From positions 1,474,501 to 1,538,500 of the forward strand of contig NZ_CP090836.1 in NCBI RefSeq assembly GCF_021491915.1: a stretch of DNA of 64,000 bases, given 5' to 3'. Position numbers and translations under genes: made by a program. The DNA comes from Paracoccus everestensis (lineage in GTDB: Bacteria; Pseudomonadota; Alphaproteobacteria; Rhodobacterales; Rhodobacteraceae). The number at the start of each line of letters is the position of its first letter. Positions within the stretch are counted from its first letter, which is position 1. The notes beneath the pieces were generated by a model. It was not told the origin of the DNA, made no database searches, and worked only from the letters and a program-made list of their open reading frames with translations. Below are positions 1 to 64,000 of this stretch, one piece after another.

Positions 1-170
1 GTTAGCCCAATGAGCAGGTCGGCGATCTGCTCGTTCTCGTTGTCGCGCTTCGGGCTGTAGCGGAAACAGGTCTCGCTGACGCCGAATGCCCGGCAAGCCA
101 GCGCAATGCTGATCCCCTTCGTCGCCACAGCCTTTGCGGCCAGCTCGCGACGCTGAGCTGGCCGCGTCAC
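1..170 (-). CDS. IS3-family transposase OrfB, N-terminal fragment
   Basis: Only the first 56 residues or so are present, reading on the minus strand from a GTG at 170 to the window edge. They form the helical N-terminal segment that precedes the DDE integrase core in IS3 OrfB proteins. The frame starts at the point where a -1 frameshift in orfA would deliver ribosomes, so the functional product is expected to be an OrfAB fusion. The catalytic part is outside the window. Confidence 0.75.
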   Translation of the reverse strand, partial: MTRPAQRRELAAKAVATKGISIALACRAFGVSETCFRYSPKRDNENEQIADLLIGL

Positions 171-430
171 TTTTTTCCAAGCGCCTCCCGGAGCAGATCG
201 GCTTGCATGCTCAGATCGGCAAACATGCGCTTCAGCCGCCGGTTTTCGTCCTCCAGTAACTTCATCTGGCCCATCATGGATGCATCCATGCCGCCATACC
301 TGGCACGCCATTTGTAAAACGTCGCGCTGCTGATCCCATGCTCGCGACACAGTTCAGGCACAGGCAAACCACCCTCGGCCTGACGCAGCACGCCCATGAT
401 CTGGGCCTCGGTGAAACGGGTTTTCTTCAT
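167..430 (-). CDS. IS3-family transposase OrfA
   Basis: This 87-residue protein has a helix-turn-helix at about residues 8-45, with the family-typical stretch SSATFYKWRARYGG, followed by a leucine-zipper-like helix at about 57-85. It would bind the element ends and multimerise with OrfB. The ATG at 430 is chosen over an in-frame ATG at 448 because a GAGGAG ribosome site lies about 7 bases before it. The last codons, GGA AAA AAG TGA, contain the slippery heptamer A AAA AAG, which would shift ribosomes by -1 into orfB. Confidence 0.88.
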   Translation of the reverse strand: MKKTRFTEAQIMGVLRQAEGGLPVPELCREHGISSATFYKWRARYGGMDASMMGQMKLLEDENRRLKRMFADLSMQADLLREALGKK

Positions 431-485
431 CTGAATCTCCTCGTCCAACTTGCCGAGAAAATTCTACTTCCGCATCCCTTTAACC

Positions 486-617
486 ATGGGGAGGATTACC
501 GCTTTGATTAACGATGCGTTAAGAAAAGAAGGTGCATTCTCATCCTTTTACTTACTTGTTCCGATAGTTATGACGTGTGTGCTTGTCGCATTTTTCGTGA
601 ACGAAGTAGGCTGGTGA
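486..617 (+). CDS. small AT-rich ORF, predicted single-pass membrane peptide
   Basis: This 43-residue frame starts at an ATG at 486 and ends in TGA. It is clearly poorer in GC than the surrounding genes. Residues about 20-38 form a hydrophobic segment (FYLLVPIVMTCVLVAFFV) that could cross the membrane. No good ribosome site precedes the ATG; a GGGGAGG inside the frame could instead serve a TTG at 504. It directly abuts the IS3 element, so it may be the remainder of a gene cut by the insertion. I do not recognise it. Confidence 0.3.
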   Translation: MGRITALINDALRKEGAFSSFYLLVPIVMTCVLVAFFVNEVGW

Positions 618-717
618 AAATGTGGTAGGGCCGGGCCGAGTTCTGCCGTCTGTCCTCTGCTAACTGCACCGATATGGACGGATACCCCTACCCTGAACTG
701 ACTAATGCGGCACCACC

Positions 718-1209
718 CTACCGTCCCAATCTAACCACATTCCCCGCGCTCGTGATCTCTACCGCCACGATCCGCGACAACTGCACCGACGACAGCGCCA
801 TCGCGGCCGTGATGTCGTCCACGCCGGGGCGGGCGGGCAGGGCGGCGGTGCTGCCGGGCGCGGGCGGGACGCCCACCAGACGCAGCCGCAGCACGCCGTC
901 AGCGTCAGGAGAGATGCGGTCGCCCGGCATGGGCCGCGCAGTGACAAGCGCCACCGAGGAATAGCCGCGCACAGGGGCAAAGCCGTTCACGACCAGCAGA
1001 CGGCCCTCGTTCAGCGGCTCCCACCGGGCTGCGGTGATCTGGGGGACGTCGGGGCGTGCATCGGGTACCTGGGCATAGCCGCCCTCGGGTTCCAGCGTGC
1101 GGGTGGGCGCGCTGCCCCAGGAAAGCGGGTTCCAGCTGCTGTCGCCAAGGCGCCCGCAGCCTGCAAGCGCGACCGTGGCGATCAGCAAAGGCGCGGTCAG
1201 TTTGATCAT
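718..1209 (-). CDS. predicted lipoprotein
   Basis: This 163-residue protein begins with a short hydrophobic signal and the lipobox LAGC, with the lipidated cysteine at residue 18, so it should be exported and anchored in a membrane. The rest is a small proline-rich globular domain that I do not recognise; weakly conserved proteins of this kind are common in Rhodobacteraceae. The ATG at 1209 is preferred to an upstream in-frame ATG because it puts the signal peptide at the N-terminus and has a GGGGGA site before it. It is transcribed divergently from sufE. Confidence 0.75.
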   Translation of the reverse strand: MIKLTAPLLIATVALAGCGRLGDSSWNPLSWGSAPTRTLEPEGGYAQVPDARPDVPQITAARWEPLNEGRLLVVNGFAPVRGYSSVALVTARPMPGDRISPDADGVLRLRLVGVPPAPGSTAALPARPGVDDITAAMALSSVQLSRIVAVEITSAGNVVRLGR

Positions 1210-1319
1210 GTCACCATCCCCCAGGCGTTTTCGGTTTGTTAGGCGAAAACCGCAGGGTGATAAAGGCACTTTGACCTTGCCGTCCCGCCGCGATAACCAA
1301 AGGGCAAAAGGACCGCGCC
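1210..1319. promoter_or_regulatory. divergent promoter region, lipoprotein/sufE
   Basis: This 110-base spacer separates two divergent genes and must hold both promoters. It contains an inverted repeat, GTTTTCG and CGAAAAC separated by 10 bases, at about 1227-1250, which could be an operator. An AAAGGA ribosome site for sufE lies just before 1320. No regulator can be named. Confidence 0.4.
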
Positions 1320-1730
1320 ATGGCAACCCAAGCCTTCGAAGACATCGCCGAGACCTTCGACTTCCTGGACGACTGGGAAGACCGCTATCGCCACGTGATC
1401 GAACTGGGCCGTGCCATACCGCCGATGGATCCCGCGCTTCAGGTTCCCGCCACCAAGGTCGATGGCTGCGCCAGCCAGGTCTGGATCATGCCGCGGATCG
1501 AGAACGGCCGCTTCGACTTTCAGGGCGACAGCGACGCGATGATCGTGCGGGGGCTGATCGCCGTGTTGCACGCGCTTTATTCCGGGGTGCCGGTGGGGCA
1601 GGTGGGCCAGATCGATGCACAGGCTGAACTGGCCCGTCTGGGACTGGACGAACACCTTTCGTCCCAGCGGTCGAACGGCCTGCGGGCGATGATCCAGCGA
1701 ATCAGGCTGCTTTCCGACGCCGCAGCGTGA
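1320..1730 (+). CDS. sufE: SufE-family sulfur acceptor protein
   Basis: At 136 residues this has the normal SufE length. SufE accepts persulfide sulfur from a cysteine desulfurase (SufS) and passes it to Fe-S cluster assembly. The acceptor cysteine is Cys50 in VDGCASQVW, matching the family pattern GC-x-S-x-V-W. An AAAGGA ribosome site precedes the ATG. No suf operon genes are adjacent, so this is a standalone copy. Its 3' end overlaps the convergent mnmA gene by 29 bases; MnmA is also a sulfur-transfer enzyme. Confidence 0.9.
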
Positions 1731-2868
1731 TCCAGCCACCGCCCAGAACGCGGGTGCTTTCGGGTTCGTAGAAGACGCAGGCCTGGCCGGGGCTGACGCC
1801 TTCCTCGGCATCCAGCAATTCGACCTCGGCGCGGGTGGCGTCGATGGGCCGCAGGATCGCCGGGCGTGGTGGGCGGGTGGACCTGATGCGGACCATCACC
1901 GGGATCTCGCCCGTGAAGGGCTGGTCGCCCAACCAGTTGATTTCGCTGATCGGCACGACCGTTGTCGCGAGGGCCGATTTCGGACCGACGACAACACGCC
2001 GCGTGTCCGGGTCCAGCCGCACGACGTACAAGGGATCGCCCAGACCCCCGATGCCCAATCCGCGCCGCTGGCCAATAGTATAGTGAATCACGCCACGGTG
2101 CTGGCCCAGGACGTTGCCGTCCATGTCAACGATATCGCCCGGTTCTGCCGCGTTGGGACGCAACTTCTCGATCACGGCGGCATAGTTGCCGTTCGGAACA
2201 AAGCAGATGTCCTGGCTGTCGGGCTTGTCCGCGACCGCCAGGCCGTATTCCGCAGCCAGGGCGCGCGTCTCGGCCTTGCTTTCCAGATGGCCTAGCGGAA
2301 ACCGCAGAAAATCAAGCTGTTCCTGCGTGGTCGAGAACAGGAAATAGCTTTGGTCACGGTTCGCATCGGCAGCCATGTGCAATTCGGCACGCGCTGCGCC
2401 GTCCTTGCGCTGGATGTAATGTCCGGTCGCCATGCAGTCGGCATCCAGGTCGCGCGCCGTTTCCAGCAGGTCGCGGAACTTGACCCTCTCATTACAGCGA
2501 ATGCAGGGAACCGGCGTCGCGCCCGCCAGATAGGCGTCGGCGAATTCGTCGATCACTGATTCGCGGAACTTGTTCTCGTAATCCAAGACATAGTGCGGAA
2601 AGCCCATGCGTTCCGCCACTCGCCGTGCATCATGGATGTCCTGGCCCGCACAGCAGGCGCCCTTTTTTGCCAGTGCCGCGCCATGATCGTAAAGCTGCAA
2701 TGTGACACCGATCACGTCATAGCCTTCGGATTTCAGCTTGGCCGCCACGACCGAGCTGTCCACGCCCCCCGACATGGCCACCACCACCCGCGTCTGCGCA
2801 GGGGACTTGGCAAAGCCCAGGCTGTTCAATGGGGTCGCACGCACAGGCGCGCGGTGATGAAGGGTCAT
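1702..2868 (-). CDS. mnmA: tRNA-specific 2-thiouridylase MnmA
   Basis: MnmA thiolates U34 of tRNA(Lys, Glu, Gln) using ATP and persulfide sulfur. The 388-residue protein has the PP-loop SGGVDSS at about residues 33-39, the nucleophilic cysteine in CNERVKF (Cys125) and the second catalytic cysteine in QDICFVP (Cys222). The two cysteines are 97 residues apart, as in E. coli. I start at the ATG at 2868; an in-frame ATG at 2886 would add six residues, and neither has a strong ribosome site. The gene converges on sufE with a 29-base overlap. Confidence 0.93.
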
Positions 2869-3013
2869 GGCATATCCCGGATACAATTGCGTCGAAATAT
2901 AGGCAAATGCTGTCTATTCTCAAGCAGCCAGCCGCAGAAAAACCTGTCACGGTCAATCGAGCCTTAAGAGGATCCGGGCCAATGTTGTCCATACGCGACA
3001 TAGGACAGGTGGG

Positions 3014-3289
3014 ATGTTCTTGAAGAAAACCGACGCACCTCGCATTGTGACACTGCCCTGCGGCAGGATCCTCACGCTTGCGGATCTGCCTCCCGATCAG
3101 ACGCGATGGGTGGCTAGCCGCAAGGAAACCGTGGTGAACGCTGTGATCCATGGCCTGATCACCAAGGACGAAGCCTTGCGGCGCTATGGCCTGTCCGAGG
3201 AGGAATTTGGCAGCTGGATCAAGGCCGTGCAGTATCATGGTCCTGCTGCCCTGAAGATAACGGCCATCCAGCGTTTTCGGCAACCATAG
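3014..3289 (+). CDS. sciP: CtrA inhibitor SciP (DUF1153)
   Basis: This 91-residue protein matches the SciP family: a conserved TLP-x-G opening, the RWVASRK block at about residues 31-37 and a helix-turn-helix around LITKDEALRRYGLSEEEF. In Caulobacter, SciP binds CtrA at promoters and blocks activation without stopping DNA binding. An AGGTGGG ribosome site precedes the ATG. It lies 95 bases upstream of ctrA in the same direction, so regulator and antagonist are physically linked. The upstream spacer (2869-3013) should hold its promoter, but I see no full CtrA site there. Confidence 0.92.
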   Translation: MFLKKTDAPRIVTLPCGRILTLADLPPDQTRWVASRKETVVNAVIHGLITKDEALRRYGLSEEEFGSWIKAVQYHGPAALKITAIQRFRQP

Positions 3290-3317
3290 ATTGCGCGAGA
3301 TCAATCAACAGATCGTG

Positions 3318-3372
3318 GTAACAACATATTAACCTTATGGGTCGATGGTCGAATCCAGCGAATACACGAATC
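3318..3372 (+). promoter_or_regulatory. ctrA upstream region: near-consensus CtrA box and two GANTC sites
   Basis: The sequence GTAA-N7-TTAAC at 3318-3333 differs at one base from the CtrA consensus TTAA-N7-TTAAC. Two GAATC sites, at 3351-3355 and 3368-3372, lie between it and the ctrA start at 3385; GANTC is the target of the cell-cycle methyltransferase CcrM. The arrangement suggests CtrA autoregulation and methylation-state control, as known for Caulobacter ctrA. Function is inferred from the motifs alone. Confidence 0.6.
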
Positions 3373-3384
3373 GGGGCATATATT

Positions 3385-8464
<5,080 letters not shown>

Positions 8465-8476
8465 AGCGCGTTGCGT

Positions 8477-9007
8477 CTAATCGGTTTCATATCCGGCGGC
8501 TTTGAAGAAATTGTAGCATTCCTCATCGGTGAAAAGATCGCAGACCTGCCCGACGGCGTGCCAGAGAGCCTCGTAGGTTCGCGCGGCGGCTCTCCGGATC
8601 AGGGCCTTGAGCTTTGCGAAGGCCATCTCGATCGGGTTCAGATCCGGACTGTAGGGAGGCAAGAACAAGAACCACGCGCCAACGGCGCTCATAGTCGCCG
8701 CTGCCTTGGGACTCTTGTGCGATGACAGGTTATCCAGAATGATCACATCGCCGGGTCGCAGTGTCGGGGCCAGTTGGGTTTCGACATAGAGCTCGAACAG
8801 TTCGCGGTTCATGGCACCGTCGATCACCCAGGGCGCATCCAGCCGGTCATGGCGCAGGGCGGCGATGAAGGTCTGGGTGTTCCAGTGGCCGAAGGGCGCA
8901 TGGTCGACAAGGCGCGCGCCTTTTGGAGACCATCCGGTGGTCTTGGCCATGTTCGTCTTCAGCGACGTCTCGTCGATGAAACCAAGGCGCGTCAACGCGC
9001 TGCGCAT
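8477..9007 (-). CDS. IS630-family transposase, catalytic part (OrfB)
   Basis: This frame encodes the DDE catalytic domain: the first Asp in FIDETS, the second in IILDNLSSHKS and the Glu in YSPDLNPIEMAFAKLK. An ATG at 9007 gives 176 residues, but the frame stays open upstream to the A7 run near 9087 without a good start. It is therefore probably made as a fusion with OrfA through a +1 frameshift or transcript slippage. Nothing in the core looks damaged, so the element may be active. Confidence 0.88.
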   Translation of the reverse strand: MRSALTRLGFIDETSLKTNMAKTTGWSPKGARLVDHAPFGHWNTQTFIAALRHDRLDAPWVIDGAMNRELFELYVETQLAPTLRPGDVIILDNLSSHKSPKAAATMSAVGAWFLFLPPYSPDLNPIEMAFAKLKALIRRAAARTYEALWHAVGQVCDLFTDEECYNFFKAAGYETD

Positions 9008-9053
9008 GAACGGTTGGCGTCGTGTGATCCAGATATGGCGTGCCTGCCGGATC

Positions 9054-9434
9054 TCAGGCCGCTTCTGCTCGAGGGCTTGCAGGTCTTTTTTTGTGTGTCA
9101 GCCCGAGACCGCGCAAAAACCGCCAAACCGAGACACGGTGAATGGCGATGCCGTGATGATCCGCAAGTTCGCCGACCAGGTCGTTCAGCGTCAGATCGGG
9201 CTTCGCCTTCATGCGCGCGGTGATCCAGTCCCCCACACCAACCAATTTGCCATGACCACCACCATGGCCTTGGGCACGCGGAGCTAACCCGCCCGTCTCG
9301 CGCTTCAGGATCACCATGTCGTTGACGAACTTCACCGAAACCCGGAACCGCGCAGCGGCTGAACGGTGCGAGTTCCCTTCCTCCACAAATGCCACAACGC
9401 GCTCTCGGAGCGCCATAGGATGCGGTCTGCCCAT
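9054..9434 (-). CDS. IS630-family transposase, DNA-binding part (OrfA)
   Basis: The 126-residue frame has tandem helix-turn-helix segments (RSAAARFRVSVKFV at about 22-35 and the IHRVSVWRFLR helix near 100) that would bind the element ends. The ATG at 9434 follows a GGAGGG site. At the end of the similarity the frame reads CAC AAA AAA AGA; skipping one A in the run of seven As puts ribosomes into the OrfB frame. The 14 or so residues after the run are probably not part of the full transposase. Confidence 0.85.
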   Translation of the reverse strand: MGRPHPMALRERVVAFVEEGNSHRSAAARFRVSVKFVNDMVILKRETGGLAPRAQGHGGGHGKLVGVGDWITARMKAKPDLTLNDLVGELADHHGIAIHRVSVWRFLRGLGLTHKKRPASPRAEAA

Positions 9435-9524
9435 ATCATCCCTCCACCTGTCATGCAGGCAGGGAATCACAGATCAAGCCACAGGGGTATCCTGAATCGG
9501 GAAAGCCGCAATACGCTCTAAAAT

Positions 9525-9539
9525 GTTCTTAAAATGTTC
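9525..9539 (+). promoter_or_regulatory. LexA operator (SOS box), GTTC-N7-GTTC
   Basis: GTTC at 9525-9528 and GTTC at 9536-9539 are separated by exactly seven bases, a perfect match to the alphaproteobacterial LexA box. A further GTTC (9550-9553) and GAAC (9563-9566) follow, as does one GAATC (9545-9549). The box lies 53 bases before the ATG of a 31-residue membrane peptide gene, so that gene should be repressed by LexA and induced by DNA damage. Confidence 0.8.
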
Positions 9540-9592
9540 TTTACGAATCGTTCTGAAAATGAGAACAAATAGGCAACACGAAGGAGTTGCCC

Positions 9593-9688
9593 ATGTCCCG
9601 TGATTTCATATGCGATCTTCTGGGTGTGACCGCCTTGACCGTCACCACTATCATTGTCCTGTGGTTGCCTGCGATCCTGCAGGCCTGA
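9593..9688 (+). CDS. SOS-regulated 31-residue membrane peptide, SidA-like by context
   Basis: This peptide has a short polar N-terminus (MSRDFICD) and one transmembrane segment at about residues 9-29. A strong AAGGAG ribosome site sits 7 bases before the ATG, a perfect LexA box lies upstream, and a Rho-independent terminator follows, so it forms a compact single-gene SOS unit. Caulobacter SidA, a 29-residue LexA-controlled inner-membrane peptide that inhibits division through FtsW/FtsN, is the closest known parallel in size, topology and control. I infer a similar role; I cannot claim sequence homology. An IS630 element now separates it from recG. Confidence 0.72.
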   Translation: MSRDFICDLLGVTALTVTTIIVLWLPAILQA

Positions 9689-9753
9689 TCTCTGCCCCGC
9701 GTTGCCCTGACGGCGCTTGCCTGTGCGCCCGTCGATCCCCAGCACGCGCACCT

Positions 9754-9781
9754 GCCGGTCCTGTCACGGGACCGGCTTTTT
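9754..9781 (+). terminator. Rho-independent terminator
   Basis: The stem GCCGGTCC/GGACCGGC with a 7-base loop is followed by five Ts on the plus strand. It ends the transcript of the small SOS peptide gene and meets the 3' end of the convergent NifU-like gene. The 65 bases between the peptide stop and the stem hold nothing recognisable. Confidence 0.85.
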
Positions 9782-10221
9782 CATAACTGCGTGGCTTGGT
9801 CGATGGCATCCAGCGTGGCATCCCAGGCCAGCAGGATGGATGCATGGCGATTGGGGTAATCCCGCGCAGGCAACAGCGCCTCGAGATCCGCGAATGGCGC
9901 GGCGGGGGGATCCCCCGCATCCGTCAGCATCGTCCGCAAGGCATCGCGAGTGGCGGCAACTTCCGCCCGGCTTCGCCCGACAACTGCCTGCCCCAGGACC
10001 GAGGCCGAGGCTTGGCCAAGCGCGCAGGCCCGCACCTCTTGCCGAAAATCGGCGATTCGGTCGCCATCCATCGCCACATAGGCCGTGACAGACGATCCGC
10101 ATTGCGGCGACCTGCGCATGGCCTTGCCGTCGAAGGCGGGCAGCGCCCCCAGGTGCGGGATGGCGGTCGTCAGCGCCAGGATCCTGCGGGAATAAAGCTG
10201 CATCAGGTCGCTGTCGGCCAT
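9781..10221 (-). CDS. NifU/IscU-like iron-sulfur scaffold homologue
   Basis: This 146-residue protein resembles the small IscU/SufU scaffold fold. Two of the usual three cluster-ligand cysteines are present, Cys41 in SPQCGSS and Cys66 in RACALGQAS. The third position, normally R-x-x-C, reads RHAS with Ser128. From memory RHAS is common in alphaproteobacterial members, so this may be a variant subfamily rather than decay. It stands alone between a terminator and hisI, with no iscS or suf genes nearby. Whether it still builds clusters is uncertain. Confidence 0.78.
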   Translation of the reverse strand: MADSDLMQLYSRRILALTTAIPHLGALPAFDGKAMRRSPQCGSSVTAYVAMDGDRIADFRQEVRACALGQASASVLGQAVVGRSRAEVAATRDALRTMLTDAGDPPAAPFADLEALLPARDYPNRHASILLAWDATLDAIDQATQL

Positions 10222-10282
10222 CGGTCTTTCCCCTGCGCTGCACTTTGCCTAGATAGGGACGCGACCCGCGAAAGGAAACCCG

Positions 10283-10639
10283 ATGTTCGATCCTGCCCGC
10301 CTGAAATACGACGCCCATGGCCTGATCCCGGCCATTGCGCAGGATGCCGACGGGGGCGAAGTTTTGATGATGGCTTGGATGAACGCAGAAAGCGTGGCGC
10401 GGACGCTGGACACCGGGCGGGTCACCTATTGGTCGCGGTCGCGGCAGGCATTCTGGGTCAAGGGTGAAAGCTCGGGCCATGTGCAGGAACTGGTCGAACT
10501 GCGGGTGGATTGCGACAGCGATTGCCTGCTGGTGCTTGTGCGCCAGACCGGACCCGCGTGCCACACCAACCGGCGCAGCTGCTTTTACACCGCAATCCGT
10601 GACGGGGCCGAGGTCGAGATCCTGGCGCCCCTGAGCTAG
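10283..10639 (+). CDS. hisI: phosphoribosyl-AMP cyclohydrolase HisI
   Basis: HisI opens the purine ring of phosphoribosyl-AMP in the third step of histidine biosynthesis. The 118-residue monofunctional protein has the metal-binding DCDSDC segment (residues 76-81) and the zinc cysteines Cys93 and Cys100 in GPACHTNRRSCFY. An AAAGGA site precedes the ATG. There is no HisE fusion and no other his gene close by. It converges on gluQ with a 4-base overlap. Confidence 0.95.
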   Translation: MFDPARLKYDAHGLIPAIAQDADGGEVLMMAWMNAESVARTLDTGRVTYWSRSRQAFWVKGESSGHVQELVELRVDCDSDCLLVLVRQTGPACHTNRRSCFYTAIRDGAEVEILAPLS

Positions 10640-11481
10640 AACCCCACCAGTCGGCGAATGTCCTGCGGGGTTGCGCCGTCGTCGCGGTAATGGCGGATGG
10701 CGCGGGCATCGTCGCGCTTGGCCAGCCGCTTGCCGGCATCGTCGCGAATAAGGCGGTGGTGGTGATACCGGGGAGTGGGCAAGTTCAGCAATTTCTGAAG
10801 AAGCACATGTATGTAGGTTGAATCGAAAAGATCTTTTCCCCGCGTGACCATGGTGACGCCCTGTGCGGCATCGTCCACGACCACGGCCAGATGATAGGAC
10901 GTTCCCATGCCACGCCGCGACAGGATCACGTCGCCGATGCCGTCCAGGAACTGATCACGAGACAGTGCGTGATCTTCATCGGGCAAAATGGTTTGGTCCC
11001 GGAAGGCGACGCGGCCGATGCCCAGGGCATCCAGCGCGCGGGCGGCGTCCAGGCGGATCACATCGTCCGGCCCCGCATCCGCCATGCTGCGCCCCCGGCA
11101 GGTGCCGGGATAAACAAGGCCGTCAGGCCCGGCCGGCAGGGCGCCTTCCTGCGGGGCCGACAGCGCCGCGCGGATATCGCCCCGACGGCAGCGGCAGGGA
11201 TAGGTCAGGGATGCAAGCTGCTTCAGCGCGTCGCGGTAAGCCGCCATCCGATCCGATTGCCGCATCACCGGGCGCTGCCAGGCCAAGCCTAGCCAGGTCA
11301 GATCCTCGTAAATTGCTGCCTCGCATTCGGGGCGGCAGCGGTCGCGGTCGATATCCTCAATCCGCAGCAGGAACTGTCCGGGATCGGCCAGCCGTTCCGC
11401 CACAAGCGCCGCATAGGCATGGCCCAGATGCAGCAATCCCGTGGGCGAGGGTGCAAAGCGGGTTACTGTGCGGCCAGCCAT
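10636..11481 (-). CDS. gluQ: glutamyl-Q tRNA(Asp) synthetase GluQRS
   Basis: GluQRS is a shortened glutamyl-tRNA synthetase that attaches glutamate to queuosine 34 of tRNA(Asp). At 281 residues it lacks the anticodon-binding domain. The HIGH motif is HLGH (residues 18-21) and the KMSKS-type loop is GKRLAKRDD near residue 250; a CRC-RR and GTC-R cysteine set near 95-130 fits the zinc site. The start overlaps the end of trmFO by 19 bases, so both tRNA-modification genes probably share a transcript. The 3' end overlaps hisI. Confidence 0.93.
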
Positions 11482-12799
11482 GCGCTGAAATCGTCCTTGG
11501 CCCGCTGGGTATAGGCCGGGTAGCGATCCTTGCGTCCCTTCCTGCCGCTGCGCATTTCCTCCAGAGGAGGGAACAAGCCGAAATTCACGTTCATCGGCTG
11601 GAATGTCTTGGCCTCGGCCCCGCCCGTGATGTGGCTGACCAGGGCCCCCATCGCGGTCGTAGGACCCGGGGGCGGCAGGTCGCGGCCCTGCGCTTGCGCG
11701 GCGGCCATCCGGCCCGCCAGCAGACCCATCGCCGCGCTTTCGACATAACCCTCGACCCCGGTGACCTGGCCCGCAAAGCGCAGGTTGGGACGCAGGCGCA
11801 GGCGCATCCGGTCATTCAGCAGCGTGGGCGAGTTCAGGAACGAGTTGCGGTGGATTCCGCCAAGCCGCGCAAAGCTGGCATTTTCCAACCCGGGGATCAT
11901 GCGGAACACCTGGGTTTGGGCGCCGTATTTCATCTTTGTCTGGAAGCCTACGATATTATACAGCGTTCCCAGGCGTTATCCCGCCGAAGTTGAACCACCG
12001 CATAAGCTTTTTCTTCGGGCTTGTGGGCATTGGTCAGCCCCACCGGCTTCATCGGCCCATGGCGCAGGGTTTCGCGCCCGCGTTCGGCCATCACCTCGAT
12101 CGGCAGGCAGCCATCGAAATAACCGGCGGTTTCGCCTTCGTGGAACTCGGCTTTGTCGGCGGCCAGAAGGGCGTCGATGAAAGCCTCGTATTGGTCGCGG
12201 GTCATGGGGCAGTTGATATAGGCCTTTTGCTCGGCCTCGGTCTCGCCCTTGTCATATCGGCTTTGTTCCCAGGCCACCGACATATCGATGGTGTCGGCAT
12301 GAACGATGGGGGCGATGGCGTCGAAGAAGGCGAGGGCATCCGTGCCCGTGACCGACCGGATCGCCCTCGCGAGGCTGTCCGAGGTCAGCGGCCCGGTAGC
12401 CACGATCCAGTTGCCCGTGTCGGGCAGGTCCGTTACTTCGCCCGGGACGATCTGGATCAGCGGTTCGGCCTGCAAGGCTTGGGTCACGGCCGCCGAGAAA
12501 GCGTCGCGATCGACTGCCAGGGCGCCGCCTGCGGGCAGCTTGTGGCGGTCGGCATTGGCCATGATCAGCCCGCCGGCCGCACGCATTTCCCAATGCAACT
12601 GGCCCACGGCGTTCATCACGTCATCGTCGGACCGGAAGCTGTTGGAACAAACCATTTCCGCGCAATCGCCGGTCTTGTGGGCGAAGGTGCCCTTGGCCGG
12701 GCGCATCTCGTGCAGGATGACGGGGACACCTGCGCGGGCGACCTGCCAGGCGGCCTCGGACCCGGCCAGGCCTGCGCCGATGATGTGGACTGGTTCCAT
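11463..12799 (-). pseudogene. trmFO: trmFO, FAD/folate-dependent tRNA (U54) methyltransferase, frameshifted
   Basis: TrmFO makes m5U54 in tRNA using methylene-tetrahydrofolate and FAD. The N-terminal frame from the ATG at 12799 (AGGAGG site) has the FAD motif [11 protein letters not shown] and continues to RRDNA, then runs into a stop at 11948. The C-terminal frame (from 11933, [18 protein letters not shown] onward) is intact to 11463. Restoring one C near 11968 turns GCC TGG GAA into GCC CTG GGA and gives the family sequence ALGTLYN-VGFQTK. So a single base is missing. This is either a real loss-of-function mutation or a sequencing or assembly error. Confidence 0.85.
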
Positions 12800-12837
12800 G
12801 ACAACCTCCTGCGGCGGGGCTAGCAAAGCGGCCCGCA

Positions 12838-12868
12838 AATGAAAAGGGCGGCGCCAGCGGCACCGCCC
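12838..12868 (-). terminator. Rho-independent terminator of rplY
   Basis: Read on the minus strand, a GC-rich stem of about 9 base pairs with one mismatch and a 3-base loop is followed by CTTTTCATTT. It begins 24 bases after the rplY stop. Confidence 0.8.
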
Positions 12869-12891
12869 GATATTGCCTGCGGCAGCCGGGA

Positions 12892-13512
12892 TCACTCCTC
12901 GGTTGCGGCTTCGGCTTCTTCCTCGTCACCGCCCGAGCGCAGCGCAGAGGGGGCGGCGATGTTGGCAATCACGAAGTTGCGGTCGATGGTCGGCTTCGCG
13001 CCTTCGGGCAGCTTCACGTCCTCGATATGGATCGTGTCGCCGACGTTCAGGCCTTCCAGATCGACGGTGATGTGATCGGGGATGTCACCCGCCGTCACGA
13101 CCAACTCGACCTCGGGGCGCACCGTCACCAGCGTGCCGCCGCGCTTGAGGCCGGGGCATTTGTCGTGGTTGATGAAGTCCACGTGGATGAACAGGTTCAC
13201 CTTGGACGTGCGGCGCAGGCGCATGAAGTCGATATGGATCGGCAGATCCTTGACGACATCCTTTTGCACGCCGCGGCAGATGACGCGCACGTCTTCCTGG
13301 CCTTCAACCTGAAGGTTGAACAGCGTGGACATGAAGCGACCGGCGCGCAGTTGCGTCAGCAGCTTGTTGAAGTCGAACTGCACGTTGACCGGGTCTTTGC
13401 CGTCGCCATAGACGACTCCGGGTACCTTACCGTCGCGGCGAGCTTGGCGGGCGGCCCCCTTGCCTGACCCCGCGCGCGGCTCGGCCACCAGATCAGGGAT
13501 CTCTTTGGCCAT
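12892..13512 (-). CDS. rplY: 50S ribosomal protein L25 (Ctc form)
   Basis: This 206-residue protein is the long Ctc-type L25: an N-terminal 5S rRNA-binding domain (about 1-95), the conserved HIDFMR at about 92-97, a beta-rich C-terminal domain and an acidic tail. It binds 5S rRNA in the large subunit. The next gene in the usual alphaproteobacterial order, pth, is not here; trmFO follows on the same strand after a terminator. The 65 bases between its start and lldD hold only a probable promoter. Confidence 0.95.
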
Positions 13513-13577
13513 GATATTTTCCTAACTCAGTTGTGGACGCCGCCATCCTCCAAGGGTGCATGGCAGCAGGTCGCGGC

Positions 13578-14786
13578 CTATACGGCAACAGGGGCGATTT
13601 GTGAAGCCCTCATCGGCGCCTGCACGTCGTATTCGTCCAGGAAGCCCTGAGGGATCATCACGTTCTGCGGCCCGATGTCCTTGACGTTGCGTTCGCCGCA
13701 CAGCGCCATGCTGATGTCCAGTTCCTTGCGAATGATTTCCAGCGCCTTGGTGACGCCCGCCTCGCCCATCGCGCCAAGACCATGAAGCCAGGCCCGCCCG
13801 ATCCAGGTCGAATGCGCCCCAAGCGCAAGCGCCTTCAGCACGTCCTGGCCCGACCGGATGCCGCCGTCCATGTGGATCTCGACCCGGTCGCCCACGGCCT
13901 TGACGATATGCGGCAGCATCCTGATCGAGGACAAGGCCCCGTCAAGTTGCCGTCCGCCATGGTTGGACACGATGATCGCGTCGGCCCCGAAATCGGCGGC
14001 AATGCGGGCATCATCGGGATCCAGCACCCCTTTCAGGATCAGCTTGCCGCCCCACAGATCGCGGATCCGCGCGATCTTGTCCCAGTCCAGCCGTTCGTCG
14101 AATTGTTCGGCGGTCCAGCTCATCAAGGACGAGGTGTCGCCGACGCCCTTGGCATGGCCCACGATATTGCCAAAGCCGCGCCGCCTGGTTTGCAGCATCC
14201 CCATGCCCCACCGCCAACGGAAGGCAAGATCCAGCAGCGTTGGCAAGGTCAGCTTGGGCGGGGCGGACAGGCCGTTCTTCAGATCCTTGTGCCGCTGGCC
14301 CAGGATTTGCAGATCCAGCGTCAGCACCAGGGCGCTGCAATTGGCCTTTTTCGCGCGCTCGATGATGGCGGCCAGGAAATCCTGGTCCTTCATGACGTAA
14401 AGCTGGAACATGAAGGGTTTGGTCGTATGTTCCGCCACATCCTCGATCGAGCAGATCGACATCGTGGACAGGCAGAAGGGCACCCCGAACTTTTCCGCCG
14501 CGCGGGCCGCATGGATTTCTCCGTCCGCGTGCTGCATCCCCGTCATTCCCACGGGGGCCAGGGCCACGGGCATGGCTGCGGGCAGACCTACGACGTCGGA
14601 TGCCGTGCTGCGGTTCGACATATCCACGGCCACCTTTTGCCGCAGCTTCAGCCGGGCAAAGTCGGTCGTGTTTTCCCGGAAGGTTTGTTCGGTATAGCTG
14701 CCTGATTCCGCATAATCATAGAACATCCGGGGCGCGCGGGCGCGGTGCATCCGCTTCAGATCCTCGATCGAGGTGATGACTGGCAT
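13578..14786 (-). CDS. lldD: FMN-dependent alpha-hydroxyacid (L-lactate) dehydrogenase
   Basis: This 402-residue TIM-barrel flavoprotein oxidises L-lactate or a related 2-hydroxyacid to the keto acid, passing electrons to the membrane chain. It has the catalytic His276 and Arg279 in SNHGGRQLDG and the FMN-phosphate loop DGGIRSGQDVLKALALGA. The start at 14786 is chosen because of a GGAG 9 bases upstream; an in-frame ATG at 14810 is possible. The family includes mandelate and glycolate oxidases, so the substrate is an inference from overall similarity. No lactate permease is adjacent. Confidence 0.85.
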   Translation of the reverse strand: MPVITSIEDLKRMHRARAPRMFYDYAESGSYTEQTFRENTTDFARLKLRQKVAVDMSNRSTASDVVGLPAAMPVALAPVGMTGMQHADGEIHAARAAEKFGVPFCLSTMSICSIEDVAEHTTKPFMFQLYVMKDQDFLAAIIERAKKANCSALVLTLDLQILGQRHKDLKNGLSAPPKLTLPTLLDLAFRWRWGMGMLQTRRRGFGNIVGHAKGVGDTSSLMSWTAEQFDERLDWDKIARIRDLWGGKLILKGVLDPDDARIAADFGADAIIVSNHGGRQLDGALSSIRMLPHIVKAVGDRVEIHMDGGIRSGQDVLKALALGAHSTWIGRAWLHGLGAMGEAGVTKALEIIRKELDISMALCGERNVKDIGPQNVMIPQGFLDEYDVQAPMRASQIAPVAV

Positions 14787-14842
14787 GGCGCTACTCCGCA
14801 GATTGGTCAAATTTCTTTACCAGAGCCGCAGGCGATCGGCAA

Positions 14843-15091
14843 TCATTGCTGCGCGCGGATGCGCGCCAGGGTTTCGGGCTCGATCACCGGGCTGCGCAGG
14901 GCATCGGCGCGCCGCCGCAGCGCATCTGCCCGGGCCTCGGCCTCGGCATCGACGGCTGCCTGGGGCGCATAGTCGGGCAGGGCGGGTTCGGCCAGGATTT
15001 CGTCGGTCGGCAGCAACCGGGGATAAGGCTCTGCATCGCCCGTGCAGGCGGATAGGATCGCGGCGCAGGTCAGGATCAGGGCGTGTTTCAT
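14843..15091 (-). CDS. small predicted lipoprotein
   Basis: This 82-residue protein has an N-terminal hydrophobic signal ending in the lipobox LSAC, with Cys at residue 16. The remainder is acidic and alanine/arginine-rich, with a likely helix EAEARADALRRRADAL. I do not recognise a family. It is divergent from the TetR gene, with 75 bases between the starts. An upstream in-frame ATG at 15127 would bury the signal, so 15091 is preferred. Confidence 0.65.
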   Translation of the reverse strand: MKHALILTCAAILSACTGDAEPYPRLLPTDEILAEPALPDYAPQAAVDAEAEARADALRRRADALRSPVIEPETLARIRAQQ

Positions 15092-15166
15092 GGCGCCATG
15101 ATTACGGCGGGGCTGACTGCGGGGCAACAGACTTTCCCGCCGCCGCCGCGCGCGCTAGAAGACCCC

Positions 15167-15751
15167 ATGGCCCGCACCCAAGGTTCCCGTGCCGATGTCA
15201 CCGGCCCCCTGATCCGCACCCATGCCCGCCGCCTGTTCGCGCGGCAGGGCTTTGCTGCCGTATCCATGCGCCAGATCGCATCGGCCGTTGGGGTGCAGGC
15301 AGGGGCGCTCTATGCCTATACCCCCGACAAGCAGGCGCTGCTGTTCGACCTGCTGGAAGCCCATATGCAGGAACTGCTGGGCGCTTGGACCGATGTTCCC
15401 GGCGATCCCCTGGCGCGGCTGGAACATTTCGTCCGCTTTCACATCGACACCAGCCTGGATCACGCCGACGCGGTGTTCCTGTCCTATATGGAACTGCGCA
15501 ACCTCACGCCCGACAATTTCGCCCGGATTGCTGCCCTGCGCGGCGAATACGAGGCGGCGTTGGAATCCATCCTGCGTGACGGGGTGGCGGCGGGCGTGAT
15601 GCGCCTTGACGATCCAAGGCTTGCGACCATGGCGCTGATTGCCATGCTGACAGGAGTGACCAACTGGTACCGCGAGGGGGGGCGCCTGGACCGCCGCCGG
15701 ATCGGCGACATCTATTGGGGCCTTGCGCGGGGGGCTGTCGGCGCGCATTGA
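15167..15751 (+). CDS. TetR/AcrR-family transcriptional regulator
   Basis: The 194-residue protein has a TetR helix-turn-helix at about residues 15-60 (SMRQIASAVGVQAGALYAYTPDKQALL) and a helical ligand-binding domain with a TetR-type C-terminal dimer region. It starts at the ATG at 15167, since the open frame before it is not protein-like. It is divergent from a small lipoprotein gene, the most obvious target, and precedes dnaG. The effector cannot be predicted. Confidence 0.88.
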   Translation: MARTQGSRADVTGPLIRTHARRLFARQGFAAVSMRQIASAVGVQAGALYAYTPDKQALLFDLLEAHMQELLGAWTDVPGDPLARLEHFVRFHIDTSLDHADAVFLSYMELRNLTPDNFARIAALRGEYEAALESILRDGVAAGVMRLDDPRLATMALIAMLTGVTNWYREGGRLDRRRIGDIYWGLARGAVGAH

Positions 15752-15783
15752 CGCTGATGCCCGCCAAGCCCGATAATCACCCC

Positions 15784-17667
15784 ATGAGTCTTCCCCCCGG
15801 CTTTCTTGACGAGATTCGCAACCGTGTCCCGATCAGCCGCGTGATCGGGAAGAAGGTCGTGTGGGATCTGCGCAAGTCGAACCAGGCGCGCGGCGACTGG
15901 TGGGCGCCTTGCCCGTTCCACCAGGAAAAATCCGCAAGTTTTCATTGCGATGACCAAAAGGGCTTTTACTACTGCTTTGGCTGTCATGCCAAAGGCGACG
16001 TGCTGACCTTCCTGAAGGAAGCCGACGGGATGGAGTTCATCGAGGCCGTCAAGCTGCTGGCGGCCGAGGCTGGGCTTCAGATGCCGGAACCCGACCCCCG
16101 TGCCCGCGAAAGGACCGACCGGCGCACCCGTCTGCTGGAGGTGACCGAGGCTACCTGCCGCTGGTTCCGCCTGCAATTGCAGACAGGTGCCGCCGCCGAG
16201 GCGCGAGACTATCTGGCCCGGCGCCGCCTGGATCAAGCGGCCCTGGAGAGATTCGAGATCGGCTTTGCCCCCGACAGCCGCACTGCGCTGACCAGTGCCT
16301 TGCGCGACAAGGGCTTTGACGAATCGCTGATCGTCGAATCGGGGATGTCGGCCAGGCCGGACAATGGCGGCGCGGCCTATGACCGGTTCCGCGGCCGCAT
16401 CATCTTTCCGATCCGCGACGGGCAGGGACGCTGCATTGGTTTCGGCGGCCGCGCGATGGATCCGAATGCGCGGGCAAAATACCTCAACAGCCCGGAAACG
16501 CCGCTGTTCGACAAGGGACGCAACCTTTACAACCTTGGTCCTGCCCGCGCGGCGGTTGCCAAGGGTCAGCGGTTGATCGTGGCCGAGGGCTATATGGACG
16601 TGATCGCCCTGGTCCGTGCGGGGTTCGAGGGCGCCGTGGCCCCTCTGGGCACCGCCATTACCGAGGATCAGTTGCGCCTGATGTGGCGCGTTTCGCCCGA
16701 ACCGGTGATTGCGCTTGACGGAGATGCGGCGGGACAGCGTGCGGCGCAGCGGCTGATCGACCTTGCCTTGCCCATGACCGGGCCGGGACAGGCGTTGCGG
16801 TTCGTTATTCTTCCCGCAGGTCAGGATCCCGACGATCTGATCAAGGCGGCGGGACCGGGCGCCATGGGCGTGCTTCTGGATGGTGCACGTCCCTTGGCCG
16901 ATCTTTTGTGGTCGCGCGAAACCGAAGGTCAAAGCTTTGACAGCCCCGAACGCAAGGCGGCCCTGGACAAGCGGCTGGCGGATGCGGTCGCGAAAATCCC
17001 GGATGAACGGACACGGAATCATTACACCGAGGAGTTCCGGCGCAAGCGGTGGGAACTGTTTGGCAACAGTGCGCGCCGGGGGGATCGAAAGTTCAACGGT
17101 CGGGGCGGCGCGAAAAACCAACGCCCTGCGCTGCCTATTTCCGTCACCCCCATCGATCCTTTGGCCGCCGGCATCCTGCTGGAAGGCGCTAGCCTGCTGA
17201 TCTGCGCGTTGCATCCCGAACTGATCGAACAGGTGGAAACGCGTTTGGAACGTCTGGCACCCCAACACCCGGAACGCGCGGCCCTGCTGTTCGATCTGCT
17301 GAGCAATACCCGAAGCATCTTGGGCAAGCGCGGCCTTGAAACACTGCAGGCCGATCCCAACTTGATCCCGATGCAAATAGCCGAGAAGACCCCGGCCGAG
17401 GCATCCGCCTATCTGCACGAGGCACTGGATCGCCTGGAAGCTAGGAAGATTTCAGAAAAGGAAATCCTGCGGGCAGAGAATGAAATAAGCGGCGAGGCCG
17501 ACGAAGGACTGACTTGGCGCTTTCGGCAGATAGGACAAGCGCGTCACCGGATCGAAAGGTTCGATGACGACGACGCAATGGATTTGGACAAGGATCAGAA
17601 GGCCTTGTCCGACCAGTTGTCGCAGTTTGTCGATGGCCAAATCTGGCGCAAACCGCCGCGCCGCTGA
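15784..17667 (+). CDS. dnaG: DNA primase DnaG
   Basis: DnaG makes RNA primers for replication. The 627-residue protein has the CHC2 zinc finger (Cys43, His46, Cys64, Cys67), the RNA-polymerase core, the TOPRIM motifs VAEGYMDVIA and ALDGDAAGQ, and a C-terminal helicase-binding region. The ATG at 15784 puts the normal SLPPGFLDEIR opening at the N-terminus. It precedes rpoD, as in the macromolecular-synthesis operon, but rpsU is absent and 141 bases with several GANTC sites lie between the two. Confidence 0.97.
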   Translation: MSLPPGFLDEIRNRVPISRVIGKKVVWDLRKSNQARGDWWAPCPFHQEKSASFHCDDQKGFYYCFGCHAKGDVLTFLKEADGMEFIEAVKLLAAEAGLQMPEPDPRARERTDRRTRLLEVTEATCRWFRLQLQTGAAAEARDYLARRRLDQAALERFEIGFAPDSRTALTSALRDKGFDESLIVESGMSARPDNGGAAYDRFRGRIIFPIRDGQGRCIGFGGRAMDPNARAKYLNSPETPLFDKGRNLYNLGPARAAVAKGQRLIVAEGYMDVIALVRAGFEGAVAPLGTAITEDQLRLMWRVSPEPVIALDGDAAGQRAAQRLIDLALPMTGPGQALRFVILPAGQDPDDLIKAAGPGAMGVLLDGARPLADLLWSRETEGQSFDSPERKAALDKRLADAVAKIPDERTRNHYTEEFRRKRWELFGNSARRGDRKFNGRGGAKNQRPALPISVTPIDPLAAGILLEGASLLICALHPELIEQVETRLERLAPQHPERAALLFDLLSNTRSILGKRGLETLQADPNLIPMQIAEKTPAEASAYLHEALDRLEARKISEKEILRAENEISGEADEGLTWRFRQIGQARHRIERFDDDDAMDLDKDQKALSDQLSQFVDGQIWRKPPRR

Positions 17668-17679
17668 CCACTTACGGCT

Positions 17680-17784
17680 GATTCGCGGCTTGTACGAATC
17701 AGGCGCGTCGCGTGCCCTTTGATTCGGGGGTTGGCCACGCTAAATATGGAACAGATTTTCAGTGATTCGCCGTTTCCGCGAATC
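17680..17784 (+). promoter_or_regulatory. cluster of five GANTC sites in two inverted repeats upstream of rpoD
   Basis: Five GANTC sites occur at 17680, 17696, 17721, 17764 and 17780. Four of them form two inverted repeats: CTGATTCG/CGAATCAG with a 9-base loop (17678-17702) and GATTCGC/GCGAATC with a 7-base loop (17764-17784). GANTC is the CcrM methylation target in Alphaproteobacteria. By base composition I expect fewer than one such site in this spacer. Methylation-sensitive control of rpoD is an inference. Confidence 0.55.
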
Positions 17785-17808
17785 GCCGCCTGAAGAAGGG
17801 AGCCGTTG

Positions 17809-19782
<1,974 letters not shown>

Positions 19783-19887
19783 CCTTTAATCCACGGCCTT
19801 GCCGTCATGGGCGGGGTCGTGGGCCACGCTGCTTGCAAGTTCGGCACAAACCATGAACACTATCCCTGATTGTTCGTGAGGGCGCCG

Positions 19888-21318
19888 ATGCCAAGCCTGC
19901 TTGAAGACCCTGCCGTCCTTCGCATCCTGTTGATTGCCGTCGTGGCAATGCTGGCGACCCTGTCCGTTCTGGCGATGGGCTGGCGAAAGGCCCGTCATTC
20001 AGCGGAAACCCGCGCCTCTGATCTCGCATTGCAGTTGTCCGCCTTGGGCGAGGAGTCTCGGGCCTTGGCGCTCCGCGCGGGTCAGCACGAAGCCCGGCTT
20101 GACGGCCAGTCCGCGCGCCTCTCCGAACTGTCCGAGGAACGCGACGGGCTTGCCGACGCCCTGCACCAAGCCCGGCAACAACTGGCCGCGTCCCGCACCG
20201 AACTGGCCGAGGCGCGGCTGCGCGCCGAAAAGGACGGCGAGGCTGCGGCTCGTGAAATCCTGACCCTGCGCGAATTGCGCGCGGAAATGACCGATCAGTT
20301 CAGGCTGATGGCGACGGAAACCCTTCGCGTCCAGCAGGGGGATCTGCAAAAGGCCCAGGGCGAACAACTGTCCGCTCTGCTGAACCCGTTCCGTGAACAA
20401 GTACATCGGTTCCAGACGGAATTGCAAGCCAGAAACAAGGTCTTGGACGAGGAAGGTGCAAGACTGCGCGAACAGATCGTCTTTCTGCACCAGCGATCCG
20501 AGGATATCTCTCGCGAGGCGGTGAACCTGACCCGTGCCCTGAAAGGCGACAAGCAACGGCAGGGCGCCTGGGGCGAGATGGTGCTGGAACGGTTGCTGGA
20601 GGATTCGGGCCTGATCGCGGGCACCCATTACGACACCCAATCCAGTTGGACGGACGAGGACGGCAAGCGGTGGCGTCCCGACGTGGTGGTCAGGATGCCG
20701 CGCGCCAAGGTCATGGTGATCGACAGCAAGGTGTCGCTGAACGATTACGAGACTGCGGTCAACGCCGAGGATCCGGCCGAGGTTCAGGCTGCCCTGCGCC
20801 GCCACGTTGCCGCAGTCCGCAACCATGTGGTGACGCTGGGCGATAAGGGCTATCACCGGATGGACGACGGATCGGTCGATTACGTCCTGATGTTCATCCC
20901 CATCGAAGGCGCCCTTTCCGAAGCGTTGCGGGCCGATCCGACGCTGGCCAGCTTTGCCATGGAACGCCGCGTGGGCCTGACGACGCCCACGACCCTGATG
21001 CTGACCCTGCGCACCATCGAGCATATCTGGGCCGTCGAGCGGCGAGAGGCGAATGCGACCGAGATCGCCAAGCGTGCGGGCCAGCTTTACGACAAGGTGG
21101 CTGGCTTCGTGGAATCCATGGAAGGCGTGGGCCGCGCCCTGGACCAGGCAGGCCGGGCGCATGGGCAGGCCATGGACCGGCTGTGCCGGGGATCGGGCAA
21201 TGTCATTCGCCAGGTCGAGATGTTGCGCGAATTGGGCGCGCGGACCCAAAAGCGCATCGAAACCAGCCATGACGACGATAATGCCTTCCGGCTGGAGCCG
21301 CCGGAGGCTGCCGAATGA
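19888..21318 (+). CDS. rmuC: DNA recombination protein RmuC
   Basis: RmuC limits rearrangement at inverted repeats and has a PD-(D/E)XK nuclease-like domain. The 476-residue protein has an N-terminal transmembrane segment (about 8-30), a long coiled coil (about 35-200) and the conserved domain from about 210, including QGAWGEMVLERLLEDSGL and the VVRMPRAKVMVIDSKVSL core. Starts at 19876 (GTG) or 19888 (ATG) are both possible. Its stop overlaps the next start as ATGA. The 105 bases before it hold no clear regulatory site. Confidence 0.92.
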   Translation: MPSLLEDPAVLRILLIAVVAMLATLSVLAMGWRKARHSAETRASDLALQLSALGEESRALALRAGQHEARLDGQSARLSELSEERDGLADALHQARQQLAASRTELAEARLRAEKDGEAAAREILTLRELRAEMTDQFRLMATETLRVQQGDLQKAQGEQLSALLNPFREQVHRFQTELQARNKVLDEEGARLREQIVFLHQRSEDISREAVNLTRALKGDKQRQGAWGEMVLERLLEDSGLIAGTHYDTQSSWTDEDGKRWRPDVVVRMPRAKVMVIDSKVSLNDYETAVNAEDPAEVQAALRRHVAAVRNHVVTLGDKGYHRMDDGSVDYVLMFIPIEGALSEALRADPTLASFAMERRVGLTTPTTLMLTLRTIEHIWAVERREANATEIAKRAGQLYDKVAGFVESMEGVGRALDQAGRAHGQAMDRLCRGSGNVIRQVEMLRELGARTQKRIETSHDDDNAFRLEPPEAAE

Positions 21319-21737
21319 ACCGCATCTTCACCATTGGGACGCACGGCCCCGCCTGTCACGATTTCACCCGGGACGTTGCGGCCTGGCTGTCCGACCTGGG
21401 TGCCGGGGACGGGCTGCTGACCCTGATGGTGCGTCATACGTCCTGTTCGCTGTTGATCCAGGAAAATGCCGATCCCGATGTGCAGACCGACCTGCTGGGC
21501 TGGCTTGACCGCATTGCACCGCCCGCCGATCACCCGACCATGTCATGGCTGCGCCATCGCGACGAAGGCCCTGACGATATGCCGGCCCACCTGAAGGCGG
21601 CGGTGCTGCCCGTCAGCCTACAAATCCCGGTGGCCGGGGGCCGGATGATGCTGGGCACCTGGCAGGGCGTCTATCTGGTCGAACACCGCCGGGCGGCCCA
21701 CAGGCGAGAGGTTGCAGCCCTGTTCCAAGGCAATTGA
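21315..21737 (+). CDS. YjbQ/UPF0047-family protein
   Basis: This 140-residue protein matches the YjbQ family: a trimeric jelly-roll fold with the conserved MVRHTSCSLLIQENADP block near residues 38-54 and the GTWQGVYLVEHR motif near the end. Members have weak thiamine-phosphate synthase activity in vitro, but the cell role is unknown. It overlaps the rmuC stop (ATGA), so both are made from one transcript. Confidence 0.88.
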   Translation: MNRIFTIGTHGPACHDFTRDVAAWLSDLGAGDGLLTLMVRHTSCSLLIQENADPDVQTDLLGWLDRIAPPADHPTMSWLRHRDEGPDDMPAHLKAAVLPVSLQIPVAGGRMMLGTWQGVYLVEHRRAAHRREVAALFQGN

Positions 21738-21857
21738 CCCCGAGGCATTCCCGTCACAGCCCACCCCAGGAACATTTTGTGCCTCGCCGATAATACTACC
21801 CAAATCCTGCCGATATCCTATAGTGCTGGTGATTGTCGGGGCGAAGGGGACAACTGG

Positions 21858-22322
21858 ATGCGCTGCCCGTTTTGCGGAAATGTCGATACCCAGGTCAAGG
21901 ATTCACGCCCCGCCGAAGACAATGTGGCCATTCGCCGCCGCCGTTTCTGCCCCGCCTGCGGGGGCCGGTTCACGACCTATGAAAGGGTGCAGCTGCGCGA
22001 TCTGGTCGTCGTCAAGTCCAGCGGCCGGAGAGAGGATTTCGACCGCGACAAGCTGGCCCGCTCCATCCGCATCGCCATGCAAAAACGCCCGGTGGAACCC
22101 GAGCGTATTGAACAGATGATCAGCGGCATTGTCCGGCGCCTGGAAAGCACGGGCGAAACCGACATCCCCTCCAAGATGATCGGAGAGATCGTGATGGAAT
22201 CCCTGTCGCGCATCGATAATGTCGCCTATGTCCGCTTTGCCAGCGTTTACAAGAACTTCCAGGACGCGGACGATTTCGACAAGTTTGTGTCAGAACTGCG
22301 CCCCGTGCCCGGCAACGACTGA
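21858..22322 (+). CDS. nrdR: transcriptional repressor NrdR
   Basis: NrdR senses ATP and dATP and represses ribonucleotide reductase genes. The 154-residue protein has a zinc ribbon (Cys3, Cys6, Cys31, Cys34) and an ATP-cone (about 46-136). The ATG at 21858 is chosen because the zinc ribbon must begin at residue 1-3. The 120-base upstream spacer is AT-richer and probably holds the promoter. ribD follows after one base, the usual alphaproteobacterial pairing. Confidence 0.96.
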
Positions 22323-22323
22323 C

Positions 22324-23334
22324 GTGACCCCTGCGGAAGACCTGTGCCACATGGCCCATGCCCTGCGCCTTGCGCGGCGAGGACTTGGCAATGTCTGGCC
22401 CAATCCGGCGGTTGGCTGCGTGGTCGTGCAGGGCACGCGTATTGTGGGGCGGGGTTGGACCCAGCCCGGCGGGCGCCCCCATGCAGAACGAATGGCCCTG
22501 GACCAGGCCGGCCCCTTGGCGCGAGGGGCGACGGCCTATGTCACGCTGGAACCCTGCGCCCATCATGGGCGGACGCCGCCTTGCGCGGACGGCCTTGTGG
22601 CGGCGGGAATTGCCCGCGTCGTGTCCGCCATGACCGATCCCGATCCGCGCGTCGCCGGACGCGGGCACCGGATCCTGCAGGATGCAAGGATCGCGGTGAC
22701 CATGGGCATCCGGCAGGTCGAAGCGCAGGAACTGCAGGCGGGGTTCCTGTCGCGCGTCCTGACCGGGCGGCCTTTCGTGACGCTGAAGCTGGCGACCAGC
22801 TTTGACGGCCGTATCGCCACGGCCAGCGGTGAAAGCCAGTGGATCACCGGTCCGCAAGCGCGGCTGCACGTTCATGCCATGCGGATGATCCATGATGCGG
22901 TAATGGTGGGAGGAAACACCGCCCGTGCCGACCGTCCGTCGCTGAACGTGCGCGGGCTGACCACGCCCCGGCAGCCGGTACGCGTGGTGCTGTCCTCGGC
23001 ACCCTTGCCCGATCTGCCCGGGGAAGGCCCGATGCACGGCGCCTTGTTGCGGATCGACGCCCCCCCGCAGGATGCCCTTGCGCAGCTTGCGCAGAAGGGC
23101 ATTACACGGGTGTTCTGCGAAGGCGGAGGGGTTCTGGCTGCGTCCCTGTTGCAGGCGGGGCTGGTCGATCAGGTGATCGGTTATACCGCCGGGATCGTTC
23201 TGGGCGGGGACGGCCGGACGGCTGTTGGCCCGATGCCGCTTGCGCACCTGTCCGACGCCCCCCTTTTTCGCCTGGTCGAGACGCGGCGCCTGGGCGACGA
23301 CCTGTTCCACCGCTGGCGACGCGTCACAGGATGA
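22324..23334 (+). CDS. ribD: bifunctional riboflavin deaminase/reductase RibD
   Basis: RibD carries out the second and third steps of riboflavin synthesis. The N-terminal deaminase has the zinc motif HAE in RPHAERMAL and the cysteines of EPCAHHGRTPPC; the C-terminal reductase domain begins near residue 150 (RPFVTLKLATSFDGRIA). A GTG at 22324, one base after nrdR, gives 336 residues; an ATG at 22351 would give 327. The usual downstream ribE/ribBA/ribH genes are absent. The 167 bases after the stop, up to 23501, show no FMN riboswitch, terminator or gene. Confidence 0.93.
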   Translation: MTPAEDLCHMAHALRLARRGLGNVWPNPAVGCVVVQGTRIVGRGWTQPGGRPHAERMALDQAGPLARGATAYVTLEPCAHHGRTPPCADGLVAAGIARVVSAMTDPDPRVAGRGHRILQDARIAVTMGIRQVEAQELQAGFLSRVLTGRPFVTLKLATSFDGRIATASGESQWITGPQARLHVHAMRMIHDAVMVGGNTARADRPSLNVRGLTTPRQPVRVVLSSAPLPDLPGEGPMHGALLRIDAPPQDALAQLAQKGITRVFCEGGGVLAASLLQAGLVDQVIGYTAGIVLGGDGRTAVGPMPLAHLSDAPLFRLVETRRLGDDLFHRWRRVTG

Positions 23335-23501
23335 AGCAGTCCCTTAACGGCTATAAACCTCGTCGCCTTCACGGCAACAGCCGGATTTGCCGCGCCGCTG
23401 GCTGAGAACGCTGACCCTGACGCTTGATCAGATCAACGAGGGGGTTCGACCTGCTTGATCGGGGGCGAGGCGATCCGCCAAGTCGTGCTGTTCGAATGTC
23501 C

Positions 23502-25982
23502 CTAGGGCGCGGGTTCCAGGCGGGTGACACCGGTGGCTGCCGCGCGGGCAAGTGCGGGGTCCAGCGACATTCCGATATATTCGCCCCGCCGCCACAGCCC
23601 GGCCAGATCGTCGTAATGGCGCGACAGGGGATGGCCCGATTGCCCGGTCGAGGTGATGAAGACCGAACTGTCGGGATCGGCCAGGTCGTAAACGCCGCGA
23701 TAGCCGGGACCGGTGCGCGCCTCGAAGCGGTCCGTCCCGATCCCCAGCATTCCGGTATGGGAAACCGTGAAGGCGCCCCCGGAAATCGCTTGCGACAGGT
23801 TCACGATCCAGCCAAGCGCCGGGATCTGCCCCAGCCCCGGATGGACATGGCGTGCCTGATGCGCGTCGCCCCACCGCCAGCTTGTCACATCCGGACCGAA
23901 TTGCTGCGTCAGATCCAGGATGGCTCGGTCCAGGGCCTGCCGCGCGACGGTTGTGCAATCCTCGGGCGGGGCGCTTTGGACGACATCGCACCATACGCCT
24001 GCGCCATCGCGATTGCGAAAGACGGAATCGATAAAGCCCGGATGCAGGATGCGAATGTCGTCTGCCAGGGGGCCAAGCTCGTCCCGGATCAGGCGGTCTT
24101 GCAGGGCGGCCATCCAGGCGGAATAGATCAAGGGCTCCGGAAGATGCTCGCTCATGGCGCCGTCCCATTCGGCCAGCAGGTTCAGCGCATCCTGCCGCTG
24201 GCGTTCCGGGGTGCCTGCGGCGGCGGGTTCGCCCGTGAACCAAAGATCGGCGCCGACCAAGGGCAGCAGGGCGCGCGCGGCTGGGCTGACGATGTCCAGT
24301 TGCGCCGCGATGAAGCTGTCGCGGGAATGAACCTCTCGGTCGTTCAGCAGATGGGACAGGCGGGCGCGCCGCAGGGCCAGGGGGCCGCGCTCCTCGGTTG
24401 CAAAGGCCAGGTTTTCCGGGGTCGGGCTGTCCTGGGTGACAGGCACCATAGCGGCCCATTCGCCCTCGGCCAGCCAGCCGGGAACCGGCAGCGCGCCACC
24501 GGTGGGATGGTTCGCCGCCCGTTGCGGCATGGCGCCAACCGTCACCTGCCGGATGCCATCCCCATCGGCCAGCGTGACTGCCATCGCAGGCGCCACGACA
24601 CGGCCAAGCGCGGTGGCTGCGCTGTCGGCATCGGTGGCGCGCATCAGTCCGATCAGCGCCGACATGGTGGTGTCCGTGGCCGACAGCCCCGTCCACCGCA
24701 GCGCGGGGACATGGCCCAGCGGCGTCACATCGGCAAGACCGGGATCTAGCGTCGGCACCAGGAGTCCGTTGCGGCTGCTGCGCAGGGTGATGGCGCGGGC
24801 TGGTTCGCCCAGGATACGGATCAACTCTCGTCGCGTGGTGAATTCGGTCCAGCCTTCGGCGCCGCGATAACGGTCGGCTTTGCCGGGCTGGATTTCCTCG
24901 ATGGCGATGTCGGCATCGTCAGTAGCTGCGGGGGCGATGCCCCATGCCAGTTGCGGATTGCGCCCCGAAAAGATCACCGGCATTCCCGGCACCGTGGCCC
25001 CGATCACCCCCCCCGGCGTCAGTTGCAGCCGCGCAAGGTAATAAAGCGAGGGCGCGATCAGCGGGCTTTGCGGATCGTTTGCCAGCAACGCGCCGCCCGC
25101 AGCCGTGCGGTCGGCGCCGGCAGCAAAGGCATTGGCGCCAAGCCCCTGGTTCGGGCGCATGAAACCGGCGGCGTCGCGCACGGAGGCATCGCCCAGCCGC
25201 GCCTCGGGAGGGGCAAGGCGGGCGCCGGGGAACAGGTCGGCATAGCGGGGCAGGGCGGCGGCGGAATTGCCTTCGCCGAACAGCAGATCCGACCCGCGCT
25301 CCGGCCATGTCAGCGAAAGGCGTGCCCGCAGGATCTCCTCGGCCGCAGAATTGCTGGTGGCTGCCGCCAGCAACTTCAGGATCGCCAGCGAATCGGCGGG
25401 CTGCCAATAGGCGATTTCCTGGGGAAGGACAAAGAATTCAGGCGCGCCGCGCCCAAGCGCGCCTTTGTTGACCTGGGCGATCCACTGGTTCACACCCTCG
25501 GCATAGGCGCGCAGCGCCGCCTGGGTGGCCTGGTCCTGGGAATCCACCGAGCTGGCGGCGTTGCGGTAAAGCTCCAGGCGCCGGGCCAGGTCGTCGGCGG
25601 GGAAGGCACCGGGGCCGTAAACCTCGGACAAGCGTCCCTGTGCTGCGCGGCGCAGCAGGGTCATCTGGAACAGTCGGTCCTGGGCATGGGCCAAGCCCAG
25701 GGCAAGAAACACATCCTCGTCCGTCTGGCCGAAGATATGGGGGACGTTTTCGGTGGACCGCACGATCTCGACCGGGGCCAGGATGCCCTGGACCTGCACG
25801 GTGGCGTTATAGTCGGGCAGGGACCGGACCGCGAAATACCATGCCAGGACCGCGGCCAGCACCAGCAGCACGATCAGCCCGACGGTCAGGCGCAAAAGCC
25901 AGCGGAAAAGGGTCAGCATGTCGGAGGATGATCCATGGGCCGGTCCGCTGCCTGTCGTGGGGGTGCCTGTGCGCTTGACCAT
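23502..25982 (-). CDS. penicillin-acylase-family protein lacking the nucleophile serine
   Basis: This 826-residue protein has the full penicillin/AHL acylase layout: an N-terminal membrane anchor (about 30-52), the alpha-chain region, a linker, then the beta-chain region. Active members cleave themselves before a Ser that becomes the catalytic N-terminus (pattern G-S-N-A). Here the position reads GANAF, with Ala283 encoded by GCC. The following TAAGGALLANDPQ and the oxyanion Asn in GRNPQLAWG are kept. It is therefore probably not self-processed or hydrolytic in the usual way. The start may instead be the ATG at 25919. It is divergent from the next dehydrogenase gene. Confidence 0.85.
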   Translation of the reverse strand: MVKRTGTPTTGSGPAHGSSSDMLTLFRWLLRLTVGLIVLLVLAAVLAWYFAVRSLPDYNATVQVQGILAPVEIVRSTENVPHIFGQTDEDVFLALGLAHAQDRLFQMTLLRRAAQGRLSEVYGPGAFPADDLARRLELYRNAASSVDSQDQATQAALRAYAEGVNQWIAQVNKGALGRGAPEFFVLPQEIAYWQPADSLAILKLLAAATSNSAAEEILRARLSLTWPERGSDLLFGEGNSAAALPRYADLFPGARLAPPEARLGDASVRDAAGFMRPNQGLGANAFAAGADRTAAGGALLANDPQSPLIAPSLYYLARLQLTPGGVIGATVPGMPVIFSGRNPQLAWGIAPAATDDADIAIEEIQPGKADRYRGAEGWTEFTTRRELIRILGEPARAITLRSSRNGLLVPTLDPGLADVTPLGHVPALRWTGLSATDTTMSALIGLMRATDADSAATALGRVVAPAMAVTLADGDGIRQVTVGAMPQRAANHPTGGALPVPGWLAEGEWAAMVPVTQDSPTPENLAFATEERGPLALRRARLSHLLNDREVHSRDSFIAAQLDIVSPAARALLPLVGADLWFTGEPAAAGTPERQRQDALNLLAEWDGAMSEHLPEPLIYSAWMAALQDRLIRDELGPLADDIRILHPGFIDSVFRNRDGAGVWCDVVQSAPPEDCTTVARQALDRAILDLTQQFGPDVTSWRWGDAHQARHVHPGLGQIPALGWIVNLSQAISGGAFTVSHTGMLGIGTDRFEARTGPGYRGVYDLADPDSSVFITSTGQSGHPLSRHYDDLAGLWRRGEYIGMSLDPALARAAATGVTRLEPAP

Positions 25983-26071
25983 GGCGCGCTGGAATGTTGG
26001 GGTGCTGCATAAATCAGGCGCGTCACCAGTTCAATGTGGGGTGCCATCCACTGCGGCAGATCGAGGGACAT

Positions 26072-26935
26072 ATGGCAAAGCTGGCATTTCTGGGACTTGG
26101 CGTCATGGGGGCGCCGATGGCGGGGCATCTGAAGCTTGCGGGCCACGACTTGACCGTCTTCAACCGCACCGCCGCCAAGGCCGAAGCCTGGGTGGCCCGG
26201 CATGGCGGCGCCCTTGCCGAAACTCCGCGCCAGGCTGCGCAGGATGCCGACTTTGTTCTGGCCTGCGTGGGCAACGACGACGATCTGCGCCATGTCTGCC
26301 TTGGTCCCGATGCCGCATTCGTCGGGATGCGGCCCGGCGCGATCTTTGTCGATCACACCACGGTGTCGGCGGCAGTCACGCGCGAACTGGCCGGGGCGGC
26401 GCAGGCAATGGGCCTGGGCTATGTCGATGCGCCCGTGTCGGGTGGACAGGCAGGGGCCGAAAATGGGCAGCTTTCCGTGATGTGCGGCGGTGCCGAGGCG
26501 GATTTCGACGCGGCTGCCCCCGTGATCGCGGCCTATGCCCGGATCTGCCGCCGCATGGGCGATGTCGGCGCGGGCCAGATTACCAAGATGTGCAACCAGA
26601 TCGCCATCGCCGGGCTGGTCCAAGCGCTGTCAGAATCGCTGGCCTTTGCCAAGAAGTCTGGACTGGAGGTCGAGAAGGTGGTCGAGGTTATCAGCCAAGG
26701 CGCCGCCGGAAGCTGGCAGATGGCCAACCGCCATAAGACCATGGACCAGGGCCATTTCGAACATGGTTTCGCGGTGGACTGGATGCGCAAGGATCTGGCG
26801 ATCTGCCTGGCCGCCGCGGACGAAGTAGGGGCGTCTCTGCCCGTGACCGCCCTTGTCGACCAGTTCTACAAGGATGTGCAGCGCATGGGCGGAGGCCGCT
26901 GGGACACCTCGTCCCTGATCGCGCGACTGGGTTAG
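26072..26935 (+). CDS. NAD(P)-dependent beta-hydroxyacid dehydrogenase (HIBADH family)
   Basis: The 287-residue protein has the Rossmann motif GLGVMG (8-13), the substrate loop DAPVSGG (119-125) and the catalytic lysine Lys172 in GAGQITKMCNQ. The family includes 3-hydroxyisobutyrate dehydrogenase, tartronate semialdehyde reductase and succinic semialdehyde reductase; I cannot choose among them. A GAGGG site precedes the ATG at 26072. It converges on the next gene with a 4-base overlap. Confidence 0.88.
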   Translation: MAKLAFLGLGVMGAPMAGHLKLAGHDLTVFNRTAAKAEAWVARHGGALAETPRQAAQDADFVLACVGNDDDLRHVCLGPDAAFVGMRPGAIFVDHTTVSAAVTRELAGAAQAMGLGYVDAPVSGGQAGAENGQLSVMCGGAEADFDAAAPVIAAYARICRRMGDVGAGQITKMCNQIAIAGLVQALSESLAFAKKSGLEVEKVVEVISQGAAGSWQMANRHKTMDQGHFEHGFAVDWMRKDLAICLAAADEVGASLPVTALVDQFYKDVQRMGGGRWDTSSLIARLG

Positions 26936-27705
26936 GACCGCTTTGCCTCGAACCGTTTCAAGGCGGGTTCCGCGCGGGCCAGGGCTTGGTCAATGTGGTG
27001 TGGAAAGCTGCCCGGCGCGATTGCCAGCGTTGCGGAATGGGCGGCGCAGACGGTCTGGACATCGCCCCATTCCCTTGCAATCCGCAAGGCCCAGGCGCGG
27101 AAATCCTGTGCCGCGCCGGGACGGTCCAGCAAGGCTTGTCCCAGGGTCGGGTGAAAGGCAAGGCGCGGCAGGCGCAGCAGCCGCCGCACCAGACCGGGGA
27201 TCGGCAGCACGTTCAGCGTGTCATCGACATGGAGGCTGCGGCTTGCGGGGTGGAAGGCCAGCAGCGACCCGGCATGGACCCGTTCGTTCTGGCAGATGTA
27301 GTCGATCCCGTCCGGCAGCGAAAATCGCAGGTCCGGGAACCGTGCCGCAACCTTGGGCGATTCGACCGCCTGCGGCTGCCAAGGCAGGTCGGGCCATTTG
27401 CGGCGGTGGCGGTCCGATCCGAACAGTTCGGCCTGCGGGAACATCCGGTGCATCGTTTCGCAATGAATGGTGTGGAACGGATGCAGGTTCAGGATCGCCT
27501 GCACCGCCCGGCCTCCATCTATCAGGGCCATGACTTGCTGGGTCACTTCATCCGCAAAGCCATAGGAATCGAGGAACACGAATCCCCCGGATGACAGGCG
27601 CACCAGCGAAGAATGCGTGCCGACATTCACCACCCCGCCGATCCGCAGCGTGCCGCGGATGTTCCAAAATCCGTTCCCCAGATCGATCATGCGTTCAGAC
27701 ATCAT
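26932..27705 (-). CDS. unrecognised protein, metallo-beta-lactamase-like
   Basis: This 257-residue protein has features of a divergent metallo-hydrolase fold: LHPFHTIHCE near residues 74-83 in the place of the usual H-x-H-x-D-H, a later HVDDTLN, and CAAHSATL near residue 220. The metal-ligand set is incomplete by the standard pattern, so activity is uncertain. Its start overlaps the stop of the upstream flavoprotein gene (ATGA), so the two are translationally coupled and may act together. It resembles DUF4336-type proteins only loosely. Confidence 0.5.
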   Translation of the reverse strand: MMSERMIDLGNGFWNIRGTLRIGGVVNVGTHSSLVRLSSGGFVFLDSYGFADEVTQQVMALIDGGRAVQAILNLHPFHTIHCETMHRMFPQAELFGSDRHRRKWPDLPWQPQAVESPKVAARFPDLRFSLPDGIDYICQNERVHAGSLLAFHPASRSLHVDDTLNVLPIPGLVRRLLRLPRLAFHPTLGQALLDRPGAAQDFRAWALRIAREWGDVQTVCAAHSATLAIAPGSFPHHIDQALARAEPALKRFEAKRS

Positions 27706-29111
27706 GCCCCCGGCGGGTTGCCGCTGTCGCGGCTGATGGACAGATGAAGGCTTGCCGCCTTGCAGATAGCGCGCAGGGCGGGCTTCATCCCTTCCTCCAG
27801 CGTGGGGTGGTAAAAGGGCAAGTCCAGCAGGTCACTGGCCGTGCTGCCGTTCATGACGGCCGCGACCAGCAGATGCGCCAGGTGATCGGCCCCCGGGACG
27901 GCCAGGTCGGCGCCGGTCAGCCTGCCTTGGGCATCGGAGCCGAGACGCAGCATTCCACCGGCCCGCGCCTCGATCCGCGCGCGGCCCTGGTCGGAGTAAT
28001 CGGCAAAGCCGTGGATCGCGGTCTTGTCGGGCGCGGCACCGATGGCCGCGACGGGCGGATCGGTAAAGGTAATGGCGAACAGCGGCGGGCGGTCGGCAGG
28101 CGCCACATCGGGATAGCGGGCCGCATTGGCCCCTGCGATGGCGCCTTCCAGCGATGCCTCGTGCAGGACCGGGGCATCGGCATCCGCGTCGCCTGCGATG
28201 AAGATGGCGCTGTTCCCGCATTGCAGGGTGTCGCGGTCGAAATCGGGAACGCCCCTGTCATCCAGCCTCAGGTCGGCCGCATCCAGGTTCAACCCGTCCA
28301 AGGCAGGCGCGCGGCCCGTCGCGACCAGCACGCAATCGTAATCCTGATGCTGGCCGTTCCAGGCCAGACGTATCCCGTCGCCCTGCGCAGAAGGTTCGGG
28401 GGCGCAGCCCAGATGCAGCGGGACATCGCGGGCGTAAAGCTCGCGAAACGCGTCATGCACCCGGTCGCAGCGGATCTTGGCCAGCCGGTCGCCTTGGTCG
28501 AACAGCGCCACCCGAACCCCCAGCCGCCCGAAGGCCTGCGCCAGTTCCGCACCCAGCGGACCGGCGCCGATCACAGCCATGCTGCGGGGCAAATCCTGCA
28601 TTTCGAACACGGTGTCGTTGGTCAGCACGCGGGGGCCAAGATCGCGATAAGGCTTCGGGATCACCGGGGCCGATCCGGTGGCGATCACCACCGCCTTCGC
28701 GGCGATCTGGCGGCCATCATCCAGTTCCAGCCGGTCGGGGGCCGCAAACTGCGCACGGGCGTCGATCCGAGCGCCATCGGGCAGGCTTTCCATCCCCTTG
28801 CGGGTGGCTGCGACAAAGCGGTCACGTTCAAACCGCAGCCGTTCCATGACCCGCCGCCCGTCCACCTGCGCCGCCGGAATGTCGATGCCCATCAGCCGGG
28901 CCTTGTGCAGGTCGGCATGGGCGCCGGCGGCAGCGATCAGCAGCTTGGACGGCATACAGCCGGTCGTGGCGCACAGCGTGCCGGTGAACCCGTCGTCGAT
29001 CAGCAAGGTACGCGCGCCCGCCCGCCGCGCCGCCCGTTCCGCAGCCAGTCCCGCCGTGCCTGCGCCGATGATCGCCACGTCGCAGGACAGATCGGGCTTG
29101 GTATCGGGCAT
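27702..29111 (-). CDS. pyridine nucleotide-disulfide oxidoreductase (dihydrolipoamide dehydrogenase-like)
   Basis: The 469-residue flavoprotein has the FAD motif GAGTAG near residue 16, the redox pair Cys47/Cys52 in LCATTGCMPSK, the NAD motif GAGPLGAELA, the second FAD motif with GDAD, and the C-terminal HPTLEE with the catalytic His-Glu pair. It is an active-type class I disulfide reductase. No 2-oxoacid dehydrogenase genes are nearby, so it is not an ordinary E3 subunit; a mycothione-like or soluble transhydrogenase-like role is possible. An AGGAGAAG site precedes the ATG. It is coupled to the downstream metallo-hydrolase-like gene. Confidence 0.85.
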   Translation of the reverse strand: MPDTKPDLSCDVAIIGAGTAGLAAERAARRAGARTLLIDDGFTGTLCATTGCMPSKLLIAAAGAHADLHKARLMGIDIPAAQVDGRRVMERLRFERDRFVAATRKGMESLPDGARIDARAQFAAPDRLELDDGRQIAAKAVVIATGSAPVIPKPYRDLGPRVLTNDTVFEMQDLPRSMAVIGAGPLGAELAQAFGRLGVRVALFDQGDRLAKIRCDRVHDAFRELYARDVPLHLGCAPEPSAQGDGIRLAWNGQHQDYDCVLVATGRAPALDGLNLDAADLRLDDRGVPDFDRDTLQCGNSAIFIAGDADADAPVLHEASLEGAIAGANAARYPDVAPADRPPLFAITFTDPPVAAIGAAPDKTAIHGFADYSDQGRARIEARAGGMLRLGSDAQGRLTGADLAVPGADHLAHLLVAAVMNGSTASDLLDLPFYHPTLEEGMKPALRAICKAASLHLSISRDSGNPPGA

Positions 29112-29170
29112 GGTCTTCTCCTGCTGGTTCGGGAATAGAACCGCAGACCCGGGCAGGGGTTCCTTGCCGC

Positions 29171-29968
29171 TTACAACGCCCGGTGGGCAGACCGCATCCC
29201 GTCCCGCCAAGCCTGAGCCGGATCGGCGCGTCCCGCAGTTACCCCGTGCGCCGTCAAGGCACCGGCATAGCAATCGGCAAGCCAGCCCGTGCCGATGACC
29301 GTGACATTCTGTCCCAGCCACCATGGCCGGGCCGCAGCCAGTTCCGCGCCGATCAGCAGCCCGGCCATGCGGGCTTGGGCTTCCGCAGGGCCGATCCGGG
29401 CCAAGGCACGTTCCGCGCGCACCGAGGCCAGTTCCGCCGCAAGTGCCGCCGGGCGAGACATGGCTTGCCCGACGGCGTCGGCGAAACCGGCGCTGTCGGG
29501 TCCATCGGCCAGATCGCACAAGGCCGACAGGATCTCGACCGTCAGGAAGCTGCGAAAGCTGACGACCTCACCCGCGCTGATCTGCACCCAGGCCGAGGGT
29601 CGGCCGGGCAGGCACAGCACACCGTCGAAATTCGGGTCTTTGGCCAGATGACCCAGGATCCGGGGAACGGCATTGTCGATCAGATCGGCAGGGCGGTCCT
29701 GAACCAGGCCGGGCAGGGGGTGCAACCGGATCTGCGGGTCGACTGTCACGAAGGGACCGGGCGTCGGGGGCGGGCAGGGAACGCGCTGCGGTTCCACCCC
29801 CGGCCAGCCGGATGCGATAACGGACACGACCTGCCCCCGGACCAGCAAGGGCAGCAGCAATTCGCGCAGCACCGCCGCCGGATCATCGCGGCAGGGCGCC
29901 GTCAGGGTCTGGTCCCCTTGCCACACCCGCAACTGCCCGTCTGCCCATTCAGCCGCTGCCCAATCCAT
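29171..29968 (-). CDS. 2-dehydro-3-deoxygalactonokinase-like protein, degenerate
   Basis: The 265-residue protein aligns by eye with DgoK: VLCLPGRPSAWVQ corresponds to the MPGTH-x-KWV block, FRSFLTVEIL to FRT-MTGEL, and GLLIGAEL is kept. Key kinase features are altered: the N-terminal phosphate loop DWG-S/T-T reads EWADGQ, the RGEE motif is missing, and THSK becomes RPSA. No DgoA aldolase gene accompanies it. I think it is a decayed or repurposed family member. The start at 29968 follows a GGGGG; an ATG at 29995 is also in frame. Confidence 0.65.
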   Translation of the reverse strand: MDWAAAEWADGQLRVWQGDQTLTAPCRDDPAAVLRELLLPLLVRGQVVSVIASGWPGVEPQRVPCPPPTPGPFVTVDPQIRLHPLPGLVQDRPADLIDNAVPRILGHLAKDPNFDGVLCLPGRPSAWVQISAGEVVSFRSFLTVEILSALCDLADGPDSAGFADAVGQAMSRPAALAAELASVRAERALARIGPAEAQARMAGLLIGAELAAARPWWLGQNVTVIGTGWLADCYAGALTAHGVTAGRADPAQAWRDGMRSAHRAL

Positions 29969-30067
29969 CCGAACCCCCGTCGTGACGACGCGCAAGATGA
30001 TCGCCTGGCAGGACGCTGTCCAGAGACGGCGCTTGAACCGCCGCGATCATGGGCGTAACGACCCCCT

Positions 30068-30883
30068 ATGCGGATTGTTTTTCTTGGCGATGTGATGGGG
30101 CGGGCCGGGCGGCGCGCGATCGTTGAACGGCTGGCCCCCCTGCGGGCGCGGCTAAAGGCCGACCTGGTCGTGGTGAATGCCGAAAACACCAGCGGCGGGC
30201 GCGGCTGCACGGCGGGACACGCCCAGCTTTTGCTGGAATCGGGCGCGGATTGCCTGACGCTGGGGGACCACGCTTTCGATCAAAAGGACATGATGGCCTT
30301 TATCGACCGCGAACCGCGCATCGTCCGCCCGCTGAACTTCGCGAAAGAGGCGCCCGGGCGTGGCAGCACGATCATCAGCGACACCCGTGGCCGAAAGCTG
30401 CTGGTGACCCAGGCGTTGGGGCAGGTGTTCATGTCACGCCCTTACGACGATCCGTTTTCCGCCCTTGATGCGGTGCTGCGCGCGCATCCGCCCGGCGGCA
30501 TGGTACAGGCTTCGCTAGTCGATATCCATGCCGAGGCGACCAGCGAAAAGATGGCTGCGGGCCATTTCTGCGACGGACGCGCAAGCATCGTGGTAGGCAC
30601 CCACACCCATGTCCCTACGGCGGACGCCCAGATCCTTCCGCGTGGCACGGCATACCAGTCCGACGCCGGAATGTGCGGCGACTACGACAGCGTCATCGGC
30701 ATGGACAAGGTCGAACCCCTGCGCCGCTTTATCACCGGCATGGCTCGGGATCGCTTCACCCCCGCCGAGGGCGAGGCGACCCTGTCAGGCGCCCTAATCG
30801 TCACCGACGACCGCACCGGGCGCGCCACGGCGATCGAACCCCTGCGCGACGGCGGGCGCCTGGCCCAGACCCATCCTGCCTGA
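30068..30883 (+). CDS. YmdB/TIGR00282-family metallophosphoesterase
   Basis: The 271-residue protein has the family's metal-binding motifs: GDVMGRAGR near residue 7, NAENTSGGRG near 37-46, LGDHAFDQK near 64-72 and VGTHTHVPTAD near 177. Members are 2',3'-cyclic nucleotide phosphodiesterases; the Bacillus homologue YmdB affects biofilm and motility choices. It is a single gene, divergent from the dgoK-like gene with about 100 bases between them. An SLC13 permease gene follows after 91 bases. Confidence 0.9.
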   Translation: MRIVFLGDVMGRAGRRAIVERLAPLRARLKADLVVVNAENTSGGRGCTAGHAQLLLESGADCLTLGDHAFDQKDMMAFIDREPRIVRPLNFAKEAPGRGSTIISDTRGRKLLVTQALGQVFMSRPYDDPFSALDAVLRAHPPGGMVQASLVDIHAEATSEKMAAGHFCDGRASIVVGTHTHVPTADAQILPRGTAYQSDAGMCGDYDSVIGMDKVEPLRRFITGMARDRFTPAEGEATLSGALIVTDDRTGRATAIEPLRDGGRLAQTHPA

Positions 30884-30974
30884 GGAACAACGGCTTTCGC
30901 TTGCGGTCGCGGAGAAAACAATTCTATCTCGCCCCACGATCCGCCGGTGAACGGCGCCCAACGACAGGGGCTTC

Positions 30975-32753
30975 ATGCTTGGATTTGACCTGACTGGAAC
31001 GAATGCGTCGATCGCGATGCTTGTCATCGTAACGATCACCTTCATCCAGTTCATCCGCGAAAAGCAGCCGCCCGAGGTCGTGGCCATCGGTTCCGCCGCC
31101 ACCATGCTTGTGTTGGGCCTTCTGCCTGCCGACGATGCGGCGGGCGTGTTGTCCAATTCGGCGCCCTGGACCATCGCCTTCATGTTCCTGATCATGGGCG
31201 GGCTGCTGCGCACAGGCGCGTTGGAGATGATGTCCCGGATCGTGACATCGCGGGCTGCCACAAATCCCGCCTTTACCGTTTGCGCACTGTTCGGGTTTGT
31301 GATCGTCGCCTCGGCCGTGATGAACAACACCCCTGTCGTGGCCGTGATGATCCCGATCTTCATCCAGCTTGCCAGCCGCCTGAAGATCGCGCCGTCCAAG
31401 CTGTTGATGCCGCTTAGTTACTTTACCATCCTGGGAGGCATGATTACCCTGATCGGCACCTCGACCAACCTGCTGGTCGATGGTGTGGCGCGCGAACAGG
31501 GCATGGAGCCCTTTACCATTTTTGAAATCGCGCCGGTCGGAATCGCGATTACCTTGGCGGGGATCGCCTATTTTGCCCTGTTCGGCCGCAAGCTGCTGCC
31601 CGACCGCACCTCGCTGGCGGGGTTTTTGGGGTCGCGCCGGGGCATGAAGTATTTCACCGAACTGGCGGTCCCGCAGGATTCCAGCCTGGTGGGCCAAAAG
31701 GCCGTTGACGTAACGCTGTTCAAGCGCGAGGCCGTGCGCCTGATCGATGTGCTGCGCGGCGATGCATCCTTGCGCCGCGATCTGGCAAGCGTCGTCCTGG
31801 AACCCGGCGACCGGGTGGTGCTGCGGTCTGAAATGGCCGACCTGCTGGAACTTCTGGGCAACAAGAACCTGCAAGTCGTGGACAAGCTGAGTTCGGTGGC
31901 CACCGATACGGTCGAGGTGCTGATCTCGCCCGGGGCGCAACTGATCGGGCGGCGGCTGGGCGATATGCGGCTGCGACGCCGTTATGGCATCTATGTGCTG
32001 GCGGCACACCGGCGCGACCAGAACTTGGGGCGGCAACTGGACGACCTGGTCGTGCGCGTAGGCGACACCCTGCTGCTGGAAGGCGCGCCCGAGGATATCG
32101 CCCGGCTGGCCGTGGACATGGGCCTGGTCGATGTGACCCGGCCGTCGATCCGGGCCTATCGCCGGGAACGCGCGCCCATCGCCATTGCCTGCCTGCTGTC
32201 GGTGGTGACGCTTGCCTCTCTGGACGTGGCACCGATCATGGTGCTGTCATTCCTGGCAGCGGCCGTGATCCTGCTGACCCGCTGCATCGACGCCGAGGAA
32301 GCGTTCCAGTTCATAGACGGTCGGCTGATGGCGATGATCTTTGCCATGCTAGCCGTGGGCGAGGCCCTGGAACATACCGGCACCGTCGGGCTGATCGTCG
32401 ATTTCGTCACCCCTTGGCTGCGCGACCTGCCGCCCTTTGCAACGCTTATCGCGATCTATTTCCTGGGCCTGGTGATGACGGAAATCCTGTCGAACAACGC
32501 CGTGGCCGTGCTGCTGACCCCCATTGCCATCGCGCTGGCCCAATCGCTGGGCCACGATCCCCGCGCCTATGTCGTGGCAGTGATGTTTTCGGCCACCGTC
32601 GCCTTTGCCACGCCCATCGGATACCAGACGCACATGATGGTCTATGGGCCGGGCGGCTACAAGTTCAGCGACTTTGTGCGCGTGGGCGTTCCCTTGGACA
32701 TCATCTGCGGCATCGTGGCCTGTCTTGTGATTCCGCTGTTCTGGCCCCTTTAA
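30975..32753 (+). CDS. SLC13/DASS-family permease with two TrkA-C domains
   Basis: The 592-residue membrane protein has about 11-12 transmembrane segments split by a cytoplasmic block at about 205-395 that contains two RCK/TrkA-C-like domains. Each membrane half carries an SLC13 signature: GTSTNLLVDG in the first and MTEILSNNAVAVLLTP in the second. Such carriers import dicarboxylates, sulfate or similar anions. The substrate is not evident and no metabolic gene is linked to it. Confidence 0.9.
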   Translation: MLGFDLTGTNASIAMLVIVTITFIQFIREKQPPEVVAIGSAATMLVLGLLPADDAAGVLSNSAPWTIAFMFLIMGGLLRTGALEMMSRIVTSRAATNPAFTVCALFGFVIVASAVMNNTPVVAVMIPIFIQLASRLKIAPSKLLMPLSYFTILGGMITLIGTSTNLLVDGVAREQGMEPFTIFEIAPVGIAITLAGIAYFALFGRKLLPDRTSLAGFLGSRRGMKYFTELAVPQDSSLVGQKAVDVTLFKREAVRLIDVLRGDASLRRDLASVVLEPGDRVVLRSEMADLLELLGNKNLQVVDKLSSVATDTVEVLISPGAQLIGRRLGDMRLRRRYGIYVLAAHRRDQNLGRQLDDLVVRVGDTLLLEGAPEDIARLAVDMGLVDVTRPSIRAYRRERAPIAIACLLSVVTLASLDVAPIMVLSFLAAAVILLTRCIDAEEAFQFIDGRLMAMIFAMLAVGEALEHTGTVGLIVDFVTPWLRDLPPFATLIAIYFLGLVMTEILSNNAVAVLLTPIAIALAQSLGHDPRAYVVAVMFSATVAFATPIGYQTHMMVYGPGGYKFSDFVRVGVPLDIICGIVACLVIPLFWPL

Positions 32754-32782
32754 TCTTCAGTTAACCCGTCCCGCCCCGCCTG

Positions 32783-32803
32783 CAATGCTGCCATGCAGCA
32801 TTG
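32783..32803. other. perfect hairpin between the SLC13 permease and DUF1127 genes
   Basis: A 9-base-pair inverted repeat, CAATGCTGC and GCAGCATTG with a 3-base loop, lies 30 bases after the permease stop. It lacks a T-run on either strand, so it could be a transcript-stabilising stem, a weak terminator or an operator of the small gene that follows. Confidence 0.5.
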
Positions 32804-32884
32804 GGCGTTGAGAAGCTGATGGCGGGCGGCCATATGAAGAACAAGGGGAGGAAATCGCCTTGTGCTTCTTGAAAGGGTTTTCCC

Positions 32885-33106
32885 ATGGCCAACATCACCA
32901 TCGACACACCGCGCGGGTCTTTCCTGGGGTTTATCGCCGCGCCCTTTGCTGCCCTGGGCCGGTTCCTGGTCCTGATCGCCGAAGCCAATTCCACGGTCCG
33001 AGAGCTTGAGCGCCTGAATCTGCGCAGCGATGCCCAACTGGCGGCCCGCGGCCTGACCCGTGACGGCGAAATCCGCCGCATCATGGGCGTGTCTGCCGCT
33101 CTCTGA
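32885..33106 (+). CDS. DUF1127-family small protein
   Basis: This 73-residue protein has an amphipathic N-terminal half and the arginine-rich DUF1127 motif in the C-terminal half (ELERLNLRSDAQLAARGLTRDGEIRRI). Small DUF1127 proteins are stress-regulated in Alphaproteobacteria and several bind RNA or sit beside sRNA genes. An AAAGGG site precedes the ATG. A strong terminator follows, so it is a single-gene unit. Confidence 0.8.
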   Translation: MANITIDTPRGSFLGFIAAPFAALGRFLVLIAEANSTVRELERLNLRSDAQLAARGLTRDGEIRRIMGVSAAL

Positions 33107-33130
33107 CGCTGAATGCCTGACCGGTTGCGC

Positions 33131-33163
33131 AGCGCCCGCCCCTAAGGGGGATCGGGCGCTTTT
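33131..33163 (+). terminator. Rho-independent terminator after the DUF1127 gene
   Basis: The stem AGCGCCCG/CGGGCGCT, with an inner CCCCT/GGGGG pairing, is followed by TTTT. It lies 25 bases after the stop codon. Confidence 0.85.
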
Positions 33164-33243
33164 GCATTTGCATGGTGTCTTGCGAGGGACCGCCGGGCTG
33201 GACTAAAAGCGGCCGAAACCTGAAATGCGAAGGACGACCGATC

Positions 33244-33987
33244 ATGGCAGGCCATTCCAAATGGGCCAACATCCAGCATCGCAAAGGGCGGCAAGACAAG
33301 ATCCGTGCGAAGCTGTTTTCCAAGCTGTCAAAGGAAATCACGGTTGCCGCCAAGATGGGCGACCCTGATCCCGACAAGAACCCGCGCCTGCGCCTGGCGG
33401 TGAAGGAAGCCAAGTCCAGTTCCGTGCCCAAGGACGTGATCGACCGCGCGATCAAGAAGTCGCAGGGCGGCGATGCCGAGAATTACGAAGAAATCCGGTA
33501 TGAGGGTTATGGCCCGAACGGCATCGCCCTTGTGGTCGAGGCGATGACCGACAACCGCAACCGTACCGCCTCCAACGTCCGCAGCTATTTCACGAAGGCG
33601 GGCGGCGACCTGGGGCAAAGTGGCTCGGTCAGCTTCATGTTCGACCGCGTGGGCGAGATCATGTATCCTGCATCAGTCGGCGATGCCGACACCGTCATGC
33701 TTGCCGCCATCGAGGCGGGTGCCGACGATGTCGAGACGGACGAGGAAGGCCACTGGATCTATTGCGCCGATACCGCGCTGAACGAAGTGTCCACCGCGCT
33801 TGAAGCATCGTTGGGCGAGTCCGAGACCGCGAAGCTGATCTGGAAGCCCCAGTCGCCCACCGAGATCGCCGATCTGGAAACGGCGCAAAAGCTGATGAAA
33901 CTGATCGACACGCTGGAAGACGACGACGACGTGCAGAACGTCACCGGAAACTTTGACCTGTCCGAGGCAGTTGCGGCGCAGTTGTAG
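33244..33987 (+). CDS. yebC: YebC/PmpR-family protein
   Basis: The 247-residue protein has the full YebC fold: the N-terminal [17 protein letters not shown], the central [20 protein letters not shown] block and an acidic C-terminus. YebC proteins act as transcription regulators and, more recently, as translation factors that relieve stalling at proline stretches. The ATG at 33244 places the conserved MAGHSKW at the start. It is a single gene flanked by terminators. Confidence 0.95.
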
Positions 33988-33993
33988 ACAGCA

Positions 33994-34036
33994 GCGGGGG
34001 CCAGCCCCCGCGCCCCCGGGATATTTGAACCAAGGC
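33994..34036. repeat. Rhodobacteraceae-type intergenic repeat
   Basis: A GC palindrome (GGGGGCCAGCCCCC), a CCCCCGGG segment and then GATATTTGAACCAAGG follow the yebC stop. I recall very similar sequence, ending in GATATTT and a CAAG tail, after many genes in Rhodobacteraceae genomes. Only this copy is visible in the window, and the recognition is from memory. Confidence 0.5.
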
Positions 34037-34079
34037 AAAAAGGCCGTCAGGGCAGCAATGCTGCACGGGCGGCCTTTTT
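34037..34079. terminator. bidirectional terminator between yebC and argP
   Basis: AAAAAGGCCG and CGGCCTTTTT are inverted repeats around an inner GCAGC/GCTGC stem, with T-runs on both strands. The 3' end of argP lies inside the structure, so it can end both converging transcripts. Confidence 0.8.
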
Positions 34080-34907
34080 GATGGCATCGGTCAGGGGCGC
34101 GAGAGCAAGTCCAGTGATGCGGCTGAACTGCCAGTAAAGCGGCACCTCCAGCGGCAACGCGGGGGCCAGATCGACAAGGCGGCCTTGGGCCAGATCCTCG
34201 CGGACCAGCATTTCCGGGTTCATGCCCCAGCCAAGACCCAACCGCGCGGCATCGGCAAAGGCGTGCGACACGGGGATGCGGTGCATGGGCAGGGCCAGCC
34301 GCTTGCCGGTCAGCGCCTGCACCCAGCGGCTTTGCAGCGCGTCCTTGCTGTTGAAGCACAGCGCCGGGGCGAGGGCCAGTTGGGCAGTTGTCACGCCGCG
34401 GGGAAAATGGCGGGCGACGAAGTCCGGGCTGGCGGTCGCGCGATATCGCATGGCGCCCAGGCGCAGGCTGTCGCAGCCGGGAACGGGACGGCTGTGACTG
34501 GTGATCGCAGCCACCACCAATCCACCACGCAGCCAAGCAAGCGCGTGGTCCTGGTCGTCAATGGTCAGATCCAGCAGCCCTGGCGTGGCGGCAAGGGCGG
34601 GCATGACCCAGGTCGCCAGGCTGTCTGCATTGACAGCCAGGCGCAGCACGGGCTTGTCCGGGGACAGTTCTGCCAAACCAGATTCCAGAAGCCGGACCTG
34701 ATCCAGATGCACGGCAAGCCGCAGGCCCTGCGCCGTTGGCCTGACGGGCGGTCCCCGGTCAATCAGGACGCTCCCTGTCCGATCCTCGAGGCTGCGGATC
34801 CGTTGAGAGATGGCAGAGGGCGTGACCCGCAGCGCGGCGGCTGCGGCGTCAAAGGAACCGCGCCTGATGACCTCGGCCAAGGCGGCCAGAGCGGGATAGT
34901 CGAACAT
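34047..34907 (-). CDS. argP: LysR-family regulator ArgP
   Basis: The 286-residue protein has a LysR helix-turn-helix at about 15-45 (GSFDAAAAALRVTPSAISQRIRSLEDRTG) and a periplasmic-binding-like effector domain. ArgP binds lysine or arginine and activates the amino-acid exporter. It is divergent from a lysE-type exporter gene, the classic arrangement. The start at 34907 matches the family N-terminus; an ATG at 34940 (MKIPYSDEALLM) would add 11 residues and is possible. Confidence 0.9.
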   Translation of the reverse strand: MFDYPALAALAEVIRRGSFDAAAAALRVTPSAISQRIRSLEDRTGSVLIDRGPPVRPTAQGLRLAVHLDQVRLLESGLAELSPDKPVLRLAVNADSLATWVMPALAATPGLLDLTIDDQDHALAWLRGGLVVAAITSHSRPVPGCDSLRLGAMRYRATASPDFVARHFPRGVTTAQLALAPALCFNSKDALQSRWVQALTGKRLALPMHRIPVSHAFADAARLGLGWGMNPEMLVREDLAQGRLVDLAPALPLEVPLYWQFSRITGLALAPLTDAIKKAARAALLP

Positions 34908-34985
34908 TAGCAGCGCTTCATCAGAGTAAGGAATTTTCATTTTATCTGATCCGCGGGCTGTGCGACAGGGCGGGTCGGAGGTGCC

Positions 34986-35582
34986 ATGATGATGTCCTAT
35001 ACCGCCGGGCTTGGAACTGGGTTGTCGCTGATCGTCGCCATCGGGGCGCAGAATGCCTTTGTCCTGAAGCAGGGGCTGATGCGGCGCCATGTGTTCTGGG
35101 TGTGCCTGTTCTGCGCCTTGTCCGATGCCGCCTTGATCCTGCTGGGGGTGACGGGCATGACGCACGTGGTCGCCCTAGCCCCCTGGCTTGCGGATGCGAT
35201 GCGGTGGGCGGGGGTGGCGTTCCTGGTCTGGTATGGTGCGAGATCCTTTCGCGCGGCCTGGCATGGGGGCCATGCGCTGCGCCCCCAGGGGGACGGAGCG
35301 ACCTTGGGCCGGACCTTGGCGATGATCGCGGCCCTGACCTGGCTGAATCCCCATGTCTGGCTGGATACGGTCGTGCTGCTGGGGGCGGTGTCTGCGGGCT
35401 GGCCGGATCCGCTGGCCTTCGGCCTAGGCGCCATGGCCGGTTCGTTCCTGTTCTTCTTTGCCTTGGGTTACGGGGCGCGGCTGCTGGCGCCGGTCTTTGC
35501 CCGGCGCCGCGCCTGGCAGGTGCTGGAACTGTTGATCGGCATTGTGATGTGGTTGATCGCCTTGTCCCTGATCGTGGATTGA
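34986..35582 (+). CDS. lysE: LysE/ArgO-family amino-acid exporter
   Basis: The 198-residue membrane protein has about six transmembrane segments and the LysE signature GAQNAFVLKQGL at about 20-31, plus NPHVWLDT near 120. It exports lysine or arginine to prevent toxic build-up. A GGAGG site lies just before the ATG. The divergent argP gene, 78 bases away, should activate it when basic amino acids accumulate. Confidence 0.93.
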   Translation: MMMSYTAGLGTGLSLIVAIGAQNAFVLKQGLMRRHVFWVCLFCALSDAALILLGVTGMTHVVALAPWLADAMRWAGVAFLVWYGARSFRAAWHGGHALRPQGDGATLGRTLAMIAALTWLNPHVWLDTVVLLGAVSAGWPDPLAFGLGAMAGSFLFFFALGYGARLLAPVFARRRAWQVLELLIGIVMWLIALSLIVD

Positions 35583-35620
35583 GCTTGCGTCCCTGTGGCA
35601 AAGCGGTCCAACTGCACATC

Positions 35621-36529
35621 ATGCAATTGGACGCGCAAACACGCCGCGATCTTGCGGGAATCGGATGGATGCTGGTGACGGGTCTGTGCTTCGTTGCCGT
35701 GAATGGCATCGTGCGAAGCTTGGAGGGCGCGGTGCCTGCGGCGCAGGCAGCCTTTATCCGCTTTGTCTTTGGGTTGCTTTTCGTCGGCCCCTTGGTGATC
35801 CCGGCGCTGCGAACCGGATTTACTCGCCGCATCTGGCAGCTTCTGACGGTGCGTGGAGGGCTGCATGTGCTGGCGACCGTCGCCTGGTTTTATGCCATGT
35901 CGCGCATCACCGTGGCCGAGGTGACGGCCATCGGCTTTCTGAACCCCATTGTCGTGACCGTAGGCGCCGCCCTGTTCATGGGCGAGCGTCTGGCCGCGCG
36001 GCGGATGATGGCGGTCGGCGTCGCGCTGATGGGCGCGCTGATCGTGCTGCGGCCGGGACTGAGGGAACTGGATCCGGGCCATCTGTCGCAGATCCTGGCC
36101 TCGGTGGCATTCGGGGCGTCCTACCTTGTTGCCAAGCGCATCACCGACCATGTGTCGCCTGCGGTAGTCGTCGCCATGCTGTCGCTGACGGTGTCGATCG
36201 GTCTTGCGCCCTTGGCCTGGATGGTCTGGGTTCCGCCGACTTGGGGCCAAGTCGTGTGGCTGGGTCTGGTCGCGGTGTTCGGGACGGCGGGCCATTACAG
36301 CATGACCCGCGCCTTCGCCGTCGCGCCGATGACGGTAACGCAGCCGGTCACCTTCCTGCAACTGATCTGGGCCAGCCTTGTCGGCGTCTTCATCTTCCAC
36401 GAGCCGCTGGACGGCTGGGTGATCCTGGGCGGCGGGCTGATGATCGGGGCGATCTGCTATATCACCTGGCGGGAAGCGCGGCTGCGGGCGCGCGCAAGTG
36501 CCACCATCGTTGCGACTGCCGCCGAATAG
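35621..36529 (+). CDS. EamA/DMT-family transporter
   Basis: The 302-residue protein has ten predicted transmembrane segments in two EamA repeats (about 12-140 and 155-290), as in drug/metabolite transporters. Typical features include AAFIRFVFG in the first repeat and the FLQLIWASLVGVFIFHEPLDGW block in the second. The substrate is unknown. It starts 39 bases after lysE and may share its transcript. A bidirectional terminator follows. Confidence 0.88.
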   Translation: MQLDAQTRRDLAGIGWMLVTGLCFVAVNGIVRSLEGAVPAAQAAFIRFVFGLLFVGPLVIPALRTGFTRRIWQLLTVRGGLHVLATVAWFYAMSRITVAEVTAIGFLNPIVVTVGAALFMGERLAARRMMAVGVALMGALIVLRPGLRELDPGHLSQILASVAFGASYLVAKRITDHVSPAVVVAMLSLTVSIGLAPLAWMVWVPPTWGQVVWLGLVAVFGTAGHYSMTRAFAVAPMTVTQPVTFLQLIWASLVGVFIFHEPLDGWVILGGGLMIGAICYITWREARLRARASATIVATAAE

Positions 36530-36534
36530 GCGTG

Positions 36535-36567
36535 AAAAAACCCGCCGTGCGATGCGCGGCGGGTTTC
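36535..36567. terminator. bidirectional terminator between the EamA gene and glyA
   Basis: AAACCCGCCG and CGGCGGGTTT form a stem around a short loop, with A and T runs on the outside. It serves both converging genes. Confidence 0.88.
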
Positions 36568-36582
36568 GATCCGTTCAGCCGA

Positions 36583-37878
36583 TCACATCCCGGCATACAG
36601 CGGGAAGCGCGCGCACATCTGGGCGACCTCGGCCTTGACCTTGGCCTCCACGGCGGCATTGCCTTCCTCGCCATTGGCTGCCAGGCCGTCCACGACCTCG
36701 ACGATCCAGCGGGCGATCTGGCGGAATTCCTCCTCGCCGAAGCCGCGCGTCGTGCCTGCAGGGGCGCCCAGGCGGATGCCCGAGGTGACGAAGGGCTTTT
36801 CGGGATCGAAGGGCACGCCGTTCTTGTTGCAGGTGATATGGGCGCGGCCAAGCGCGGCCTCGGTCGCCTTGCCGGTGACCCCCTTCGGACGCAGGTCGGC
36901 CAGGCAGAGGTGGTTGTCGGTGCCGCCCGACACGATGTCGATGCCGCCCTTCATCAACTCGTCCGCCATGGCCTGCGCGTTCTTCACGACCTGCGCTGCA
37001 TAGGCCCGGAACGAGGGTTGCAGCGCCTCGCCAAAGGCCACGGCCTTGGCGGCGATCACGTGCATCAGCGGGCCGCCCTGAAGGCCGGGGAACACGGCGC
37101 TGTTGATCTTTTTCGCGATGTCGGCGTCATTGGTCAGCACCATCCCGCCGCGCGGGCCGCGCAGGGACTTGTGCGTGGTAGTGGTCACGACATGGGCGTG
37201 GGGCAGGGGCGAGGGATGGGCGCCGCCTGCAACCAACCCTGCGATATGGGCCATGTCCACCATCAGATAGGCGCCAACCTCGTCCGCGATCTTGCGGAAC
37301 GCGGCCCAATCCCAGGTGCGGCTGTATGCCGTGCCGCCCGCGATGATCAGCTTGGGCTTATGCTGGCGGGCGCTTTCGGCAATCGCGTCCATGTCCAGCA
37401 ACTGGTCCTGCTGGCGCACGCCATAGCTGACAACGTTGAACCATTTGCCCGACATGTTCACCGGCGATCCATGGGTCAGGTGGCCGCCCGAGTTCAGGTC
37501 CAGCCCCATGAAGGTATCGCCCGGCTGCAGCAGCGCCAGGAACACCGCCTGGTTCATCTGCGAACCGCTGTTTGGCTGGACATTGGCAAATTCGCAGTCG
37601 AACAGCTGTTTCGCCCGCTCGATCGCCAGGGTTTCGACGATATCGACATACTGACAGCCGCCGTAATAACGCTTGCCCGGATAGCCTTCGGCGTATTTGT
37701 TGGTCAGGACCGAACCCTGCGCCTCGAGCACGGCCTTGGACACGATGTTTTCCGAGGCGATCAATTCGATCTCGTCGCGCTGGCGGCCCAGTTCCTGGGT
37801 GATGGCCTTGGCGATTTCGGGATCGCCGTTGACAAGGGCTTCGGTAAAGAATCCGGTCTCGCGGGTCGGGGCGTTCAT
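36583..37878 (-). CDS. glyA: serine hydroxymethyltransferase GlyA
   Basis: GlyA interconverts serine and glycine with tetrahydrofolate. The 431-residue PLP enzyme has the conserved [10 protein letters not shown] and [14 protein letters not shown] blocks near the N-terminus and the PLP lysine in [16 protein letters not shown] near residue 240. An AAAGGA lies upstream of the ATG at 37878. It is divergent from nadK across a 168-base spacer that should hold both promoters but shows no clear riboswitch or operator. Confidence 0.97.
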
Positions 37879-38046
37879 GGTCTCGCGTCCTTTCGTCAGG
37901 CCAGGGGACAGGCTGTTCCGGGCCGTCATACCCCAGGGTTGACGGTGCGGAAAGCCACAAAAGCGACGAGACGGGGGTCGATGGCGACGGGGCTTGCAAT
38001 GCCGGGTGACGCATCGGATGCTGCCCGCCGACAAGCAAGGACCATC

Positions 38047-38808
38047 ATGGCGCCGAAGATCCACTTCACCGCAAGCGAGGCCGAGATTGCGCAAAACGCC
38101 CTTGCGGCGTTGTCGGCGCGCTACGGCAGCGTGTCCCTGGACCAGGCGGATGTGGCCGTGGCGCTTGGCGGCGACGGATTCATGCTGCAAACGCTGCACG
38201 CGCTGACGAACCGCGATGTGCCGGTTTACGGGATGAACCGGGGCACCGTGGGGTTCCTGATGAACAGCTATGCCGAAGGGGGGCTGATCGAACGGCTGGT
38301 GGCGGCCGAGGAAACCGTCATCAATCCCCTGCGGATGTGCGCGTTCCGGGCCGACGGATCTACCCACGAAGCCCTGGCCATCAACGAGGTCAGCATGTTG
38401 CGCGAAGGCCCGCAGGCCGCCAAGCTGCGCATCCATGTCGATGGCAGGATGCGGATGGAGGAATTGGTTTGCGATGGCGTGCTGATCGCCACACCCGCGG
38501 GTTCGACGGCGTATAACTATTCCGCGCATGGTCCTATTCTGCCAATCAATTCCGAAGTTCTGGCTCTTACTGCCATCGCACCGTTCCGCCCCCGCCGCTG
38601 GCGTGGCGCCCTGCTGCCCAAGGGCGCGCAGGTCGAGGTCGAGGTGCTGAACCCCGAACGCCGGCCCGTCATGGCCGACGCGGATTCCCGGTTTGTGCGG
38701 CATGTTGTGCGCGTCCAGATCAGCAGCGCGCAGGACGTGCGCCACCGGCTGTTGTTCGACAGCGGTCATGGGCTGGAGGAACGGCTGCTGCGCGAACAGT
38801 TCGTCTGA
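38047..38808 (+). CDS. nadK: NAD kinase NadK
   Basis: NadK phosphorylates NAD to NADP. The 253-residue protein has the GGDG motif (ALGGDGFML, near residue 40), the NE motif in [11 protein letters not shown] and the [16 protein letters not shown] glycine-rich segment. The ATG at 38047 follows an AAGGA; an in-frame ATG at 37981 would add 22 poorly conserved residues. alr follows in the same direction after 64 bases. Confidence 0.95.
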
Positions 38809-38872
38809 TCCGGGCTGGAAGCGCGGCGGGATTTCTGGTTTTAGATGCGCGATCACCACAGGACGGCCCGCC

Positions 38873-39889
38873 ATGACCCTGCATATCGACCTGCAAGCCA
38901 TTGTCGCCAACTGGTCTGCGCTTGCCGCCAAGGCCCCCGGCGCCCGTGCCAGTGCCGTGGTCAAGGCCGATGCCTATGGCCTGGGCGCCGCCCGCGTGGC
39001 CGCCGCGCTGTACGAGGCAGGGGCGCGGGATTTCTTCGTGGCCCTTGCATCCGAGGGCCGCGCCCTGCGTCCACATCTGCCCCGCGACGCGCGCATCAAT
39101 GTCCTGTCCGGCCATATAGAGGGTGCGGACCTGACCGGTCTGGTGCCCGTCCTGAACAGCTCGGAACAATTCTTCCGCGACCGCGCCATGCGGCCGGGCA
39201 AGCCTTTTGCGATCCAGCTTGACACCGGCATGAACCGGCTGGGCCTTGAGGCGGGCGAATGGTCTGCCATCCGCGCCGAGGCACTGGCTGCCAAGCCCGA
39301 TTTCATCATGTCGCACCTGGCCTGCGCGGACGAACCCGGCCACCCCGCCAATGCCAGCCAGCTTGCCGCGTTCCGCGCCATGACCGAGGGCTGCGATGTG
39401 CCGCTTTCGCTGTCTGCAACGGGGGGGATCCTGCTGGGACCGGATTATCATTTCGACCTGATCCGCCCGGGCGTGGGTCTTTACGGCGGGCTGCCTTTTG
39501 CCGACGCGCAACCGGTCGTGCGGTTGTCGCTGCCGGTGATTCAGACGCGGACCGTCCAGGCGGGCGAGTTCGTGGGTTACAGCGCCACCTGGACTGCGGA
39601 TTCCCCGCGCCGGATTGCCACGGTCGCGGCGGGCTATGCCGACGGGATACTGCGGTCGATCTCGTCCAAGGGGGCCCGCCTTTATGCGGCACGAACGGCC
39701 TGTCCCATCGTCGGGCGCGTGTCGATGGACCTGATCACTGTCGATGTGACCGGCTTGGCGGATATTCCGGCGGAACTGGACCTCATTTGCCCCGCGCAAC
39801 CGGTGGATCGGGTCGCGGATTATGCCGGGACGATCGGCTATGAAATCCTGACCTCCCTTGGCCGCCGCTACGACCGGACCTGGCGGTGA
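38873..39889 (+). CDS. alr: alanine racemase
   Basis: This PLP enzyme makes D-alanine for peptidoglycan. The 338-residue protein has the PLP lysine in [11 protein letters not shown] (near 30) and the catalytic tyrosine in [10 protein letters not shown] (near 232), with SMDLITVDV near 285. It is slightly shorter than the usual 350-370 residues. Its stop overlaps the GTG start of the next gene, coupling it to an Mla-type transporter. Confidence 0.95.
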
Positions 39890-40650
39890 ACCCAGTCCGC
39901 CTGATCGGCCGGGCCGCGCTGTCGCTGACGCGCGGCATTGGCTCGGCAGCCTTGTTCACCATGCGCGGATTGTTCCTGCTGCGGCCGTTCCATGGACGCG
40001 CCTTTGGGGCGCAACTGGTGCAGATCGGCTGGTTGTCGCTGCCGGTGGTCGGCCTGACCGCGCTGTTCACCGGTGCGGCGCTTGCCTTGCAGATCCATTC
40101 CGGCGGCGCGCGGTTCCAGGCCAGCGACGTGGTGCCCGCGATTGTCGCCATTGGCATGGTGCGCGAACTTGGCCCGGTTCTGGGCGGGCTGATGGTGGCG
40201 GCACGCGTGGCAAGCTCCATCGCGGCGGAAATCGGCACGATGAAGGTCACGGAACAGATCGACGCGCTTGTGACGCTGTCCACCGACCCGATGCGATGGC
40301 TGGTCACGCCACGCCTGTGGGCGGCCGTGCTGACCGTGCCCGTGCTGGTCGGGGTGGGCGACATCATCGGCATCATGGGCGGCTGGCTGGTCGGCACGCA
40401 GTCGCTGGGCTTCAATTCCGCGTCCTATCTGGCGAACAGCGCGGCCTATCTGGAACGCTGGGACGTGGTGTCGGGGCTGCTGAAGGGTGCGGTTTTCGGC
40501 CTGATCGTTGCGGTCTGCGGCTGCTGGTTCGGGATCCATTCCGGGCGCGGCGCAGCGGGCGTGGGGCGGGCCACCAAGTCTGCCGTGGTCGCCGCCGCCG
40601 TAGGCATCCTGGCCGCAAATTTCATGCTGACCGGGCTGTTCTTCGAATGA
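39886..40650 (+). CDS. mlaE: MlaE-family ABC transporter permease
   Basis: The 254-residue protein has about five to six transmembrane segments and the MlaE block VVPAIVAIGMVRELGPVLGGLMVAAR near 80-105, followed by AAEIGTMKVTEQIDAL. MlaE permeases move phospholipids between the membranes with an MCE-domain partner. The start is a GTG overlapping the alr stop (GTGA). The ATPase gene overlaps downstream (ATGA), but no MCE-domain or MlaC gene is present here. Confidence 0.88.
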   Translation: MNPVRLIGRAALSLTRGIGSAALFTMRGLFLLRPFHGRAFGAQLVQIGWLSLPVVGLTALFTGAALALQIHSGGARFQASDVVPAIVAIGMVRELGPVLGGLMVAARVASSIAAEIGTMKVTEQIDALVTLSTDPMRWLVTPRLWAAVLTVPVLVGVGDIIGIMGGWLVGTQSLGFNSASYLANSAAYLERWDVVSGLLKGAVFGLIVAVCGCWFGIHSGRGAAGVGRATKSAVVAAAVGILAANFMLTGLFFE

Positions 40651-41360
40651 TCCAGATCAGCGGCCTGCGCAAATCCTTTGGCGGCAAGGCGGTTTTGGCG
40701 GGCGTCGATTTGGCCGTGGAACAGGGCGAAAGCCTGTGCGTCATCGGCCAGTCGGGGACGGGCAAGTCCGTGTTGCTGAAATGCATCCTGGGCCTGACGG
40801 CGCCCGATGCGGGACAAATCCTGTGGCAGGGAAAGGCGCTGGATCCCACCACCCGCCCGGCCTTCCTTGCCCGCTTCGGGATGCTGTTCCAAGGGGCGGC
40901 GCTGTTCGACAGCCTGACCGTCTGGCAGAACGTGGCCTTTCGCCTGCGCCAGCGGATGCCCGATGCCCGGGCCCGCGCCATTGCCTTGGAAAAGATGGCC
41001 CGTGTCGGCCTGGGGCCGGAAACCGCCGACCTGATGCCTGCCGAATTGTCGGGGGGCATGGCCAAGCGCGCCGGCCTGGCCCGCGCCATTGCCGACGATC
41101 CGGCGGTGATTTTTTTCGACGAACCCACGACTGGCCTTGACCCGATCAGGGCGCGGCGCATCAACGACCTGATCCGGGGCATCGTGACGGAAACCGGCGC
41201 CATGGCCATCACCATCACCCATGACATGGAATCGGTGCGCGCCATTGGCGATCGGGTGGCGCTGTTGCAGGACGGGCGCATTGCCTGGGATGGTCCGGTT
41301 TCACTGATGAACCACGCCGCGCCCTTGGCGGGGTTTCTTGGCAACACCGCGCCACTATGA
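40647..41360 (+). CDS. mlaF: MlaF-family ABC transporter ATP-binding protein
   Basis: The 237-residue ATPase has Walker A GQSGTGKS (34-41), the signature LSGGMAKR (near 133), Walker B IFFDEPTTGLDP and the H-loop THD. The KR after LSGGM is typical of MlaF rather than of importers. It pairs with the upstream permease through a 4-base overlap and probably powers lipid transfer at the inner membrane. Confidence 0.88.
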   Translation: MIQISGLRKSFGGKAVLAGVDLAVEQGESLCVIGQSGTGKSVLLKCILGLTAPDAGQILWQGKALDPTTRPAFLARFGMLFQGAALFDSLTVWQNVAFRLRQRMPDARARAIALEKMARVGLGPETADLMPAELSGGMAKRAGLARAIADDPAVIFFDEPTTGLDPIRARRINDLIRGIVTETGAMAITITHDMESVRAIGDRVALLQDGRIAWDGPVSLMNHAAPLAGFLGNTAPL

Positions 41361-41421
41361 CCTTGTGCGAATCCCCTTGGATCGCCACCATTATGACAAG
41401 ACGCCTGAGCAGGAGAAAGAT

Positions 41422-42498
41422 TTGGGCCTTACGCCTACGCCCCCCGTCGCGACCCCTTCGAATGAAACCCTGCTGGAATTTCCCGACAACAGGCTGCTGA
41501 TCGACCTGTGCGGGGCCAATGACCGTCACCTGGCCCGGATCGAGGAGGCGCTTGGCGTCCACATCCTGCGGCGCGGCAACCAGTTGGCCGTGGTCGGCAC
41601 TCCCGAGGCCCAGGCCGAGGCTGCGCTGCTGCTGCGCGGCCTTTACGCGCGCCTGGAACAGGGCCGCCCCGTGTCCCTGGCCGAGGTCGAGGCCGCGTTG
41701 CGCATGGGCATCGACGATGCGGCGCCCGCCACGCCTGCGGAACAGATGGAGATGTTCGCGGCGGGCGATTACGAACTGCGCACCCGCAAGAAATCCATCG
41801 AACCGCGCACGGACGCGCAGAAAGCCTATGTCCGGTCGCTGTTCCAGAACGAACTGGCCTTTGGCATCGGCCCGGCGGGCACGGGTAAGACCTATCTGGC
41901 GGTCGCGGTCGGCGTGACCATGCTGATCGGCGGCCATGTGGACAAGATCATCCTGTCGCGTCCCGCGGTCGAGGCGGGGGAGCGCCTGGGTTTCCTTCCG
42001 GGCGACATGAAGGAAAAGGTCGATCCCTATATGCAGCCCCTTTATGACGCGCTGAACGATTTCCTGCCCGCCAAGCAGATGCAGAAGCTGATGGAGGAAA
42101 AACGGATCGAGATCGCGCCCCTGGCCTTCATGCGCGGGCGCACGCTGGCCAACGCCTTTGTCGTCCTGGACGAGGCGCAGAACGCCACCACCATGCAGAT
42201 GAAGATGTTCCTGACCCGGCTTGGCGAAGGATCGCGGATGGTCGTCACCGGCGACCGCACCCAGATCGACCTGCCGCGCGGCATAAATTCGGGCCTTGTC
42301 GATGCCGAACGCATCCTGGATGGGGTCAAGGGCATCAGCTTCAGCTACTTCACCGCCAAGGATGTCGTGCGCCACCCGCTTGTCGCGCGCATCATCACGG
42401 CGTATGACGCGGAAGATGCCGCCGCCCTTGCGCGCGGCGAATCAGAGGGACCGCGCGGACAATACGCACCCCGCCGGGCAATGCGAGGCGATGCCTGA
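41422..42498 (+). CDS. phoH: PhoH-family ATPase (PhoH/YbeZ)
   Basis: The 358-residue protein has an N-terminal KH-like region and the PhoH ATPase core with Walker A GPAGTGKT (150-157) and the VVLDEAQNAT Walker B. It works with YbeY in rRNA maturation and RNA quality control. No in-frame ATG is available. I choose TTG at 41422 because AGGAG ends 6 bases before it and the length fits the family; a GTG at 41365 is an alternative. The stop overlaps the ybeY start. Confidence 0.88.
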   Translation: MGLTPTPPVATPSNETLLEFPDNRLLIDLCGANDRHLARIEEALGVHILRRGNQLAVVGTPEAQAEAALLLRGLYARLEQGRPVSLAEVEAALRMGIDDAAPATPAEQMEMFAAGDYELRTRKKSIEPRTDAQKAYVRSLFQNELAFGIGPAGTGKTYLAVAVGVTMLIGGHVDKIILSRPAVEAGERLGFLPGDMKEKVDPYMQPLYDALNDFLPAKQMQKLMEEKRIEIAPLAFMRGRTLANAFVVLDEAQNATTMQMKMFLTRLGEGSRMVVTGDRTQIDLPRGINSGLVDAERILDGVKGISFSYFTAKDVVRHPLVARIITAYDAEDAAALARGESEGPRGQYAPRRAMRGDA

Positions 42499-42985
42499 CG
42501 ACATATCAACCGATTGCGTCATCGAGGATGACCGATGGGACAGCCTGGGGCTTGAAGCCCTGGCCGAACGCGCCATCTCTGCCGCGCTGACCTGGCACGG
42601 CATTGGCGGAGAGGTCGTGGTCATGGGCTGCGACGACGCCCGCATCGCGTCCCTGAACGCCGATTTCCGGGGCAAGCCGCGTGCGACGAACGTGCTGTCC
42701 TGGCCCTCGACGGAACACATTCCCCACGAACCGGGCGTCCCGCCAGACCTGCCGGATACCGAGGAACTGGGCGACATCGCCATCGCCTATGAAACCTGCC
42801 TGGCCGAGGCAGAGGTCCAGGGCAAGGCCGTGGACCATCACGTCACGCATCTGCTGGTCCATGCGACCCTGCATTTGCTGGGCTATGACCATGGCAACGA
42901 TGCCGATGCGGAAACCATGGAAGCTGCCGAGCGTTCAATCCTGGCGCGCCTGAATATCCCCGATCCTTATCACGAGAAGGTCTGA
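42491..42985 (+). CDS. ybeY: endoribonuclease YbeY
   Basis: YbeY is a zinc-dependent RNase for rRNA processing and ribosome quality control. The 164-residue protein has the metal motif with His124, His128 and His134 in HATLHLLGYDH and the conserved GKPRATNVLSWP near 61-72. The start at 42491 lies inside the end of phoH, after a GAGG; the stop overlaps the next start (TGATG). phoH, ybeY and the CorC gene form the usual operon. Confidence 0.95.
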   Translation: MPDDISTDCVIEDDRWDSLGLEALAERAISAALTWHGIGGEVVVMGCDDARIASLNADFRGKPRATNVLSWPSTEHIPHEPGVPPDLPDTEELGDIAIAYETCLAEAEVQGKAVDHHVTHLLVHATLHLLGYDHGNDADAETMEAAERSILARLNIPDPYHEKV

Positions 42986-43929
42986 TGAATTCCGAGTCTC
43001 GATTACCTGCCCAGCCCCTTGGCGCCGATGCTGCAAGTGCTTCGGATGGCGTCGGAGGGGAGGGGCGGGATCTTCCCGCCTCTCGCGGTTTCCTGGGACG
43101 TTTCTTCGATGCCCTGACCGGCGGGGATGATGACACGGATGATGCCCCGAACAGGTCCGCGCCCGTCGTGCCCGGCATGGTCAACCTGCGGCGGATGCGC
43201 GTCGATGACGTGGCGGTTCCCAAGGCGGAAATGGTGGCTGCGTCTGACACCAGCAGCCTGGACGACCTGGTTGCGCTGTTTCGCGAACATGGCTTCTCGC
43301 GCCTGCCGGTCTATGCCGAAACGCTGGACAGCCCGCTGGGCATGATCCACCTCAAGGATCTGGCGCTGAAGCATGGCTTTGGGCAGGCGGGCGATTTTCA
43401 TCTGCGGCCCATGCTGCGGCCCTTGCTGTATGTGCCGCCGTCGATGCCTATCGGCGTGCTGTTGCAGCAGATGCAGCAGAAACGCATCCACATGGCCCTT
43501 GTGATCGACGAATACGGCGGCGTGGACGGCCTTGTGACCATCGAGGATCTGATCGAGCAGGTTATCGGAGAGATCGAGGACGAGCATGACGAGGCCGAGG
43601 GCAGCCTGTGGGTCTTGGAGAAGCCCGGTCAATGGCTGATCCAGGCCCGTGCTTCCCTTTCCGATGTCGAGGGCGAAACGGGCCTGGCGCTGATGGGGGA
43701 AGACCAAGGCGAGGATATCGATACCCTGGGCGGCCTGGTCTTTGCCCTGGCAGGCCATCTTCCGTCCGAGGGCGAGGTGATCCCCCATGCCTCTGGCGCA
43801 GAGTTCGAGGTGGTGGATGCCGACCCGCGCCGGATCAAGCGCGTGCGGCTGCGTCTGCCGGCGGCATCGGCGGCCGACAAGGTGATGCCGGTCCATATTC
43901 CCCAGCCAACGCCTGACAGGGGCGCCTAG
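42985..43929 (+). CDS. CorC/HlyC-type CBS-domain protein
   Basis: The 314-residue soluble protein has two CBS domains (about 70-200) with the DDVAVPKAEMVA opening and VIDEYGGVDGLVTIEDLIEQVIGEIEDEHD, then a CorC/HlyC C-terminal domain (about 215-300). Homologues affect magnesium and cobalt efflux. It overlaps ybeY at the start. In related genomes lnt often follows, but here an unrelated gene on the other strand overlaps its last 4 bases. Confidence 0.9.
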   Translation: MNSESRLPAQPLGADAASASDGVGGEGRDLPASRGFLGRFFDALTGGDDDTDDAPNRSAPVVPGMVNLRRMRVDDVAVPKAEMVAASDTSSLDDLVALFREHGFSRLPVYAETLDSPLGMIHLKDLALKHGFGQAGDFHLRPMLRPLLYVPPSMPIGVLLQQMQQKRIHMALVIDEYGGVDGLVTIEDLIEQVIGEIEDEHDEAEGSLWVLEKPGQWLIQARASLSDVEGETGLALMGEDQGEDIDTLGGLVFALAGHLPSEGEVIPHASGAEFEVVDADPRRIKRVRLRLPAASAADKVMPVHIPQPTPDRGA

Positions 43930-44879
43930 ACGCTGTCTTGAAACAGGTCCAGCGCCGCTGACAGAAAAGCAGCGCGGCGGTCAGGGCGGCACATCATGAC
44001 CTCGTGCCTTGCGCCCTCGACCTCTATCAGCGAGGCGGCGGGCCATCGGGCGGCGCGGTCACGGATTGCCGTGGGCGAGACGATCTTTTCCCTACTGCCC
44101 AAGCTGATCAGGGCCGGAAGGTCAGGCGATGGCATTCGGGAGAGGCGCAGGCATTCGTTCAACGCCTTACCCACCCAGTCGAAACTCGCGCCGCCCAAGG
44201 TCATGTCGGGCCAGACCGCGGCCTCGCGCACCATGCGGCACCATTGGTCGGCATCTTCGGTCAGCAGGTTGGCGCTGAAGCATTCGTCCAGCACATAGGT
44301 GCCCATGGCGCCACCGCCGCTGCCCGGCGCCAGACGACCGCCCCGGCCCAGCCGCCCTGCCAGATAGGCCATGCCAACCGCCACGCCATGCGACATAGGC
44401 CGCAGGTTGATGCCCCACATGGGTGCCGAAAAGGCCGCCGAGGCAACCGGCAGGCCCCCGTGCAGCGCCGCAAGGCCGATACAGCCGCCCATCGAATGGG
44501 CCAGCAGATGCCAGGGCTTGGGCAAATTCCGTTCGGTCGCGGCCACAACCATCTCGACCACGTCGCGCTGATAATCGCCGAATTGCGCGACATGGCCCAG
44601 CCGCACATCCGGCAACAGGCGGTCCGACAATCCCTGGCCGCGCCAGTCGATCGCCAGGACATCATAGCCGGAATCCGTCAAAAAGGCCGCAGTGCCGGAA
44701 TATTTCTCGATATACTCGGTGCGGCCGGGGAACAGCAGCACGCTGCCCCGGCTGTCCGACGCGGCAGGCCAATGGGCCAGCCGCAATGTCACGCCGTCAT
44801 CGGCCTGCATCCAGAAAGCCTGCGCCGGACGAAGGATATCGCCCGGCAATTGCCTGAACGGTGCCGCCTGACCGCGCAT
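43926..44879 (-). CDS. alpha/beta hydrolase, lysophospholipase L2-like
   Basis: The 317-residue protein has the alpha/beta-hydrolase core: the oxyanion region FPGRTEYIEKY near 50-60, IDWRGQGLSD, the nucleophile elbow AHSMGG near residue 128, a late Asp/Glu region in LGSREKIVSP, and the catalytic His in EGARHEVMM. It probably deacylates lysophospholipids or monoglycerides. It is a single gene; the SCP2-like gene on the same strand starts upstream with only 7 bases between the two. Confidence 0.85.
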   Translation of the reverse strand: MRGQAAPFRQLPGDILRPAQAFWMQADDGVTLRLAHWPAASDSRGSVLLFPGRTEYIEKYSGTAAFLTDSGYDVLAIDWRGQGLSDRLLPDVRLGHVAQFGDYQRDVVEMVVAATERNLPKPWHLLAHSMGGCIGLAALHGGLPVASAAFSAPMWGINLRPMSHGVAVGMAYLAGRLGRGGRLAPGSGGGAMGTYVLDECFSANLLTEDADQWCRMVREAAVWPDMTLGGASFDWVGKALNECLRLSRMPSPDLPALISLGSREKIVSPTAIRDRAARWPAASLIEVEGARHEVMMCRPDRRAAFLSAALDLFQDSV

Positions 44880-44886
44880 CGGTGAA

Positions 44887-45171
44887 TCAGGACAGCGCCT
44901 GGCCCAGTTGCATGGCCACGCCCATGGAACCGTCGATCTTCAGCTTGCCCATCATGAAGGCGGTGGCGGGATTGACGCTGCCGTTCAGGATGCCTTCAAA
45001 GGTGTCGCGGCTGGCGAACAGCGTGACCTCGGCTTCCTCGTCGCCCGCGCGAACCCCGTTTTCGTCGATCATGATGGCGCCCTCATCCTCGATCACGAAT
45101 TTCGCGGTCGAGCCGAAGCTGCCGATCTTCTCGTTCAGTTTCTCGACGGCGGCGTTCACAACATTGCTCAT
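44887..45171 (-). CDS. SCP2 sterol-binding-domain protein
   Basis: The 94-residue protein is a single SCP2 domain, with the typical C-terminal FMMGKLKIDGSMGVAMQL near 72-90. Such proteins bind lipids in a hydrophobic tunnel. It starts at 45171 and ends 7 bases before the lysophospholipase-like gene on the same strand, so the pair may be one operon with a common lipid theme. It is divergent from the TPR gene. Confidence 0.88.
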   Translation of the reverse strand: MSNVVNAAVEKLNEKIGSFGSTAKFVIEDEGAIMIDENGVRAGDEEAEVTLFASRDTFEGILNGSVNPATAFMMGKLKIDGSMGVAMQLGQALS

Positions 45172-45233
45172 TTTCAGGTCTTTCGTTTCAGGTGGGCTGG
45201 CGCCCGGCAGGCGGGCTGGATAACATCCCCCAT

Positions 45234-45827
45234 ATGCGCCCGCTCTGCCACATTTTCCATAATGTCGTCGCGGCAATATGCCACCGAATAGTTACGGTTT
45301 TCTTCATTTTCACGATATTTCTGTCAGCCGGTGCTGCGTGTGCCCAGGATCCGCCTGATATGGACGATCTTTTCCGCCGCCTAGCCGAACCCCAGGGCGA
45401 AGCCTGGCGCATAGCCGAATCGGATATCCTGCGCGAATGGTCGAAATCCGGGTCCGCTGCCATGGACGTGCTGCTGCAACGGGGCGAAAAGGCCCTGGAC
45501 GAGGGGGACGCGGCGGCTGCCGTGGGCCATCTTACGGCGCTGACAGACCACGCGCCGGATTTTGCGACCGGTTTTTACACCCGCGCGGCGGCCTATGCGA
45601 CTTTGGGCCAGTTTGGCCCGGCCTTCCAGGACCTGGCCCGAACCCTGCAACTGGAACCCCGCCACTTCTCGGCGCTGACGCAACTGGCCGTCATGCTGGA
45701 GGAAACGGGCGATACCGAACGCGCGCTGGCCGCCTATCGCCAAAGCCTGACCATCCATCCCCATCAGCCAGAGGCGATAGATGGCGTCGCCCGTCTGGAA
45801 CGCCAGCAGGACGGCACCGATATCTAG
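45234..45827 (+). CDS. exported TPR-repeat protein
   Basis: The 197-residue protein has an N-terminal signal segment (VTVFFIFTIFLSAGAACAQ) ending at a likely cleavage site near residue 37, then three TPR-like repeats at about 75-180. It probably acts in the periplasm as a scaffold. The ATG at 45234 places the signal near the start. The helicase gene starts 4 bases after its stop. Confidence 0.78.
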   Translation: MRPLCHIFHNVVAAICHRIVTVFFIFTIFLSAGAACAQDPPDMDDLFRRLAEPQGEAWRIAESDILREWSKSGSAAMDVLLQRGEKALDEGDAAAAVGHLTALTDHAPDFATGFYTRAAAYATLGQFGPAFQDLARTLQLEPRHFSALTQLAVMLEETGDTERALAAYRQSLTIHPHQPEAIDGVARLERQQDGTDI

Positions 45828-45830
45828 CCC

Positions 45831-48785
45831 ATGACAGTTCATGAACGCGGCCGCGTAACGGCCATCCTTGGTCCCACCAATACCGGGAAGACGCATTACG
45901 CCATCGAGCGGATGCTGGCGCATCGCACCGGCGTGATCGGCCTGCCGCTGCGCCTGCTGGCGCGAGAGGTTTATGACCGGATCGTCAAGGCACGCGGTCC
46001 ATCCGTCGTGGCCCTTGTCACCGGCGAGGAGCGCATCGTTCCCGAACGCGTGCAATACTGGGTCGCCACGACCGAGGCGATGCCCGAGATCGGCGCGGAT
46101 TTCGTCGCCATCGACGAGATCCAGTTATGCGCCGATCCCGAACGCGGGCACGTGTTCACCGACCGCCTGCTGCGGATGCGGGGCTTGCACGAAACGCTGC
46201 TGCTGGGCAGCGACACCATGCGCCCCGCCATCGCGGCGCTGATCCCCGGTGTCCAGTTCCAGCGGCGCGACCGGCTGTCGCAACTATCCTGGTCGGGGTC
46301 GAAGAAGCTGTCGCGGATGCCCCCGCGGTCCGCCATCGTCGGGTTCAGCGTCGATGATGTCTATGCCATGGCCGAACTGATCCGGCGCCAGAAGGGCGGC
46401 TGCGCGGTCGTCATGGGCGCATTGTCACCCCGCACGCGCAACGCCCAGGTGGCGATGTATCAGGCCGGAGAGGTCGATTACCTGGTTGCCACTGACGCTA
46501 TCGGCATGGGCTTGAACCTGGATATCCGGCACGTCGCCTTTTCGGCGACCCATAAGTTCGATGGCCGCCGCGTCCGCCCGCTGTTTCCCCACGAGATCGG
46601 CCAGATTGCGGGCCGCGCCGGACGCCATACCGAATCCGGCACCTTTGGCGTGACGGGCGAGGCCGAGATCCTGGACGAGGGCCTGATCGATGCCATCGAG
46701 AACCACCGCTTCGCGCCTATCCAGCGGCTGACCTGGCGCAACACGGACCTGCAGTTCGGTACCATGGACCGGCTGGTGGAAAGCCTGGAATCGCCTTCGG
46801 GCCACGCGCTGCTGGGACGGGGGCGCGATGCCGACGACGTGCAGGCGCTGAAGACCTTGCGCGAGTTTCCTGAAATCCGCGACCGGGTAGGGGGCGGAAA
46901 GGATGTGCGCCTGCTGTGGGATGTCTGCCGGGTGCCCGATTTCCGGGGCATCTCGCCTGCGGAACATACCACGCTTCTGGCGCGAATCTTCGGCTTCCTG
47001 CAGGATGGGGCGATACCTTCGGATTGGCTGGCCAATGCCATCAAGCGCATCGACCTGACGCAGGGCGACATCGACGCGCTGTCGAAACGGCTGGCCTATA
47101 TCCGCACCTGGACCTATGTCGCGCAGAGATCCGGCTGGGTTCAGGACGAAAGCCATTGGCGCGGGGAAACGCGCGCGGTAGAAGACCGCTTGTCGGACGC
47201 GTTGCACGCGGCACTGACCCAACGATTTGTGGACCGGCGCACATCCGTGCTGCTGCGCCGGCTCAAGCAGAAGGAGAGCCTTGTGGCCGAAGTGAACGAC
47301 AAGGGCGAAGTGACGGTCGAAGGCGAATTCGCCGGCCGTCTGGACGGTTTCCGTTTTCGCCCCGACCAGACCGGATCGGCGGACGAGGCCCGGATGCTGA
47401 ACCGCGCCAGCTACGAGGCGCTGCGCCCCGAGTTCCACCTGCGGGCCGACCGCTTCTATAACGCGCCGGACCCCGAGCTTGATTATACCGAGCAAGGCGG
47501 TCTGATGTGGGGCAGTGCCGCCATCGGCAAGCTGGTGCGCGGTTCTGATGCCCTGCATCCGGGCGTCGAGGTCTTCGTGGACGAGGAGGCAGGGTCCGAG
47601 ATCGCCGACAAGGTCAAGCGCCGCCTGCAGCATTTCATCGACCGCAAGATTGCCGCGCTGTTCGAACCCCTGCTGACGCTGCAGAAAGACGAGGCGCTGA
47701 CCGGCCTTGCGCGCGGCTTTGCCTTTCGCTTGGTGGAATCCCTGGGCATCCTGCCGCGCGACGGCGTGGCGCACGAGGTCAAGGAACTGGATCAGGACGC
47801 GCGCGGCGCGCTGCGCAAGCACGGCGTCCGCTTTGGCCAGTTCACGATCTTCATGCCCGCGCTGCTGAAGCCCGCGCCAACCCGGCTTCGGCTGGTGTTG
47901 TGGTCGCTGGCCGAAGGTCTGGACACCTTCCCGGAAAGCCCGCCCCCCGGCCTGGTGACGATCCCGCATATCGCCGAGGTGCCGGAACAGCATTACACGC
48001 TGTCGGGATACCGACCGGCAGGCGAGCGTGCCATCCGCATCGATATGCTGGAACGGCTGGCCGACCTGCTGCGCACCCAGGAAACGCGCGCCGGGTTCGA
48101 GGCCAATCCCGATATGCTGTCGATCACGGGCATGACGCTGGAACAGTTTTCGCGCCTGATGGAAGGCCTAGGCTATGCTGCCGAAAAAGGTGAGCGGGCC
48201 AAGGTCAAGGCCGCCGAGGCGCCCGTCGTGTTGCCCGTGCCCGAGGGCGAGGCATCCGACGCCCCGCTGACCGAGGAGGAAAGCGTCCTCGCCGCTGAAA
48301 CCCGCGCCCGCTGGGAAGCCGAGCAGGCCGAGAAACGCCGTGCCGAGGCCGAGGCCGCGGGCGAGGTGGTCGAGGAACCGGCCCCTGAAATGGAGGTGTT
48401 CTATACCTTCCGCTGGGCGCCCAAGCCCCGTCCGAACCGCCGTCCGCAGGGAGAGGGCCAAGGCCGCCGCAACGGCCCGCGCCGCGACGCGGCCCCGCAG
48501 GACGCGCCGCGCGAGCCTCGCGCCGAACGCCAGGACCGTGGTCAAGGCGAACGCCCGGCCCAGGGCGAGCGTCCCGACCGGCCCGAAGGCGGTCGTCCGA
48601 ACCGGGAACATCGTGAAAAGCGCGATTACGGCGATGGTGGCAAGCCGCGCGGCAAGGACAACTTCAAGAAGGGCGGGGGCAAGCCGCAGCACAACAAGCC
48701 TGCGACCTTCTCGTCCCGGCCTGAAAAGAAGGCTGATCCTGATAGCCCCTTTGCGATCCTTGCGGCCTTGAAGGACAAGAAGTGA
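45831..48785 (+). CDS. SUV3-like DExH helicase with basic C-terminal tail
   Basis: The 984-residue protein is homologous to the mitochondrial RNA helicase SUV3. It has Walker A GPTNTGKT (14-21), the DEIQ box (95-98), VATDAIGMGLNLD and the motif VI QIAGRAGRH. A SUV3-type middle region follows, then from about 770 an acidic Ala/Glu stretch and a tail rich in Arg, Gly, Pro and Gln (about 865-984) that looks disordered and RNA-binding. Its role in bacteria is not settled; RNA turnover is likely. The stop overlaps the start of the S4 gene. Confidence 0.88.
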   Translation: MTVHERGRVTAILGPTNTGKTHYAIERMLAHRTGVIGLPLRLLAREVYDRIVKARGPSVVALVTGEERIVPERVQYWVATTEAMPEIGADFVAIDEIQLCADPERGHVFTDRLLRMRGLHETLLLGSDTMRPAIAALIPGVQFQRRDRLSQLSWSGSKKLSRMPPRSAIVGFSVDDVYAMAELIRRQKGGCAVVMGALSPRTRNAQVAMYQAGEVDYLVATDAIGMGLNLDIRHVAFSATHKFDGRRVRPLFPHEIGQIAGRAGRHTESGTFGVTGEAEILDEGLIDAIENHRFAPIQRLTWRNTDLQFGTMDRLVESLESPSGHALLGRGRDADDVQALKTLREFPEIRDRVGGGKDVRLLWDVCRVPDFRGISPAEHTTLLARIFGFLQDGAIPSDWLANAIKRIDLTQGDIDALSKRLAYIRTWTYVAQRSGWVQDESHWRGETRAVEDRLSDALHAALTQRFVDRRTSVLLRRLKQKESLVAEVNDKGEVTVEGEFAGRLDGFRFRPDQTGSADEARMLNRASYEALRPEFHLRADRFYNAPDPELDYTEQGGLMWGSAAIGKLVRGSDALHPGVEVFVDEEAGSEIADKVKRRLQHFIDRKIAALFEPLLTLQKDEALTGLARGFAFRLVESLGILPRDGVAHEVKELDQDARGALRKHGVRFGQFTIFMPALLKPAPTRLRLVLWSLAEGLDTFPESPPPGLVTIPHIAEVPEQHYTLSGYRPAGERAIRIDMLERLADLLRTQETRAGFEANPDMLSITGMTLEQFSRLMEGLGYAAEKGERAKVKAAEAPVVLPVPEGEASDAPLTEEESVLAAETRARWEAEQAEKRRAEAEAAGEVVEEPAPEMEVFYTFRWAPKPRPNRRPQGEGQGRRNGPRRDAAPQDAPREPRAERQDRGQGERPAQGERPDRPEGGRPNREHREKRDYGDGGKPRGKDNFKKGGGKPQHNKPATFSSRPEKKADPDSPFAILAALKDKK

Positions 48786-49060
48786 CGGAAGGCCCGGACG
48801 GGCTTCGTCTGGACAAGTGGTTGTTTTTCGCGCGGGTCTTCAAGTCCCGCGCGATTGCCGTCGAACGGATCGAGGGGGGCGGAATCCGTGTGAACGACCA
48901 GCCCTGCAACAAGCCGGGCAAGCTGGTGCGGCCTGGCGACCGGATTGTTGTCTCTGCCTTCGGCCAGGTGCGTGTTCTGGAAATCACCGCGCTTGGACAG
49001 CGGCGCGGCCCTGCCGCCGAGGCCCAGGGCCTGTATCACGACCTGGACGCAACGGCCTGA
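48782..49060 (+). CDS. hslR: S4-domain RNA-binding protein, Hsp15-like
   Basis: The 92-residue protein is an S4 domain (LRLDKWLFFARVFKSRAIA near 8-26) with the short C-terminal extension of Hsp15. Hsp15 rescues stalled 50S subunits that carry nascent chains. The start is a GTG overlapping the helicase stop (GTGA), so the two RNA-related proteins are coupled. Confidence 0.88.
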   Translation: MTEGPDGLRLDKWLFFARVFKSRAIAVERIEGGGIRVNDQPCNKPGKLVRPGDRIVVSAFGQVRVLEITALGQRRGPAAEAQGLYHDLDATA

Positions 49061-49097
49061 CCATCCTTGTTCGGTTCTGCGGCTGAAGTGATGCGCA

Positions 49098-49145
49098 GGA
49101 AAGACTTTTGGCCCTTGAAGCCTATAGGGAACCGCAGTCTTTTCC
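49098..49145 (+). other. inverted repeat in the fdxA leader
   Basis: GGAAAGACT at 49098 pairs with AGTCTTTTCC at 49136, with one bulged T. The intervening sequence contains a CCCT/AGGG inner pairing. It could end the hslR transcript or shape the 5' leader of fdxA, which starts at 49212. Confidence 0.35.
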
Positions 49146-49211
49146 AAAGCTGCGGCCTTGAATGATCGGATGCCGGGGCGTAACTAGCCTTCGGACGGAA
49201 TGGAGCCTGCA

Positions 49212-49550
49212 ATGACCTATGTCGTGACCGATAATTGCATCATGTGCAAATACACCGACTGTGTCGAGGTCTGCCCCGTGGATTGCTTCTACGAGGGCGA
49301 GAACACGCTGGTCATCCATCCCGACGAATGCATCGACTGCGGCGTGTGCGAACCCGAATGCCCCGCAGATGCAATCCGCCCCGATACCGAACCGGCGATG
49401 GACGAATGGGTCGAGTTCAACCGGAAATATTCGGAAATCTGGCCGGTCATCACGCAGAAGAAAGAACCCCTGCCCACTGCCACTGAAATGGACGGGGTGC
49501 CGGGCAAGCTGGCGAAATATTTCTCCGAAGCTCCTGGCGAAAGCGACTGA
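49212..49550 (+). CDS. fdxA: seven-iron ferredoxin FdxA
   Basis: The 112-residue protein has the FdxA cysteine pattern: Cys9, Cys17 and Cys50 for the [3Fe-4S] cluster and Cys21, Cys40, Cys43, Cys46 for the [4Fe-4S] cluster, with Cys12 and Cys25 extra. It carries electrons in the cytoplasm. A GGAG site lies before the ATG at 49212; an in-frame ATG four codons upstream is less likely. carD follows after an unusual AT-rich spacer. Confidence 0.95.
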
Positions 49551-49872
49551 TTATCGCGATTCGGAGCATCCGGCAGGGCCGGAATGTTGTCAGCTATTCG
49601 ATAGCCTATTGAATCCGAAAGTTTCTTTCTGTTTTCACCATGAATGAAATACGTTCCACAGGATGCTTTTTTTAGCGCCTTGTTTGTGATATGTTCAGCA
49701 AACATTCGCATCTGATGGGAGTCAGAGGCCCAGACGATGTGCGCCCCGAACTGTCGATCCCTTGCCTTCTGCCAGGCAGGGATAACATCCTGATCAATAC
49801 ACAGACCGAAGGTGGCATATGCCGCTTTCGGTTCTTTGTGTCCTTCTAAAGACACTATCCAGAGGAAGCCAG
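49551..49872. other. AT-rich 322-base spacer between fdxA and carD
   Basis: This is the longest gene-free stretch in the window. It is visibly AT-richer than its surroundings. It holds a short palindrome, GCTAT-TCG-ATAGC, at 49593-49605 and two GANTC sites at 49558 and 49611. The carD promoter must lie here. The minus strand is open across the whole region but has no start with a ribosome site and resembles no family I know. Confidence 0.5.
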
Positions 49873-50382
49873 ATGTCCAAGACCAAGAAAAACGAATTCC
49901 GTCCTGACGATTTTGTTGTCTATCCTGCCCATGGCGTCGGCCGCATCGTGTCGATCGACGAACAGGAAGTTGCTGGCCTGCGGCTGGAGATGTTTGTGAT
50001 TTCCTTTGAAAAGGACAAGATGACCCTGCGGGTTCCGACCGCCCGTGCGTCCGAAATCGGTATGCGCAGCTTGTCAACGCCCGACCTGATCGACCGCGCC
50101 CTGGAAACCCTGAAGGGCAAGGCCCGGGTCAAGCGCGCCATGTGGTCGCGCCGTGCGCAGGAATACGACCAGAAGATCAATTCGGGCGACCTGATGTCGA
50201 TTGCCGAGGTCGTGCGCGACCTGCACCGCAACGACGATCAGCGCGAACAGTCCTATTCCGAACGCCAGCTTTACGAAGCCGCCCTGGATCGGCTGACCCG
50301 TGAAGTTGCGGCAGTCAACGGCTTGGACGAAGGCACCGCCCAGAAGCGGGTCGAGGAAGTCCTGCTGTCCCGCGCCGCCTGA
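49873..50382 (+). CDS. carD: CarD/CdnL-family RNA polymerase-binding regulator
   Basis: The 169-residue protein has the N-terminal Tudor-like RNA-polymerase interaction domain (FRPDDFVVYPAHGVGRIVSID, about 9-65) and a helical C-terminal domain that contacts promoter DNA (about 75-165). CarD/CdnL stabilises open complexes and supports rRNA and growth-linked transcription. The ATG at 49873 follows AGAGGAAG. A strong terminator follows the stop. Confidence 0.93.
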   Translation: MSKTKKNEFRPDDFVVYPAHGVGRIVSIDEQEVAGLRLEMFVISFEKDKMTLRVPTARASEIGMRSLSTPDLIDRALETLKGKARVKRAMWSRRAQEYDQKINSGDLMSIAEVVRDLHRNDDQREQSYSERQLYEAALDRLTREVAAVNGLDEGTAQKRVEEVLLSRAA

Positions 50383-50404
50383 GCAGGCCTTGACGATGCG
50401 ACAA

Positions 50405-50428
50405 GGGCGGCCATTGGGCCGCCTTTTT
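50405..50428 (+). terminator. Rho-independent terminator of carD
   Basis: GGCGGCC and GGCCGCC form a tight stem around a 4-base loop, followed by five Ts, 23 bases after the carD stop. Confidence 0.88.
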
Positions 50429-50488
50429 GCTGCCCGATTGCCGTCCCCTGCAATCCCGGCTAATTTTGCCGCATCCAGCGAGGTCGAT

Positions 50489-50956
50489 GTGACAGAAACC
50501 CTTTCCTTTGCCGTGGAATCACCTCTCGCTGACGACCTGGCCATGATGTTTGGGCGTCACACGGTAGAAATGCACGCCGATACCCCGCCCGAATCCATTC
50601 ACATGATGCCGCGCGAAACGCTGGTCTCGCCTGACATCGACTTTTTCGTGCTGCGCCGGGCAGGCGTGCCGGTCGGAATGGCCGCACTGAAACGACTTGA
50701 CTCGACGCATGGCGAAATCAAGTCCATGCACGTCTTGACCGAAGCGCGGGGGGCTGGCCTGTCGCGGCTGATGCTGGACCGTCTGATCGGTCATGCGCGC
50801 AGGTCCGGCTTGGCGCATCTGTCGCTGGAAACCGGCGCCCAGCCCAGTTTTGCTGCCGCGCGCGGGCTGTATGGACAGGGCGGTTTCGTCGAATGCCCGC
50901 CCTTCGGGACTTATCGTCCCGATCCCAACAGCGTCTTCATGACCCTTGCGCTGTGA
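50489..50956 (+). CDS. GNAT-family N-acetyltransferase
   Basis: The 155-residue protein has the GNAT core: a central VGMAALKRLD strand, IKSMHVLTEARGAGLSRLMLDRLI with the acetyl-CoA loop R-G-x-G-L near 84-92, and the C-terminal GLYGQGGFVECPPFGTYRPDPNSVFM. The acceptor is unknown; the C-terminal pattern resembles small-molecule acetyltransferases such as YitI-type proteins. The start is a GTG at 50489 with a GAGG upstream; the nearby ATG is out of frame. Confidence 0.85.
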   Translation: MTETLSFAVESPLADDLAMMFGRHTVEMHADTPPESIHMMPRETLVSPDIDFFVLRRAGVPVGMAALKRLDSTHGEIKSMHVLTEARGAGLSRLMLDRLIGHARRSGLAHLSLETGAQPSFAAARGLYGQGGFVECPPFGTYRPDPNSVFMTLAL

Positions 50957-50995
50957 CTTGCACATCGGCCCGCGATCCCGCAAAACTGCCCTGAA

Positions 50996-51072
50996 GGTCC
51001 CGTAGCTCAACTGGATAGAGCAAGTGACTTCTAATCACTAGGTTGGGCGTTCGAGTCGTCCCGGGATCGCCA
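50996..51072 (+). tRNA. tRNA-Arg (anticodon TCT)
   Basis: The 77-base sequence folds into a full cloverleaf: acceptor GGTCCCG/CGGGATC, a D arm with AGCTCAACTGGATAGAGC, an anticodon stem AGTGA/TCACT around CTTCTAA with anticodon TCT, and a T arm with TTCGAGT. The CCA end is encoded. It reads AGA, a rare codon in this GC-rich genome. There is no integrase beside it. Confidence 0.95.
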
Positions 51073-51094
51073 CTACTTCTTCGCATTGCCTGCT

Positions 51095-51119
51095 GTATCC
51101 CCCTCAAACGGGGGCATAC
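51095..51119 (+). terminator. hairpin after tRNA-Arg, possible terminator
   Basis: CCCCC and GGGGG with flanking GTAT/ATAC complementarity form a stem around TCAAAC, 22 bases after the tRNA. Only a short T-run follows, so termination is probable rather than certain. The rest of the spacer up to 51175 shows nothing else. Confidence 0.5.
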
Positions 51120-51175
51120 GTTTGTGGCCACGGCACAGGCGTACCACCCTTCCGATCGACGAAAGGATCCGGCCC

Positions 51176-52645
51176 TCAATTGCGGGGTGAATCGCCATGA
51201 TGTTCGCGCATCTGCTCGATGTCGCCCAAGCTGCCCGGATGGGGTTTGCGGCGCGCCTTGTTCCAAAGCCATGTCGCGGCCCATAGCACCACCCCCAAGC
51301 CCAGCAGCCAGCCTGCGATGCGGTATTGGTCCATCTGTGCCGCGCTGCGCGCCCATGGTCCCACCAGAAAGGCGCAGGTCACGGCGCCGATCCATGGCGT
51401 GATCCAGGGCGCGCGAAAATGGTCACGCCCGGACGGCTGGCGGCGCAGCACGATCAGCGAGATGTTGACGACGGTGAACACGCACAGCAGCAGCAGCGAT
51501 GTCGTGCCGCCCAGAAGACTGACGGCAGGCAGGTCCGAACGCGTCACCACGAACCAGATCAGCCCAAAGGCCAGAGCGGTCGTGAACAGGATCGCCACCC
51601 AGGGCGTGCGCCGCTGCCGATGGACCAGCCCCAACCCGTGCGGCAGCACCCCCTGGCGCGCAAGGCCATAGATCAGACGGCTGGCCATCATCATGTTGAT
51701 CAGCGCCGAATTGGCCACCGCGAACATCCCGATGAACGGGAAGATAGTGTCAAAGGGCAGGTTCGGAGCGCCTGCGCGGACCACCTGGGTCAGGGCCGAC
51801 CCAAGTTCGGGATTCGATAAATCGCCCACCGGCACCAGGGCCACCGCGCAGATCGACACAAGGACATAGATCACCCCGGTGATCGCCAGCCCGGTCAGCA
51901 TGATGCGGGGGAAGATGCGGACGGGATCCTTGACCTCCTCGGCCATGTTGACCGAATCCTCGAAGCCCACCATGGCGAAGAAGGCAAGGGCGGTCGCTGC
52001 GGTCAGGGACAGGAAGGCGCCCTTTTCCTCGGACGACTGAAAGACCATCACTTCGGAAAAATCGGCGCGGCCCTGGGCCATGGCGTAGAACCCCACGAAG
52101 ATGATCATCAACAACCCGGTCAGTTCGACGCAGGTCAGGATGACGTTCGCCTTGACGCTTTCGCCCACCCCGCGCAGGTTGATCGCCGCGACAAGGGCCA
52201 TGAAGCCTAACGCGATCAGCAGGATCCCCGCGCCTCCCTTCTGGAAGCCCAGGCCGAAGCCGTCGTTCAGGAACCCCGCGAAGGCATTCGATGCAGTCGA
52301 GGCCGAGGTAATCCCTGAACACATCACGGTAAAGGCCACGAGGAAGGTCAGGAAATGAACGCCGAATGCGCGATGGGCATAAAGCGCTGCGCCCGCGGCC
52401 TGGGGAAAGCGGGTCACCAGTTCAAGATAGGACAGGGCGGTGATGGTGGCGACCAGGAACGCGATCAGGAAAGGCGCCCAGGCAGCACCCCCCACCTCGG
52501 CCGCGACGGTGCCGGTCAGGGCATAAACACCGGTTCCCAGGATGTCGCCGACAATGAACAGCAACAACAGCTTTGGACCCATGACCCGGTGCAGTTCGGG
52601 CTGATGCGGCGCGGCAGCTGCCCCGGCTTGAAGTGCGTCTTGCAT
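51176..52645 (-). CDS. APC-superfamily amino-acid permease
   Basis: The 489-residue protein has about 12 transmembrane segments and the APC signature GDILGTGVYALTGTVA in the first helix, with FFAMVGFEDSVNMAEEVKDP near 230. It imports or exchanges an amino acid or related amine. The substrate is not predictable. A LysR gene on the same strand lies upstream, 78 bases away, and may regulate it or the divergent ABC operon. Confidence 0.88.
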   Translation of the reverse strand: MQDALQAGAAAAPHQPELHRVMGPKLLLLFIVGDILGTGVYALTGTVAAEVGGAAWAPFLIAFLVATITALSYLELVTRFPQAAGAALYAHRAFGVHFLTFLVAFTVMCSGITSASTASNAFAGFLNDGFGLGFQKGGAGILLIALGFMALVAAINLRGVGESVKANVILTCVELTGLLMIIFVGFYAMAQGRADFSEVMVFQSSEEKGAFLSLTAATALAFFAMVGFEDSVNMAEEVKDPVRIFPRIMLTGLAITGVIYVLVSICAVALVPVGDLSNPELGSALTQVVRAGAPNLPFDTIFPFIGMFAVANSALINMMMASRLIYGLARQGVLPHGLGLVHRQRRTPWVAILFTTALAFGLIWFVVTRSDLPAVSLLGGTTSLLLLCVFTVVNISLIVLRRQPSGRDHFRAPWITPWIGAVTCAFLVGPWARSAAQMDQYRIAGWLLGLGVVLWAATWLWNKARRKPHPGSLGDIEQMREHHGDSPRN

Positions 52646-52723
52646 ATCCCACCTCCCTTGACATCACGTTAATGTCAAAGTTGATCCTCCGGTTGCGCCG
52701 CGGCAAGCGGAATCGCGCAAGGC

Positions 52724-53620
52724 TCAGGCCGGGCGCACCAGTTCGGACCCTCGCGCCCGCAGGCTGTCGGTCAGGAAAGCAATCACCGCGCGTTCCCGGC
52801 GCATCGTCCGCACGTCGCGGTGACAGGTCAGCCAATAGCTGCGGTTCAAGGTGATTTCGTCGGGAAGGACGATCCGCAATTCAGGATATTTCGACGCGAT
52901 GTAATGGGGCAGAACAGCAATCCCAAGATGGTTCCGAGACGCTGCCAACTGATTGAATACACTGGAACTCTTGATGGACGCGCGAATTCCCGGCAAGACT
53001 TCGTTCAGGTAGTCCAGGCCGGGGGCAAAGATCATTTCCTCGATATAGCCGATGATGCGGTGGCGGCGCAGATCCTCTCGGCTGGCGATGGGGGGGTTGG
53101 TGGCCAGATAGGCGGCGGTCGCGTAAAGATGCAGGGTGTAATTGGCCATCCGTTCGGACCGATATGGCCCGCTGGAAATCGGATCCAGCGTCACCGACAT
53201 ATCCGCCTCGCGCCGAGACAAGGACAGGATCTGCGGCATGGTGATCAGCTCCAGCGAGATCAGCGGGAACTGTGCGATGAAATCGGGCCACAGATGCTGG
53301 GAAAACAGGCTGGCAAAGCCTTCGGGCACGGCCAGCCGCAGCGGCCCGGCCTGGCGGGATGCGGCGCCCTGATCGACGGGAATCTGGTCGGCTGCTTCCT
53401 CCATCCGCTCGGCGGTTTCCACAAGCCGGCGGCCGGCGGGGGTCGGTTCGTATCCTCGCGGGTTGCGCTCGAACAGCCGGGTGTTCAGCGCCTGTTCAAG
53501 ACGGTCGATCCGTCGCGACACGGTGACGTGCGACGTGCCCAACAGCCGCGCGGCCCGCGACAACTGGCCTTCGCGCGCGACGGCAAGGAAGAACTGGAGA
53601 TCATCCCAGCTAAGCGTCAT
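52724..53620 (-). CDS. LysR-family transcriptional regulator
   Basis: The 298-residue protein has a LysR helix-turn-helix at about 17-45 (GQLSRAARLLGTSHVTVSRRIDRLEQ) and the usual effector-binding domain. It is divergent from an ABC importer operon, with 185 bases of shared regulatory DNA that contain inverted repeats, so it most likely controls that operon in response to its substrate. The permease gene lies downstream on the same strand. Confidence 0.9.
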   Translation of the reverse strand: MTLSWDDLQFFLAVAREGQLSRAARLLGTSHVTVSRRIDRLEQALNTRLFERNPRGYEPTPAGRRLVETAERMEEAADQIPVDQGAASRQAGPLRLAVPEGFASLFSQHLWPDFIAQFPLISLELITMPQILSLSRREADMSVTLDPISSGPYRSERMANYTLHLYATAAYLATNPPIASREDLRRHRIIGYIEEMIFAPGLDYLNEVLPGIRASIKSSSVFNQLAASRNHLGIAVLPHYIASKYPELRIVLPDEITLNRSYWLTCHRDVRTMRRERAVIAFLTDSLRARGSELVRPA

Positions 53621-53631
53621 TGTTCAAATTT

Positions 53632-53688
53632 GTTCATAACCTGAACGAAATTAGACTGCATTGAACGCTTGTGTCAAAGTGACTTTGA
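53632..53688. promoter_or_regulatory. putative LysR operators in the divergent promoter region
   Basis: Two perfect inverted repeats lie between the LysR gene and the ABC operon: GTTCA-N5-TGAAC at 53632-53646 and TCAAAG-TGA-CTTTGA at 53674-53688. A further GTTCA lies just upstream and a TGAAC between them. Their place and symmetry suggest regulator binding sites. Confidence 0.5.
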
Positions 53689-53805
53689 GGTCATCCTTTC
53701 GTCGAACGAAGGCTGGTGGAGAGGCCTTCGTCATTATGGACAGGACATCATCCCAAGCCGCGGCACGAACCGCAGCATTGATGGATCATGCCCAAGGGAG
53801 GTTGA

Positions 53806-55008
53806 ATGCGTAAACTCTTGTTGTCGGCCGCGTCTGTCGGCCTGATTGCCGCACCTGCCGTGGCCGAGATATCGGACGGCACCGTCAAGATCGGCATTCT
53901 GAACGACCAATCCGGCGTTTATTCCGACTTTGGCGGTAAGAATTCCTATGAAGCCGCCCTGATGGCGGTCGAGGATTTCGGCGGCAAGGTTCTGGACGCG
54001 CCGATCGAGGTCGTGACTGCCGACCACCAGAACAAGGCCGACATCGCGTCGAACATCGCGCGCCAGTGGTATGACACCGAACAGGTGGACAGCATCATGG
54101 AGCTGACCACTTCTTCGGTGGCGCTCGCCGTTCAGGCTTTGTCCACCGAGAAACAGAAGATCACCATGACCACGGGGGCTGCAACGACCGAGCTGACCGG
54201 CGCGCAATGTTCGCCCTATGGTTTCCACTGGGCTTATGACACCCACGCCTTGGCCGTGGGCACGGGCGGCGCCCTGGTGCAGGAAGGCGGGGACAGCTGG
54301 TTCTTCTTGACCGCCGATTACGCCTTTGGCTATTCGTTGGAAGAACAGACCAGTGCCTTTGTCACGGAAAAAGGCGGCACGATTGCCGGTTCCGTCCGGC
54401 ATCCGCTGGCGTCCACCGATTTCTCGTCCTTCCTGTTGCAGGCGCAGGCGTCCGGGGCAAAGGTCATCGGTCTGGCCAATGCAGGTGCCGACACGCAGAA
54501 CGCCATTAAGCAGGCCGCCGAATTCGGGATCACCCAAGGCGGGCAAAAGCTGGCGGCGCTGCTGTTCACGCTGGCGGATGTCCACGGCCTGGGGGCCGAG
54601 GCCGCACAGGGCCTGAACCTGACCGAAAGCTTCTATTGGAAGCGTAACGCCGAGTCCGAGGAATTCGGCCGCCGCTTCATGGAACGCACCGGGTCGATGC
54701 CGAACATGATCCATGCCGGCACCTATTCGACCGTCATGTCCTATCTGAAGGCCATCGAGGCTGCCGGAACGGATGAAACCGAAGCCGTTGCCGCCAAGCT
54801 GCATGAACTGCCCGTGAACGACGTCTTTGCCCAGGACGGCAAGGTCGGCGCCAACGGTCGCCTGATCAAGGACGTCTACCTGATGGAGGTGAAGGCCCCT
54901 GCCGACATCACCGAAGAATGGGACTATTACAACGTCCTGGCGACGATCCCCGGCAGCGAAGCCTATCTGGATCCGGCTGAAAGCGGCTGCCCGCTTGTCA
55001 CCCAGTAA
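53806..55008 (+). CDS. ABC transporter substrate-binding protein (branched-chain amino-acid type)
   Basis: The 400-residue protein has a Sec signal ending at AVA (about residue 20) and a type I periplasmic-binding fold of the LivK/AmiC kind, starting VKIGILNDQSGVYSDFGG. It captures the substrate for the transporter encoded downstream. An AGGGAGG site precedes the ATG. HAAT-family binding proteins bind many ligands (amino acids, amides, urea, aromatic acids), so the ligand is open. It is the first gene of an eight-gene operon. Confidence 0.9.
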   Translation: MRKLLLSAASVGLIAAPAVAEISDGTVKIGILNDQSGVYSDFGGKNSYEAALMAVEDFGGKVLDAPIEVVTADHQNKADIASNIARQWYDTEQVDSIMELTTSSVALAVQALSTEKQKITMTTGAATTELTGAQCSPYGFHWAYDTHALAVGTGGALVQEGGDSWFFLTADYAFGYSLEEQTSAFVTEKGGTIAGSVRHPLASTDFSSFLLQAQASGAKVIGLANAGADTQNAIKQAAEFGITQGGQKLAALLFTLADVHGLGAEAAQGLNLTESFYWKRNAESEEFGRRFMERTGSMPNMIHAGTYSTVMSYLKAIEAAGTDETEAVAAKLHELPVNDVFAQDGKVGANGRLIKDVYLMEVKAPADITEEWDYYNVLATIPGSEAYLDPAESGCPLVTQ

Positions 55009-55017
55009 GGCGCGCAA

Positions 55018-55797
55018 ATGAACGTTGCGCCTGCCATGACGCAAACCGAACCGCGGGTGGTGCTGACCGCCCGCGGCCTCGGCAAGGATTTCGCCGGCTT
55101 CACCGCTGTCAACAATGTCGATCTGGATGTGGAACACGCGCGCATTCATGCGCTGATCGGACCGAACGGCGCGGGCAAAACGACCGTCTTCAACCTGCTG
55201 ACCAAGTTCCTGCAACCGACGCGCGGCAAGATCACGCTGCTGGGCCAGGACATCACCCAGACCAAGCCCGACAAGGTGGCGCGGATGGGGCTGGTTCGGT
55301 CGTTCCAGATCTCGGCCGTGTTCCCGCACCTGACCGTGCGGGAAAACGTCAAGGTCGCGTTGCAGCGTCCGGCGGGCTTGGCGGTGCAGTTCTGGAAACC
55401 CCTGTCCTCGCTGGACCGGCTGAACGCGCGTGCGGATGAACTGATCGACCACCTGGGCCTGACCCCATACCGCGATCATCGCGCCGCCGACCTGTCCTAT
55501 GGCCGCAAGCGCGTGCTGGAGATTGCGACGACCCTCGCCCTTGATCCCGAGGTTCTGTTGCTGGACGAACCGATGGCGGGAATGGGTCAGGAAGACGTGC
55601 GCATGGTGGCGGAAATCATCCGCGACGTGGCGCGCACCCGCGCCGTGCTGATGGTCGAACATAACCTGACCGTGGTCGCCGACATCTGCCATCACGTCAC
55701 CGTGCTGCAACGGGGCGAGATCATCGCGACCGGCGATTACGCCTCTGTCTCTGCCGATCCGCGCGTTCGCACCGCCTATATGGGAACCGAAGCATGA
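55018..55797 (+). CDS. HAAT ABC transporter ATP-binding protein LivG-like
   Basis: The 259-residue ATPase has Walker A GPNGAGKT, the signature region DLSYGRKRVLEIA in place of LSGGQ, typical for LivG, Walker B LLLDEPMAGM and the H-loop EHN. It powers import with the LivF-like partner encoded next, whose start overlaps its stop. A second possible start lies 6 codons in (ATG at 55036). Confidence 0.93.
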   Translation: MNVAPAMTQTEPRVVLTARGLGKDFAGFTAVNNVDLDVEHARIHALIGPNGAGKTTVFNLLTKFLQPTRGKITLLGQDITQTKPDKVARMGLVRSFQISAVFPHLTVRENVKVALQRPAGLAVQFWKPLSSLDRLNARADELIDHLGLTPYRDHRAADLSYGRKRVLEIATTLALDPEVLLLDEPMAGMGQEDVRMVAEIIRDVARTRAVLMVEHNLTVVADICHHVTVLQRGEIIATGDYASVSADPRVRTAYMGTEA

Positions 55798-56498
55798 CGG
55801 CCCCGCTTCTGGAAACCGCCGGGCTGCAAGCTTGGTATGGCGAAAGCCATGTGCTGCACGGCGTCGATCTGCACGTCAACGAAGGCGAGATGATCTGCAT
55901 CCTGGGCCGCAACGGCATGGGCAAGACCACGACGCTGCGCACGATCATGGGCATCCTGCGCAAGCGCACGGGCCGCATCACATTCGCGGGCCGCGACATG
56001 ATGTCCGTGCCGCTGCACAAGACCGCCCGCGCGGGCCTGGGCTTCGTCCCCGAGGAACGCGGAATCTTCGCGACCCTTTCTGTTGAGGAAAACCTGATGC
56101 TGCCGCCAAAGGTCGCCGATGGCGGCATGTCGGTGGCCGAGATCTATGACCTGTTCCCCAACCTTCAGGAACGCCGCAACAGCCCCGGCACCAAGCTGTC
56201 GGGGGGCGAACAGCAGATGCTGGCCATGGCGCGGATCCTGCGCACCGGGGCGCGTTGCCTTTTGCTGGACGAGCCGACCGAGGGGCTGGCCCCGGTCATC
56301 ATCAACGCCATTGGCGACGTGCTGCGCAAACTGAAACAACGCGGCATGACCGTGGTGCTGGTGGAACAGAACTTCCGCTTTGCCGCCAAGGTCGCGGATC
56401 GCTTTTATCTGATGGACCATGGCACCATGACCGCCGAATTCCCGGTATCCGATCTGCCAAACCGGATGGACCTGCTGCATCGGGAACTGGGGGTGTAA
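55794..56498 (+). CDS. HAAT ABC transporter ATP-binding protein LivF-like
   Basis: The 234-residue ATPase has Walker A GRNGMGKT, the signature LSGGEQQMLAMAR, Walker B LLDEPTEGLAP and H-loop EQN, as in LivF. It overlaps the LivG-like gene by 4 bases and ends 2 bases before the first permease gene. Confidence 0.93.
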   Translation: MTAPLLETAGLQAWYGESHVLHGVDLHVNEGEMICILGRNGMGKTTTLRTIMGILRKRTGRITFAGRDMMSVPLHKTARAGLGFVPEERGIFATLSVEENLMLPPKVADGGMSVAEIYDLFPNLQERRNSPGTKLSGGEQQMLAMARILRTGARCLLLDEPTEGLAPVIINAIGDVLRKLKQRGMTVVLVEQNFRFAAKVADRFYLMDHGTMTAEFPVSDLPNRMDLLHRELGV

Positions 56499-56500
56499 CC

Positions 56501-57388
56501 ATGACCATGATCTTTGGCATCCCTGTTCAGGCGCTGATGGGCCAATTGCTTGTCGGCCTGATCAACGGATCCTTCTATGCGCTGCTGTCGCTTGGGCTGG
56601 CCGTCATCTTTGGCCTGCTGCGGGTGATCAACTTCGCGCATGGTGCGCAATATATGCTGGGCGCCTTTGTCGCGCTGTTGCTGCTGACGGTCGGCGGCAT
56701 CAACTATTGGCTTGCGCTGATTGCCGCGCCGCTGATCGTCGGCCTGTTCGGGGCGATCATCGAACGCACGATGCTGTCGCGCCTGTACAAGCTGGACCAT
56801 CTTTATGGATTGCTGTTCACCTTTGGTCTTGCCTTGGCGATTGAAGGCACGTTCCGATATTTCTATGGGGCGTCCGGGATGCCTTATGCCCCGCCGTCGC
56901 AACTGACAGGCGCGGTCAACCTTGGCTTCATGTTTTTGCCGATCTATCGCGGCTGGGTGGTGATCGCCTCGCTGATCGTCTGCCTGGCGGTCTGGTTCAT
57001 GATCGAGAAGACGAAGCTGGGCGCATACCTGCGCGCGGCCACGGAGAACCCGACCCTGGTGCAAAGCTTCGGCGTCAACGTGCCGTTGCTGCTGACGCTG
57101 ACCTATGCGCTGGGGGCGGGGCTTGCGGCCTTTGCGGGGGTGCTGGCGGCGCCGGTCTATCAGGTCAGCCCGCTGATGGGATCGAACCTGATCATCATCG
57201 TCTTTGCCGTGGTGGTCGTGGGCGGCATGGGGTCGATCCTGGGGGCCATCGTCACCGGCTATATGCTGGGTGTGGTCGAGGGGCTGACCAAGGTTTTCTA
57301 CCCCGAGGCATCCAACATCGTGGTCTTTGTCATCATGGCGATCGTCTTGATCCTGCGGCCTGCGGGCCTTTTCGGAAAGGATGCCTGA
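56501..57388 (+). CDS. HAAT ABC transporter permease LivH-like
   Basis: The 295-residue membrane protein has about eight transmembrane segments and the LivH opening QLLVGLINGSFYALLSLGLAV, followed by the VINFAHG motif; the later GGMGSILGAIVTGYMLGVVEG segment is the coupling region. The ATG at 56501 is used; a second ATG two codons on is possible. It pairs with the LivM-like gene downstream. Confidence 0.92.
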   Translation: MTMIFGIPVQALMGQLLVGLINGSFYALLSLGLAVIFGLLRVINFAHGAQYMLGAFVALLLLTVGGINYWLALIAAPLIVGLFGAIIERTMLSRLYKLDHLYGLLFTFGLALAIEGTFRYFYGASGMPYAPPSQLTGAVNLGFMFLPIYRGWVVIASLIVCLAVWFMIEKTKLGAYLRAATENPTLVQSFGVNVPLLLTLTYALGAGLAAFAGVLAAPVYQVSPLMGSNLIIIVFAVVVVGGMGSILGAIVTGYMLGVVEGLTKVFYPEASNIVVFVIMAIVLILRPAGLFGKDA

Positions 57389-57389
57389 C

Positions 57390-58388
57390 ATGGCCGGCAA
57401 ATCCGAACCCATCGCGACTGAACAGATCGCCATCCACCCCAGGGCCGGGCAAGTCCAGCTTGTCCTGCTGGCCATCATCGCGGCCGCGCTGCTGCTGGCG
57501 CCGCAGTTCCTGTATCCGATCTTCCTGATGAAACTGCTGGCCTTCGGGCTGTTCGCCGCGGCCTTCAACCTGCTGCTGGGCTATACGGGGCTTCTGTCCT
57601 TTGGCCATGCCACCTTCTTCGGGGGCGCGGCCTATTTCACCGCACACGCGGTCAAAGTCTGGGGCTGGCCGCCCGAGGCGGGCATCCTGCTGGGCGTTCT
57701 GGGCGCTGCTGCCCTGGGCCTGGTCATGGGTGCCATCGCCATCCGCCGCCAGGGCATCTATTTCGCGATGATCACGCTTGCCTTGTCGCAGATGTTCTTT
57801 TTCTTCTGCCTGCAAGCAGGCTTTACCCATGGCGAGGATGGCATCCAGTCCGTCCCGCGCGGCACCCTGTTCGGCATCTTCGACCTGAGCCAGCCGATGA
57901 CCATGTATTACTTTGTCCTGGCCGTGTTCATCCTGGGGATGCTGATCATCTGGCGCTTCGTCAACTCGCCTTTCGGGATGATCCTGAAATCAATTCGCGA
58001 AAACGAACAGCGCGCGATCTCGCTGGGCTATTCGGTCAGCCGCTACAAGCTGGGGGCCTTCGTGATGTCGGCGGCGCTGGCCGGCTTGGCAGGGGGCGTC
58101 AAGGCGCTGATCTTCCAGTTCGCGACACTGACCGACGTGGCCTGGCAGATGTCGGGCGAAGTGATCCTGATGACCCTGCTGGGCGGCATCGGCACGCTGG
58201 CGGGGCCGGTTGTCGGCGCGGGTCTGGTGGTGACGCTGCAGAACTATCTCGCCACCTCGGACTTTCCGGTAACGATCATCACGGGCGTGGTCTTCATGGT
58301 CTGCGTGCTGGTCTTCCGGCGCGGTCTGATCGGCGAATTCTTCGCCAGCAAACTGGGCCGCAAGCTGGGCTTCAGGTCGGAAAGCTGA
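57390..58388 (+). CDS. HAAT ABC transporter permease LivM-like
   Basis: The 332-residue membrane protein has about nine transmembrane segments and the LivM motif AAFNLLLGYTGLLSFGHATFFG, with GGIGTLAGPVVGAGL near the end. I choose the ATG at 57390 because GGAAAGG lies 9 bases before it; an ATG at 57381 overlaps the LivH stop and touches that site. Its stop overlaps the oxidoreductase start (TGATG), so transport and catabolic genes are coupled. Confidence 0.9.
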   Translation: MAGKSEPIATEQIAIHPRAGQVQLVLLAIIAAALLLAPQFLYPIFLMKLLAFGLFAAAFNLLLGYTGLLSFGHATFFGGAAYFTAHAVKVWGWPPEAGILLGVLGAAALGLVMGAIAIRRQGIYFAMITLALSQMFFFFCLQAGFTHGEDGIQSVPRGTLFGIFDLSQPMTMYYFVLAVFILGMLIIWRFVNSPFGMILKSIRENEQRAISLGYSVSRYKLGAFVMSAALAGLAGGVKALIFQFATLTDVAWQMSGEVILMTLLGGIGTLAGPVVGAGLVVTLQNYLATSDFPVTIITGVVFMVCVLVFRRGLIGEFFASKLGRKLGFRSES

Positions 58389-59986
58389 TGGAAAGCTATG
58401 ATTATATCGTCATCGGCGCGGGCAGCGCCGGTTGCGTTCTGGCCAACCGCCTGTCCGCCGATCCCAGGACGCGGGTCCTGCTGTTGGAGGCCGGGGGCCG
58501 CGACAATTACCACTGGATCCATATCCCGGTCGGATACCTGTATTGCATCGGCAATCCGCGCACAGATTGGGGATTTCGAACCCAGGCCGAGGAAGCGTTG
58601 GGCGGTCGCCAACTGCTCTATCCGCGTGGACGGGTGCTGGGCGGAAGTTCGTCGATCAACGGCATGATCTATATGCGCGGGCAGGCGGCGGATTATGACA
58701 GTTGGCGCCAGATGGGCTGCACCGGCTGGGGCTGGGACGACATCCTGCCCTTGTTCCGCGATCAGGAGGATTTCTATCGCGGCGCCGATGACGCGCATGG
58801 TGCGGGGGGCGAGCTGCGGGTGGAAACCGCGCGGGTCCGCTGGGCCGTCCTGGACGCCTTCATGGAGGCCGCCGAACAGGCAGGCATCCCGCGCACCGAG
58901 GATTTCAACCGGGGCGATAATGAAGGCAGCGGATATTTCGACGTGACCCAACGCGCCGGCTGGCGTTGGAGCGCGGCCAAGGCCTTTCTGCGCCCGGTCC
59001 TGTCCCGTCCGAACCTGCGGGTGCTGACCGGGGCCGAGGTCGAACGCTTGGTGATTGAAGCGGGCGAGGTCACGGGTGTCGCCTTTCACCATGGCGGGCA
59101 GCGGCGCGAAGTACGGGCCATGCGCGAAACCGTGCTGTCGGCAGGTGCCGTAGGGTCCGTGCAGATCCTGGAACAGTCGGGCATCGGGCGCGGCGAGGTG
59201 TTGCAGGAAGCGGGCATCACGCCGCAGGTTGAGGCGGCTGGGGTGGGTGAAAACCTGCAAGACCACCTGCAACTGCGCCTGGTCTACAAGGTGCATGGGG
59301 TGCCGACGCTGAACGAAAAGGCCTCGCGTCTGCTGGGCAAGGCATCCATTGGGCTGGAATACCTGCTGAAACGGTCCGGTCCCATGTCCATGGCACCCAG
59401 CCAGTTGGGCATCTTCGCGAAATCCGGCCCCGACAAGGCGACCGCGGATCTGGAGTTTCACGTCCAGCCCGTCAGCCTGGACAAGTTCGGCGATCCGGTC
59501 CACGCCTTCCCGGCCATGACCGCCAGCGTCTGCAACCTGCGGCCCGAAAGCCGGGGGTCGGTCCATGTCACCGGCCCGGACTTTCGCGCGCATCCGGCGA
59601 TCCGACCCAATTACCTTTCGACCCCCGGCGACCGGGACGTGGCGGTCCGCGCCATTCGCCTGGCCCGCAAGATCGCGGCGCAACCGGCCTTTACGCGCTT
59701 TGACCCAAGCGAGCACGTCCCCGGCATCGCCTTCCAGACCGACGACGATCTGGTCAAGGCTGCGGGCGCGGTGGGCACGACGATCTTCCACCCGGTCGGC
59801 ACCTGCCGGATGGGTGCGGACGACGCCTCGGTCGTGGACCCGCGCTTGCGGATGCGTGCGGTGGGGCGGTTGCGGATTGCGGATGCCTCGGTCATGCCGA
59901 CAATCATCAGCGGCAACACCAATGCGCCGGTGATGATGATCGCGGAAAAGGCCGCTCGCATGATGCTGGAGGATGCGCGGGCTTGA
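58388..59986 (+). CDS. GMC-family FAD-dependent alcohol oxidoreductase
   Basis: The 532-residue flavoprotein has the FAD motif GAGSAGCVLANRLS (near 10-23), the GMC signatures around GRVLGGSSSINGMIYMRG (near 80-97) and SAGAVGSVQILEQSGIG (near 255-271), and the C-terminal TIISGNTNAPVMMIAEKAA. It is of the choline dehydrogenase type and oxidises an alcohol to an aldehyde. The substrate is not necessarily choline: no betB or betI gene is present. It is translationally coupled to the transporter genes. Confidence 0.88.
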   Translation: MESYDYIVIGAGSAGCVLANRLSADPRTRVLLLEAGGRDNYHWIHIPVGYLYCIGNPRTDWGFRTQAEEALGGRQLLYPRGRVLGGSSSINGMIYMRGQAADYDSWRQMGCTGWGWDDILPLFRDQEDFYRGADDAHGAGGELRVETARVRWAVLDAFMEAAEQAGIPRTEDFNRGDNEGSGYFDVTQRAGWRWSAAKAFLRPVLSRPNLRVLTGAEVERLVIEAGEVTGVAFHHGGQRREVRAMRETVLSAGAVGSVQILEQSGIGRGEVLQEAGITPQVEAAGVGENLQDHLQLRLVYKVHGVPTLNEKASRLLGKASIGLEYLLKRSGPMSMAPSQLGIFAKSGPDKATADLEFHVQPVSLDKFGDPVHAFPAMTASVCNLRPESRGSVHVTGPDFRAHPAIRPNYLSTPGDRDVAVRAIRLARKIAAQPAFTRFDPSEHVPGIAFQTDDDLVKAAGAVGTTIFHPVGTCRMGADDASVVDPRLRMRAVGRLRIADASVMPTIISGNTNAPVMMIAEKAARMMLEDARA

Positions 59987-60037
59987 TGGCCGCTTCGTCC
60001 CTTGCCTAAGCTGGCCGCGAACAACGGAACGATCAGC

Positions 60038-61636
60038 ATGACCTTGCCATTTGTTTGTGAAAAGCGCCCGGCATCGGGATCGCAGGGGGTCGTGGTGACG
60101 AACGCCCCCATGGGCACCATGGCGGGGTCCGAGATGCTGGCCATTGGCGGCAACGCCGTGGATGCGGCGGTTGCGGCGCTGCTGACCCTGACGGTGGTAG
60201 AGCCGATGATGGTCGGCATCGCGGGTGGCGGCATCGCGCATCTGCGGCTGGCTGACGGACGCCATGTCGTATTCGACGCGCTGTCGGTGGCGGGGCAGAA
60301 CGCCCGGCCCGATATGTTCACGCCGGTATCGGATGTGCCCGACAGGTATATGGACACCAAGGGGCGGCGGAACACGATAGGGCCGTCCGCCGTCGCAGTG
60401 CCGGGCAACCTGCGCGGCTGGTATCTGATGCAGCGCCGATACGGGCGGCTGCCTTGGGCCGATGTGGTGGAACCTGCCATCCGCGTCGCGGCGCGGGGAT
60501 TTGTGGTCAGCCCCTATCTGCACGGCGCGATCATCGAACACGGGAATGACCTGCGCGCGGACCCTGAAATGGCGCGGATGCTGCTGCCCGATGGCGCGCC
60601 GCTGGACCCGGGGTCGCGCCTGGTAATGAACGATTACGCCGAAAGCCTTCGGCTGATCCAAGCCCAGGGCGACGCGGCCCTGCATGGCGGCGATCTGGGC
60701 CGCGCCCTGGCGGACCGGCTGGCCGACGACGGTCACGTCACGCTGGCCGACCTGACTGCGGCAAGCGCCATCGAAAGGCAGGCGATCACCGGCACCTATC
60801 GCGGCCATGTCATCGTCGGCCCGCCGCCGCCTGCATCCTCGGGCGTTCACATTGTGCAGATGCTGAATATGCTGGAACCCCACGACCTGCGGACAATGGG
60901 TTTTGGCAGCCCCGAAACGATGGGCCTGATGGCGCAAGCGATCGCCCTTGCGTTCGAGGATCGCCGCGCCGCATCAGGCGATCCCGACTTTGTCGATGTG
61001 CCGGTGGACCGCTTCACGTCCAAGGATTACGCCCGCCAGCGGATGCCATACGAAAGCCGCGACACGACCCATGTGACGGTGGCCGACGCGGATGGCACCA
61101 TCGTCAGCGCGACGCATACGATCAACGGGCTGTGGGGTGCCTGCTTCATGGTGCCGGGGACGGGGATCATTCCCAACAACTATATGTTGAACTATGACCC
61201 CCGGCCGGGGCGGGCGCTGTCGATCGTGCCGGGCAAGCGGGTGCCGACATCCATGGCACCAATGATGGTGCTGCGTGACGGGCAGCCGGTCTATGCGCTT
61301 GGCCTTCCGGGCGGCCTGAGGATTTTTCCGTCGGCCATGCAGGCCATCGTCAACCTGATCGACCACAACATGACCCTGCAACAGGCGGTCGAGGCGCCGC
61401 GTTTGTGGACCGAAGGCCATCACCTGGAACTGGAGCCTGCCTATGCGTTCCAAGCCGAGGCCATGCGCGCCAGGGGCCATGACGTGCGGCTGGTCAAGAC
61501 CATCGGCGGCGGCATGAATGCCATCGGCTTTGCCCCCGACGGCACCATGACCGGGGCAGGCTGCTGGCGGGCGGACGGCACCGTCATGGCGCAGGGCGGC
61601 GGGCTGGCCCGCCCCGGCATTCGTTTCGTAATCTGA
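60038..61636 (+). CDS. gamma-glutamyltransferase-family Ntn hydrolase
   Basis: The 532-residue protein has the GGT fold: GGNAVDAAVAALLTL near 37-51, the VPGNLRGW block, the autoprocessing Thr343 in DTTHVTVADADG and a later GGG. Maturation cuts before this Thr, which becomes the nucleophile. GGT-like enzymes hydrolyse or transfer gamma-glutamyl groups, and some act on acylated beta-lactams. The start at 60038 is preferred to 60002 because the first residues of the longer form are not family-like; neither has a strong ribosome site. Confidence 0.86.
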   Translation: MTLPFVCEKRPASGSQGVVVTNAPMGTMAGSEMLAIGGNAVDAAVAALLTLTVVEPMMVGIAGGGIAHLRLADGRHVVFDALSVAGQNARPDMFTPVSDVPDRYMDTKGRRNTIGPSAVAVPGNLRGWYLMQRRYGRLPWADVVEPAIRVAARGFVVSPYLHGAIIEHGNDLRADPEMARMLLPDGAPLDPGSRLVMNDYAESLRLIQAQGDAALHGGDLGRALADRLADDGHVTLADLTAASAIERQAITGTYRGHVIVGPPPPASSGVHIVQMLNMLEPHDLRTMGFGSPETMGLMAQAIALAFEDRRAASGDPDFVDVPVDRFTSKDYARQRMPYESRDTTHVTVADADGTIVSATHTINGLWGACFMVPGTGIIPNNYMLNYDPRPGRALSIVPGKRVPTSMAPMMVLRDGQPVYALGLPGGLRIFPSAMQAIVNLIDHNMTLQQAVEAPRLWTEGHHLELEPAYAFQAEAMRARGHDVRLVKTIGGGMNAIGFAPDGTMTGAGCWRADGTVMAQGGGLARPGIRFVI

Positions 61637-61643
61637 GAGAGCC

Positions 61644-62603
61644 ATGACCAAGCTTGTCCTTCTCGACCCCACGGCCCCCGAACGGCTGGACCGTCTCCGC
61701 CCCTTCCTGCCTCCGGGATGGGTGCTGACCACAGCAGCCTCTCGCACGCCCCAGGACCAGCTTGCCGCGCTGCAAGGCGCCAGCTTTGCAATCACCGGCG
61801 ATATGCCCGTGACCGGGGCGATGATGGCCAGCCCCGGGCTGCGGGCAGTTCATAAATGGGGCGTGGGCTATGACGGGATCGACCTGGACGCCGCGAAACG
61901 GCACGTGGTGCGGGTCTTGCGGACCACCGGATCGAATGCGGTTGCGGTGGCCGAAACGACGCTGGGCCTGATCCTGGCCGTGAACCGCAACATCGTGCGC
62001 GGCCATGTGGGCATTTTGAATGGGGGCTGGCCCAAGGGGCAGGTCGCCCCCAGTTCCATCACCCTGTCGGGTCGCACGGTGGGCATCGTCGGCATGGGCT
62101 GCATCGGCAAGGCATTAGTCCGGCTGCTGCGCGCCTTTGGCTGCACGATCCTGTACACCAAGCGAAACCCGCTGCCTTCGGCCGAGGAAGCGGACCTGAA
62201 TGCCCGCTTTGCGCCCTTGGACGAGCTGCTGACGGCGTCCGATGTCGTGACGCTGAATTGCGACCTGAACGACAGCACCCGGAACCTGATCGACGCCCGC
62301 CGCCTGGCGCTGATGAAGCCCGACGCAATCCTGGTCAACGCCGCGCGGGGCGGGGTTCTGGTCGAAGCCGACCTGGCCCAGGCGCTCCGCGAGGGCCGGC
62401 TGCGCGGTGCCGGGATCGACGTCTTCTCGGTCGAGCCGATCACGCCTGACAATTCGCTGCTGGGCCTGGACCGGGTTGTCCTGACCCCGCATCTGGGGGC
62501 GTTGGATGCAAACGGCTTTGCGCCGTCTGTCACGCGGATGATGGACAACCTGCTGGCGGTGCAGAACGGCACGCCGCCGCGCGACATGGACATTCTGGTC
62601 TGA
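61644..62603 (+). CDS. D-isomer-specific 2-hydroxyacid dehydrogenase
   Basis: The 319-residue protein has the NAD motif GMGCIG (150-155) and the catalytic set Arg235 (NAARGG), Glu264 (SVEP) and His283 (TPHLGA), as in phosphoglycerate and glyoxylate dehydrogenases. It lacks ACT domains, so it is not a feedback-regulated SerA. As the last gene of the operon it may reduce or oxidise a hydroxy or keto acid produced in the pathway. A bidirectional terminator follows. Confidence 0.9.
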   Translation: MTKLVLLDPTAPERLDRLRPFLPPGWVLTTAASRTPQDQLAALQGASFAITGDMPVTGAMMASPGLRAVHKWGVGYDGIDLDAAKRHVVRVLRTTGSNAVAVAETTLGLILAVNRNIVRGHVGILNGGWPKGQVAPSSITLSGRTVGIVGMGCIGKALVRLLRAFGCTILYTKRNPLPSAEEADLNARFAPLDELLTASDVVTLNCDLNDSTRNLIDARRLALMKPDAILVNAARGGVLVEADLAQALREGRLRGAGIDVFSVEPITPDNSLLGLDRVVLTPHLGALDANGFAPSVTRMMDNLLAVQNGTPPRDMDILV

Positions 62604-62613
62604 CAAACGGAAA

Positions 62614-62638
62614 GGCACCGCAGCGATGCGGTGCCCTT
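62614..62638. terminator. bidirectional terminator after the ABC/catabolic operon
   Basis: GGCACCGCA and TGCGGTGCC form a perfect 9-base-pair stem around GCGA, with A-rich sequence on one side and CTTAT on the other. It separates the operon from the convergent symporter gene. Confidence 0.75.
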
Positions 62639-62657
62639 ATGTTGGCGGAAAAGCGCG

Positions 62658-64000
62658 TCAGTCGGCGCTGCGTTCACCCAGCTGCAGGCCGGCGGGCGCC
62701 ATGGCCAGCCCCGGGGCGGGAACGATGAAGTCTTCCGGATCCTGCCCGCCCATCACGGCATCGAACCGTTCGCGGTCCAGCGCGCCATGCCAGCGGCTGA
62801 CGACCACGGTCGCAACCGCATTGCCAATGAAGTTGGTGATCGACCGGCATTCCGACATGAAGCGGTCCACGCCCAGGATCAGCGCCATCCCGGCGACAGG
62901 CACGGTCGGCACCACCGACAGCGTGGCGGCCAGCGTGATGAAGCCCGCACCCGTGACGCCCGCCGCACCCTTGGACGACAGCATCGCGACCAGCAGCAGC
63001 AGCACCTGCTGTTGCAGCGAGAGGTCGGTGTTCGTCGCCTGTGCGATGAACAGCGCGGCCAGCGTCATGTAGATGTTGGTGCCATCCAGGTTGAAGCTGT
63101 AGCCGGTCGGCACGACAAGGCCCACTACGGGACGTGCGCAGCCTGCCTTTTCCATCTTTTCCATCAGCGAGGGCAGGGCGGATTCCGACGACGACGTTCC
63201 CAGGACCAGCAGGATTTCCGCCTTCAGATAGGAAATCAGCCGGAAGATCGAGAACCCGTTGACCATGCACACGGTGCCCAGGATCACGATCACGAACAAC
63301 GCCGAGGTTAGGTAGAACGTGCCCACCAGCATCGCCAGGTTCATGATCGACGCGATGCCGTATTTGCCGATGGTAAAGGCAAAGGCACCAAAGGCGCCGA
63401 TGGGGGCTGCCTTCATCAGGATGTCCACCACGCGGAAGATCGCAAAGCTGGCCGATTCCAGGATGTTCAGCACGGGCTTGCCCTTGTCGCCCACTAGGAT
63501 CAGGCCGATGCCGAACAGGATCGCGACGAACAGCACCTGCAGGATGTTGCCTTCGACAAAGGCCGACACCAGCGTGGTCGGGATGATGTCCATGACAAAC
63601 CCGGTCAGCGATGTTTCATGCGCCTTTTCGGTATAGGTCGCCACGGTAGAGGAATCCAGGGATGCCGGGTCGATGTTCATTCCCGAACCTGGCTGGATCA
63701 CGTTGGCTACGATCAGCCCCACGATCAGAGCCAGGGTCGAGAAGGTCAGGAAATAGGTGAAAGCCTTGCCCACGACGGACCCAACGCCGCGCAGCGATCC
63801 CATGCCCGCCAAGCCGGTGACGATGGTCAGGAAGATGACCGGGGCAATGATCATCTTGACCAGCTTGATGAAGCCGTCGCCCAGGGGCTTCAGTGCCTCG
63901 CCCGTTTGGGGATAGAAATGACCCAGCAGGGCGCCCGCCGCGATGGCGATGATGACCTGGAAGTAAAGGTGACGATAGAACGGCCGTTTTTCATGGGCCA
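62658..64000 (-). CDS. dctA: C4-dicarboxylate:cation symporter DctA-like, 5' end outside window
   Basis: The visible 447 residues cover nearly all of a DAACS symporter. Reading from the window edge the protein begins [15 protein letters not shown], very close to the DctA N-terminus, so only a few residues are missing. It has about eight membrane helices, the [17 protein letters not shown] hairpin, and [21 protein letters not shown] near the binding site. DctA imports succinate, fumarate and malate with protons or sodium. It converges on the operon; no dctBD genes are in view. Confidence 0.92.

Follow-up and report, generated by a model that had tools for sequence, protein, structure and literature searches.

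The best explanation for the conservation that we describe here is that a small unit lying behind recG, made of a LexA box, a promoter, a one-helix membrane peptide and a structured 3' RNA, is a core member of the SOS regulon of Rhodobacteraceae, which DNA damage would induce. Rhodobacteraceae include Paracoccus, Rhodobacter and the marine roseobacters. Comparisons among their genomes strongly support SOS control and the existence of a genuine membrane peptide, and repression of the unit by LexA is, by the same kind of evidence, well supported. The function that we propose by analogy, that of a SidA-type inhibitor of cell division acting on FtsW and perhaps with FtsN, has in our view about an even chance of being right. 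The peptide is unnamed and no Pfam or NCBIfam family fits it. The unit resembles known SOS division inhibitors in kind, and what sets it apart is the combination of a conserved locus and a structured tail. Since the peptide, unnamed and nearly family-wide, is paired with a LexA box and keeps the same locus, the question of a division brake is directly testable in laboratory strains that are easy to handle.

The unit and its LexA box

The unit was recognised in the window, i.e., the whole stretch of 64,000 nucleotides under analysis, and its parts are listed in Table 1. The box, the AAGGAG ribosome site, the 31-codon ORF and the terminator all lie at the positions that an earlier note on this DNA had given, and the single membrane helix of that note corresponds to one hydrophobic stretch (Kyte-Doolittle 19-residue maximum of 2.19). 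Its further claim, that standard gene finders would miss the ORF, holds only in part, as the NCBI annotation has hypothetical proteins for some relatives. Downstream of the box, GAAC begins 23 nt past it, and the region comprising TTTAC and TGAGAACAAA has a probable promoter role, judging from its constant spacing.

Table 1. Features of the unit and of its surroundings in the window
Feature	Position	Strand	Remarks
LexA box GTTC-N7-GTTC, GTTCTTAAAATGTTC	9525..9539	+	kept in relatives
Probable promoter core, TTTAC adjoining the box, then TGAGAACAAA	9540..9569	+	alignment A2, constant spacing
Small leader hairpin GGCAAC/GTTGCC	9572..9591	+	some relatives lack the hairpin
Ribosome site AAGGAG	9581-9586	+	within and beside the leader hairpin loop
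Membrane peptide ORF, single helix, 31 residues, including stop	9593..9688	+	ATG 9593, TGA 9686-9688
Conserved 3' UTR RNA	9689..9753	+	alignment A3, covariation; CUGCCCC leader
3' UTR closing stem	9698-9702 with 9744-9748	+	coordinates verified
3' UTR hairpin, loop GCCUGU	9712-9716 with 9725-9729	+	
Intrinsic terminator	9754..9781	+	stem 9754-9763/9767-9776, then TTTTT 9777-9781
recG	6344..8464	+	Pfam RecG domains; typical neighbour 5' of the unit
IS630-like insertion separating recG and unit in the window strain	8464..9518		DDE_3, terminal inverted repeats
Transposase ORF	8477-9007	-	DDE_3 domain
Transposase ORF	9054-9470	-	HTH_32 match, sub-cut-off only

The box by itself proves nothing, because its counts are near chance: the window contains three GTTC-N7-GTTC patterns where 1.45 are expected (19 of 100 shuffles reach three), and the whole genome has 117 matches against 96 for a reversed-pattern control. 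We thus rejected the box alone as evidence. The lexA gene of the same genome carries a box of the same class directly upstream, so that GTTC-N7-GTTC is the right motif for this organism. In a scan of this genome covering 21 fetched loci (one place was fetched twice) among the 117 box matches, the only genes picked out by eye were lexA and a ParE-like ORF. This ParE/GyrB-like ORF begins directly after GAACAAGAGCAGAAC (locus L192, G000:C1:1671000-1672000) and is a second likely SOS gene in the genome.

Conservation tells more than counts. A GTTC-N7-GTTC pattern in the promoter that is conserved across orthologues, which is the mark of a LexA regulon, was found upstream of the peptide in 29 of 30 loci of the genus, the exception (L011) having ATTC as its first half-site, and in 32 of the 32 best-scoring family loci selected by the peptide, within 260 nt. 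GAAC keeps its distance of 23 nt from the box in 28 of the 30 genus loci and its fixed place in 30 of the 32 family loci, whereas none of 5864 overlapping control windows taken from these 32 loci has the box. The homologous loci reached by the genus profile show the same pattern (perfect box in 26 of 26, a set that omits three of the 29 loci besides that of the window, where the match was inside a long ORF); three of the 32 best-scoring loci are places already among these 26. The earlier note had made its reading depend on the peptide being conserved behind LexA boxes, and the two are indeed conserved together.

An independent scan used the promoter pattern alone, on 84,980 species represented by a single genome each, and returned at least 117 stretches. 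They come from genera that we take to belong to Rhodobacteraceae or Rhodobacterales, and from three metagenome genomes placed in Alphaproteobacteria only (L089, L104 and L135). Among the matches listed, the peptide ORF comes after the promoter in 115 of 117 loci (79 of the first 80, and 36 of the 37 others); one of these peptides (L152) was missed by the D-x-G filter and recognised by hand. In the two exceptions, L091 and L167, the sequence ends 71 and 32 nt past the promoter, and the start of the ORF is seen in L091. Upstream, recG lies on the same strand in 116 of the 117 promoter loci listed, the last one having just 22 nt of upstream sequence, and the distance from the matched end of recG to the box is at most 50 nt in 92 of the 116, at most 121 nt in 110, and 545 nt at the maximum. 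A NifU-like gene is downstream on the opposite strand in 94 of the 117 listed. This linkage to recG across the family had escaped the earlier note, as had the structured 3' RNA and the IS insertion described below. Box and peptide co-occur whichever of them is used for selection, which supports an SOS-controlled unit.

The peptide and its distribution

Of 37 genomes of the genus, 33 have the peptide at E<=0.01 and 36 have it at E<=1. Within the genus, residues D8 and P26 do not vary, and G11, A14, W24, L25 and A27 are nearly invariant. The pooled, uncorrected pN/pS is 0.23 (0.111/0.483) for 13 sequences forming three close groups, drawn from the 20 genus sequences that have 31 codons; over all pairs of the 20 it amounts to 0.279 over 0.558, with synonymous sites near saturation. 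Variability at codon positions 1, 2 and 3 is 0.27, 0.10 and 0.40. By these comparative measures, the 31-codon ORF is a translated gene under purifying selection, and this selection, together with the conserved D, G and LP, suggests that the peptide has a specific partner rather than being a mere hydrophobic plug. In other genera the protein is usually of about 40 residues, with an added N-terminal stretch ahead of the D-x-x-G ... LP helix. In four Paracoccus loci (L030, L031, L032 and L038) the peptide is extended at its N-terminus and has 45 residues; the box there is followed by TTGC instead of TTTAC, and the 3' tail differs.

With a profile built from 71 sequences, the peptide was detected at E<=0.01 in 266 of the 295 genomes of the family, nearly all of which are from different genera. 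There is one match per genome in 258 of them and two in eight, where the second match is a possible paralogue (G106, G147, G148, G165, G247, G275, G307 and G353). Searches of Pfam and NCBIfam gave no family for the peptide of the window, and over the 71 members no family was common to more than two, with a best E of 0.0077. Among the 120 relatives listed of 166 found, those that bear a name are all called hypothetical or uncharacterized protein.

Twenty of the 29 profile-negative family genomes were followed up. We found recG in 16 of them and its 3' end in 14, and at five of these 14 ends a box is retained together with a hydrophobic membrane peptide that has diverged, which means that the profile count of 266 of 295 misses some members. 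Such a case is L300, from a family genome of about 2.1 Mb (G232), where a box and a highly diverged hydrophobic peptide of 38 residues lie behind recG. The other nine ends showed no box in the fetched stretch. Hence, some family genomes seem to be without the unit at recG, from which it would be absent or moved. lexA is present in 16 of the 20 profile-negative genomes versus 20 of 20 chosen positive ones. The lexA-negative genomes with a recG end (G068, G093 and G227) are all among the nine lacking the box, and the five box-bearing genomes all have lexA. We considered the loss of lexA as the cause of the missing peptide and set it aside as not clear-cut, given the 16 profile-negative genomes that have the gene.

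To look beyond the family, we ran the peptide profile on 385 genomes of the class. Strong matches, with E of 1.5e-9 or better, come from five genomes of the family, and 43 others match at E<=0.1, the best of them at 0.006 and inside a frame of 185 codons. None of 24 fetched loci has a box upstream of these weak matches (25 were fetched, the match in L204 being near a contig end and misplaced), and no convincing homologue outside Rhodobacteraceae was found among the 385 genomes. Profile A4 gave no match at E<=0.1 in G392 and G605, two of the 385 genomes, which are probable Caulobacteraceae according to HfsE scores that are high yet below the curated cut-off. In the 28 best-scoring recG loci outside the family, the 350 nt that follow recG contain no LexA box (270 nt for L273, which ends there). 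Among these genomes and loci, neither a convincing homologue nor a box behind recG lies outside the family, so that the parallel with SidA of Caulobacter drawn in the earlier note is one of size, single helix and LexA box and need not mean shared descent.

A structured RNA behind the peptide

The 3' UTR of the genus aligns well in 23 of 30 loci (alignment A3, which omits the seven loci with a different tail). In A3, which comprises the closing stem, the hairpin with the GCCUGU loop and the terminator, 96.9% of the cells are paired and ten of 18 pairs have changed on both sides; none of 500 shuffles was as good on any of five measures. The terminator stem has compensatory changes among relatives. 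Genera other than Paracoccus have a longer tail, and the version of the window and of Paracoccus is shortened. The idea of the tail as one conserved family-wide sequence was rejected, because Paracoccus (A3) and the other genera (A5-A7) needed separate alignments; A5 (MAFFT, 32 tails) was too ragged and served only for viewing motifs.

For the family, a script found the terminator in 71 of 79 loci, which left 69 tails after the removal of two from Paracoccus. They fold with a mean z of -2.65 (below -2 in 48 of the 69), and 62 of them have a closing stem of at least five pairs. Two C-rich motifs recur in the tails: CTGCCTG in 56 of 75 versus 1.8% of control windows, and CTGTCCC in 45 of 75 versus 1.3%, an enrichment of about 40-fold for the two. 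These motifs are mostly unpaired in the folds (0.75 vs 0.40, in 67 of 69 tails), and the same holds when only C residues are compared (0.79 vs 0.43, in 66 of 69). In several family loci the loop of the terminator hairpin repeats the CUGUCCC of the upstream loops (e.g., L078:5294-5463 and L106:3459-3643). In an alignment of 46 tails that was fitted to the closing-stem structure under test, changes on both sides occur in 12 of the 13 pairs of the closing stem; the cells with such changes number 86, versus 20.9 +/- 5.0 in shuffles and at most 22 in slid controls. In an alignment of 11 tails (A6), the shuffles were surpassed on four of five covariation measures, the exception being the number of further pair types, which 230 of 500 shuffles reached.

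A covariance model built from 11 tails (R1) matches 54 of 76 sources at E<=1 and 35 at E<=0.01, including the 11 seeds; the window is unmatched. All 54 matches begin within 120 nt past the last codon of the peptide and on the same strand. Across 100 whole genomes of the family, R1 has a match in 25, one in each, and in 23 of the 25 it lies directly behind the peptide, these 23 being the genomes with peptide coordinates (the others are G142 and G138). An end-to-end duplex test of own versus foreign partner strands was weak, with the own strand in the best 5% for 22 of 64 RNAs. No Rfam family scored above its gathering threshold at the tail in the window, in nine genus loci or in eight family loci; sub-threshold hits on tails were Hrs13 in L037 (23.2 of 52 bits) and Xoo2 in L121 (25.8 of 45 bits). 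Elsewhere in the window, 9806-9933 on the minus strand resembles the Rfam radC RNA (24.4 bits, gathering score 40); it lies within the NifU-like gene and is probably a chance match. The tail probably tunes the life or the translation of the mRNA, or is itself a regulatory RNA.

A proposed division brake and its alternatives

To account for a constrained peptide with one helix that follows a LexA box in nearly the whole family, we favour a brake on cell division of the same kind as SidA. In the mechanism that we propose, LexA bound to the box would block the promoter just behind recG during normal growth. Upon DNA damage, RecA would trigger the self-cleavage of LexA, and transcription would yield a short mRNA for a peptide predicted to cross the inner membrane once, with its N-terminus inside; the peptide has 31 residues in most Paracoccus and some 40 elsewhere. 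The helix would then bind the septal peptidoglycan synthase complex, the putative target being FtsW and perhaps FtsN, and septum synthesis would halt until repair is complete, as with SidA in Caulobacter. PMC4211646 describes SidA as a LexA-controlled inner-membrane peptide of 29 residues that binds FtsW, and PMC12700426 attributes to sidA the filaments formed upon lexA deletion in Caulobacter. Size, one inner-membrane helix and control through GTTC-N7-GTTC are the points of likeness between SidA of C. crescentus and the unit of the window, with its 31 residues, one hydrophobic stretch and predicted LexA control; what differs, in a comparison made with the description of SidA, is that the transcript of Rhodobacteraceae bears a structured 3' RNA.

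Other small membrane inhibitors of division are similar in some respects. YneA of Bacillus, SosA of Staphylococcus and ChiZ of Mycobacterium are damage-induced and thought to meet FtsW; according to PMC13396833, YneA binds TM7 of FtsW, and AlphaFold 3 models, which are not of high confidence, place SidA, ChiZ and SosA there. YneA and ChiZ have a LysM domain (PMC13396833), whereas the peptide described here has nearly nothing outside its helix. DidA, the second inhibitor of Caulobacter, may be compared as a small membrane inhibitor of division after damage, but is SOS-independent according to PMC4211646, whereas our unit has a LexA box. No prior report of the unit, or of an SOS division inhibitor in Rhodobacteraceae, was found in our searches of the open-licence literature. 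Against the proposed brake stands PMC8958291, according to which P. denitrificans Pd1222 elongates under mitomycin C even without recA, so SOS cannot be the sole cause of elongation there and any SOS brake would not be the only one; public RNA-seq data (DRA013013) are named in the same source. If FtsW is the target, the peptide adds another case for septal wall synthesis as a common brake after damage.

A wider reading, which we put forward tentatively, is that of a dual-function SOS transcript, made of an FtsW-directed division-blocking peptide and a structured 3' RNA of a new class, in which repeated CUGCCUG/CUGUCCC loops would regulate other mRNAs or a protein. If true, repair, division and gene control would be coupled across a whole bacterial family; a tail that acts in trans would also give the SOS response of Alphaproteobacteria a new type of output. 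Similar in part is EcpR1 of Sinorhizobium, an alphaproteobacterial RNA that is induced by stress, has a conserved GC-rich loop and adjusts the cell cycle; PMC4414408 describes it as a separate sRNA gene of Rhizobiales downstream of divK-pleD, unlike a LexA unit linked to recG. Taken further, the transcript might be mainly a regulatory RNA of the SOS response, with a tail that pairs with targets or titrates a protein through its repeated C-rich loops and a peptide that merely accompanies it. The covarying stems, the roughly 40-fold enrichment of two motifs that stay mostly unpaired, and the single R1 match per matching genome, behind the peptide in 23 of 25, are in favour of it; yet the ORF itself is under purifying selection, the shortened tail of Paracoccus goes unrecognised by R1, just 25 of 100 family genomes have a match, and the duplex test places only 22 of 64 RNAs in its best 5%, all of which makes this version doubtful.

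TisB and DinQ are SOS-induced membrane peptides of E. coli that come with an antisense RNA (PMC8145889 and PMC3567139). Through its LexA box, our unit would likewise be a membrane peptide of the SOS type, and it fits a toxin of this kind in size and in having a single helix; such a toxin would depolarise the inner membrane and slow growth or favour persistence. Type I toxin loci are generally patchy in distribution. We find this reading unlikely for a nearly family-wide core gene with a fixed locus and constrained residues, and there is little room for an upstream antitoxin like istR, because the coding sequence of recG precedes the box in strains without the IS. The constant presence of recG upstream (116 of 117 listed loci) would also suit a peptide that, while DNA is repaired, holds RecG at the membrane or modulates it there, which we regard as very improbable: the unit carries a box and a terminator of its own, in the window it is intact even though an IS cuts it off from recG, and the linkage may reflect a promoter placed near the end of recG (within 50 nt in 92 of 116 loci). 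The SidA-type brake is thus the reading that we retain for the peptide.

The insertion in the window strain is of an element that we take to be of the IS630 family, whose terminal inverted repeats agree at 20 of 30 positions. It puts the unit apart from recG in this strain. The element was inserted at the TA within the stop codon of recG, and this codon survives as TAG; TA flanks the element on both sides (8462-8463 and 9519-9520); the right-hand TA is 4 nt from the LexA box, which is untouched.
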